39,298 nt of DNA from Planctomycetota bacterium (GTDB taxonomy: Bacteria > Planctomycetota > UBA8108 > UBA1146), in NCBI GenBank assembly GCA_012960845.1, contig DUAN01000051.1:1-39298 (forward strand). The letters are read 5' to 3'. Below are positions 1-39,298 of this stretch, piece by piece; position 1 is the first letter of the stretch; each line of letters opens with the position of its first letter. The notes below the pieces were generated by a model. That model searched no databases and was not told the DNA's origin. It saw only the letters and a list, made by a program, of their open reading frames with translations. The translations under genes were made by a program, and so were the position numbers.

Positions 1-2
1 CA

Positions 3-392
3 TATGGTGGGTCCTGCACTGCGGGCAAAAAAGAGGACATGAACATGTACGCCGAGGTTCTCCGCCACGGATTGCAACATGGGCGACGAGTGGCGGATGG
101 GGTCGAGTTCTGGATTCAGTTCGGATCTCAGGAGGTCAAGGAGTACTGTCGCGAGATGGGATATCTGGAGATCTTCGAAGAGGCGGGAGCTCAGGTCATC
201 GAACCTTCTTGCGGCGCCTGCATCAATGCCGGTCCAGGGGTCAGTCGTACGCCGGAGCAGGTCAGTGTTAGCGCCGTCAACCGCAACTTTCCGGGACGTT
301 CAGGTCCAGGACAGGTGTATCTGGCCAGTCCGCTGACGGTTGCTGCCAGTGCACTGGCGGGCCACATCGTGGCGTTCAACAGGGACCAATGA
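3..392 (+). CDS. leuC: Aconitase-family dehydratase, large-subunit C-terminal part (LeuC-like), 5' truncated by window edge
   Basis: The reading frame is open from the left edge, so this is the last ~129 codons of a longer gene. It opens with YGGSCTAGKKEDM, the GSCT block that supplies the first cysteine of the aconitase 4Fe-4S cluster, and continues to SCGACINAGPG, which carries the other two cluster cysteines (CxxC). The end (NRNFPGRSG, then YLASPLTVAASALAGHI) matches the C-terminus of 3-isopropylmalate dehydratase and homoaconitase large subunits. Known family role: hydration/dehydration of isopropylmalate in leucine synthesis, or of a related tricarboxylic substrate. The stop is embedded in an ATGA, but the following small frame is repeat-rich and does not resemble LeuD. 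The exact substrate cannot be decided from this fragment, so the symbol is provisional. Confidence 0.8.
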   Translation, partial: YGGSCTAGKKEDMNMYAEVLRHGLQHGRRVADGVEFWIQFGSQEVKEYCREMGYLEIFEEAGAQVIEPSCGACINAGPGVSRTPEQVSVSAVNRNFPGRSGPGQVYLASPLTVAASALAGHIVAFNRDQ

Positions 393-412
393 GCGACTTG
401 AGATCGATCGCG

Positions 413-471
413 GTATCATCCGCCGCAGTATCATCATCCGCAGCGGTGTCATCATCCGCAGCGGTGTCATC
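413..471. repeat. Short tandem repeat array A (15/18-bp units)
   Basis: About three and a half head-to-tail units lie here: a 15-bp unit (gtatcatccgccgca), then two 18-bp units (g-t/a-tcatcatccgcagcg), then a partial copy. The array starts ~20 bp after the leuC-like stop and reaches the stop codon of the opposing gene, so it fills a convergent intergenic gap. Confidence 0.8.
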
Positions 472-868
472 GATGGAGACCGGCAACTCTGGCCAGTTCG
501 GTCCGAAGTTCTAGTTGCCTGGAGACCGGTTCGATGAGGTCGAGGTAGCAAACGCCATCCCGTGCGGAGCGGTCCGGTTGCCAGGTAACTGCGGATTCCT
601 CCTCGATCGCGCCGATAACTTCTCGGACCACCGGAAATCGACGGGGATCGTCCGCAGCGAACTGGTCGCTGGCGGGTCGCCACCACGATTCTCCTCGTAG
701 AAGCCACTGGTGCCAATGCGATGGTAATTCACTGCCCAGGTGAAGTTTCAGATCTTCGACCAGCCTGCGAATCAGCGGCAATGAGCACTGGATCAACTTG
801 GTTTCCACGACGCGAATCTGCTCGAGAGCCAGAATCCGCTCGCGTGCATCTTTATTGCTGTTCATCAT
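467..868 (-). CDS. Hypothetical protein, 133 aa
   Basis: I do not recognise this family. The frame encodes a soluble, charged protein with a helical N-terminal half (MNSNKDARERILALEQIRVVETKL) and a tryptophan-rich middle (HWHQWLLRGESWW), without a signal peptide or membrane segment. It is judged a probable real gene because it is the longest coherent frame in the gap, starts with tandem ATGs at 868/865 and sits divergently 49 bp from the DUF72 gene. Its stop codon lies in the last copy of tandem array A, so the 3' end may have been altered by repeat expansion. A shadow frame on the plus strand (515-700) is less protein-like. Confidence 0.5.
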   Translation of the reverse strand: MMNSNKDARERILALEQIRVVETKLIQCSLPLIRRLVEDLKLHLGSELPSHWHQWLLRGESWWRPASDQFAADDPRRFPVVREVIGAIEEESAVTWQPDRSARDGVCYLDLIEPVSRQLELRTELARVAGLHR

Positions 869-917
869 GATCGCCTGTCGTTTCTTTTCTCGTGTTCTCC
901 AGTTGAACGGGCCTGGA

Positions 918-1766
918 ATGGAGTGGCCGTTGTTTGATCAAGATTCAGGGCTCTATATCGGTACATCATCCTGGTCCGAGAAAAGTTGGCAAGGGGTCTT
1001 TTATCCCGAGGGTCTCGCACCACGGGAGTTCATCCGCCATTACTCTACGGTGTACGACAGCGTCGAGATCGATGCGACCTTCTACGCCATTCCCACCCGC
1101 AAGACCGTGGAAGGGTGGAGAGAGAGAACTCCGGCTGGATTCCAGTTTGCGGCCAAGGTTCCACGAGTGATCACACATGACAAGATTCTGGTGGACGCTC
1201 AGGAAGACATGGAACTCTTCGTCGAGACGATGCAGTGGCTCGGTGATCGACTCGGGCCATTGTTACTGCAGTTTCCATACTTCAATCGAAAAGTATTCTC
1301 GAGCCCCGAGCCCTTTTTTGATCGTCTCGATCAATTTTTGACGAGGATTCCCGTGGGGCCCAGATACGTGGTGGAAGTCAGGAATCGCCACTGGGTGGGT
1401 CGACGATTGGAGCAATTACTCCGGCGGCATGGGGTGTCGCTGGCCTGGGTAGATCAGGCATGGATGCCGGAGCCGGAAGACTGGCCTCGATTGCTCGATG
1501 GCCCCGGGGCTGGTCCGGGTTATTTCAGGTTTCTCGGTGATCATAAACAGATGGATCAACTCACCGAGAAGTGGGATCGCCAGGTGGTGGATCGACGCGA
1601 TCGACTGGCACGCTGGGTCCCGCTGATGCGGACCTTTCGCGAAGCGGGAGTCGATGTCTTCGGCTTCTTCAACAATCACTACGCCGGCCATGCACCGGCA
1701 ACCGTCGAAGATTTCAGATCGCTATGGGGAGCAGGAGCAGATCACTCGTCTTCATCTTCGAATTGA
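918..1766 (+). CDS. DUF72 (YecE-like) family protein
   Basis: The 282-aa product carries the DUF72 hallmarks: LYIGTSSWSEKSWQGVFYP at the N-terminus, VEIDATFYAIP near residue 50, FAAKVPRVITH near residue 80, LGPLLLQFP near residue 115 and a C-terminal FFNNHYAGHAPA. DUF72 proteins have a TIM-barrel-like fold and no settled biochemical role. I chose ATG 918 because homologous sequence starts just after it; ATG 867 in the same frame would add 17 residues and overlap the divergent neighbour. The 3' end overlaps the pyruvate kinase gene on the other strand by 25 bp, so both C-termini are encoded by the same DNA. Confidence 0.88.
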   Translation: MEWPLFDQDSGLYIGTSSWSEKSWQGVFYPEGLAPREFIRHYSTVYDSVEIDATFYAIPTRKTVEGWRERTPAGFQFAAKVPRVITHDKILVDAQEDMELFVETMQWLGDRLGPLLLQFPYFNRKVFSSPEPFFDRLDQFLTRIPVGPRYVVEVRNRHWVGRRLEQLLRRHGVSLAWVDQAWMPEPEDWPRLLDGPGAGPGYFRFLGDHKQMDQLTEKWDRQVVDRRDRLARWVPLMRTFREAGVDVFGFFNNHYAGHAPATVEDFRSLWGAGADHSSSSSN

Positions 1767-3223
1767 TGGGGTCCCTCCAGGCCGGCCCACGATCCCACCC
1801 GGTACACCAGCATCAGGTTGGTCCGACCCATTCGATGAGTGGGCGCGCCCATCAACAACACCAGCAGATCACCTTGGGCGGCAACTTCATCGGTCTGGAT
1901 CGTCTTGTCCAGTTCCTGGATCAGTTCATCGGTGGTTCGGGCGGGGAGGATCAGGTAGGGACGAACTCCCCACACCAGGGTCAGGCGATCTCGAACCGTC
2001 TGGTTGGTGGTGAAGGCAAGGATCGGGCGTTCCGGTCGGCGTCGAGAAGCCAGCAGTGCGGTCGATCCTGACCGGGTAAAGGCGCATAGTGCATGGGCGT
2101 CGACATCATGAGCCACCAGGCAACCCGCATCGGTGACCGCTTCTGCGGGCGAATTGGCCGACTTCTCTCGCCTCTTCCGGCTGAAGGGTTGAACCGTATT
2201 TTGCTCGGTGTAAAGGATCACATCTGACATCATCCTGACCGATTCGATCGGATAATCTCCGATCGCAGTTTCGCCCGAGAGCATCACCGCATCGGTGCCA
2301 TCGAGTACTGCATTGGCCACATCACTCGCCTCTGCTCGTGTTGGTCGTGGATTTCTCGTCATGCTATCGAGCATCTGTGTTGCGGTGATGATCGGGCGTC
2401 CCATCTTCAGTCCTTCTGCGATGATGCGCTTCTGGATGACGGGCACTCGTTCCGGCGGGATCTCCACTCCCAGGTCTCCACGAGCGACCATCGCCCCCCA
2501 GGAATTTTCGAGGATCTGGGTGATGTTCTCGACGGCCAACGGCTTTTCGATCTTGGAGATGATGGGGATATTTGAGCCCTTGCTGGCGAGCAAGTCGCGC
2601 AACTGAATCACATCCTCAGGTTTCCTGACGAAGGAGAGAGCGATGAAGTCGACATTCATCGAAGCGGCAAAGATGGCGTCTTCGCGATCCTTCTCGGTGA
2701 TCGCCGGGGCAGAGACGTGACTTCCGGGCAAGTTGATGCCCTTACGAGGATGAATCAGCCCTGCATTTGCAGCCCTCGCGATCACCAGCCCCTTCTCGAC
2801 GGTAATCGTCTCGAAGGCGATGTTCCCGTCATCGATGAGGATGGGATCACCGACAGAGAGATCCTTGTCGAGCAGGTCATAGTCGCTTCCGATTTCTTCG
2901 TTTGTAGGAGAGCGTCCGACCGCGATCCGGATCTCCTCTCCCTGTTCGATAGGAATCGGATCTCCTTCAAAAAAGGACAGGCGAATCTTGGGTCCCTGCA
3001 GGTCGTACAGGATACCGATCGGATGACCCACCAGATCCGCGATCTCTCGGACCATGTCGATGGTCGCTCGATCCTGGTCGTGGGCTCCATGGGAAGCATT
3101 GATCCGGACCACATCGAGACCCGCCTCGAACATTCCCCGAAGAACTTCGGGGGATTTGGAGGCGGGACCGAGGGTGCCCACGATCTTGGTTTGCCTGAAC
3201 GCAGATGAGTGAGTTGATTCCAT
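1742..3223 (-). CDS. pyk: Pyruvate kinase
   Basis: This gene encodes cytosolic pyruvate kinase (phosphoenolpyruvate + ADP to pyruvate + ATP), the last step of glycolysis. The 493-aa length is normal for the family. Visible elements are TKIVGTLGPASKS at the N-terminus, RINASHG (usually RxNFSHG), GPKIRL ahead of the lid domain, SKIEKPLAVENI with the catalytic lysine, VARGDLGVEIPPERV in the active site, and ATQMLDSM. The remaining ~150 residues form the C-terminal allosteric domain. The ATG at 3223 is the natural start. The gene lies downstream of the dockerin-protein gene on the same strand, but a hairpin with a T-rich tail at 3294-3327 separates them, so it probably has its own transcription start. 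Its last codons overlap the converging DUF72 gene. Confidence 0.96.
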   Translation of the reverse strand: MESTHSSAFRQTKIVGTLGPASKSPEVLRGMFEAGLDVVRINASHGAHDQDRATIDMVREIADLVGHPIGILYDLQGPKIRLSFFEGDPIPIEQGEEIRIAVGRSPTNEEIGSDYDLLDKDLSVGDPILIDDGNIAFETITVEKGLVIARAANAGLIHPRKGINLPGSHVSAPAITEKDREDAIFAASMNVDFIALSFVRKPEDVIQLRDLLASKGSNIPIISKIEKPLAVENITQILENSWGAMVARGDLGVEIPPERVPVIQKRIIAEGLKMGRPIITATQMLDSMTRNPRPTRAEASDVANAVLDGTDAVMLSGETAIGDYPIESVRMMSDVILYTEQNTVQPFSRKRREKSANSPAEAVTDAGCLVAHDVDAHALCAFTRSGSTALLASRRRPERPILAFTTNQTVRDRLTLVWGVRPYLILPARTTDELIQELDKTIQTDEVAAQGDLLVLLMGAPTHRMGRTNLMLVYRVGSWAGLEGPHQFEDEDE

Positions 3224-3293
3224 TGTTCAATGATGGCCGGATCTGACTCTGCTGTAAAGAGAACACCGGCTCGAAGCGTCCTGGAAGGAAAAG

Positions 3294-3327
3294 AAGGCCC
3301 GGAACTCCTATTGGAGTCCCGAGCCTT
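3294..3327 (-). terminator. Rho-independent terminator of the dockerin-protein gene
   Basis: A long imperfect inverted repeat (aaggc..gg.actcc, loop tatt, ggagt.cc..gcctt) is followed on the minus strand by TTCTTTTCC. It lies 23 bp beyond the stop of the 3351-4697 gene and upstream of pyk. Confidence 0.65.
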
Positions 3328-3350
3328 CCATCCTCGCAAATCCGCTCTGG

Positions 3351-4697
3351 CTAGGGGCATGGAGGAAAACTGCTGCAGTCGATTCCATCGGTGTCGGTCG
3401 GATCTTCTCCGCAAGTTGGATAGGGAGCAGGTGGGAACGCACCGTTTCCGAAGAGGTTCGACAGCTGGAAGATGGCGTCACTGATATCAAAGCCGCCGTC
3501 ATCATTGTTGTCACAAGAATCGCCACAGGGAGGTAAACCCGCACCAGCGAAGAGGAAGTTGAGAGCTGCCACCACATCTGCGATATCGTTGGGGCCTCCA
3601 TCGGCGTTGCAATCACCCCTGACAAAGAGCGGTCCCGTGGTGCAGGTGAGTTGGCAACAAACTTGAGCAAGTACTCCGCCACAGGCGTCCACCGATTCGA
3701 GGCAAATCGTCTGAGCGTTGGGGGATAGCCCGAGGCTGCCTTGCCAACTGGTCGCCGCTGCAGATGCCAATGTTTCGACGAGGATTCCATCGATGTAAAT
3801 GCGGAGTGCCGAGTAACCACCAGGGTTGGTCCAGCTGGCGTCTGCAGTGCAGCCAGTGAGGGGGTCGGTTGCGATGATGTTACAACTGAACCCGCTCGGA
3901 AGCGGTGGAGGTGTGTATCCAGAGCATGAATCGGTGATGCAAGTCTGGGTCGAGGAAGAGGAAGCCACTACGCCAGTGATGCAGATGTTGGTACTGGCGG
4001 TAGGAAGCGTCACGGAAGTGGAAGTGGCGCTGCCCGGAAGGGTCGCCACCAGCGCTCCATCGAGACGCACCTGGATCCCCGTGTAACTGGCATTATTGGT
4101 CCAGTTGAGATCGTAGTTGCAACTGCAGATGTCGGTGAGGGTGCTGGTGAGAGCGGAAGGGGCGGGCACCTCGATCTGCACGTTTCCCCCGGTACTCGAT
4201 GGAAAGACGCTCGATCCTCCGACAGTGAACACGATGTTGATCGGCGGACTGCCGAGGGAAGACGAGGGGGATACCGCAGAACTGCTCCCCGGAGTTGCAG
4301 TGGGGGCCACCGCATAGTTCATCGTGGCGACCTGCTGGCCGGAACCGGGAGGAAGTGATTCGAGAGCTCCACCAAAAGTGAAGATACATGCCAGTGCCAT
4401 TCCCGGGCCATTGGCCGGGTTCAGATCTCCGAAGAAGTAGTCCGCTCCAGTACCCCCATTGAGTGGAATCAACGCAGATCCCTGGACAATTTCGATCGGG
4501 GTCAAGACCGAGCCATCGTGAGTGGCTCCGTAGGAGAAACCCAGCACCGGAGCGTCATGTGCGATCTCAACGTTGACGCTGACACTAGCACCCGGTAATG
4601 CCGAGTTGCCGACGATCGAGAGGACATTCTGAGCTGTGGCCAGCACTGGCAGGACCAACAAGGTGAGCAGGGTGGCTGAGCGTAAAATCAATTTCAT
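3351..4697 (-). CDS. Secreted protein with cohesin-like N-terminus, Ser/Thr-rich middle repeats and C-terminal dockerin/EF-hand module
   Basis: The 448-aa product starts with a clear signal peptide (MKLILRSATLLTLLVLPVLATAQ). Residues ~23-165 resemble cohesin-type beta-sandwich modules (VLSIVGNSALPGASVSVNVEI). Two cysteine-containing repeats follow (CNYDLNWTNNASYTGIQVRLDG near 195 and CTADASWTNPGGYSALRIYIDG near 285), probably fibronectin-III-like. From residue 358 a dockerin-type pair of calcium loops is visible: GDCNADGGPNDIADVVAALN and CDNNDDGGFDISDAIFQLSN. The tail is proline/cysteine-rich (FPPCP). Such proteins are numerous in planctomycetes, where their role (surface scaffold, adhesion or anchoring) is unproven. 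There is no catalytic domain. A GGAGAG ribosome-binding site precedes the ATG and a TATAAT lies ~60 bp upstream. Confidence 0.85.
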   Translation of the reverse strand: MKLILRSATLLTLLVLPVLATAQNVLSIVGNSALPGASVSVNVEIAHDAPVLGFSYGATHDGSVLTPIEIVQGSALIPLNGGTGADYFFGDLNPANGPGMALACIFTFGGALESLPPGSGQQVATMNYAVAPTATPGSSSAVSPSSSLGSPPINIVFTVGGSSVFPSSTGGNVQIEVPAPSALTSTLTDICSCNYDLNWTNNASYTGIQVRLDGALVATLPGSATSTSVTLPTASTNICITGVVASSSSTQTCITDSCSGYTPPPLPSGFSCNIIATDPLTGCTADASWTNPGGYSALRIYIDGILVETLASAAATSWQGSLGLSPNAQTICLESVDACGGVLAQVCCQLTCTTGPLFVRGDCNADGGPNDIADVVAALNFLFAGAGLPPCGDSCDNNDDGGFDISDAIFQLSNLFGNGAFPPAPYPTCGEDPTDTDGIDCSSFPPCP

Positions 4698-4755
4698 GGG
4701 TAACTCTCCAGAAGTACCGAAATCCAGATCATGACTGATCGGCCTCGGGTACAGA

Positions 4756-4761
4756 ATTATA
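4756..4761 (-). promoter_or_regulatory. Putative -10 box (TATAAT) for the dockerin-protein gene
   Basis: On the minus strand the sequence reads TATAAT, a perfect sigma-70 -10 hexamer, 58 bp upstream of the ATG at 4697. No convincing -35 box is seen at 16-18 bp. Confidence 0.4.
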
Positions 4762-4949
4762 GTGCGACAGGCATACCACCATTTGAACCATCATCATGGG
4801 GTTCGGCAAGGTCCGCCTACCACTATCTGTGGATCGCTTCCTGCAGCGAGTGCCAGCAGATAAGATCACGAGTGGTAATTGTGTAGTGTTCAGTCCAGAT
4901 CGACCAAACTCGATCCTGAGCGATGATGAGGTGGATTTTGAGTGCGACG

Positions 4950-5990
4950 ATGAAGGCTCTGATCAAATCAGGCCCCCGGCCAGGGTTAACCCTGGTGGAG
5001 AAACCGATCCCTGAATTGACCGCCGATGGAGTCCGGGTCCAGGTGATGGCCACCTCGATCTGCGGTACTGATCTTCACATCTACAACTGGGATGCGTGGG
5101 CGGCCTCCAAGGTCACCACTCCGTTGACCGTGGGGCACGAGTTCTGTGGAGAGGTGCTGGAAGTGGGGCCGAAGGTCACTCGATTCCAGCCCGGTGATTT
5201 CGTCGCTGCCGAGTCGCATGTGTTCTGTGACAAGTGTCGTCCGTGCAGGACAGGTCAGCGCCACATCTGTGAGAACGAGAAGATCATCGGGGTGCAAAGG
5301 GATGGAGCTTTTGCCGAGCAGATCGTGATGCCAGAACGATGCGTCTGGAGAACTCCGAGCACCCTTCCACCGGAAATCGCAACATTACAGGAGCCACTGG
5401 GCAACTCGGTTCATGTCGCGCTGGCAGACGAAGTTTCGAGGCGCCATGTGCTGATCACTGGTTGCGGACCGACCGGCTTGTTCGCTGTGGCCATCGCGAA
5501 GACCTGCGGTGCCGCTTCGGTCACTGCTGTTGATGTCCAGGATTACAGGTTGTCCCTGGCGAAACAGCTGGGCGCCGATCATATGCTGGATCCGATGAAA
5601 TGCGATCTGGTCACGAAGGTGCAAGAGTTGACCGATGGCCGCGGTGCAGATGTGGTCCTTGAGATGTCTGGAAACGACAAGGCGATCGAAGACGGACTGC
5701 GTTGTCTCAGTCGAGGCGGAGACTACCGCTTCTTCGGAGTACCTTCCGACCGGATCTCGATCGATGTCGCTCGTGACATCATCTTCAAGGGGGCACGAGT
5801 ACAGGGGATTCTCGGACGAAAAGTGTGGGATACCTGGCATGATACCGCTCGTCTGCTGGAAGCGGGCCTCGATCTCTCTCCGATCATCACCCACAAACTA
5901 CCCATCGAGGAGTACGAGACTGCATTCGACCTGATTCAACGAGGAGAATGCGGCAAGATCATCCTGTATCCAGGTGGAGTGCCCCAGTAG
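4950..5990 (+). CDS. tdh: L-threonine 3-dehydrogenase
   Basis: A zinc-dependent medium-chain dehydrogenase that oxidises L-threonine to 2-amino-3-ketobutyrate with NAD+. The 346-aa sequence follows E. coli Tdh throughout: MKALIKSG start, ATSICGTDLHIYNWDAW with the catalytic-zinc cysteine, GHEFCGEV, the structural-zinc four-cysteine loop CDKCRPCRTGQRHIC, EPLGNSVHVAL, the Rossmann motif GCGPTGLFAVAIAK, and LDLSPIITHKLPIEEYETAF near the end. The ATG at 4950 aligns with the family start; the in-frame 4923 start would add nine unrelated residues. The gene stands 24 bp upstream of kbl, whose product cleaves the Tdh product, so the two form the standard threonine-to-glycine operon. Confidence 0.96.
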   Translation: MKALIKSGPRPGLTLVEKPIPELTADGVRVQVMATSICGTDLHIYNWDAWAASKVTTPLTVGHEFCGEVLEVGPKVTRFQPGDFVAAESHVFCDKCRPCRTGQRHICENEKIIGVQRDGAFAEQIVMPERCVWRTPSTLPPEIATLQEPLGNSVHVALADEVSRRHVLITGCGPTGLFAVAIAKTCGAASVTAVDVQDYRLSLAKQLGADHMLDPMKCDLVTKVQELTDGRGADVVLEMSGNDKAIEDGLRCLSRGGDYRFFGVPSDRISIDVARDIIFKGARVQGILGRKVWDTWHDTARLLEAGLDLSPIITHKLPIEEYETAFDLIQRGECGKIILYPGGVPQ

Positions 5991-6014
5991 CACAGGAGTC
6001 GTGAGGAGAGAGTG

Positions 6015-7199
6015 ATGTTTTTAGATCGTGAACGATTTGTCGAACAGTTGCAGGAGATCGAAGACTCAGGCCTCTGGAAACAGGAGCGGTTGATCACCGG
6101 TCCCCAGGGAGCCAAGATTTCCACCTCGGAAGGCGAGGCTCTCAACTTCTGCGCCAATAACTATCTCGGTTTGTCGAGTCATCCCGCCATCCTCGAGACC
6201 GCTCATGCGGCACTGGATAGCCACGGATTTGGTCTCTCATCGGTGCGATTCATCTGCGGCACGCAGGATATACACAAACAACTGGAACAGCGGATTTCGA
6301 CCTTTCTTTCGACCGAAGATTCCATCCTCTATACCTCCTGCTTTGATGCCAATGGTGGGTTGTTCGAGACACTGCTGGGTCCCGAAGATGCGGTGATTTC
6401 CGACGAGTTGAATCACGCCTCCATCATCGATGGGGTCCGGCTTTGCAAGGCGAAGAGATTTCGCTACTCCCATGCAGACATGTCGCATCTGCAGAGGTGT
6501 CTCACCGAGGCCAGCGATGCCCGCACCCGGATGGTCGTGACCGATGGCGTCTTCAGCATGCACGGCGATCTAGCCCCCCTCGATGAGATCGCAGCGCTTT
6601 GTGATGAGCACCACGCCCTATTGGTCGTCGATGACAGCCACTCGACAGGTTTCATCGGCAAGACGGGTCGGGGAACTGCCGAACACTTCGGTGTTCAGGA
6701 TCGGGTCGACCTCATCACCAGTACTCTCGGAAAAGCACTGGGAGGTGCCAGTGGAGGGTTTACCACTGGCCGCAAGGAGTTGATCGAGTTATTGCGACAA
6801 CGATCTCGCCCATATCTATTCTCCAATACGCTGGCTCCAGCGATCACTGCAGCCGGTATCCGAGTACTGGATCTGATCGATGACGAGCCGGAACGGGTGC
6901 AGAGGAGCCAGTCGAATACCTTGAGATTCCGCCAGGGAATGACCGCTGGAGGATTTGACATCACTCCAGGAATCCACCCGATTGTCCCCATCATGCTGGG
7001 AGACGAACGCAAGACGATGGAGATGGCCGAAGCGATGAACCAACGAGGGATCTTCGTGGTCGGATTCTCCTATCCGGTGGTCCCCAGGGGCCAGGCACGG
7101 ATCAGGGTCCAGATCTCTGCGGGCCACGAAATCGATCAGATCGACCACGCCATCACGGTCTTCACCGAGGTCGGGAAGGATCTGGGACTACTCAACTGA
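6015..7199 (+). CDS. kbl: 2-amino-3-ketobutyrate CoA ligase (glycine C-acetyltransferase)
   Basis: A PLP-dependent alpha-oxoamine synthase family enzyme that cleaves 2-amino-3-ketobutyrate with CoA to glycine and acetyl-CoA. The 394-aa product has the family signatures LNFCANNYLGLSSHP, the RFICGTQDIHKQLE segment, DELNHASIIDGVRL, VVDDSHSTGFIGKTGRG, and the PLP lysine in TSTLGKALGGASGG. The C-terminus contains GFSYPVVPRGQARIRVQISA, as in E. coli Kbl. ATG 6015 is preferred because AGGAG at 6004-6008 lies six bases upstream; GTG 6012 is directly adjacent and would add one residue. The gene is paired with tdh upstream. A small hairpin (7223-7243) separates it from hisS. Confidence 0.96.
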   Translation: MFLDRERFVEQLQEIEDSGLWKQERLITGPQGAKISTSEGEALNFCANNYLGLSSHPAILETAHAALDSHGFGLSSVRFICGTQDIHKQLEQRISTFLSTEDSILYTSCFDANGGLFETLLGPEDAVISDELNHASIIDGVRLCKAKRFRYSHADMSHLQRCLTEASDARTRMVVTDGVFSMHGDLAPLDEIAALCDEHHALLVVDDSHSTGFIGKTGRGTAEHFGVQDRVDLITSTLGKALGGASGGFTTGRKELIELLRQRSRPYLFSNTLAPAITAAGIRVLDLIDDEPERVQRSQSNTLRFRQGMTAGGFDITPGIHPIVPIMLGDERKTMEMAEAMNQRGIFVVGFSYPVVPRGQARIRVQISAGHEIDQIDHAITVFTEVGKDLGLLN

Positions 7200-7263
7200 T
7201 CGCTTCCCCTTGCGAGTTCGGTGCCTACTCCCGATAGTAAGGCGAATGAAGGACGGAGGAGCG

Positions 7264-8589
7264 ATGAAGGTGCAGTGCCTGAAGGGTTTCCGCGACTACC
7301 TTCCAGAGGAAATGCTACAAAAGGATCGGATGCTGAGGGCGGTTCAGCAGGTCTTCGAGTGTCATGGATATCCTCCACTGATGACTCCCGCTCTGGAGTA
7401 TTCAGAAATCTTGCTCGGGAAATATGGCGAAGAAGGAGAGATGCTCCTCTATCGCTTCCGCGATAACGGCGATCGAGATGTGGCGCTGCGCTACGATCTG
7501 ACCGTGCCGCTGGCCCGCGTTCTCGCCGAGCATGGTGAGATCACCATGCCATTCCGCAGGTACCAGATCGCTCCGGTCTGGAGAGCAGAGAAGCCCGCCC
7601 GAGGTCGCTTCCGCGAGTTCATGCAATGCGACGTGGACCTTGTGGGAGCCGATACTGCCGCTGCCGATGCCGAGATGCTGGTGATCGGAAGCGCAGTGAT
7701 GAAGGCACTGGGGATTTCCGGTTTCCGTATCCGGATCAATCACCGTGGCATCCTCGGTGCTCTTTGCCGTCTGGCGGGGCTGTCTTCCGCAGGGGAGGTC
7801 GAGTTCCTGCGATTGTTGGACAAACTGGACAAGATCGGAGCCGATGCCTTCCGCGATCAGGTCGGAAAAATTTCGGGTATCGACGAAGCGGGAGTGGAAA
7901 GCGTTCTGAAGATTGTGTTGGCCAGCACCGGTGATTCGAGGCAAGTCCTTCAGCGACTCGAAGACGCACTTGGATCCGATGCAGAAGCGGCCAGTTCGAT
8001 CGAGCGAATGAGAAAGGTTCTCGATCTGGTGGAAGCATCGGGAGCGGCTCAGCAGTGCCACATCGATCCATCTATCGCCCGTGGACTCAGTTACTACACC
8101 GGCCTGGTTTACGAGACCTATCTCGATGAATTGCCAGGTTTCGGTTCGGTGATGAGCGGCGGACGATACGACGGACTGGTGGGAATGTTCTCCGGCAAGG
8201 ATCTTCCAGCGATCGGTATCAGTCTCGGAATCGATCGTCTCTTCTCTGCCATCAAGGAGATGGATCTGCTGGAAGATCGTAGTCAGCCTGCGGAAGTTCT
8301 GGCGGTGCAATTCTCGGAGGATCTGGCACCTGCCACCTTCGAAGTAGCGGCGCGGCTTCGTAGGGCTGGGATCGCCACGGTGGTCTACCCGAGGGAAGCA
8401 AAGATGAAGAAACAGCTCCAGTTCGCCCAGAAGGCAGGAATCCCGTTTGTCGTGGTGATCGGCGAGGATGAGAAGAGCCGGGGCACCCTTCAATTGCGCG
8501 ATATGGAAAAGGGTTCTCAACAGGAGATCACCATCGAAGAGGCGATCCGAATCATCGGCGCTGTAGTTTCCGAGGAAACCGGTCAATGA
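7264..8589 (+). CDS. hisS: Histidyl-tRNA synthetase
   Basis: A class II aminoacyl-tRNA synthetase charging tRNA-His. The 441-aa protein shows KGFRDYLPEE at the N-terminus, motif 2 around PFRRYQIAPVWRAEKPARGR, the histidine-specific motif ARGLSYYTGLVYE, motif 3 at SGGRYDGLVGMF...AIGISLGIDRL, and a C-terminal anticodon-binding domain with VVVIGEDE. ATG 7264 is preceded by a strong GGACGGAGGAGCG ribosome-binding site, so the longer frame from 7210 is not needed. The stop overlaps the next gene by 4 nt (ATGA), tying hisS to the alpha/beta hydrolase gene. No T-box was recognised in the short leader. Confidence 0.96.
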   Translation: MKVQCLKGFRDYLPEEMLQKDRMLRAVQQVFECHGYPPLMTPALEYSEILLGKYGEEGEMLLYRFRDNGDRDVALRYDLTVPLARVLAEHGEITMPFRRYQIAPVWRAEKPARGRFREFMQCDVDLVGADTAAADAEMLVIGSAVMKALGISGFRIRINHRGILGALCRLAGLSSAGEVEFLRLLDKLDKIGADAFRDQVGKISGIDEAGVESVLKIVLASTGDSRQVLQRLEDALGSDAEAASSIERMRKVLDLVEASGAAQQCHIDPSIARGLSYYTGLVYETYLDELPGFGSVMSGGRYDGLVGMFSGKDLPAIGISLGIDRLFSAIKEMDLLEDRSQPAEVLAVQFSEDLAPATFEVAARLRRAGIATVVYPREAKMKKQLQFAQKAGIPFVVVIGEDEKSRGTLQLRDMEKGSQQEITIEEAIRIIGAVVSEETGQ

Positions 8590-9413
8590 GTAATAATACC
8601 AAGAACTTTGAAGTCCCCATCGATGAGCAACGAGTGGTCCGGGCATCGGTCGATGAACCGATGAATCCGACATCTCGATCGAAGGTCATCGTGTTCATTC
8701 CTGGATTCAAGGGTTTCAAGGACTGGGGTGGCTGGCCGTGGTTTTGTGGTGAGTTGGCGAAAGCCGGCCATCGAGTCCATCGGCTCAATCCATCGATGTG
8801 TGGGGTCGGCCCCAGTCTGGACTCTTTCGATGAACCCGAACGATTTGCCCGGCAGACTCTGGGGCACGATGTCGAGGATCTGGAAACGTTTCTGCTGCGT
8901 CCCGAGGTGGACTCGGACGAGGTGATCTTGCTCGGGCACTCTCGTGGAGGCATCGTTGCGGCTCTCACTGCAGCGGCCTCTTCTCAGGTCGCAGGCGTGA
9001 TCACCATGGGAACTCCGGATGCACTGCTTCGCCTCAGTGATGAGGAGATTGAAGAGTGGCAATCTCGAGGGAAACGAGAAATTGTCAATGCTCGAACTGG
9101 AGAGGTCCTGTACCAGCATCTGGCGGTACTGGAAGATTATCTGGATCAGGAAGATATTTATAATGCCCCGAAAGCACTGGCCAAAGCAGCGGTGCCGGTG
9201 CTGGCGATCCATGGTGAGGCAGATCCCTCGGTCGAGAGTTCCTGCGCGACCAGATTGCTGGAGGATGTCGATTCTGATCTCGCTCGCAAGGTCCTCATCG
9301 CAGGAGCGGGCCATACATTTGGGATGGTTCATCCCTTCAGCGATCCCAGCCCTCATGCCGAGCAGGTGCTCGAGGTGATCACCGACTGGCTGCAGGAAAA
9401 GTGGCCTCGATGA
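8586..9413 (+). CDS. Alpha/beta hydrolase
   Basis: A 275-aa cytosolic serine hydrolase of the alpha/beta fold. The nucleophile elbow is GHSRGG (around residue 119), the acid is probably the aspartate in HGEADPS, and the histidine lies in GAGHTFGMVHP; VIVFIPGFKGFKDWGG near residue 38 supplies the oxyanion-loop region. This layout resembles dienelactone-hydrolase or S33-peptidase-like esterases, but the substrate cannot be inferred. Its start overlaps the hisS stop and its stop overlaps the E1-alpha start (ATGA at both junctions), so translation of all three genes is probably coupled. A shadow frame on the minus strand (8583-9596) is not supported. Confidence 0.87.
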   Translation: MSNNTKNFEVPIDEQRVVRASVDEPMNPTSRSKVIVFIPGFKGFKDWGGWPWFCGELAKAGHRVHRLNPSMCGVGPSLDSFDEPERFARQTLGHDVEDLETFLLRPEVDSDEVILLGHSRGGIVAALTAAASSQVAGVITMGTPDALLRLSDEEIEEWQSRGKREIVNARTGEVLYQHLAVLEDYLDQEDIYNAPKALAKAAVPVLAIHGEADPSVESSCATRLLEDVDSDLARKVLIAGAGHTFGMVHPFSDPSPHAEQVLEVITDWLQEKWPR

Positions 9414-10504
9414 AAAGGTATCCGGCATACGACCCGGTCGAGTACCAGCAATGGCAAGCCGATCCTGCGGTGATGAAACAGTACCAGAGCAAGATCGAAG
9501 AGCCTCGAGTAGAGGCTTCAGTGGCGAGCCTTGGTGCCACGGGTCTGATCGACCTGTACAAGGGTCTGTTGAGAGCACGCCTCCATGACATCGCATTGAA
9601 GCGATGGGTTCGCACTGGAGTCATCACCAAGGCCTGGCTTGGCTGCGGTGAGGAAGCGGTGACCATCGGCGCATGTCATGCTCTCGGCCCGGATGATGTG
9701 GTCGGTCCCATGATCCGCAATGCCGCGGCCACTTTTGAGCGAGGGATCCCCATCGAGGAGTCTTTCCGCTCCTACCTGGCGACCGGGGATGGAATCACCC
9801 AGGGACGAGATCTTCACTTCGGGGATCTGGACCATGGAGTGGTCGCCCCGATCAGCCATGTCGGGGATCTGGTCCCTGTTTGTGCTGGTTTCGCCCTCGC
9901 CTTTCAGCTCAAGAAGGAGCCACGGGTGGCCCTGACCTGGGTCGGCGACGGATCGACTCGAACCGGTGCGGTTCACGAGGGGCTCTCGATGGCCTCGAGT
10001 CGCTCACTCCCCTTGATCGTGATCATCGAGGACAACGCAGTGGCGCTGGGCACCCGGCGAGATGATCGGTTGGCGAACTCCCTCGCCAGCATGGCTGCGA
10101 GTTACGATGCTGTAGGACTCGAGTGTGATGGCAACCATGTGCTGGATGTACATGCTGCGGTTTCCGAGGCACGAGAGATCTGTATCGACGGTAAAGGGCC
10201 GGTGATCATCTTGGCCCGTACCTTTCGATTTGGCGGCCACGCTACTCATGACGAGGCCGAGGCTCGTGATCTGTTCGAGCCACAGGAGTTCAAGGAGTGG
10301 GCCCTTCGAGATCCCATCGGCTGCTTCGAGGAGTGGTTGCTGGGCCAACGGGAGCGGCTCGGAAAGGATCCTGGACCTGCGCTACAGGAGTGGGAGCAAC
10401 AGGTCATCGACGAGGTGGAGAAGGCTGCGGAGTCTTCGCTGGAGAGTCGGAACAATTCGTTACCCGATGCCGATGCGATGCTGGGGGATGTGTTCGCAGG
10501 TTGA
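9410..10504 (+). CDS. Thiamine-pyrophosphate-dependent dehydrogenase, E1-alpha subunit (PdhA/BkdA/AcoA type)
   Basis: The 364-aa product belongs to the E1-alpha family of 2-oxoacid dehydrogenase complexes, which decarboxylate a 2-oxoacid with thiamine diphosphate. The TPP/Mg motif is visible as GDGSTRTGAVHEGLSMASSR...IIEDN around residues 184-212, preceded by PISHVGDLVPVCAGFALAFQ. The residues facing the cofactor differ from standard PdhA: the second element ends in EDN where NN is usual. No E1-beta, E2 or E3 gene is adjacent, which is unusual because alpha and beta genes are normally neighbours. The ATG at 9410 overlaps the upstream stop, giving a better start than GTG 9401. Pyruvate, branched-chain 2-oxoacid or acetoin cannot be distinguished here. 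Confidence 0.85.
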   Translation: MKRYPAYDPVEYQQWQADPAVMKQYQSKIEEPRVEASVASLGATGLIDLYKGLLRARLHDIALKRWVRTGVITKAWLGCGEEAVTIGACHALGPDDVVGPMIRNAAATFERGIPIEESFRSYLATGDGITQGRDLHFGDLDHGVVAPISHVGDLVPVCAGFALAFQLKKEPRVALTWVGDGSTRTGAVHEGLSMASSRSLPLIVIIEDNAVALGTRRDDRLANSLASMAASYDAVGLECDGNHVLDVHAAVSEAREICIDGKGPVIILARTFRFGGHATHDEAEARDLFEPQEFKEWALRDPIGCFEEWLLGQRERLGKDPGPALQEWEQQVIDEVEKAAESSLESRNNSLPDADAMLGDVFAG

Positions 10505-10511
10505 TCGGTGA

Positions 10512-10871
10512 TCAGTCGCTCGAGGAGGCCTGTTCAGCCGGATCCTCGATGCTGAAGGATGTCCCACAGCCACAGGCTCCACTGGCGTTGGGATTTTCGA
10601 AGACGAAACCGCGCCCCATCAGAGACTCCTTGAAATCGACGGTGGTGCCGTTGAGGAACATCCATGACTTGGGATCGACGATCACCCTCACGCCCTCCAC
10701 ATCGATGACTCGATCCTTCTCGGTCGGAGCCTCGACGATATCCATGCCGTAGGACATGCCGGCACAGCCACCCCCCTGGACATAGAGACGCAATCCACCC
10801 TCTGCCCCGGCGGATTTCTCCAGGGTCAAACGAGCAATCTCTTGTCCTGCGGCTTCCGTGACGTGAATCAT
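10512..10871 (-). CDS. erpA: A-type iron-sulfur cluster carrier (ErpA/IscA/HesB family)
   Basis: A 119-aa HesB/IscA-family protein that carries and inserts Fe-S clusters into apo-proteins. The three conserved cysteines are present: C36 in QGGGCAGMSYG, and C100 and C102 in SGACGCGTSF. The spacing and length fit ErpA/IscA. MIHVTEAAGQEIARL is the usual start, and on the minus strand AGGAGG lies ~8 bases before ATG 10871, so the longer frame to 10910 is rejected. The gene converges on the E1-alpha gene with only 7 bp between them. Assignment to ErpA rather than IscA or SufA is by general resemblance only. Confidence 0.9.
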   Translation of the reverse strand: MIHVTEAAGQEIARLTLEKSAGAEGGLRLYVQGGGCAGMSYGMDIVEAPTEKDRVIDVEGVRVIVDPKSWMFLNGTTVDFKESLMGRGFVFENPNASGACGCGTSFSIEDPAEQASSSD

Positions 10872-11015
10872 CTGTCGAATCCTCCTGGCGGGCGAATTTG
10901 GTGAGTGCATCGCTTTAACAGGTCCAATTTAACAGCAATTACTCGGAAACTCCAGCGATCGGGTGGCGTTTCCGCAGGAGGCTATCGGTGATACCTTTCG
11001 ATAGAAGGAGTTCGG

Positions 11016-12008
11016 TTGTCCATCACCTTGAAATCACTGGCCGCGGTGCCCACCTGGCTGACATTGCAGGTGGTCACCATCTTCATCGGTTGGCTTCCGA
11101 TTTCCCGTGCCAGAAGTCTGGGGCGATTCCTCGGGCGGTGCGGTTGGAGATGGCGACGAGCGGAGCGACGGCGCACCTGTGAGCAGTTGAGGCAACTGGA
11201 TCCGGTGCTGGGTCAGAAAACACGTCAGCGCATCGGAAAACGTTGCTTCGAGCAGATGGGAGAAACGATTCTCGAACTGGTCTCGCTCGCCGGAAAGGAC
11301 CTGGATCATCTCGGCAGTCCTCCTCGGCGAGGGGGCGTCGCCATCGAGGGGCTCGTAGAATTTCGCCGTCAGATTGCTGAACTGAGATGCGATGGTAGGG
11401 GAGTGATTCTCATCTCAGCCCACATCGGCAGCTGGGAACTCGCCGGTTCGATCGTCGGCAGGGAGTTTCCCAAAGACAGCCTGTTTCTGGCACGTCGATA
11501 TCTGGATGCGGTCGAACAGAACTGGGTCAACGGTATACGCTATCGGCTTGGTGATCGTCTGGTCTTTCAGGATGAGTCACTGCTACGATCGCTCCGATTG
11601 CTCCACGGAGGTGGAATCCTCGCGATGCTGACCGACCTCGATATCAAGAGGATGAAGGGGATCCACATCCCCTTCCTGGGCAAGGACGCCCATACCACCA
11701 CCGCCCCCGCACGATTGGCTCTCAAATCAGCAGCGAGGTTGCTGCCCTTCTTCATCATCCGGGATCGCCACGGTTATCATATCGAGATCGATCGGCAGAT
11801 CGATCCCTCTGTCCTGACCGGATCGGAGGAGGAGAAGATTCGAGATGTCACCATCGAGATGAATGGGGCCATCGAGCGAGCGATCCGCCGTCATCCATCG
11901 CAGTGGCCCTGGATGCACTCCCGCTGGCACTCGACCCCGGAGATCGTTGAACGACGATCAAGAGTGAGTGCTCGCCGCTCGCTTGAGGGAGAGGCCGAGG
12001 AGGCATAA
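11016..12008 (+). CDS. lpxL: Lipid A biosynthesis lauroyl/myristoyl acyltransferase (LpxL/HtrB family)
   Basis: A 330-aa inner-membrane enzyme of the lysophospholipid acyltransferase superfamily, expected to add a secondary acyl chain to lipid A. The N-terminus has a hydrophobic helix (PTWLTLQVVTIFIGWLPIS). The catalytic HxxxxE motif is HIGSWE with H136 and E141 (usually H..NWE). FLARRYLDAVEQNW, GGILAMLTDLDIKRMKGIHIPFLG and PSQWPWMHSRW match conserved blocks of the family. The likely start is TTG 11016: AAGGAG sits at the right distance and no ATG fits. It opens a region rich in outer-membrane lipid genes. Which acyl chain and position are used cannot be told. Confidence 0.88.
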   Translation: MSITLKSLAAVPTWLTLQVVTIFIGWLPISRARSLGRFLGRCGWRWRRAERRRTCEQLRQLDPVLGQKTRQRIGKRCFEQMGETILELVSLAGKDLDHLGSPPRRGGVAIEGLVEFRRQIAELRCDGRGVILISAHIGSWELAGSIVGREFPKDSLFLARRYLDAVEQNWVNGIRYRLGDRLVFQDESLLRSLRLLHGGGILAMLTDLDIKRMKGIHIPFLGKDAHTTTAPARLALKSAARLLPFFIIRDRHGYHIEIDRQIDPSVLTGSEEEKIRDVTIEMNGAIERAIRRHPSQWPWMHSRWHSTPEIVERRSRVSARRSLEGEAEEA

Positions 12009-12108
12009 GATGCGTGCTGACTCGATCGGAAATCCGGCTCTCGGATAGTGATTACGACCAGAGTGATCTTGACCCATCGTGCGCCACCAGTACGGAAGGA
12101 AACTGCGG

Positions 12109-12990
12109 ATGAAAATTCTCTCGATCTTCTCGACTCTGACCTTGTCATTGTTGCTGGGGGCGATGCTGATCACCACATCGTTTCTGTCGGGGCAAGACGC
12201 TCCTGAACTTTCGTGGAAGAAGGGCGATGGGGCAGAGGTTTTTGAGCAAGGAAAGACCGCCTACGCAGCGCAACAGTTCAAGGAGGCGTATGGCTTCTTC
12301 AAGGACGCACGCAAGCAAGCCAAGAATCGAGAGACTCGCACTCATGTCGAACTGTGGCTCGCCTCGACCGAAGGTGCCAACGAACTGATGGCTCTCAAGA
12401 GACAGGCCGCCGATGGAAAAGAGAATGCTGCCTATCGTTTGGCAGTGAAAAACTATTCAAAGTTTTCCAAGACGCTGATCGGAGAGGAATACAAGAAGTT
12501 CCTCACCGATCTGCAGAGGAAATTGTTTCACGTGCTGGAAGATTTCGAGCGCGTCTCTCGTCGATACTCGGAAAAGTACGGCAAGAAATTTATCGACGAA
12601 GCCGAGTGGGTACAGGAGGGCAAGAGAGCCTTGAAGTGGGATGTCGCATCGGGAAAGACCGAGTTGAAAATCAAGGGAGTTCCTGGTGGTCTGTCCGCCT
12701 ACAAGTCGATCGCGTTCTACCTGGACATGCCCAGGGGAGGGTCACCCTACCAGTTGGTGTTCGTCGTCCCGGGGAAATCGGAGGCGGGGGTGAGCCAGGT
12801 AAAGGTGGTCAGCAACGCCTACATCGCCCAGATGAAATCGCACAAGGGCCTCAAGCGGATCGAAGTTCCGCTGCGGAATTTCAAGGGGCAGGGAGATGTG
12901 TCGTGGGATCGGGTCAAGGATTTCAGGATTCAGTTTCTCGGTGCAAAAAAGTTCACTGCCTATGTCGACTTCATTGCGCTGCTAAAGTGA
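12109..12990 (+). CDS. Secreted or lipid-facing hypothetical protein with TPR-like and CBM-like parts
   Basis: The 293-aa product begins with a signal peptide or membrane anchor (MKILSIFSTLTLSLLLGAMLITTSFLSG). Residues ~38-75 form a helical repeat like a tetratricopeptide (AYAAQQFKEAYGFFKDARKQ). The C-terminal half, from about residue 178 (ALKWDVASGKTELKIKG), is a beta-rich stretch that resembles carbohydrate-binding or CIA30-like jelly rolls, with aromatic residues near the end (FTAYVDFIALL). No catalytic motif is seen. ATG 12109 follows GGAAGGAAA, a usable ribosome-binding site. It lies 100 bp after the LpxL-like gene in the same direction and its end overlaps the DUF374 gene on the other strand by 20 bp. 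Its function is unknown. Confidence 0.75.
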   Translation: MKILSIFSTLTLSLLLGAMLITTSFLSGQDAPELSWKKGDGAEVFEQGKTAYAAQQFKEAYGFFKDARKQAKNRETRTHVELWLASTEGANELMALKRQAADGKENAAYRLAVKNYSKFSKTLIGEEYKKFLTDLQRKLFHVLEDFERVSRRYSEKYGKKFIDEAEWVQEGKRALKWDVASGKTELKIKGVPGGLSAYKSIAFYLDMPRGGSPYQLVFVVPGKSEAGVSQVKVVSNAYIAQMKSHKGLKRIEVPLRNFKGQGDVSWDRVKDFRIQFLGAKKFTAYVDFIALLK

Positions 12991-13723
12991 GCCCTGAAGT
13001 TCCCAGAGGTGAGGTTCCCGAGCCCTCGCGCCAGCAACGATCGAGGTCATCGGTGGCCTGATCGGTCGCCTCGTCGAGTGCACCCTGAAAACGCAAAGCC
13101 GCATCGCGGTCTCCACTTCGCTCGGTGGCGGGGTAGACCGGTGCTCCCACAACGATCACCGCTTTGCCCCAAGGTGCGGGCAGGATCATCCGATCCCAGG
13201 TGGATAGACGCATCGATCGATCGACGGCGAATCCGAGCGGGATCATCGGGATCCCGGTTCTTCTCGCCAGTGCTGCGGCACCTTCTTTTGCCTCTCTGGG
13301 AGGGCCCTTGGGACCGTCGACAGCGAACACCGGGGAGTTCCCCTCGTGTACCAGCTGTTGCAGATCTTGAAAGCCACGCAGTCCTCCACGAGAACTGGAA
13401 CCGAGGGCCAGCGCCACATCGAGATAGTACAGAGCCGAGCCGAGTCGGGCACCATCGTGGTGCTGACTGGTGATGGCGGCAAATCCATTGGAGCGCAGGG
13501 TGTAACTGAGGGGCAGTACCCACTCGTGCCAGAAACCGACCACCAGGTTGCCATGCTTGCGCAGGGCGTCGATGGCGTGGTGACCTCCCGACCAGCGTAG
13601 ATCGAGGGAGTCAAACAGTGCCGGTAGGAGCACCGAAAGTGCCCGGCCTGCGAGGGGATAGGGTGGCTCGGCGGAGGAGTCCTTCATGGCTTCAGCATGA
13701 GGGAGCAGGGGGGGGCTGGTCAA
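12971..13723 (-). CDS. DUF374 lysophospholipid acyltransferase-superfamily protein
   Basis: A 250-aa member of the DUF374 branch of the PlsC/LpxL acyltransferase superfamily. Conserved points are GFWHEWVLPLSY (the H/E catalytic region, analogous to HxxxxD/E), ITSQHHDGARLGSALYYL, the GSSSRGG loop, FAVDGPKGPPREAKEGAAALAR, and the IPMIPLGFAVDRSMRLSTWDRM block. In other Gram-negatives this family is linked to LPS and Kdo-lipid A regions. The start is taken as TTG 13723, which overlaps the upstream gene's stop (TTGA) and is preceded by GAGGAGG; ATG 13687 lacks a ribosome-binding site. It forms an overlapping minus-strand pair with the GT9 gene, suggesting both act on the outer-membrane glycolipid. 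Confidence 0.87.
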   Translation of the reverse strand: MTSPPLLPHAEAMKDSSAEPPYPLAGRALSVLLPALFDSLDLRWSGGHHAIDALRKHGNLVVGFWHEWVLPLSYTLRSNGFAAITSQHHDGARLGSALYYLDVALALGSSSRGGLRGFQDLQQLVHEGNSPVFAVDGPKGPPREAKEGAAALARRTGIPMIPLGFAVDRSMRLSTWDRMILPAPWGKAVIVVGAPVYPATERSGDRDAALRFQGALDEATDQATDDLDRCWREGSGTSPLGTSGLTLAAQ

Positions 13724-14814
13724 TGAGACGCTACCTCCTCATCGCTCCGATCCAGCAGTTCCAGTAACGCCTGTTCGACCGCGGTCACCGGGATCGCTGA
13801 CATGCAGAAGGAGTGATCGCAATCGCGCAGTTGGCAAGGAGAGCAGGGGATGGCACTGCGCAGGACGCGAGTCCAGGGCTGTCGTGGGGCGTAGATGCTG
13901 GGGTCCTTGGGACCGTACAGACCGATGGAAGGGATGCGGCGAATCGCGGCGAGGTGGAGGATTCCGGTGTCTGCTGCGACCACACCCTGGCAGCGTCCGA
14001 TCAGTGCCGCCATCGCAGTCAGATCTCTGGTCTCGGGAGCGGCGTGTACGCAGGCTCCCGCTCCCGCGACGATGGCGTCTCTCCCTGTCCGATCTGCTTC
14101 GCCGCCGGAGATCCAGATGCGGTGACCGCGGTGAGCCAGGGATCGCGCCAGTTCCATCCAGCGCGCTGTTGGCCACTCCTTGAAACGGCCGAAGGCGCTG
14201 ACGAAGGGATGCAGCAGGATCGGAGCCTCGCCATCTTCCAGTGTCTCGATGAGAGTCTCGTCGAGAGCATCGTCGACCTCCCCGATCTGACCCGACGGCG
14301 TCGCTCCATCCCAGCCGAGAGCCCTCACCACCGAGAGGGCGCGGTCGCTTCGATGGACTCGCCCGGCAGCTTCGGGCGGGTGATACCCTCGCCACCAGCG
14401 TGGCAATTCACCACCGTCCTGCGGATGAATTCCGATGACGCGATCGGCTCGAGCCAGCAACCGAACCAGTGCCGATCGAAAATTGGACTGCCAGTCGATC
14501 AGCAGGTCGTAGTGTTGCTCACGCAACTCCCGGGTGAATCGGGCGAACATCGGCCAGGCATGGGCACGCTGATCTGGCTGCTTCCAGCTCCTTTTTAATT
14601 CGCTCCTGGGCAGGCTCAAGACCCTGTTCAGTGACGGATGGCCCAGTAGCAGGCCGCTCGACAGGGACTCGGTCACGGCGTCGATCCGGGCTTCAGGAAA
14701 TTGCTCGGAGAGTGCCTCCAGGGCGGGCAGAACCTGAATCAGATCACCGACGGCGGACAGCCGCACGATGAGGATCGAGCGTGGGAACAGGGGTTCGCTG
14801 GGCAGTGGTCTCAC
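13720..14814 (-). CDS. Glycosyltransferase family 9 (heptosyltransferase, WaaC-like)
   Basis: A 364-aa GT9 enzyme, expected to transfer heptose (or a similar sugar) from an ADP-sugar to the LPS inner core at the cytoplasmic face of the inner membrane. Typical elements are ILIVRLSAVGDLIQVLPALEAL at the N-terminus, YDLLIDWQSNFRSALVRLL, ILLHPFVSAFGRFKEWP in the nucleotide-binding half, and VVAADTGILHLAAIRRIPSIGLYGP near the C-terminus. The call to WaaC rather than another GT9 member is tentative. The start is GTG 14814. It overlaps the DUF374 gene downstream and diverges from the FGGY-like gene. A second GT9 gene (23513-24577) and hldE lie nearby, so precursor and transferases are encoded in one region. 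Confidence 0.87.
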   Translation of the reverse strand: MRPLPSEPLFPRSILIVRLSAVGDLIQVLPALEALSEQFPEARIDAVTESLSSGLLLGHPSLNRVLSLPRSELKRSWKQPDQRAHAWPMFARFTRELREQHYDLLIDWQSNFRSALVRLLARADRVIGIHPQDGGELPRWWRGYHPPEAAGRVHRSDRALSVVRALGWDGATPSGQIGEVDDALDETLIETLEDGEAPILLHPFVSAFGRFKEWPTARWMELARSLAHRGHRIWISGGEADRTGRDAIVAGAGACVHAAPETRDLTAMAALIGRCQGVVAADTGILHLAAIRRIPSIGLYGPKDPSIYAPRQPWTRVLRSAIPCSPCQLRDCDHSFCMSAIPVTAVEQALLELLDRSDEEVASH

Positions 14815-14820
14815 GTGGGG

Positions 14821-14826
14821 TAGAAT
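14821..14826 (+). promoter_or_regulatory. Putative -10 box for the FGGY-like/ARH-like operon
   Basis: TAGAAT (five of six to TATAAT) lies 69 bp before the ATG at 14896, in the short divergent gap. No convincing -35 box is seen. Confidence 0.3.
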
Positions 14827-14895
14827 GATCTCCCCGGGGCTTCGAGGGAAGCCCTGTTCGCAGCTCGAGGGGGGATTCCCCTGGAAGTGAGCCCG

Positions 14896-16011
14896 ATGAG
14901 CGTTCTTCTCGGAATTGAATTACAGGGATCGACCGTCTCCTTGCTGGCGGTGGATCGCAAAGGCACTGTCCTGGCACAGGTACAAGAGCCGGTCAGTGTT
15001 CCTTTTCAGCAGTGGTGGGGGATTCATCCCGATGAGCGGGTGAGATCGGTCAGGGCACTGCTGCAACACGCTTTGCAGGAGGGGCTGATCCGCCCGGCGG
15101 CGGTGGCGGCCATCGGCATCTCCTGTGAGTCTTCGCTGGTGCTGGTCGATGCGGAGATGGAGCCGATTCCGCCGCGCGCTCTCAACTGGCAAGAACTGGA
15201 TCCCGTCGCAACGCTTCCTCGGCAGGTCCTCCGCTCGACCCTGGCCAGTTATCCGAGCATCTTACGCGGCCTCCATTGCGTCTTTGATCTGCAGGACTGG
15301 CTGCGCTACCGCTGGACCGGAGCAGTGGCCACCACCACCGCCTTCGCCTGGAATAGCGGACTGTCCAGTTCGCGTAGTCCAGGCCAGCGCTGGGATGCAG
15401 AAGAACTGCAGCAACTGGGACTCGAGTCGGGACAGGTTCCTCCGCTGATGCCTGGACCCCATAAAATCGGAACCCTTGCCGAAGAATTGGTACGAGAGAC
15501 GGGATTGCCGAGAGGCACCTGGTTTTGTGGGGGTTCCACACCACAAGCCGCACGGCTTTGGCTCGCTGCAGAACCTCGCCCGGGCCAGGGAATCGTCCTG
15601 CTTGAGCCCGATGGGGCGACCTTGTGGCGAGTCGGAGGAGAACCGAAATCAACAGACTCGATCGAAGATGTGATTCCGTCTCCCTACGGTGATCACTGGT
15701 ATCATCGAGAAGCGGTGGAGGTTGCGGATCCCCGTCGAGGAGACACCCCGATCGCCGATGTGGTCCATGATGCTACTTCCATCGATCCCGAGCAGTCGTG
15801 GAGTGTGGATCGGCAATCGATGGTGGTCTCCGCCGATTTTGGTGCCCCGTCGAGAGCACCGGCACTGCTGGCAGGAGTCGGACTCGGCTGGTATCGCGAC
15901 CTGAGGCCGCTGTGGCGCAAGCGTTGTCGATGCGGATCTCTTCAGCAATGGATCGATCAATCGATTCACGATGAGGGATCCCCAGATGTGGAGACGAGAG
16001 AGCAGACGTGA
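14896..16011 (+). CDS. FGGY carbohydrate-kinase-like protein, C-terminal domain missing, probably inactive
   Basis: The 371-aa product resembles the N-terminal domain of xylulokinase-type FGGY kinases: VLLGIELQGSTVSLLAVD aligns with the phosphate-binding GxDxGTxS block, VAAIGISCESSLVLVDAEM with the IGxSGQMHG segment, and PRALNWQELDP with the WxDxR segment. Family members are about 450-550 aa with two actin-like domains; here the sequence ends soon after the first. The catalytic aspartate normally in GGxDxxxxAxG is absent: the corresponding stretch reads CGGSTPQAARLWLAA. I therefore infer a pseudoenzyme or sugar/ligand-binding protein rather than a kinase. ATG 14896 is chosen over GTG 14887. 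The stop overlaps the ARH-like gene (GTGA), so the two proteins are probably made together. Confidence 0.7.
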   Translation: MSVLLGIELQGSTVSLLAVDRKGTVLAQVQEPVSVPFQQWWGIHPDERVRSVRALLQHALQEGLIRPAAVAAIGISCESSLVLVDAEMEPIPPRALNWQELDPVATLPRQVLRSTLASYPSILRGLHCVFDLQDWLRYRWTGAVATTTAFAWNSGLSSSRSPGQRWDAEELQQLGLESGQVPPLMPGPHKIGTLAEELVRETGLPRGTWFCGGSTPQAARLWLAAEPRPGQGIVLLEPDGATLWRVGGEPKSTDSIEDVIPSPYGDHWYHREAVEVADPRRGDTPIADVVHDATSIDPEQSWSVDRQSMVVSADFGAPSRAPALLAGVGLGWYRDLRPLWRKRCRCGSLQQWIDQSIHDEGSPDVETREQT

Positions 16012-17027
16012 AGAGCAGCACGACCCTCAAGGACCAGCTTCCAGCCCGCTTTCGTGGAACCATGCTCGGTGCCGCCATCGGCAGCGCCCTTGGCTTTCCC
16101 CATTCTGGGTCATCCCGAACCTTCATGAGGGCTCTCGGATCCGAGGTGATCGAGGGCTATGTCCGACATCGTAACGGCTACTTCCCGGTGGGGCAGCATG
16201 GTGCCGGGGTCCAGTTGATGACACTCGCTGCGCAAGCGATGGCCACTGTCGGTTCGGTGCAACCGCAGTCGATCGTCGATCACTGGATTCCGTTGTGGCG
16301 AGAAAATCGCATCATCGAGCGTCTCCCCGATGTCGATGTGGCGATGTCTCGCTGGCTTCGTCGCGGTCCGGATGCCCGGGGCTGTGCCTGCGGACCGGGT
16401 GAGGTGGGCAGTGGATCGCTGATCTCTAGCGTATTGATCGGGCTGTGGGATCACGATGATCCCACTTCGCTGGTCGAGGACTGCGAACGCTTGATCGGTG
16501 TGACTCATGAGGACCAGGAGGTTCGAGCGGTCAGCTCGGCGCTGGCCAGCGTCATCAGTCATAATCTCACCCACAAGGATGTAGTGCTGGGAGATGTGAT
16601 CGATGGAGCCACTGCCGCTGCGGCTCGTATCGACATGGCAGTGGCGGATCGAATCCAGGAGATTCCGATGTTGCTCGCCTCCTCCGAACTGGTGGCCTTT
16701 GATCAACTGGCCAGTTCTCCCGACGAGATTTCAAATGCCGATCACTCTGGAATCGAAAACCGAGCTCTACCGATCTTCCTGGTCGCTCTTCACAGCTGGT
16801 TGAGAAACCCAGCGGAACCGATGCAGGTGATCGGCTCCTGTCTCTCGGCAGGAGGAGCGGTGGAGATGACCGCAGCGGTGGGTGGGGCGCTGGCAGGCTC
16901 CTGCATCGGCGAACATCGCTTTCCTGCAGTGCTCAAGGAGGGACTGCTGGAGGGGGAAGAGATCTCTGCTGCAGCTGACCTTCTCTACCAGAGCCAGGTC
17001 CAGCAACGCAGGCGCAGGAAACTCTAG
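16008..17027 (+). CDS. ADP-ribosylglycohydrolase-fold protein lacking the metal-binding residues
   Basis: The 339-aa product has the overall layout of the ARH/DraG family: RFRGTMLGAAIGSALGFP at the start matches the R..G.LLGxAxGDALG opening, GPGEVGSGSLISSVLIGLW matches the central G.GS.mR..plGl block, and GGAVEMTAAVGGALAGSCIG matches GGDTDT.AA..GA.aGa..G near the end. However, the acidic residues that bind the two magnesium ions in active members are replaced: the early GD is GS, the TDDT motif is represented by HGAG, and GGDTDT is GGAVEM. It is probably a non-catalytic ARH-fold protein. The start is GTG 16008, overlapping the FGGY-like gene. The partner also seems catalytically dead. Confidence 0.75.
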   Translation: MKSSTTLKDQLPARFRGTMLGAAIGSALGFPHSGSSRTFMRALGSEVIEGYVRHRNGYFPVGQHGAGVQLMTLAAQAMATVGSVQPQSIVDHWIPLWRENRIIERLPDVDVAMSRWLRRGPDARGCACGPGEVGSGSLISSVLIGLWDHDDPTSLVEDCERLIGVTHEDQEVRAVSSALASVISHNLTHKDVVLGDVIDGATAAAARIDMAVADRIQEIPMLLASSELVAFDQLASSPDEISNADHSGIENRALPIFLVALHSWLRNPAEPMQVIGSCLSAGGAVEMTAAVGGALAGSCIGEHRFPAVLKEGLLEGEEISAAADLLYQSQVQQRRRRKL

Positions 17028-17119
17028 TGCAGTGGCGTCACCGCCGTGTCCTTGGTATCTTCAATCCTCTGATCGTTTTGCATATGTGATGAATCCCCAA
17101 GCGATCGACGGGAGATGAA

Positions 17120-17350
17120 ATGTCTGGTGAGGTGAGGATGTTCGGCGAGATCGCCTTCGAGATGAGATGGATCTCGACAGCCCATCTGTACGAGGCTCTG
17201 GCGCTACAGGCTCGGGATGAAGCGCGTGGCGAGAAGCATCGATTTCTCGGACAGATTCTCATCGAGCTGGGATATATGACAGACCAGCAGGTGCTCGAGG
17301 TCCTCACGGTCCTTCACGATCGCCCCCGCCATGGCCAGCGGGAGACCTGA
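17120..17350 (+). CDS. Stand-alone GspE/MshE N-terminal-like domain protein, 76 aa
   Basis: This short protein is one copy of the helical domain found at the N-terminus of type II secretion and type IV pilus ATPases: MFGEIAFEMRWISTAHLYEALALQ, then FLGQILIELGYMTDQQVLEVLTVL. The second half fits the LGxILxExGxIxxxQLxxAL pattern. A related domain is fused to the PilT-like ATPase at 21048-22433 (MFGRIALKNQLVGEADLRRV). In MshE this type of domain binds cyclic di-GMP, but the full binding motif is not visible here. The stop lies within the open frame of lpxK, suggesting coupled translation. It may be an adaptor or receptor protein; the function is inferred only from resemblance. Confidence 0.7.
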   Translation: MSGEVRMFGEIAFEMRWISTAHLYEALALQARDEARGEKHRFLGQILIELGYMTDQQVLEVLTVLHDRPRHGQRET

Positions 17351-17397
17351 TCCTGACCACTGAACCGATCCTGCCCTGGCCCCGTCCGCTGCTGAGC

Positions 17398-18360
17398 TTG
17401 CTCGAACGATGCTGGCGAGCCGGGGTGACCCTCGATCACTGGCGCCATCGCCGTAAAGAAACTGCAGGTGAGTGGCCCCTTCGACTTCCGGTTCCCGTCA
17501 TCAGCATCGGCAACATCACCGTCGGAGGCACCGGCAAAACTCCTCTCACAGAATTGTTGGCTCGAACCTGGCTGGATCGAGGTGGCCATCCGGGCATCGT
17601 CAGTCGTGGTTATCGTGGCGGTGCCGATGGCAATGATGAACACCGGATGCTGCTACGAAGTTTGCCCGGGGTTCCCCATCAGCAACATCGTTGTCGTCAC
17701 ACCGCAGGGCTCCAGTTGCTGGCAGCCCATCCCGAGGTGGATCTACTGCTGATCGATGATGGATTTCAACATCGACGCCTTCATCGAGATCTCGACCTGG
17801 TACTGCTCGATGGACGCAGTCCGCTGGCGGGAGGCTACTGCTTGCCACGGGGGCGCTTGCGAGAGCCCTGGAGTCAGCTGGCTCGTGCCGATCACCTGAT
17901 CCTGACTCGTGTCGAGCGTTGTCGTGATGGGGAACTGGCGAACACCATCGGTTTTTTACGGCAGTGGTTCCCATCGATACCTCGATCGTTGGCGACCACC
18001 GAGGTGGGAGAGGTGAGATCACTCGGCTCAGCGGCGATTCCCGCTGCCGGATCCAGGGTGTTTGGATTTTGCGGTATCGGAGACCCCGATTCCTTTCGAC
18101 AGACACTCACCGATCACGGCTGGAACCTGGTCGGGCTGGAGCCGTTTCGAGATCACCACCGCTACCAGATGGCTGACTTTCGACGCATCGATCGTCAAGC
18201 CGGGGAACGGGGGGCCGAGGCGCTGGTCTGCACTGCCAAGGATGCGGTCAAGATCGAGCTGCTGCTCGCTGCTGGAATGAGTTCCCCATTGCCGATCCTG
18301 GTCCAGGAAGTGACCACGGCAGTCGATCTGGAGCCGATCTTCGCCCAAATTGGTGGATGA
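17398..18360 (+). CDS. lpxK: Tetraacyldisaccharide 4'-kinase
   Basis: LpxK phosphorylates the 4' position of the lipid A disaccharide precursor at the inner membrane. The P-loop IGNITVGGTGKTPLTELLA, the SRGYRGGADG segment, the LLIDDGFQHRRLHRDLDLVLLD block with its DDGFQH motif, and FCGIGDPDSF are all typical. TTG 17398 is the first conventional start, but it leaves only ~40 residues before the P-loop, slightly short for the family's membrane helix. The frame stays open upstream without a stop, and a CTG at 17353 preceded by GGGAG could be the real start, overlapping or touching the upstream small gene. No ATG or GTG is available there. Confidence 0.92.
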   Translation: MLERCWRAGVTLDHWRHRRKETAGEWPLRLPVPVISIGNITVGGTGKTPLTELLARTWLDRGGHPGIVSRGYRGGADGNDEHRMLLRSLPGVPHQQHRCRHTAGLQLLAAHPEVDLLLIDDGFQHRRLHRDLDLVLLDGRSPLAGGYCLPRGRLREPWSQLARADHLILTRVERCRDGELANTIGFLRQWFPSIPRSLATTEVGEVRSLGSAAIPAAGSRVFGFCGIGDPDSFRQTLTDHGWNLVGLEPFRDHHRYQMADFRRIDRQAGERGAEALVCTAKDAVKIELLLAAGMSSPLPILVQEVTTAVDLEPIFAQIGG

Positions 18361-18436
18361 GAGGGTGGCGGGAGGCGTGAAACTGCGGCCCCTTCCTGCT
18401 AGCATCCGCAAAAGACCCCGTTGAACAGGAGATCTC

Positions 18437-19408
18437 TTGGTACCGGACTCTCGTTGGCAGCCGCTCGATCTCGGAGATGTGAAACCGATCCCCATCGGTC
18501 AGCGCAGGAATATTGTCCACCGAGATCAGTTTCGCGAACTGTGCGACCCGCAGGGAACCATCGAACAGTTGATCGATTCCTTGCCGGACATCCTGGCTGG
18601 CGGTGAACTGCGTGCTGCAGCGGCTGCGGTGGCTCGATCTGTTGCTGGAGGAGCTCCGGTGATTGCCGCCCTCGGTGGCCATGTGGTCAAGGTGGGAATG
18701 GGTCCACTGATCATCGATCTGATGGAGAAGGGTGTGATCTCTGCCATCGCGATGAACGGGGCGACCGCGATTCACGATCTGGAACTGGCTCTGATCGGCC
18801 AGACATCTGAAGATGTCGAGTCCAATGTCGCCGATGGTACCTTCGGCATGGCGAGAGAAACTGCCGATGCCTTTCGACAGGCGAGTTTGGCTGGCGCCGA
18901 TGAAGTGGGGCTGGGAGCGGCTCTGGGAGACTGGATCGAATCGCAGAGCGCGCCCCATGCCGAGCTCTCGATGTTGCTCAGAGCTCGGCAACTGCGGATC
19001 CCGGCGACGGTTCATGTCGCCATCGGAACCGACATCGTGCACATGCATCCGGGTGTTGCGGGAGCAGATATGGGAGCGGCGACCGCCATCGATTTTCGGT
19101 TGCTAGCAGCGGTGGTCAGTGACCTCGAGAATGGTTGCTGGCTCAACATCGGCTCTGCGGTGGTGATGCCAGAGGTCTTTCTCAAGGTGGTCAACATCGC
19201 TCGTAACCTGGGGAAACCGCTGAATGGAGTGACCGCCATCAACTTCGACATGATCTCGCACTATCGCACCAGTCGAAACGTTTTGCAGCGTCCGGTCGAG
19301 AGAGGGATCTCATTGACCGGCCATCACGAGATCAACTTGCCATTATTCCGGGTTGCCGTGCTGCAACGGATGGCAGCGGAAGATCGAGGAGCCAGTGATG
19401 ATTCCTGA
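18437..19408 (+). CDS. Conserved hypothetical protein, possibly of deoxyhypusine-synthase-like fold
   Basis: The 323-aa product has no signal peptide or membrane segment. Its middle (APVIAALGGHVVKVGMGPLI, then VISAIAMNGATAIHDLELAL) can be laid by eye onto the NAD-binding core of deoxyhypusine synthase, where a GyTSNlissG stretch is followed by a VDvlVttaGG-ieeD stretch. The later segment NIGSAVVMPEVFLKVVNIAR corresponds in position to the GGGVVKHHiaNAN loop, but the catalytic lysine of that loop is not present. I therefore infer a homologous fold with a different reaction; this alignment is not computed. TTG 18437 is preceded by AGGAGA. The gene lies between lpxK and hldE and overlaps hldE by 11 nt, which suggests a role tied to heptose or lipid A metabolism. 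Confidence 0.6.
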   Translation: MVPDSRWQPLDLGDVKPIPIGQRRNIVHRDQFRELCDPQGTIEQLIDSLPDILAGGELRAAAAAVARSVAGGAPVIAALGGHVVKVGMGPLIIDLMEKGVISAIAMNGATAIHDLELALIGQTSEDVESNVADGTFGMARETADAFRQASLAGADEVGLGAALGDWIESQSAPHAELSMLLRARQLRIPATVHVAIGTDIVHMHPGVAGADMGAATAIDFRLLAAVVSDLENGCWLNIGSAVVMPEVFLKVVNIARNLGKPLNGVTAINFDMISHYRTSRNVLQRPVERGISLTGHHEINLPLFRVAVLQRMAAEDRGASDDS

Positions 19409-20903
19409 ACTGAATACCCTGGGGGAGGCGCGCATCCTGGTGGTCGGTGACCTGATGCTCGACGAGTACTTCTACGGCGATATCGAGCGCATCTCGCCGG
19501 AGGCTCCGGTTCCGGTGGTACAGGGGCGTCACCACGAGATGCGAGTCGGAGGGGCAGGGAGCGTGGTGACCAACCTGGCCGCCCTCGGTTTCGAGCCGAT
19601 CGTCGTTGGGCTGGTCGGAGATGACGATGGCGGGCGGTTCATCCGCCAGGCACTCGAGGAGACGGGAGCCCGCACCGAGGGAGTGATCGTCTGTGAGAGC
19701 CGACCGACGATTCGCAAGACTCGGATCCTGGCCGGAGTCCAGCACGCTGGCAGAGCTCAGCAGCAGGTACTGCGCCTCGACCAGGAGGAGAAGAGCCCCA
19801 TCGAGATTGGCCAGCAGACGCTGTTGATCGAGGCCATCCATCACGCTCTTGAGCAAGATCCTGCAGCGGTGCTGATCTCTGACTACGAGAAGGGACTGCT
19901 CGAGAAATCACTGCTCGAGGCGCTGGTCGAGGGGGCTCAGCGACGATCGATTCCGGTGCTGGTCGACCCCGGCCGATCGGGACGCTGGAGTGGTTATCGT
20001 GGGGCGACGCTGATCTGTCCCAATCGATACGAGGCCAGTAGCGCGACCGGGATCGACCTCGACACTGAAGTAAAGGAGCAGTTGAAGGCGGGACAGGCGC
20101 TGGTCGAGGATCTCGAACTGGAGCACTGTATTTTGACCCTGGATCGAGACGGGATCACCCGTGTCTCCGCCAGCGGAGACTCGCGGCGCCATCCGACCCG
20201 GGTTCAGGGGGTCACGGATGTGGCGGGTGCCGGAGACATGGTCCTGAGTCTGCTGGGAGCCGCACTGGCCTCCGGCTGGAACATCGATGATGCCTGTCAA
20301 CTGGCCAATCTCGGGGCCGGAATCGAGGTCCAGAAGGTCGGGGTGCAGCCGGTCGAACGGTGGGAACTGGACGCAGCCAGGAGTGCCTGGATGGGGATCG
20401 TCCCCATCGCACTGCGCTCGTCGCAGCAGATGGAGGAACTGGTCCAGCAAGCGAAGGCCAGTGGCCAGACGGTGGTCTTCACCAATGGCTGCTTCGATCT
20501 GCTCCATGCCGGTCATCTCCAGCTGCTCGAAGCGGCGCGGGCCTTTGGCGATCTGCTGGTGGTTGGAATCAACTCGGATGCGTCGGTGACCCGCCTCAAG
20601 GGCCCCGATCGACCGATTCTGCCCGCCACCGAGCGCGCTCGCTTGCTCGGGGCACTCTCCTGTGTCGATCATGTGGTGGTGTTTGATGAGGACACCCCGA
20701 AAGCACTGATCGGTGCTCTGATCCCCGATGTGCTGGTCAAGGGTGCCGATTACAGCGTCGAGGAGGTGGTGGGTAAGGACGTGGTGGAGGCGGCGGGAGG
20801 CCGGGTCGAGCGGATCACCTTGGTCCAGGGGGCTTCGACCACCGGTCTCATCGAACGAATTCGAAGTGGTACTCGAACTTGCCCCCCGACGCCGGAAGGC
20901 TAG
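19398..20903 (+). CDS. hldE: Bifunctional D-glycero-beta-D-manno-heptose-7-phosphate kinase / heptose-1-phosphate adenylyltransferase
   Basis: The 501-aa cytosolic enzyme catalyses two steps toward ADP-heptose for the LPS inner core. Residues ~1-325 form a PfkB-type sugar kinase: ILVVGDLMLDEYFYGDIERISPEAPVPVV at the start and VTDVAGAGDMVLSLLGAAL containing the catalytic GAGD. Residues ~350-501 form the nucleotidyltransferase: FTNGCFDLLHAGHLQLLEAA with HxGH, GINSDASVTRLKGPDRP, and the usual C-terminal VKGADYSVEEVVG. Length and order match E. coli HldE. ATG 19398 begins within the previous gene (11-nt overlap). The two GT9 transferases in this window are probable users of its product. Confidence 0.95.
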   Translation: MIPELNTLGEARILVVGDLMLDEYFYGDIERISPEAPVPVVQGRHHEMRVGGAGSVVTNLAALGFEPIVVGLVGDDDGGRFIRQALEETGARTEGVIVCESRPTIRKTRILAGVQHAGRAQQQVLRLDQEEKSPIEIGQQTLLIEAIHHALEQDPAAVLISDYEKGLLEKSLLEALVEGAQRRSIPVLVDPGRSGRWSGYRGATLICPNRYEASSATGIDLDTEVKEQLKAGQALVEDLELEHCILTLDRDGITRVSASGDSRRHPTRVQGVTDVAGAGDMVLSLLGAALASGWNIDDACQLANLGAGIEVQKVGVQPVERWELDAARSAWMGIVPIALRSSQQMEELVQQAKASGQTVVFTNGCFDLLHAGHLQLLEAARAFGDLLVVGINSDASVTRLKGPDRPILPATERARLLGALSCVDHVVVFDEDTPKALIGALIPDVLVKGADYSVEEVVGKDVVEAAGGRVERITLVQGASTTGLIERIRSGTRTCPPTPEG

Positions 20904-20913
20904 GATGCACCTT

Positions 20914-21022
20914 CCATGCCGTGGGCATGGGCCCGTCTGAGCCGGAGAGCCCATTCCGGACCTCACATCGTGAGGTGAATCCATCGGACGATTTCAATAT
21001 CCGGAGTCCGGTTCCCCGGACT
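20914..21022. repeat. Cluster of three perfect hairpins between hldE and the PilT-like gene
   Basis: Three 7-bp perfect stems follow one another: CCATGCC/GGCATGG with loop gtg (20914-20930), ACCTCAC/GTGAGGT with loop atc (20960-20976), and AGTCCGG/CCGGACT with loop ttcc (21005-21022). A weaker CCGGA/TCCGG stem lies at 20942-20959. No T-tract follows, so simple termination is unlikely. They fill most of the 144-bp gap and may form a structured leader of the pilus ATPase operon or an mRNA processing/stability element. Confidence 0.6.
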
Positions 21023-21047
21023 TACACGATCAGGCCTGGAGCAATGC

Positions 21048-22433
21048 ATGACCGATGATACGAAGGAGGGCACCGCCGACAGGCCCTCCAGCGAAGCAGC
21101 CATGTTTGGCCGCATCGCGCTCAAGAATCAACTGGTGGGGGAAGCCGATCTGCGACGGGTGATGTCGAGCCTCACCAGGGGATCGGATCTGGGAAAGGCG
21201 CTGGTGGCAGAGGGTTTGATCTCTGCCAAGCATGCCGAGGCGATCTCGCAAAAAGTTTCCCAGCGCCTCGAGGGCCAGTCGACAGCGGCTAGCGCGGGTG
21301 ACGCCGGGAGTCAGGCGGGGACCACTGCTCGAGCAGGAGTGATCTCGGTCGACGATGTGCAGCGGATGGACTTCACCTCGATGGTCGGCAAGCCGTTGAT
21401 TGAATATCTGCGCAAGGCGCGAGAGCTGGGTTGTTCCGACTTTCATTTCCAGGTCGATTCAGCACCTCTGGTTCGTCTTCACGGACACCTCATCCGCTGG
21501 AAGCATCCAGTACTGTCCGCCGAGGATACTGCCAGAACCATCGAGGAAATGCTCGATGAGAAGCAGTGGATAGATTTGCAACAAGAACAGGATCTGGACT
21601 ACTGCCTCGACGATGGAGACAGGGGGCGCTATCGCACCAACTGCTTCAAGCAGCGCAAGGGTTTCGAGGCGGTGTTTCGGATCATCCCGACCAAGGTGCC
21701 ATCCCTTGAGGATCTGCACCTGCCGGAGGTGCTTTCCCAGTTCACCCAGTACAACCAGGGCATCGTCCTGGTCACCGGGCCAGCCGGTTGCGGGAAGTCT
21801 GCAACGCTGGCGGCGATCGTCGAGCGGATCAACCAGCAGCGCCATGACCACATCGTGACGGTTGAGGATCCCATCGAATACATCTTCACCCCCGCAGGAT
21901 GCAATATCAATCAGCGCCATGTGCACCATCATACAGAGAGCAACTACAGCGCCTTGCGATCGGCGATGAGGGCCGATCCTGATGTCATCATGGTGGGCGA
22001 GATGCGCGACGTGGAGACGATCTCGATGGCCATCACCGCCGCAGAAACGGGGCACCTGGTTCTGGCCACACTTCACACGACCAATGCCATTCGATCGATC
22101 GATCGCCTGATCGATGTGTTTCCGCCTCGAGAGCAGGAGCAGGTCCGAGCGATGGTGTCCGAGTCGATGCGAGGGGTCATCTCGCAGCAGTTGTTGCCGC
22201 GAAAAGATGGCACCGGCGTTGAGCCGGCGCTGGAGATCATGTTCACCACTCCGGCGGTCGGAAATCTGATTCGGGAGGGCAAGACATACCAGCTGGCGTC
22301 GGTGCTCCAGACCGGTCGTAAACAGGGAATGATCACGATGGATGACTCGATTCGCAACTTGCTCCGTAAGGGAATTGTGACCCTGGAGACCGCTCGATTC
22401 CACGCGGAGGACCCCTCCGCCATGCAGGGTTAG
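21048..22433 (+). CDS. PilT/GspE-family type IV pilus ATPase with extra N-terminal GspE/MshE-like domain
   Basis: The 461-aa product has a helical N-terminal domain (residues ~18-75, MFGRIALKNQLVGEADLRRV and LGKALVAEGLISAKHAEAIS), a low-complexity linker (~76-100), then a PilT-type hexameric secretion ATPase. The Walker A is GPAGCGKSAT near residue 245 (usual GPTGSGKSTT), followed by VTVEDPIEYIF, RADPDVIMVGEMRDVETI (Walker B region) and TLHTTNAIRSIDRLIDVFP. AVGNLIREGKTYQLAS corresponds to the AIRNLIRE motif of PilT. It is expected to act at the cytoplasmic base of the type IV pilus, probably in retraction. ATG 21048 follows GGAG. A second PilT gene begins 10 bp downstream. It is longer than plain PilT (~345 aa) because of the added domain. 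Confidence 0.9.
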   Translation: MTDDTKEGTADRPSSEAAMFGRIALKNQLVGEADLRRVMSSLTRGSDLGKALVAEGLISAKHAEAISQKVSQRLEGQSTAASAGDAGSQAGTTARAGVISVDDVQRMDFTSMVGKPLIEYLRKARELGCSDFHFQVDSAPLVRLHGHLIRWKHPVLSAEDTARTIEEMLDEKQWIDLQQEQDLDYCLDDGDRGRYRTNCFKQRKGFEAVFRIIPTKVPSLEDLHLPEVLSQFTQYNQGIVLVTGPAGCGKSATLAAIVERINQQRHDHIVTVEDPIEYIFTPAGCNINQRHVHHHTESNYSALRSAMRADPDVIMVGEMRDVETISMAITAAETGHLVLATLHTTNAIRSIDRLIDVFPPREQEQVRAMVSESMRGVISQQLLPRKDGTGVEPALEIMFTTPAVGNLIREGKTYQLASVLQTGRKQGMITMDDSIRNLLRKGIVTLETARFHAEDPSAMQG

Positions 22434-22443
22434 GAAAATATCG

Positions 22444-23508
22444 ATGTCTGTTGAAGCACTCGAAAAACTACTCTGCAAGATTCTAGAAGTCGAGGGGTCT
22501 GATCTTCATATCAGTGCCGGAATGCCTCCCAAGATCCGCATTCATGGACACCTCAGGCCGATCAGCAAGGAACCTCTCACCAATCAACAGGTCGAGGATC
22601 TGCTGCTCCCCTCCCTCGATGAGAAGCGCAGCGCGATCTTTGCCGAGAAGAATGATCTCGATTGGGCCTACGCCATTCCTGGAGTGGCACGCTTCCGCTG
22701 TAGCTTCTTCAGGCAGCAACACGGGATGTCCGGGGTATTCCGGATCATTCCCGAGGAGATCAAGACGGTTCAGGAACTGGGGGTGCCCTCTCATATCGAA
22801 GATTTCTGTAAACTACGTAATGGTTTGATCCTCTGCACGGGTCCGACAGGAAGTGGAAAATCGACGACCCTTGCGGCGTTGATCGACTACATCAACAGCA
22901 ATCAGTCGAGGCACATCGTGACCATCGAGGAGCCGATCGAGTTCGTGCATCAGAACAAGAGCTGTCAGATCACCCAGCGCGAGGTGGGAATCGATACGGA
23001 GTCCTTCGCTCGGGCGTTGCGGTCGGTCAGTCGCCAGGATCCGGACGTGATCCTGGTCGGTGAACTTCGAGATCTGGAGACGATCAGTCTTGCCATCACC
23101 GCCGCAGAGATGGGGTACCTGGTATTTGCTACCCTCCATACCAATAGTGCTGCCAAGACGGTCGACCGGATCATCGATGTGTTTCCTGAAGATCAGCAAA
23201 ACCAGGTGCGCACGATGCTCTCTTCATCGCTCAAGGGAATCATCGCCCAGTTACTGATCCCGAGGCAGGATGGCAAGGGTCGTGTGGCGGTCAATGAGTT
23301 GCTCTTCCATGATGGATCCTTGCCCAACATCATCCGTGAGGGTGCGGTGCACAAGATCGTCTCGCTCATCGAGGGTGGACGAGGTAAGGGGATGCAATTG
23401 ATGGACGATTCCATCATGGTCGCATTGAAGAAGGGTGACATCAGTCCAGAACATGCGTACCGATGGGCCAGCGAGAAGAAGAAATTTCAGCACTTCCTGA
23501 AGGGTTGA
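22444..23508 (+). CDS. pilT: Type IV pilus retraction ATPase PilT
   Basis: A 354-aa protein of classical PilT length and layout: N-terminal PAS-like region with GSDLHISAGMPPKIRIHGHL, Walker A GPTGSGKSTTLAALIDYIN near residue 133, IVTIEEPIEFVHQNK, RSVSRQDPDVILVGELRDLETI (Walker B) and the histidine box TLHTNSAAKTVDRIIDVFP. The C-terminal motif is SLPNIIREGAVHKI instead of AIRNLIRE. It should power depolymerisation of the pilus and twitching motility at the inner membrane. It follows the longer PilT-like gene by 10 bp and precedes the GT9 gene by 4 bp, so the three genes are probably one transcript. Having two paralogues side by side recalls pilT-pilU pairs. Confidence 0.93.
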   Translation: MSVEALEKLLCKILEVEGSDLHISAGMPPKIRIHGHLRPISKEPLTNQQVEDLLLPSLDEKRSAIFAEKNDLDWAYAIPGVARFRCSFFRQQHGMSGVFRIIPEEIKTVQELGVPSHIEDFCKLRNGLILCTGPTGSGKSTTLAALIDYINSNQSRHIVTIEEPIEFVHQNKSCQITQREVGIDTESFARALRSVSRQDPDVILVGELRDLETISLAITAAEMGYLVFATLHTNSAAKTVDRIIDVFPEDQQNQVRTMLSSSLKGIIAQLLIPRQDGKGRVAVNELLFHDGSLPNIIREGAVHKIVSLIEGGRGKGMQLMDDSIMVALKKGDISPEHAYRWASEKKKFQHFLKG

Positions 23509-23512
23509 TCGG

Positions 23513-24577
23513 TTGTCTGACCCCGAACGGCTACTGATCCGGTTGCCGACCTGGGTCGGAGATGCGGTGATGGCTACCCCTGCCCTTCGGGCGGTGAGAA
23601 GAGACCTTCCTCACACCCGCATCGCGCTGATGGGAGGGGCGCATCTCGAACCCTTGCTCGCCGATGCGGACCTTTTCGATGACTGGATCGCGACCGCTTC
23701 AGGTTCGGGCAAGGTCGCTGCCAACATCGCTGCGATCCACAACTTTGGCGCCGATGTGGCACTGCTTCTTCCACATTCCTTTCGAACTGCCTGGGAAATC
23801 TGGCGTGCATCGGTTCCACGGCGCATTGGCCTGAGGGGGCAACTCCGGGGCTGGTTGCTGACCGATCCGCTTCGCCGACACCGCCTTCCGCCGGGGCGGC
23901 GCGCCATCCCCATGCATCACGAGTATCTGGAAGTGGTGGCCTCGCTGGGAGCTTCTGGCGACGGAATCGGTTCGAGACTCGGGGTTGGCGAGGAAGTGGT
24001 CGTTGCTGCGACCCGGCGCCTCGATGCTCTCTCCATCGGTTGCGATCGCGATTGGATCGGATTCCACCCGGGAGCGGCCTTTGGCCCCTCCAAGATCTGG
24101 CCCCTCGATCGAATGGCGCGGGTCGCTCGCACCTTGAGGGATGAAGACGGCTGCGGAATCGTCATCACCTGTGGTCCGGGAGAGGAGCCCTTGGCCCGGC
24201 AATTGAGAGACCTGGTGGGGGGGGAGGTGGTCGATCTTTCCGAAGATCTGTGGCCGCTCGACCAGCTCAAGGTCTTGATGGGGAGATTGGCACTACTGGT
24301 GACTGGCGATACTGGTCCTCGGCATATCGCTGCCGGGATGGGTACCCCGCAAGTGGTCCTGATGGGCCCCACCAGTCCCGATTACACCGACGCTTACCTG
24401 GAAACGACCCGCGTGATCCGGCGCGAAGATGTCGATTGCAGTCCCTGTCAACAAAAGGTCTGCCCACTGGGACATCACCAGTGCATGACCTTCATCGAAC
24501 CGGAGGCGGTGATCGAAGAGGTGCGTCGCTGGCTGGCACGGGCGGCCGATTCGGCAGAGGGAGCGGAGCGAGCGTGA
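23513..24577 (+). CDS. waaF: Glycosyltransferase family 9, lipopolysaccharide heptosyltransferase II-like
   Basis: The 354-aa enzyme shows LIRLPTWVGDAVMATPALRAV, the WVGDxVMxxP opening typical of WaaF. It also has VALLLPHSFRTAWEIWRASV, a donor-binding FHPGAAFGPSKIWPLDRMA, and LLVTGDTGPRHIAAGMGTPQVVLMGPT. The closing CSPCQQKVCPLGHHQCM is also common in WaaF-type proteins. It should add the second heptose to the LPS inner core using ADP-heptose made through HldE. The start is TTG 23513, 4 bp after the pilT stop; no better start is seen. A tandem repeat array begins 18 bp beyond its stop. Confidence 0.9.
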   Translation: MSDPERLLIRLPTWVGDAVMATPALRAVRRDLPHTRIALMGGAHLEPLLADADLFDDWIATASGSGKVAANIAAIHNFGADVALLLPHSFRTAWEIWRASVPRRIGLRGQLRGWLLTDPLRRHRLPPGRRAIPMHHEYLEVVASLGASGDGIGSRLGVGEEVVVAATRRLDALSIGCDRDWIGFHPGAAFGPSKIWPLDRMARVARTLRDEDGCGIVITCGPGEEPLARQLRDLVGGEVVDLSEDLWPLDQLKVLMGRLALLVTGDTGPRHIAAGMGTPQVVLMGPTSPDYTDAYLETTRVIRREDVDCSPCQQKVCPLGHHQCMTFIEPEAVIEEVRRWLARAADSAEGAERA

Positions 24578-24595
24578 CCGATCACGCTGGTGAAT

Positions 24596-24655
24596 CGCGG
24601 TCATGCGGAACGCGGTCTTGCGGAACGCGGTCTTGCGGAACGCAGTCTTGCGGAT
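24596..24655. repeat. Short tandem repeat array B (15-bp unit)
   Basis: Four adjacent 15-bp copies of cgcggtcttgcggaa occur, the first and last with one to three changes, followed by a decayed fifth copy to ~24670. The array fills the convergent gap between waaF and mrp. Confidence 0.85.
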
Positions 24656-24684
24656 TGCAGTGGTGAGAGGCTCGGACTGCTCGT

Positions 24685-25776
24685 TTATTGAGCCGAGACC
24701 TGTTCCACGATCTGATCGCAGGCTGAGGTCATCACGCTTCCCAGCGCTCCATCGGGATGAGTTTTCATCATCGGAGTGCCACCGTCTCCGCTGAGAGCGA
24801 TGCTCGGTTCGAGGGGGATCTTGCCGAGGAATGGAACCTGGTAGCGCTTTGCGGCAGCTTCACCACCGCCGCCACGAAAGATCTCGGTGATCTGGCCGCA
24901 GGAGGCGCACTCGAAGCCACTCATGTTCTCGATCACACCGAGGATTGGAACGCTGGTTCTCTGGAACATCTGGATGCCGCGCTGAACATCGAGAAGTGCG
25001 ACATCCTGGGGAGTGGTGACGATCACTCCGCCGGTCAGGACGATCGACTGCACCAGGGTTAACTGCGCATCTCCGGTTCCGGGAGGCAAGTCCAGTATCA
25101 GATAATCGAGTTGACCCCATTCGACCTGGAACAGGAACTGACGCAGCAGTCCGGTGACCATCGGGCCACGCCAGATCACCGGAGAGTCATCTTCGAGCAG
25201 GTAGCCGATCGACATCGTCTTGATACCATGCACCTCGATGGGAAGGATGGTGTCCTTTTCGGTCGCTCTCGGCTTCTGATCTTCGGTGCCGAGCATCTTG
25301 GGGGTCGAGGGACCGTAGACATCGGCGTCGAGCAAGCCAGTTTTCAGTCCGCGTGCCGCCAAGGCGAGCGCCAGATTGACCGCTACCGTTGACTTGCCGA
25401 CCCCGCCCTTGCCGCTGGCCACTGCGATCACATTTTGTACTCCTGGGATGTCCTTGGCACCGACAGCGGAGCCTTCCACCCCTGGAGCTCCCGCTGCGGG
25501 ATCCGCAGTCGGGGCGGGAGTCTCGGATCGATGGAGCAGCGTCACCTTTTCGACCCCTTCGATGGTTCGTACGCGGTCCTCGATCTGTTCCGAGATCGAT
25601 CCCTGCTGGGTCGTAAGACCGGCCGGAAATTGCACCACGACCGTGACTTCTCCTTCGTGAACGATGACTCGCTGGATTACCCCGGACTTGACGATGCTGC
25701 TTGGAGTTCCTGGCAGGGGAATCTCAGAGAGGACCTGATTGACGGCTGCTACTATCACGCTTTTATCAGATGGCAT
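24685..25776 (-). CDS. apbC: Mrp/ApbC-type iron-sulfur cluster carrier ATPase
   Basis: A 363-aa P-loop ATPase that binds and transfers 4Fe-4S clusters. Residues ~1-85 form a DUF59/MIP18-like domain, followed by an alanine/proline-rich linker. The deviant Walker A is VASGKGGVGKSTVAVNLALALA near residue 117, then LLDADVYGPSTPKMLG, DYLILDLPPGTGDAQLTL, TTPQDVALLDVQRG, and the CxxC cluster ligands in FECASCGQITEIF. The C-terminus has FLGKIPLEPSIALSGDGG. ATG 25776 is preceded by GAGAGAG on the minus strand. The gene stands alone, converging on waaF. With the ErpA-like gene at 10512 it gives two Fe-S maturation factors in the window. Confidence 0.94.
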   Translation of the reverse strand: MPSDKSVIVAAVNQVLSEIPLPGTPSSIVKSGVIQRVIVHEGEVTVVVQFPAGLTTQQGSISEQIEDRVRTIEGVEKVTLLHRSETPAPTADPAAGAPGVEGSAVGAKDIPGVQNVIAVASGKGGVGKSTVAVNLALALAARGLKTGLLDADVYGPSTPKMLGTEDQKPRATEKDTILPIEVHGIKTMSIGYLLEDDSPVIWRGPMVTGLLRQFLFQVEWGQLDYLILDLPPGTGDAQLTLVQSIVLTGGVIVTTPQDVALLDVQRGIQMFQRTSVPILGVIENMSGFECASCGQITEIFRGGGGEAAAKRYQVPFLGKIPLEPSIALSGDGGTPMMKTHPDGALGSVMTSACDQIVEQVSAQ

Positions 25777-25969
25777 CTGGAATCTCTCTCAAGTGACGAA
25801 GGACTAGAAATGACCGGTTCCTCAATTGACATGGAACTCTATTCCGGTAAATCGTATCCAGTGAGTCGTCGTTCGGCAATCAACACCGTATCCCATACCT
25901 GTCGCAACCCTCTTTTCGTGCCACAGTGGTCGCCTGAATCGAGCGCTCAAGGATCCACAGTTCAGCCTA

Positions 25970-25978
25970 TGCTATGAT
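25970..25978 (+). promoter_or_regulatory. Putative extended -10 promoter of the thioredoxin-fold gene
   Basis: TGCTATGAT fits an extended -10 element (TGn plus TATGAT, five of six to consensus) 63 bp before ATG 26042. A -35 element is not evident, which is acceptable for extended -10 promoters. Confidence 0.4.
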
Positions 25979-26041
25979 GTGTTTTCGAGGGGAATTTGAC
26001 CGAATTCAGTTGGATTCGGCTCCCGTCTGGGAAGGTCAGCG

Positions 26042-26425
26042 ATGAGTCAGTTTCTGTTCCTGGATATCGGGCAACTCGAGAGTCGACTCCACCATGATGG
26101 TGGCCTTCTGCTGGTCCATTTCGGCTCACCGCTCGTCTCTTCCTGTGGATTCACCCAGAGAAGTCTGGCACTGATCGCACCGGAGTTCTCGGGCCAGATG
26201 CAGTTCTGCACCATCGATGTACCGTTGCAGGAGGTCCAGAATCTGCGCCAGTATTCGATCCGAGTCGTGCCCACCCTGGTGCTCTTCGACGGCGAGCGAG
26301 AAGTGGAGCGCCTCGACCGGATCTTGCTTCCGGCGGAACTGAGGCTATTCCTGCGAGATGTCGTGGGGTATTACGGAGTTCCTCAACCGGCTCCGCGAAA
26401 TGAAGATCCGGGCCTCTCTTCCTGA
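26042..26425 (+). CDS. Thioredoxin-fold protein with a single active-site cysteine
   Basis: The 127-aa product follows the thioredoxin pattern: a beta strand LLLVHFGSPLVSSCGFTQRSL in place of VDFWAxWCGPC, CTIDVPLQEVQNLRQYSIRVVPTLVLFDG with the cis-proline VVPT, and a final helix (LRLFLRDVVGYYG). Only the first cysteine of CxxC is kept (SSCGFT), so it cannot be an ordinary dithiol oxidoreductase; monothiol chemistry or a binding role is possible. There is no signal peptide. GGAAGG precedes the ATG. The gene stands alone, divergent from mrp, and a tandem repeat array begins 29 bp after the stop. I am sure of the fold but not of the function. Confidence 0.8.
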   Translation: MSQFLFLDIGQLESRLHHDGGLLLVHFGSPLVSSCGFTQRSLALIAPEFSGQMQFCTIDVPLQEVQNLRQYSIRVVPTLVLFDGEREVERLDRILLPAELRLFLRDVVGYYGVPQPAPRNEDPGLSS

Positions 26426-26454
26426 GTCCGCCGCCGATCTTCGAGAGCCCAGAA

Positions 26455-26584
26455 CCTCGTATTCCTCAGCCTCGTATTCCTTGCCTCGTATTCCTCGCCT
26501 CGTATTCCTCGCCTCGTATTCCTCGCCTCGTATTCCTCGCCTCTTGCTCCTCAGCGTCATGCTTCTCAGCGTCATGCTTCTCAG
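26455..26584. repeat. Short tandem repeat array C (14-bp then 15-bp units)
   Basis: Seven units of cctcgtattcctcg (14 bp; first unit 15 bp, seventh unit a 15-bp variant) are followed by two full and one partial copies of cgtcatgcttctcag (15 bp). The two unit types share about 10 of 15 positions, so one probably evolved from the other. The changing 14/15-bp period rules out selection for a reading frame. The array starts 29 bp after the thioredoxin-fold gene. Confidence 0.9.
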
Positions 26585-26629
26585 CGTCATGGCCGACAAC
26601 CTGTCCCAGTTCTTCTATTCTCCGTGCCC

Positions 26630-26665
26630 TCGAGAATGAGGTCGAGAATGAGGTCGAGAATGAGG
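26630..26665. repeat. Short tandem repeat array D (12-bp unit, three exact copies)
   Basis: Three exact copies of tcgagaatgagg. The reverse complement (cctcattctcga) closely resembles the array C unit with a 2-nt deletion (CCTC..ATTC.TCG), so arrays C and D are imperfect inverted repeats of each other, 45 bp apart. Confidence 0.9.
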
Positions 26666-26891
26666 TCTGCAGCGCGAGTTACGTCCACCGACGCGGCTCT
26701 GGCTGCCTTTCCTTTCCACCGTGGGAGCCACTTCATCGACTGCGCCTGAGACGGTTTGCGCCGCATCTTGAAGATTGTCGGAACCGATGGCGAATCGGCG
26801 GCGTTGATATGGATGTGCAGAGAGTAGGTCTTTAGTACAAATCGATCTGCTGGCTCCGAGCTCGCTGCGACGATTCCAGGCACGCTGGTAC

Positions 26892-26927
26892 GTCGACAGC
26901 GGCTCGCACATCTGTCGACTCACAGAT
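26892..26927. repeat. Overlapping perfect inverted repeats (mutually exclusive hairpins)
   Basis: GTCGACAG (26892-26899) pairs with CTGTCGAC (26912-26919). ATCTGT (26910-26915) pairs with ACAGAT (26922-26927). The two stems share CTGT, so only one can form at a time. No associated gene is seen. Confidence 0.4.
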
Positions 26928-26982
26928 CGGAGCAGGTCCTCGAAGTCGCCTGACTGCCTGACTTCCGGCCTGACTGAGTGAG

Positions 26983-27011
26983 TTGACATTGAGTTTGAAT
27001 AGAGGTACATT
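26983..27011 (+). promoter_or_regulatory. Strong candidate sigma-70 promoter for an intergenic RNA
   Basis: A perfect -35 box TTGACA (26983-26988) is followed after exactly 17 bp by TACATT (four of six to TATAAT). Three copies of CCTGACT (26949, 26957, 26969) lie just upstream and could be iterated protein-binding sites. The predicted start of transcription is near 27016-27018. Confidence 0.55.
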
Positions 27012-27015
27012 GACT

Positions 27016-27085
27016 ACTTGAGTCCCACCTTTCAGAGCCCATGAGGCGCGGCTGGTATCCTCTACCAGCAGCGCCTCTTTTTTTA
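27016..27085 (+). ncRNA. Candidate ~70-nt small RNA
   Basis: The segment lies between the TTGACA-17-TACATT promoter and an intrinsic terminator, giving a predicted transcript of about 70 nt. The 5' ~25 nt are predicted single-stranded and contain CCCACCTTTC, complementary to a GAAAGGTGGG Shine-Dalgarno-like target; the 3' half is the terminator hairpin. This is the ordinary design of a trans-acting bacterial small RNA. It matches no RNA family I know. The alternative is that the hairpin simply ends a long transcript from the thioredoxin-fold gene, but that stop is 600 bp away. Confidence 0.45.
27043..27084 (+). terminator. Near-perfect rho-independent terminator
   Basis: GAGGCGC-g-GCTGGTA, loop tcctc, TACCAGC-a-GCGCCTC forms a 14-bp stem with one mismatch, followed by TTTTTTTATTTTGTTTT. 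It is oriented on the plus strand; on the minus strand there is no T-tract, so it does not serve ino1. Confidence 0.9.
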
Positions 27086-27228
27086 TTTTGTTTTAGTGGT
27101 GACGACTTCCCGACCAGAATCCTCTGCATCGATCGATACGAGTTCCCCGGTTTACTTTTGTAAGACCAGATCGGGAACGTCTCCGCTCGAACGAATTGGC
27201 GGCCGCTCGATCGAAAGGTCGAACTCGG

Positions 27229-28443
27229 TTAGCGGGGATCCGCTTCCGCGCGGCAGCGCTTCAGATGTTCGTCGAGGGCGCCAAACTGCGAGGACAGATC
27301 ATGAACCTCCGAGAGATGAGGACTCTTGAAGAAAAGTCCACAGTGCTGCTGTAGGCCACTATCTCCTCGTTGGCGAGCCCATTCCAGTAGGCGGCACAGA
27401 TCCAGAACCAGCGGAGCCGCCAGCACCGCATCGCATCCTTGCCAGGTGAACTGCATCGTCATCCGGTGCCCGAGAAAGCCCTCGAAGTGAATCAGATCCC
27501 AGGCGGTCTTGTTGTCTCCCAGACTCGGGACGTAATCGATGGTGACCTGACTGTGAACATCTTTACCGAGGATCTTCTCGATCAACTCCCCTTTGGATTC
27601 GATTTTGGTCTGACGATTTTCGCTGCAGGAGAGGACTTCCCCATCTCGATCTCCCAGCATGTTGTATCCCTGCCACGAGAGAACCTTCAGTGCGCGCTGG
27701 AAAAACATGGGCGCCAGAGCGGACTTGACCAGCGTCTCACCAGTCTTCCCATCGCTACCCGCGAAGGGACAGCCCTTCTTTTCGAGCAACTCACAGGTGG
27801 CCGGCAGCAGTGCTGCGGGAGAGGGAGTGAAGTTGACGAAGGAAGCTCCGACCTGCGCCGCAGCGATGGCATACAGGGTGCTCGATCGAAACGCTTCGGT
27901 GGTCCCCTGTGCCAGTTGATGCAGCAACTCATCTGCGGAACCGTGCGATGGATGGGGGGGTAGCGCCGCTTCCGTCGACGAGAGGTTGACCACAACCACT
28001 CCCGAGAGATCATTTTCTTCGCGGAAGTCTCTGAGGTCCTGTTCGATTTTCACGACCGCCTGTGCCGGATCCTGCTCGATGCAATCGGGCTGGATTCCTT
28101 CGAGTGACAGGATCGCTTCTCCGGCATTGAAGAGGATTCCCGGTCGAATGCGACCGTCGACCTGTTCCAGTGTCGGCGCAATCTGCGCGATCAAATCCTG
28201 GCGAAGACTGCCGCTATCCGCGCAGATCGACCGCGCAGAATCGAGTAGTGATCCCTGGCGTACCTCGTGTCCTCCGATGATCAGGTCGTCGAGCGAGGGA
28301 AGTGGGCACCGTTCGAACATGGGAGTTTCGGTGAGAAGTCCGACACGATCTTCGAAGCCGTACTGGATGGCTGCGAGTCCTGCGATGACGGTGGTCGAGA
28401 CACCACCTCGTGCTCCAACGAGCCATAGTCCGGTGCGGGACAA
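27229..28443 (-). CDS. ino1: myo-inositol-1-phosphate synthase
   Basis: A 404-aa NAD-dependent enzyme converting glucose-6-phosphate to inositol-3-phosphate (1L-myo-inositol-1-phosphate). The N-terminal Rossmann motif is LVGARGGVSTTVIAGLAA. VVVVNLSSTEA, FVNFTPSPAALLP, GSDGKTGETLVKSALAPMF and YVPSLGDNKTAWDLIHFEGFLG correspond to the conserved NAD- and substrate-binding blocks of the family. The start is probably TTG 28443, with GGAAGG eight bases upstream on the minus strand. It follows rpsU on the same strand, separated by a terminator. Inositol could serve phospholipids, compatible solutes or redox thiols; no other inositol gene is nearby. Confidence 0.93.
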   Translation of the reverse strand: MSRTGLWLVGARGGVSTTVIAGLAAIQYGFEDRVGLLTETPMFERCPLPSLDDLIIGGHEVRQGSLLDSARSICADSGSLRQDLIAQIAPTLEQVDGRIRPGILFNAGEAILSLEGIQPDCIEQDPAQAVVKIEQDLRDFREENDLSGVVVVNLSSTEAALPPHPSHGSADELLHQLAQGTTEAFRSSTLYAIAAAQVGASFVNFTPSPAALLPATCELLEKKGCPFAGSDGKTGETLVKSALAPMFFQRALKVLSWQGYNMLGDRDGEVLSCSENRQTKIESKGELIEKILGKDVHSQVTIDYVPSLGDNKTAWDLIHFEGFLGHRMTMQFTWQGCDAVLAAPLVLDLCRLLEWARQRGDSGLQQHCGLFFKSPHLSEVHDLSSQFGALDEHLKRCRAEADPR

Positions 28444-28466
28444 CTGGTGATCCTTCCCAAGAAAAC

Positions 28467-28495
28467 GGGCCGGTCGCCCGGAAGGCGAACGGCCC
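28467..28495 (-). terminator. Rho-independent terminator of rpsU
   Basis: GGGCCG.TCGCC / GGCGA..CGGCCC forms a strong hairpin, followed on the minus strand by GTTTTC. It lies 23 bp beyond the rpsU stop and just upstream of ino1. Confidence 0.75.
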
Positions 28496-28518
28496 GATCT
28501 TCCGACCTGGCTCAGAAA

Positions 28519-28746
28519 TTAGCGACGACGCAATTTTCTACGCGAATCCTTCACGTCCTGTTTGCGGTCCTTCTTGCGCATCAGCTTCTCGAATTCACGC
28601 TGTTTGCGACGTTTCGCCTCGGATGGCTTCTCGTAGAAGCTGCGCTTCTTGATCTCCTTGAGGAGACCTTCCTTGGCGACGGTACGCTTGAATCGTTGCA
28701 GCAGTTTTTCTGGGGTTTCCCCGCTTCGCAGAGTGACGCGAATCAA
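28519..28746 (-). CDS. rpsU: 30S ribosomal protein S21
   Basis: The 75-aa basic protein matches bacterial S21: IRVTLRSGETPEKLLQRFKR, KEGLLKEIKKRSFYEKPSEAKRRKQRE and an arginine/lysine-rich tail (DSRRKLRRR). S21 sits on the 30S platform near the anti-Shine-Dalgarno helix and helps initiation. A stop codon (TGA) lies three codons upstream of the first residue shown, with no ATG or GTG between, so the start must be TTG 28746 (or the adjacent ATT). That is odd for a highly expressed gene and the upstream AGAAAGTGAG is a weak ribosome-binding site. A terminator follows. Confidence 0.95.
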   Translation of the reverse strand: MIRVTLRSGETPEKLLQRFKRTVAKEGLLKEIKKRSFYEKPSEAKRRKQREFEKLMRKKDRKQDVKDSRRKLRRR

Positions 28747-29064
28747 ACCGGCTCACTTTCTCTAGGGCCAATAGGCCACTTTCATTCATCTTCGCCAGAC
28801 CGATTCGAAATCGGATCTGGAAGTCCCTGACCGGACCACCCTCGGGAATCGCTTCGGGTCTTTCCTTCAGGAACCGTGAAGTGTAGGGGATCGGTGGAGA
28901 TCTGACAAGGGAAGCGGAATGGACTGATCGGATTCGACTGGAGGCTGGACTCAGCCATCCTGGCCGTGCAGGATCGCCATGGCAGGGGGAGAGGAGCCCA
29001 TCCGGTGCATCAGGGACCAAACCAACCGTTGGCGCGGGCCGACCGCCTTTCCCGGAGTTGTGGG
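28747..29064. other. Divergent intergenic region between rpsU and lnt
   Basis: This 318-bp stretch probably holds the promoters of both genes, but no clear -35/-10 pair was identified. One good hairpin is present at 28795-28820 (CCAGA.CGATT / AATCG..TCTGG) in what would be the rpsU leader on the minus strand. The lnt frame is open upstream of 29065 back to beyond 28966, but that part is not protein-like. Confidence 0.5.
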
Positions 29065-30696
29065 ATGGCGTTGCTGGGGGGCCTCTTGGTGCCTCTCTCC
29101 TTCGAGCCGTGGGGGCTAGCGAGCCTCTTGCCCATCTCCATCTGGCTGCTGGCGAGGTCTCTCGAGCAGCGAGACTGGCGCACAGGCCTGCGGATCGGCT
29201 GGATCTTCGGGCTGGCGGTGGAGGGGCTTTCCACGCCATGGCTCGGCAACGCGGTGCAAAAATACCTGGGCATCTTCGTCATCGGGGATCCCGATTCGCT
29301 GCTGGCGCTGCTGGCAGGGGTCGGCGCCTTTCTGTTGTGGTGGCCCCTCGCTGCGCTCGGTTGGGGTCTGGTCGGAGCCACTATCGCAGCGGGACCGGCC
29401 CGAGGTGCCGGTCGCTGGCTGCTGGCTGGTCTCGCCATCGTGGTGCTGGAATCGTGGTGGCCACGGGTCTTCCCCTGGTCGCTGGGCAGTGCGCTGGCGA
29501 CTCCAGACCGAACACTGGGTTGGTGGTGCCTGAGTACCTTCGGAGTCGAGGGGCTCTCGCTGCTGCTGGTTCTGTCCGGTTTCATCGCAGCATCCGCCGG
29601 CCCCTCCTTTCCCCGCCACTGGCGGCATAGTTGGCGCTGGCTGGCGGCACTGCTGTGGATCGCGGTCCCGCTGCTCCCCGGCTCCACAGCGGCTGAGATT
29701 TCACCGCAGGGGGTGCCCGCAGAAGATTCACAGGTGATCTCCATCGTGCAGCCGGCGATTTCCCTGGAAACCCGCCACCGAGGAGACGATGCGGTTCGGG
29801 CTCAGCAGTTGGCGACGATTCGACAGTGGATCGAGCGGGGATCGGATGGCGATGGGCGAACTGCCGATCTGGTCATCTTGCCGGAAGCGATCTTACCTGG
29901 AGTGTGGCGAGAATCTTGGTTGACCGAGTGGCTCGATCCGTGGCTCACAGCGCCGCTGGTGGTCGGTTTTACCCGGGCTCATCCACAGGGCTATGCCAAC
30001 TCTGTCGGCTTCTATCCCGCCGATGGAAAGGGTGAATCGCCGGCGGGTGAAGCGAGGATTCGAGGGGCGGGGATGGCGCAACTGGCAGATAAGAAGGTGC
30101 TGGTACCGTTCGGAGAGAGGATTCCACTGGGCGGACTGATCTCGGCGCTGGGCATCGATCTTCCGCTGGTCGACCTGATTCCTGCGAGCCAGCAAACCGT
30201 CTTCCGCCACGCGGTTCTCGAAGCACCGCTGGGAGTCTCCATCTGCTACGAAGGGATCCTCGCCGAGCCGATCTTCGAGACCATCGAGGGAGGGGCACGT
30301 TGGCACGTCAATCTGACCGAGGATCTGTGGTACGGCGACTGGATCGAACCGGCGCAACACCTCCAGTTGCAGCGATCGCGTGCCATCGAGAGCCAACTGC
30401 TGTGGATGCGAAGCGCCAATGCGGGGATCAGTGCCATCATCGATCCCACCCCGGCGGGGCTGCACGGTGTCACGGCGATTCGCCGCTGGTCCGATGGACG
30501 CTGGTCGCCATGGCTTCCGACCGATGATGGAGAGCCGCTCGAACTGGCGATGGGACAGCCCTCCATCTTGCAGGCGCGTATCGAACACTGGCCTGTTCCG
30601 TCCAACCCCCGCTGGAGGAGAGTGCTGCGCTGGGGATCTCTCCCCTGTGCTCTGCTGTGGCTGGCCCTCCTGTGGTTCCGCAAAAAAAACGGATAG
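29065..30696 (+). CDS. lnt: Apolipoprotein N-acyltransferase
   Basis: An inner-membrane enzyme that adds the third acyl chain to the N-terminal cysteine of lipoproteins, the final maturation step. The 543-aa product has about six N-terminal membrane helices (starting MALLGGLLVPLSFEPWG), then a periplasmic nitrilase-like domain. The catalytic triad is visible: E274 in VILPEAI, K343 in ADKKVLVPFGERIP and C394 in VSICYEG. NLTEDLWYGDWIEPAQHL corresponds to the conserved NlsNDaWFG segment. A last hydrophobic helix (LPCALLWLALLWF) closes the protein. ATG 29065 is preceded by GGAG at seven bases; GTG 28966 would add a non-hydrophobic 33-residue extension. Length is close to that of E. coli Lnt. Confidence 0.93.
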   Translation: MALLGGLLVPLSFEPWGLASLLPISIWLLARSLEQRDWRTGLRIGWIFGLAVEGLSTPWLGNAVQKYLGIFVIGDPDSLLALLAGVGAFLLWWPLAALGWGLVGATIAAGPARGAGRWLLAGLAIVVLESWWPRVFPWSLGSALATPDRTLGWWCLSTFGVEGLSLLLVLSGFIAASAGPSFPRHWRHSWRWLAALLWIAVPLLPGSTAAEISPQGVPAEDSQVISIVQPAISLETRHRGDDAVRAQQLATIRQWIERGSDGDGRTADLVILPEAILPGVWRESWLTEWLDPWLTAPLVVGFTRAHPQGYANSVGFYPADGKGESPAGEARIRGAGMAQLADKKVLVPFGERIPLGGLISALGIDLPLVDLIPASQQTVFRHAVLEAPLGVSICYEGILAEPIFETIEGGARWHVNLTEDLWYGDWIEPAQHLQLQRSRAIESQLLWMRSANAGISAIIDPTPAGLHGVTAIRRWSDGRWSPWLPTDDGEPLELAMGQPSILQARIEHWPVPSNPRWRRVLRWGSLPCALLWLALLWFRKKNG

Positions 30697-30722
30697 TGTC
30701 CGTCTGAGGACTCGATCTCGGC

Positions 30723-30750
30723 TTGACTAGCAGAAACAATGCCGTAACAT
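30723..30750 (+). promoter_or_regulatory. Putative promoter of rpoN
   Basis: TTGACT (five of six) followed after 16 bp by TAACAT (four of six) lies 200 bp before the rpoN start. A direct repeat gggtctgta (twice, ~30859 and ~30870) sits in the leader. Confidence 0.3.
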
Positions 30751-30950
30751 CGAATATTAGAGAAATTGCTCTAGGTCACTTGTTCGCATGGACTTGTGTA
30801 GTGTCATTGTGCTCATACTGAGCGCTACTCCCGTTCTAGCAAAATGGTGGCCGAAAAAGGGTCTGTATCGGGTCTGTAAAGGGGAAGAGGGTCTTCTCCA
30901 GCACTCGATCTGGGCTGGGACCGAAGACCAGCGTGAAGGGAAAGCAGCGG

Positions 30951-32468
30951 ATGAGACTCAACACCGGCCTTTTCCAGCAACAAACCCAGAAACAGATCCT
31001 CTCTCCCCAGATGATCCAGTCGATGGAGATTCTGGTACTCAACCAGCAACAACTGGAAGAGCGCATCTCGGATGAATTGGAGGAGAATGTCACCCTCGAG
31101 CGGGAGGAATCGGCTGCCGAAGGTTCAGCCAGTGAGGCGATCGGCCTCGACCGGGAGAGTGAATTCACCGAGACATCCGCAGAAGATCTTGCGGGCCAGC
31201 AGGAGTTGACCGAGTTGACTGAGCGCTATGAGCAGTTGCGAGAGCTCCAGCAATCGGACTTCTGGTCCGAATCTTCTCCGATGCAGAAATCGTCGGGGGT
31301 CGATGACGAGGACTCCTTCGAACTGATCGAGAATACCGAAGGGCGACCACAGTCGCTTCCGCAGTTTCTGGTCGATCAATTGAGTCTGAAAAGTCGTATC
31401 GATCTGCGACAGAGGGGGCTCTGTGAGGAGATCATCTACAACCTCGATGATCGAGGCTGGTTGATCCATTCGATCGAAGAGATTCACAATGCATTGGTCT
31501 CTGGAATCGAACTGCCGGGAAGCGATCCGCGACTGGCGGGGAAATCCCCAGCCTTCGAGGAGGTCCTCGCTGCACTGGAGCAGGTGCAGCAACTCGATCC
31601 TGTCGGCGTTGGAGCGCGTGATCTGATCGATTGCCTCTGCCTCCAGTTACATCGTGATCCCGGTGAAAACCAGCTGGAAGAACAGATGGTGCGGCATCAT
31701 CTCGATGATCTGGCGCGCAATCGATTACCCCACATTGTACGGGCCACCGGGCATTCCCTCGAAGAGGTCAAGGTGGCAGTGGATGTGATTCGATCGCTGG
31801 AACCGATCCCGGGCAGGCACTTTCGCCAGGAGCCCAATGCACGAGTGGTCCCGGATGTGATCATCACCGAGGATGAAAAGGGCCAGTTCAAAGTTGAGGT
31901 CAATTCCTCTTCGGTTCCGCGTCTGAAGATTTCTCCACATTATCATGAGTTGCTGAAGTCCTCTCGCAAGGATCCGGAACTACGCAAGTACCTGAAGAAG
32001 CGGATCGAGAATGCCGAGTGGTTGATGGGAGCGGTGCAACAGCGCAGCTCGACTCTTCAGCGAGTTGCTGAAGAGGTGGTCCAGCGGCAAGAACAGTACT
32101 TCCGTGAAGGAGATCGGCACCTGAAACCGCTACGGATGCAGGATGTTGCGGACACCGTAGGGGTCAATGTTTCGACGGTGAGCCGGGCGATCTCGGGCAA
32201 GTGGTTCCAGGCTCCCGGGATGATTCGAGAACTGAGAAGCCTCTTCACCAGCGGCACGGTACGAGACGATGGTTCTCAGGAGTCTCGCGGTGGGGTGATC
32301 GCCCGCATCCAGGACATGGTCAAGGGTGAGGATTCTCGCAAACCACTCAGCGATGCCCAGATCGTCAAGGAACTCGCCGAGAAGGGGGTACGGATCTCTC
32401 GACGAACCGTCACCAAGTACCGTGAGGCGGAGGGGATCCCCTCGTCACGGGAGCGTCGGCAGTACTAG
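30951..32468 (+). CDS. rpoN: RNA polymerase sigma-54 factor
   Basis: The 505-aa product is sigma-54, which directs RNA polymerase to -24/-12 promoters activated by enhancer-binding ATPases. The glutamine-rich activator-interacting region is at the N-terminus (QQQTQKQILSPQMIQSMEIL), followed by an acidic stretch (~45-120), the core-binding domain (QLDPVGVGARDLIDCLCLQL), the helix-turn-helix (VGVNVSTVSRAISGKWFQ) and the RpoN box SRRTVTKYRE near the C-terminus (consensus ARRTVAKYRE). ATG 30951 is chosen since the conserved MRLNTGLFQQQ block starts there; GTG 30933 would add six residues. It stands alone before the ABC operon. No bEBP or hpf gene is adjacent. Confidence 0.96.
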   Translation: MRLNTGLFQQQTQKQILSPQMIQSMEILVLNQQQLEERISDELEENVTLEREESAAEGSASEAIGLDRESEFTETSAEDLAGQQELTELTERYEQLRELQQSDFWSESSPMQKSSGVDDEDSFELIENTEGRPQSLPQFLVDQLSLKSRIDLRQRGLCEEIIYNLDDRGWLIHSIEEIHNALVSGIELPGSDPRLAGKSPAFEEVLAALEQVQQLDPVGVGARDLIDCLCLQLHRDPGENQLEEQMVRHHLDDLARNRLPHIVRATGHSLEEVKVAVDVIRSLEPIPGRHFRQEPNARVVPDVIITEDEKGQFKVEVNSSSVPRLKISPHYHELLKSSRKDPELRKYLKKRIENAEWLMGAVQQRSSTLQRVAEEVVQRQEQYFREGDRHLKPLRMQDVADTVGVNVSTVSRAISGKWFQAPGMIRELRSLFTSGTVRDDGSQESRGGVIARIQDMVKGEDSRKPLSDAQIVKELAEKGVRISRRTVTKYREAEGIPSSRERRQY

Positions 32469-32512
32469 TTCCCTCGCGAATCCCACCCAAAAATCCCCCG
32501 GTTCTGCTCCAG

Positions 32513-32547
32513 GCAATCGATTGCTCGGGACGATTTCCTGTTATCCT
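32513..32547 (+). promoter_or_regulatory. 12-bp palindrome and possible extended -10 upstream of the ABC operon
   Basis: GCAATCGATTGC (32513-32524) is a perfect palindrome. TGTTATCCT (32539-32547) fits an extended -10 (TGn plus TATCCT), 52 bp before ATG 32600. The palindrome overlaps the -35 position and could be an operator. Confidence 0.3.
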
Positions 32548-32599
32548 GCCCACTTCCGACAATGTCACTAGTGGCCCCCGCAGGAGTTGATCAGCACCG

Positions 32600-33526
32600 A
32601 TGATCGAGGTTGAAAATCTCTCTAGAAGTTACGGTAGCCGCAAGGCCCTGGATTCCATCAGTTTCCAGGTCCCGTCCGGCTCGGTGACCGGTTTCCTGGG
32701 ACCCAATGGTGCGGGAAAAACCACCACCCTGCGGGTGCTGACCAGCTGGCTCTTGCCCGACCCGGGAACCGAGAAGGTGATGGTTTGCGGGGTCGATCTA
32801 CTGCGAGAACCACGACTCGCTTGCCGCAAGGTCGGGGCATTACTCGAGCAATTACCCTTGCCCGGTGAGTTGCGAGTTTGCGAGTTCCTCCACTCGAGAG
32901 CGCGCCTCAAGGGAATCTCCGGGTCGCAGATTTCAGCCGAGATCCAGCGAGTTCTGGAAGACGTCGATGCTGTGGATGCGAGTCGCCGCGGCATCGGAAC
33001 CCTGTCGCAGGGGTATCGTCAGCGGATCGGCCTGGCCGATGCACTGCTGGGAGATCCACCGGTGTTGCTGCTCGACGAGCCGACTCGTGGCCTCGATCCA
33101 AGGCAAGTAGCGCTGTTTCGAGAACTGGTCGATCGCCTTCGTCATCAGCACACCATCATCCTCTCCAGTCATGTGCTGGGGGAGGTGGAACAGATCTGTG
33201 ATCGAGTGTGCATGATTTCCGCGGGTAAGATCTGTCTCGATGAAGATCGAGCAGCGTGGACCCGGCGTCTGGAAATATCCGGTACCACCCGGGTCGAGGT
33301 GGTCGATGGATCCGACGACGTCGCTGTGGGACTCGCAACTCTCGCTGGCGTGAGCGAGGTCGTGACCGACGGGTCGGGGTGGATCCTTCAAGGGGATCGT
33401 GATCTGCGACGGTCGATTGGAGAACTGGCGCGCCAGAAAGAATGGGTTCTCTCCGAACTGAGTACCGATCCAGCCACTCTGGAATCACTATTCCTGCAAC
33501 TGACCCATCCGGGAGGGGAATCATGA
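32600..33526 (+). CDS. ABC transporter ATP-binding protein (GldA-like)
   Basis: A 308-aa ATPase with Walker A GPNGAGKTTTLRVL near residue 34, signature GTLSQGYRQRIGLADALL, Walker B VLLLDEPTRGLDP and the H-loop ILSSHVLGEVEQ. A C-terminal extension of ~90 residues follows the nucleotide-binding domain, as in ATPases of the ABC-2 (drug/polysaccharide export and GldA) type. The next gene is a six-helix ABC-2 permease and the third is a GldG-like protein, which is the gene order of GldA-GldF-GldG modules. The stop overlaps the permease start by 4 nt. In flavobacteria Gld proteins are needed for gliding; in other phyla the exported substrate is unknown. Confidence 0.9.
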   Translation: MIEVENLSRSYGSRKALDSISFQVPSGSVTGFLGPNGAGKTTTLRVLTSWLLPDPGTEKVMVCGVDLLREPRLACRKVGALLEQLPLPGELRVCEFLHSRARLKGISGSQISAEIQRVLEDVDAVDASRRGIGTLSQGYRQRIGLADALLGDPPVLLLDEPTRGLDPRQVALFRELVDRLRHQHTIILSSHVLGEVEQICDRVCMISAGKICLDEDRAAWTRRLEISGTTRVEVVDGSDDVAVGLATLAGVSEVVTDGSGWILQGDRDLRRSIGELARQKEWVLSELSTDPATLESLFLQLTHPGGES

Positions 33527-34254
33527 TGCGGGTGGCATCCCTCGCCAGGAGGGAACTACTGACCCTCTTCGTCTCGCCGGTGGCGTGGACCATCACCTTC
33601 GTGTTCCTGCTGGTGATGGGGATGACCTTTCACCTGTCGCTGTTGTCGGTCGGGGGAGATCTTCAGCAACTGGTCCCGGCGATCTACAGTGGCTATGTTT
33701 TCTGGTTCATGATGCTGATCTTCCCACCACTCATCTCGATGCGAACCCTGGCGGAAGAGCGCCGCACGGGTTCACTCGAGATGCTGGTGACTACCGGGAT
33801 CGCCGATGCCACGGTGATCACCGCCAAGTGGATCTCGACCTGGATCTTCTTCATGTTCCTGTGGCTTTGCATGCTGCCGATGTGGCTTCTGCTCGATGGT
33901 GTTGGGCAGGTCGACTTCGGCGTCTTGCTGTCAGCGCATCTTGGCATCGCCCTGGTCGGAGCTGGATTCTGTGCAGCGGGGATTCTCGCCTCCTGCTTGA
34001 CCTCTCACCCACTGGCCTCTGCGGGATTGGCCATGGCGATCAACCTGGTGCTGTTTCTGGTCGAGTGGCTTCGATTTCTCTACGAGCCGGGAGACTTGCA
34101 ACTTCGTTGGATCGAGCACTTCAGTGCTGTGCATCACATCGGTGCAGAGATGACTCGAGGAATCGTCGATCTGAGGGTGCCGATCTGGTGGGTTTCCTTC
34201 ACCATCCTGGTGCTTTTCATCGCCACCAAGGTGCTGGAGAGGAGGCGCTGGTGA
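33523..34254 (+). CDS. ABC-2 type permease (GldF-like)
   Basis: The 243-aa product is an integral membrane protein with about six helices: MRVASLARRELLTLFVSPVAW, TFVFLLVMGMTFHLSLL, MMLIFPPLISMRTLAEERRTGSLE, FFMFLWLCMLPMWLLL, LGIALVGAGFCAAGILASCL and FTILVLFIATKVLERRRW. The MRTLAEERRTGSLEMLVT stretch is the hallmark of GldF/NosY-type ABC-2 permeases. ATG 33523 overlaps the ATPase stop and follows GGGAGGGG. Its stop overlaps the GldG-like gene (GTGA). It should form the membrane channel driven by the upstream ATPase. Confidence 0.9.
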   Translation: MMRVASLARRELLTLFVSPVAWTITFVFLLVMGMTFHLSLLSVGGDLQQLVPAIYSGYVFWFMMLIFPPLISMRTLAEERRTGSLEMLVTTGIADATVITAKWISTWIFFMFLWLCMLPMWLLLDGVGQVDFGVLLSAHLGIALVGAGFCAAGILASCLTSHPLASAGLAMAINLVLFLVEWLRFLYEPGDLQLRWIEHFSAVHHIGAEMTRGIVDLRVPIWWVSFTILVLFIATKVLERRRW

Positions 34255-35708
34255 TCGACTTCATCCGAACACGTCGTTTCCGCACCAGGTTCCAGGTCCC
34301 GCTGCAGATCTTTCTGCTGATGTGGATCGTCTGGGCCATCAACCTCTGGTCTTTTCACGACTCCATCCGTAGCGACTGGAGCCATGAAGCTCAGATGTCG
34401 GTGACACCATCCGATCGGGCTCTGCTGGACGCTCTGCCTCGATCGGTCGATGTGGTGATTCCGGTCGATCTACCGCCCACCGCAGCGGGTCGAGTGAGAG
34501 CTCGGGTTCTGCTCCAGGCGCTACGCTGGATCGGTGAACTGAGTCGAACCGCTCCCGATGCCTTGTCGCCACCGATTCAGGTCGATGTGAATCGCCAGGC
34601 GGATCGCTGGGAGTTGCTGCGCAATGCCCGTGGCCTCGAGGCGGATGCGATCAACAAGATCCACTTCTTCTGTGGGGAGCGGCGACTGGCTCTCGATGTG
34701 GAGGAACTCGCCATCATCCGGGAGCCGACGCTGATGGAACCGGAGGCGGTGGCTCGCATCGTCGTCGATCGTGTTCGAGAAGCGGTCGAGGCGGCCTTGC
34801 GACAGGTCGCCACCGATCAGGCTACCGAGATACGCATCAGCCAGGGCAGTGGTGAACCGCCACTGAACTCCTCGCGGGGGCCGAGCCTGGTCGCGATGGT
34901 GAGGGATCTGCAACAGAGGGGGGCTCGAGTGGCGGGTCACTCCTTGGCCGTCATCGAGACCATCGATGAGGAAGCCGATCTGCTGGTGATCCTGGGTGGT
35001 GGAGTCCAGCGCTTCGATGCCTTGTCGGCTTCGGTTCGGAGAGAGGTCGAGAGATTCCTGGCGGATGGAGGCGGGGTGCTACTACTGCTTCCGGCCAGCG
35101 GAGAAACCGGTCTCGAGGAATTGATGGCTGACGTTGGAATCTCGGTGCTCCCTGGCCTCGCCGCGCAGGTCACGGCGGTGCCCAATCGAGCGGTCCAATC
35201 GTCATTTTCGGTGGTGGGAGAACGACTCGATCGGTTCCATCCGATCACGGCACCGATGATCGGTGAGAGGTTTGCCGCCCGCTGGACTCCGAGTCGCGTA
35301 CTCGAGGTGACCCAGCCTGCCACCGCCTTGCTCTCGACCGGTGCTTCCGCCTGGTTGGAGCGCGACCGGATCTCTGCTCGCAGAGATGTGGAGGAACTTC
35401 CCGGACCGCAGATTCTGGCAGCGGCGGCACCGGTGGGCGAGGGCCGACTGGTGGTGGTGGGGAACTGGAACACGACGCTGTCCAACCTGTGGACCGGAGA
35501 CGCGAGAAGGTTTCTGCTGGCCTGCTGCGACTGGGCTGCCGGACGCGATCTGTTGCCGGCGGGAGCGGGGAGGGAACCACTCTCTTTTCGCATCGAACTC
35601 GATGAGAGACTGCGCCGGTCCTTCTTCTGGACCTCCTTTGCGGTGTTGCCTGGCTGCGCCTTGATCGGCGGTTTGTTGGTGGCCTGGGCCCGAAGGAGGG
35701 ACCGATGA
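34251..35708 (+). CDS. GldG-like ABC-associated protein with periplasmic domain
   Basis: The real gene starts at GTG 34251, overlapping the permease stop and preceded by GAGAGGAGGCG; the frame is open a further 222 codons upstream, but that part is a shadow of the permease. The 485-aa product has an N-terminal membrane helix (QIFLLMWIVWAINLWSF), a large extracytoplasmic part with a GATase-like Rossmann core (ADLLVILGGGVQRFDALSA, FLADGGGVLLLLPASGE), and a C-terminal helix (FAVLPGCALIGGLLVAWARR). This matches the GldG/ABC-type uncharacterised transport family, in which the domain lies outside the cytoplasmic membrane. It overlaps the DUF4340 gene by 4 nt. Confidence 0.82.
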   Translation: MIDFIRTRRFRTRFQVPLQIFLLMWIVWAINLWSFHDSIRSDWSHEAQMSVTPSDRALLDALPRSVDVVIPVDLPPTAAGRVRARVLLQALRWIGELSRTAPDALSPPIQVDVNRQADRWELLRNARGLEADAINKIHFFCGERRLALDVEELAIIREPTLMEPEAVARIVVDRVREAVEAALRQVATDQATEIRISQGSGEPPLNSSRGPSLVAMVRDLQQRGARVAGHSLAVIETIDEEADLLVILGGGVQRFDALSASVRREVERFLADGGGVLLLLPASGETGLEELMADVGISVLPGLAAQVTAVPNRAVQSSFSVVGERLDRFHPITAPMIGERFAARWTPSRVLEVTQPATALLSTGASAWLERDRISARRDVEELPGPQILAAAAPVGEGRLVVVGNWNTTLSNLWTGDARRFLLACCDWAAGRDLLPAGAGREPLSFRIELDERLRRSFFWTSFAVLPGCALIGGLLVAWARRRDR

Positions 35709-37456
35709 ACTGGCGGACCACGCTGTTACTGGCACTGATCGCCGTGGTGATCACTCCGCTGTCGTATCGAGCGGTGCGCGATGCCCGCCCCAGTTACGTG
35801 GTCGGGGATGCTCGCCCCTTCTCCTTTGCCATTCCTGCGGTGGTCTCGCTCGAGATCGCTCGAGGAGAGCAGACGATCCGCATCGAGAAGTCTGCCGTGG
35901 GCTGGGACATCACGGCTCCGGTGAGGGATCGCGGACGCTACGCTTCCATCGAGGATTTGCTCCTTCTGCTCCGCGATCTGGAGATACGCGGAGAAGGGCC
36001 GGACGATCTGAAAGAGTCGGGGCTCGAAACTCCCCACATCGTCGTCACGGTGGAGAGTCCTTCTCGTGAGTATCGCCTCGAACTGGGTTCGGATCATCCC
36101 TCGTTACCGCGAGTCCATGCTCGAGTCGGCGACCGCCCGGTGCTGATTGCAGCAGAGATCCGCGATGCTCTGCGAGATTTTGATCTCGATGAATTGAGAG
36201 ACGATGCGGTCTGCGGGGCTTCGCCCGGCAGAGTCGAGCGTGTCTTGCTGGAACGTCCCGGTCAGCCATCGCTCGAACTGGTACGAGCAGGGGTGCACTG
36301 GCAACTGGTGGCTCCCTTCACCGCCGATGCGAATCCGGATGGAGTGGAGCAATGGCTCACTCGTATCGCTCAGTGGGCAGCCGTGGATTACATCGATCCC
36401 CCTTTTGAGAAACCGCTCGGGCTCGAGGCACCGAGAGCGAAACTGACGGTTCAACTGAAAGATGGCTCGGTCAAGACGGTCGAGGTCGGGGCACGGTATA
36501 CCTCGAAGATCTCGCAAACCGTTGCGGTTCGCTGCTCCGGTCGTGACTCTCCGCTGGTCGCTGCGGGAGTGATGGCGCAGGAACTGATCGAGTTCGACGA
36601 GTCGCTGCTGGTCAGCCCCTACCTGGTTCGCATCGATCAACCTAGGATTCGCGCCCTGTCGCTGACGGACGGCGCTCATGGCAAGGTCGATCTCGAGGTC
36701 GATTCTGCCGGTGGGTGGAGAATGCGCTGGGGCGGGGATCGCACTGCAGTGCCAGCAGATGCGGCACTTGTGGAACGATGGAGCGAGCGGCTGCGTCAAT
36801 TGAGGGTCACCGACCGCCAGCCGATCGATCGGTCCTCGCTGCAGTTGTGGGGATTCGATCGTCCACTGTTGCGAGTGGTGCTGGTGACCGAAGATGGGGA
36901 TCCGGAGGAGATGATGTTTGGCGCCGAGGTGCCAGAGGGATCGGGAGTTCGCTATGCCTGGAATCTACGCCAGGAATCGGTGGCCCAGGTGAGAGTCGAT
37001 GACATCGATCAACTGGTCAACGCTCCCTTCTCGTTGAGGGATCCTCGGGTCACCTCGATGCCAGTTGGAGAGTTACTGCGCTTTCGCATCACCACCGCTG
37101 CCGGGGAAGCTCTGCTGGCTCAGCCCAACCAGACGTGGCGCTGTCAGGGGAAGGAACAGGTCGATCTGCCGCAGCCGGATGTGCGCTGGATCGCCCGCAC
37201 TCTCTCCCAGCTGGTCGCAACAAGCTGGGCTCCAGAGGATCCGACCGCACCGGGCCCACAGCAGTATCTGTTGAAGGCGGAGTTGTTCGGATTGACCGGG
37301 GCTGAGCCACAGGTCACCATCTACCTCGGCGAGAAAGAAGTGGACGGGGATCGGCGAGCACGGATCGATGACTGGGTATTCTCGCTGGCTTCCTCCGATG
37401 GACCCGATCTGGTGAACTTTTGCGATCAGTTCCTCCAACAACTGCAGCAGCAGTAG
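35705..37456 (+). CDS. DUF4340-domain protein
   Basis: The 583-aa product has one N-terminal helix (TTLLLALIAVVITPLSYRA) and a long periplasmic part made of DUF4340-like beta repeats: VVSLEIARGEQTIRIEKSAVGWDIT with DLKESGLETPHIVVTV, and a second set around WGFDRPLLRVVLVTEDG. The recurring pattern (W-x-I/L-x-x-P, then yGL..P...v.v) is the DUF4340 signature. Genes of this family regularly follow GldF/GldG-type permeases, as here. The protein probably sits next to the GldG-like partner at the outer face of the inner membrane. Its function is unknown. It overlaps the GldG-like gene by 4 nt and is followed 15 bp later by an unrecognised gene. Confidence 0.82.
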   Translation: MNWRTTLLLALIAVVITPLSYRAVRDARPSYVVGDARPFSFAIPAVVSLEIARGEQTIRIEKSAVGWDITAPVRDRGRYASIEDLLLLLRDLEIRGEGPDDLKESGLETPHIVVTVESPSREYRLELGSDHPSLPRVHARVGDRPVLIAAEIRDALRDFDLDELRDDAVCGASPGRVERVLLERPGQPSLELVRAGVHWQLVAPFTADANPDGVEQWLTRIAQWAAVDYIDPPFEKPLGLEAPRAKLTVQLKDGSVKTVEVGARYTSKISQTVAVRCSGRDSPLVAAGVMAQELIEFDESLLVSPYLVRIDQPRIRALSLTDGAHGKVDLEVDSAGGWRMRWGGDRTAVPADAALVERWSERLRQLRVTDRQPIDRSSLQLWGFDRPLLRVVLVTEDGDPEEMMFGAEVPEGSGVRYAWNLRQESVAQVRVDDIDQLVNAPFSLRDPRVTSMPVGELLRFRITTAAGEALLAQPNQTWRCQGKEQVDLPQPDVRWIARTLSQLVATSWAPEDPTAPGPQQYLLKAELFGLTGAEPQVTIYLGEKEVDGDRRARIDDWVFSLASSDGPDLVNFCDQFLQQLQQQ

Positions 37457-37471
37457 GGAAGGTGGCCACCG

Positions 37472-38803
37472 TTGTTGGATCCCAGCGATCGTAAGTTGTG
37501 GCTACTGGTACTGGCGATCCCCTTCGTCGCCTGGCTGCTCATCGATCCCCGACCTGCGCCCACCGTGATCCCATCACCGGATCGAGTCGACCCTCCACCT
37601 GTCACCGGGTCGGAAGTGGATTCACACCCCATCCTTCCACCACCGGTTCACATCGACCCACCGGTCGATCCACCGATCGACCCTGAGCCGATGGTGCTCC
37701 CTTTCCAGTGCTGGGTCCGTGGACTGTCTGCCGCCGGAGAACTGTTGCCAGAGGGCACCGAGTTGCCGCTGGTAACCGACGCAGGGACAGTGGTGACCGG
37801 GGCTGACGGCGGGCTCGAGGTGGCTGGAGAGGGGTTGCGGTGGATCTCGTCGAATGGCAGCCAGATCCCGGTCGAACTCCCCCCTGGTCAGTGGATTCTC
37901 GACTGTACCGCTCAAATTCCGCTCGCCGATGCACCGGTTCAACTGGATTGGGTGATCCTGGTGCGAGAGGAGCGGGGGCAATTTCCGGCCCGACTGGTGA
38001 TCTCGGGAACCACTCCACTGCCGGTCGGCATGCGCCTGCTGGTCAAGTTGTCTCATCAGGACCGGACCCTCGATGGTGGATATGAGATCACCGAGGGCGA
38101 ATCGGTGTGGTGGAACCGGGCGCTGGTCTCCGACTCGTGGTTTGCCGGCTGTCTGGCGATGAGTATCGAGTGGGATCCGAATTTGTTACGAGAATCTCAG
38201 CGCTCTCCTCTGGAATCGCTGTGGCCAGGAATTGCTCGAGGAGAGATCTGGTCCTGGCAAGGATTTCTCTGCATCGATGACCCGCAGGAGGCGAGGCGAC
38301 AGCAACTGGAAATCTCCCGCTGGTATGCCGAGGTGCTCGAGGAGGTGCAGGCTTGCCGTGATCTGTTACTGGTGGCCAGTGCCAAGGCGCGTGGAAAGAA
38401 ATCGGGCCTGTTGCGCGATCCGGAACGTGCCGATCGGGTGTTCGAGCATCCCCTGGCAGCTACCTTCGAACTTCTCGGTCGCGGCAAGAATTTTGATTAC
38501 AAGCGCTGGCGTCGTCTCATCGACGAGGTCCTTCCGCAGCGGTGGAGCCAGTGGAGCGCCGTCGGAAAAGTGCCGTATCCCCATCGACAGCCTGCCGCTG
38601 CCAAGAATGTGGCTCTGCTCTTCAATGTGTTGGTAAAATACAGCCGCCTCGAGAGCACGGTGCTCTATGAGGCTCTCGGAAAGCCGCGACACATCCACGA
38701 TTTCGTGGCGAATTTCGACTGGGAGCCGACGACCGAGCGGAAACAGACGCTGTCGAGATTGAGGAACTTCATCGAGGCGATCCGGCAATCGATCTGGAAG
38801 TGA
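37472..38803 (+). CDS. Membrane-anchored proline-rich hypothetical protein, fifth gene of the Gld-like operon
   Basis: The 443-aa product has one N-terminal helix (KLWLLVLAIPFVAWLLI), a proline-rich spacer of ~50 residues with repeated VDPP/IDPP motifs that could span the peptidoglycan, a beta-rich region (~75-190) and a helical C-terminal region (~260-443, for example YAEVLEEVQACRDLLLVASAKARG). I do not recognise a family. It begins at tandem TTG codons (37472, 37475) after GGAAGGTGG, 15 bp downstream of the DUF4340 gene, so it is probably in the same transcript. This gene seems additional to the common four-gene GldA-F-G-DUF4340 set. Confidence 0.72.
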   Translation: MLDPSDRKLWLLVLAIPFVAWLLIDPRPAPTVIPSPDRVDPPPVTGSEVDSHPILPPPVHIDPPVDPPIDPEPMVLPFQCWVRGLSAAGELLPEGTELPLVTDAGTVVTGADGGLEVAGEGLRWISSNGSQIPVELPPGQWILDCTAQIPLADAPVQLDWVILVREERGQFPARLVISGTTPLPVGMRLLVKLSHQDRTLDGGYEITEGESVWWNRALVSDSWFAGCLAMSIEWDPNLLRESQRSPLESLWPGIARGEIWSWQGFLCIDDPQEARRQQLEISRWYAEVLEEVQACRDLLLVASAKARGKKSGLLRDPERADRVFEHPLAATFELLGRGKNFDYKRWRRLIDEVLPQRWSQWSAVGKVPYPHRQPAAAKNVALLFNVLVKYSRLESTVLYEALGKPRHIHDFVANFDWEPTTERKQTLSRLRNFIEAIRQSIWK

Positions 38804-38828
38804 GCCCCGCCGCCAGGATCTCGGATGG

Positions 38829-39298
38829 TCAGATTCGATCCTGGTCAGGCTTCTGGCCCGTTTTATTCTCTGGCCCCTTCTCGACACCGTTGGCTGGAGT
38901 GGGTCGATCGGTCGCGTCCGGTTTTGTCGAATCCGGTGGATCTCGCTGAATCCGCCGGATCTCCAGTTCTCCCTGGCGGTACTGTTCGATGGTGCCCCCA
39001 GGGCCGATCCAGAGCTTGGCCTCGAACTCATGACACAGCACGCTCCATCGGGTGGTCTCGACGGAACCGATTTTTTCGGCCCTATCCTTTTTCAGTTCCA
39101 GTTCGATCGACCGGTATTCGCTGGGGATCAGTGCCGTGAACTGGCGTTGATCGGTTCGATCGAGTCGCAGGCCGATCAGCAACCAGTGTTCGAATGCCTG
39201 ATTTTCGAGCAGTACCATCTTGTCGTGGAAGGGCAGGAACCGATCGATGCGGGTGGCACGGGCCGGATCCTGTACGACGATCCGGATTCGGGAGGTTT
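38829..39298 (-). CDS. Hypothetical protein, 5' end beyond the right window edge
   Basis: The frame is open from the right edge on the minus strand, so at least 155 residues are encoded; ATG 39218 is internal or a later start, and the codons upstream of it (RIRIVVQDPARATRIDRF) look like coding sequence. The visible part contains a short beta-rich region (LLIGLRLDRTDQRQFTALIP, YRSIELELKKD, AKLWIGPGGTIEQYRQGELEIRR) and ends in a hydrophilic, proline/lysine-rich tail. I do not recognise a family. It converges on the operon-end gene with 25 bp between the stops. Confidence 0.6.
   Translation of the reverse strand, partial: TSRIRIVVQDPARATRIDRFLPFHDKMVLLENQAFEHWLLIGLRLDRTDQRQFTALIPSEYRSIELELKKDRAEKIGSVETTRWSVLCHEFEAKLWIGPGGTIEQYRQGELEIRRIQRDPPDSTKPDATDRPTPANGVEKGPENKTGQKPDQDRI

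Follow-up and report, generated by a model that had tools for sequence, protein, structure and literature searches.

A predicted small RNA conserved throughout a planctomycete order and a second conserved RNA as its candidate partner

The cyanobacterial small RNAs (sRNAs) Yfr1 and Yfr2 contain nearly complementary motifs, and their interaction has been shown (PMC6778093, PMC2190773). In Campylobacter jejuni, which lacks Hfq, CjNC140 and CjNC110 pair through CU-rich and GA-rich sequences, and CjNC110 has been suggested to be under sigma-54 control (PMC10470494). In RepG of Helicobacter pylori, the seed is the C/U-rich loop of the terminator, which pairs with the G-rich leader of an mRNA (PMC8295292). 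Outside well-studied groups, sRNA annotation averages 1-2 per genome (PMC9029176). A literature search for described sRNAs in planctomycete-like lineages found nothing relevant. We analysed a 39,298-nt stretch of a Planctomycetota genome, hereafter the window, and investigated an intergenic element on its plus strand. On balance we favor the explanation that it encodes an order-specific, independently transcribed sRNA of ~65 nt that acts by pairing through its 5' tail, with a second RNA, here named sRNA2, as the likeliest partner.

The element spans 26983-27084 from promoter to terminator. Its sigma-70-type promoter (26983-27011, plus strand), identified by promoter scan and conservation, consists of TTGACA (26983-26988), a 17-bp spacer (26989-27005) and TACATT (27006-27011). 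The promoter has 10 of 12 matches and was the top of the three sites that a sigma-70-like scan found in 6 kb, compared with 1.4 expected in shuffled sequences. The predicted transcript (27018-27084, plus strand; about 65 nt) was placed from the promoter, the terminator and a block conserved in 17 genomes, and its 5' end probably lies about 7 nt past the -10 box (±3 nt). It would carry an unpaired, nearly invariant 5' region, GUCCCACCUUUCAGAGCCCAU (27022-27042, plus strand), which alignment and opening cost predict to be the pairing region. The tail is followed by a terminator hairpin (27043-27077, plus strand) of 7+7 bp with one G/A mismatch, supported by folding and covariation, in which the 5' side GAGGCGC-g-GCTGGTA (27043-27057) and the 3' side TACCAGC-a-GCGCCTC (27063-27077) enclose the loop TCCTC (UCCUC in the RNA; 27058-27062). 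The loop is C/U-rich, is conserved as UAUCCYCUR and is a possible second pairing site. The U-tract of the intrinsic terminator, TTTTTTTATTTTG, occupies 27078-27090, and the T-run is retained in all 17 genomes. The fold of the segment had an energy of -33.9 kcal/mol (z = -4.3), which none of 200 shuffled sequences equalled, and opening the 5' tail cost at most 1.2 kcal/mol in 17 of 17 genomes, so that the tail is predicted to be unpaired. This predicted anatomy, an open tail of ~20 nt plus a terminator, matches a minimal sRNA of the base-pairing type. The initial annotation had read the promoter boxes, the exact spacer, the hairpin and the U-tract directly in the sequence, as we did, and its near-perfect terminator with a 14-bp stem and 5-nt loop is a fair description given the single mismatch; the CCCACCTTTC that it placed in the 5' arm, however, is located in the unpaired tail and not in the stem.

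The element is flanked upstream by a gene for a thioredoxin-fold protein (PF00085; 26042-26425, plus strand) and downstream by a convergent gene for myo-inositol-1-phosphate synthase (MIPS; PF07994/PF01658; 27229-28443, minus strand), both identified by profile match and conserved synteny. As the initial annotation had stated, the site holds neither the start nor the end of a plus-strand protein gene: after the thioredoxin-like frame, which stops at 26425, no gene is recognised on the plus strand until 28966. When the hairpin is read on the minus strand the U-tract is absent, indicating that it is not the terminator of the convergent synthase gene. A conserved reading frame was not found in the element, either in the list of open reading frames or in the 17-genome alignment. 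In four genomes (G010-G013), the frame opened by an AUG in the stem is closed by UGA after four codons, and the tail differs by a 2-nt indel between genera, which together make a leader peptide unlikely. Short tandem repeats (CCTCGTATTCCTCG, CAGCGTCATGCTTCT and GAATGAGGTCGA) occupy 26460-26665, between the thioredoxin-like gene and the element, and a repeated frame, MRNAVLRNAVLRNAVL, is visible at 24603-24660 as well. A triplet of CCTGACT upstream of the promoter had been taken to suggest regulated expression; these repeats are not conserved (two close relatives, G002 and G004, lack them), and we dropped this suggestion.

Conservation was examined by searching relatives with a 211-bp query, whose conserved core (query positions 94-155) corresponds to 27023-27084 of the window. 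All 16 genomes of the family yielded one full-length, high-scoring match each, and the element was also present in the single available genome of another family of the same order (G016), giving 17 of 17 genomes in the order. The 17-bp promoter spacing is exact in 14 of these genomes and TTGACA in 12; in G007, G009 and G016 the -35 box is unrecognisable, and there is only a -10-like box, CACACT, at about the equivalent position. The tail, CCCACC(UU)UCAGAGCCCAU, is nearly invariant across the alignment. Unlike the ~20 nt that precede the hairpin, the rest of the spacer that follows the thioredoxin-like gene can hardly be aligned from one genus to another. Six of the 14 consensus pairs of the hairpin show compensatory double changes, and 96.9% of the alignment cells are paired, a result matched by none of 500 shuffles; slid versions of the alignment pair in only 33-63%. 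The order of genes, thioredoxin-like gene, element, convergent MIPS gene, S21 and Lnt, is constant wherever contigs reach that far, and the arrangement of the element between the thioredoxin-like and MIPS genes is fixed in all genomes whose contig covers both. A chance origin is excluded, mainly by the conservation in 17 of 17 genomes of the order.

Outside the order, no convincing match to the covariance model turned up in 12 genomes of the class, and a sample of 294 genomes of the phylum returned weak matches only, the best with 37 bits (G211). We rejected the phylum matches as homologues: they resemble ordinary GC-rich terminators with C-rich loops, lack the tail and are not syntenic. The sole match in a named genome collection, on an Oscillospiraceae contig, was likewise rejected as a chance match that is non-syntenic and has neither tail nor U-tract. 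Among plasmid and viral sequences, no match to the sRNA was found. None of the 4227 Rfam families reached its gathering threshold in the window, and Yfr1 was absent from the weak matches. Hfq was found above the Pfam cut-off in none of 16 genomes, although the same search was positive in five control genomes, and the weak Hfq matches sit within frames of 316-344 residues, which are not typical of Hfq. The feature expected of an Hfq-dependent sRNA, a genome that encodes Hfq, is thus not found here. Features generally expected of trans-encoded sRNAs are found: an intergenic promoter of its own and a Rho-independent terminator (from sequence and conservation), conservation beyond chance with compensatory changes, and the absence of protein-coding capacity.

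Conservation, covariation and synteny lend strong support to the prediction of an sRNA gene that has a promoter and a terminator of its own, and we consider it very probable that the element is a real small-RNA gene. The earlier proposal of an sRNA is upheld by the same evidence, with its length revised from ~70 to about 65 nt, and the covariance search in related genomes that had been suggested as a check returned the element, with a covarying hairpin, throughout the order. We file it as a predicted new trans-acting sRNA family without an Rfam counterpart. A housekeeping-type polymerase would transcribe the sRNA, which probably acts through base pairing of its 5' tail, to judge from the conservation and accessibility of that segment. 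Pairing in trans would not involve Hfq and would be centered on AGAGCCCAU (27034-27042, plus strand), aided by CCCACC(UU)U. The UUU of the seed originally proposed shrinks to a single U in 4 of 17 genomes while AGAGCCCAU is invariant in 17 of 17, making the latter the more likely core. The targets would be mRNAs, and since both tail and loop are C/U-rich, ribosome-binding sites are the likely class.

In most genomes of the family, the covariance-model search also picked up another conserved terminator, and by tracing upstream from it we found sRNA2. In the genome that carries the window, this unannotated RNA of about 175 nt lies at about 28806-28980 of another contig (C236; locus 28783-28980), where it adjoins a RodA/FtsW-like gene; a dockerin-like repeat protein, which would be compatible with a planctomycete-like lineage, is also encoded beside it. 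Its length is 246-285 nt in genus g4. It is preceded by an invariant sigma-54 promoter (GG-N10-GC, TGGCAC-N6-TGC), and the presence of the rpoN (sigma-54) open frame in the window (30840-32465, plus strand) makes this promoter credible. The 5' end of sRNA2, GUGGGCUCUUUGGGACAGG, contains an invariant GGGCUCU-NN-GGGAC (GUGGGCUCU..GGGAC; GGGCTCT at 28810-28816 of C236). The interior hairpins vary by lineage, and a nearly invariant CUUGCUUCAUUUCUUUCCGAGG precedes the terminator, the loop region of which is AUUUCCCCGAU. No Rfam family matched sRNA2 at gathering level. Of the 16 family genomes, 15 have a single occurrence of the combined promoter and 5'-end pattern; the one other occurrence in the class, in G021, shows poor resemblance. 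The genomes in which sRNA2 was not found, G005 (82% complete) and G016 (79% complete), both contain the sRNA; unless it was missed there, sRNA2 is not the sole partner.

Further elements were seen elsewhere in the class. In another family (G027:C50, G023:C52 and G020:C96), a possibly related RNA has a CUUGCUUCAUUUCUUACGGAAGGGCG.. terminator and a different conserved 5' part, AGGAGCCUGAGAGUU; sRNA2 may therefore predate the order, with a changed 5' end. Three loci in genus g9 (G022:C152:5643, G023:C27:1118 and G027:C31:17051) share another 62-nt tail-plus-terminator element, identical among them, with the loop region AAUCCCCAUUUU, possibly a further sRNA. Within the window, the sRNA shares its gene block with rpoN, which lies about 3.8 kb farther downstream, and in G010 an RpoN-like frame starts ~4 kb from the sRNA.

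Wherever both RNAs are present (15 genomes), the most favorable duplex of the sRNA tail with sRNA2 takes in the very 5' end of the latter, with energies of -20.9 to -29.3 kcal/mol. AGAGCCCAU pairs with GUGGGCUCU, with one end pair lost in G006, and (G)UCCCA pairs with a nearby G-rich segment, e.g., UGGGA(C), in most genomes; in the window this second short match is GUCCCA (27022-27027, plus strand) to UGGGAC of sRNA2. When the tail columns were jointly permuted across all genomes, 4 of 1500 permutations reached the observed mean of -23.8 (null mean, -16.3; standard deviation, 1.7), a test of a pairing that had been noticed post hoc. The complementary blocks hardly vary, and support from covariation is absent. 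Other GGGCTCTN0-4GGGAC sites for which context was fetched are almost all inside open frames. Among the partners identified to date, sRNA2 ranks as the most likely, and on this complementarity we propose it only tentatively as the true one. Equally tentative is a two-RNA circuit in which the 5' ends are complementary and conserved together across the family, Hfq is not found, and a sigma-54 signal would sponge a constitutive sRNA: active sigma-54 would lead to the production of sRNA2, which would titrate the sRNA, or sRNA2 would itself be silenced by the sRNA.

The alternative that survives best, though we regard it as somewhat unlikely, is that the sRNA blocks Shine-Dalgarno (SD) sites (GAAAGGUGG, AGGUGGG and GAGGA) of envelope-protein genes and that sRNA2 plays no role. 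The C-rich unpaired tail and loop would suit such a function, and the SD word GAAAGGTGG occurred before ATG 39 times compared with 16 for the reversed pattern, the real gene starts among these belonging mostly to exported or membrane proteins. A control SD word, GAAAGGAGA, showed the same bias, which therefore reflects how exported genes are initiated in these genomes rather than the sRNA, and we dropped the GAAAGGTGG-SD genes as a target class. We also searched seven genomes for long mRNA stretches able to pair with the tail (TGGGCTCTGAAAGGTGG; at most 3 mismatches), and these near-complementary sites were in no excess over the reversed pattern used as control. The best recurring one, TGTGATCTGAAAGGTGG (G000 and G002), was rejected: it is not before a gene start and appears antisense to the frame of a secreted protein. 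Among eight neighboring genes, no consistent duplex was found apart from a weak one with the heptosyltransferase leader, which about 1-6% of shuffles reached in most genomes and for which conservation at the end of the frame before it is a confounder. For the trans action via CCCACCUUUC on SD-like GAAAGGUGG that the initial annotation had put forward, the unpaired and conserved tail keeps the idea plausible, but long near-perfect sites were no commoner than for the reversed pattern, and genes with GAAAGGTGG as SD did not look different from those with the control word. As an observation apart, strong SD words (GAAAGGTGG and GAAAGGAGA) stand predominantly at signal-peptide or membrane-protein genes in nine family genomes, which suggests a connection, in this lineage, between the strength of the SD and export.

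The very strong conservation of primary sequence, in tail and loop alike, would also be expected if a protein rather than an RNA bound them, the element being a decoy or cofactor RNA. We consider this improbable: the repeated motif of CsrB-like decoys is absent, and the tail fits another conserved RNA better than chance. That the hairpin is merely the terminator of the thioredoxin-fold gene and the promoter-like box accidental is more improbable still, since, although every genome has that gene upstream on the strand of the element and the hairpin and U-tract could stop its transcript, the 20 nt leading into the hairpin hardly vary, which an ordinary terminator would not require, and TTGACA-17-TANNNT is also conserved.

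The preferred reading, an sRNA that pairs through its tail, with sRNA2 as the likeliest partner, has its closest analogues in the systems described above; no homology to any of them was detected in the tests run here. By layout, weak covariance matches to CcsR1 (RF02791; 14.1 bits against a gathering score of 65.3) and ncS01 (RF02865; 17.1 bits against 58) were obtained, and the element is a member of neither family. Like RepG, the sRNA has a C/U-rich terminator loop, UAUCCUCUA, which by analogy could act alike; RepG differs in that its known target is a homopolymeric G-repeat. As with CjNC140 and CjNC110, two sRNAs would pair where Hfq is not found, one of them with suggested sigma-54 control. 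In Campylobacter, a different phylum, stem-loop regions pair and the pairing has been demonstrated by gel shift, whereas here it is predicted from sequence. Yfr1 and Yfr2 offer the likeness of a small, almost lineage-universal RNA with an unpaired C/U-rich motif to which a second conserved sRNA is nearly complementary. The motif of Yfr1 lies between two stem-loops, while here it forms a 5' tail ahead of a single terminator hairpin; the lineage is another, there is no Rfam match, and the putative partner has a sigma-54 promoter. The element thus presents a well-conserved sRNA, from a lineage that seems not to have been studied and in which searches found no Hfq, together with a concrete sigma-54 partner candidate, and if the pairing is true, the two RNAs would join Yfr1/Yfr2 and CjNC140/CjNC110 among the few natural cases of sRNA-sRNA crosstalk outside Hfq-based model systems.
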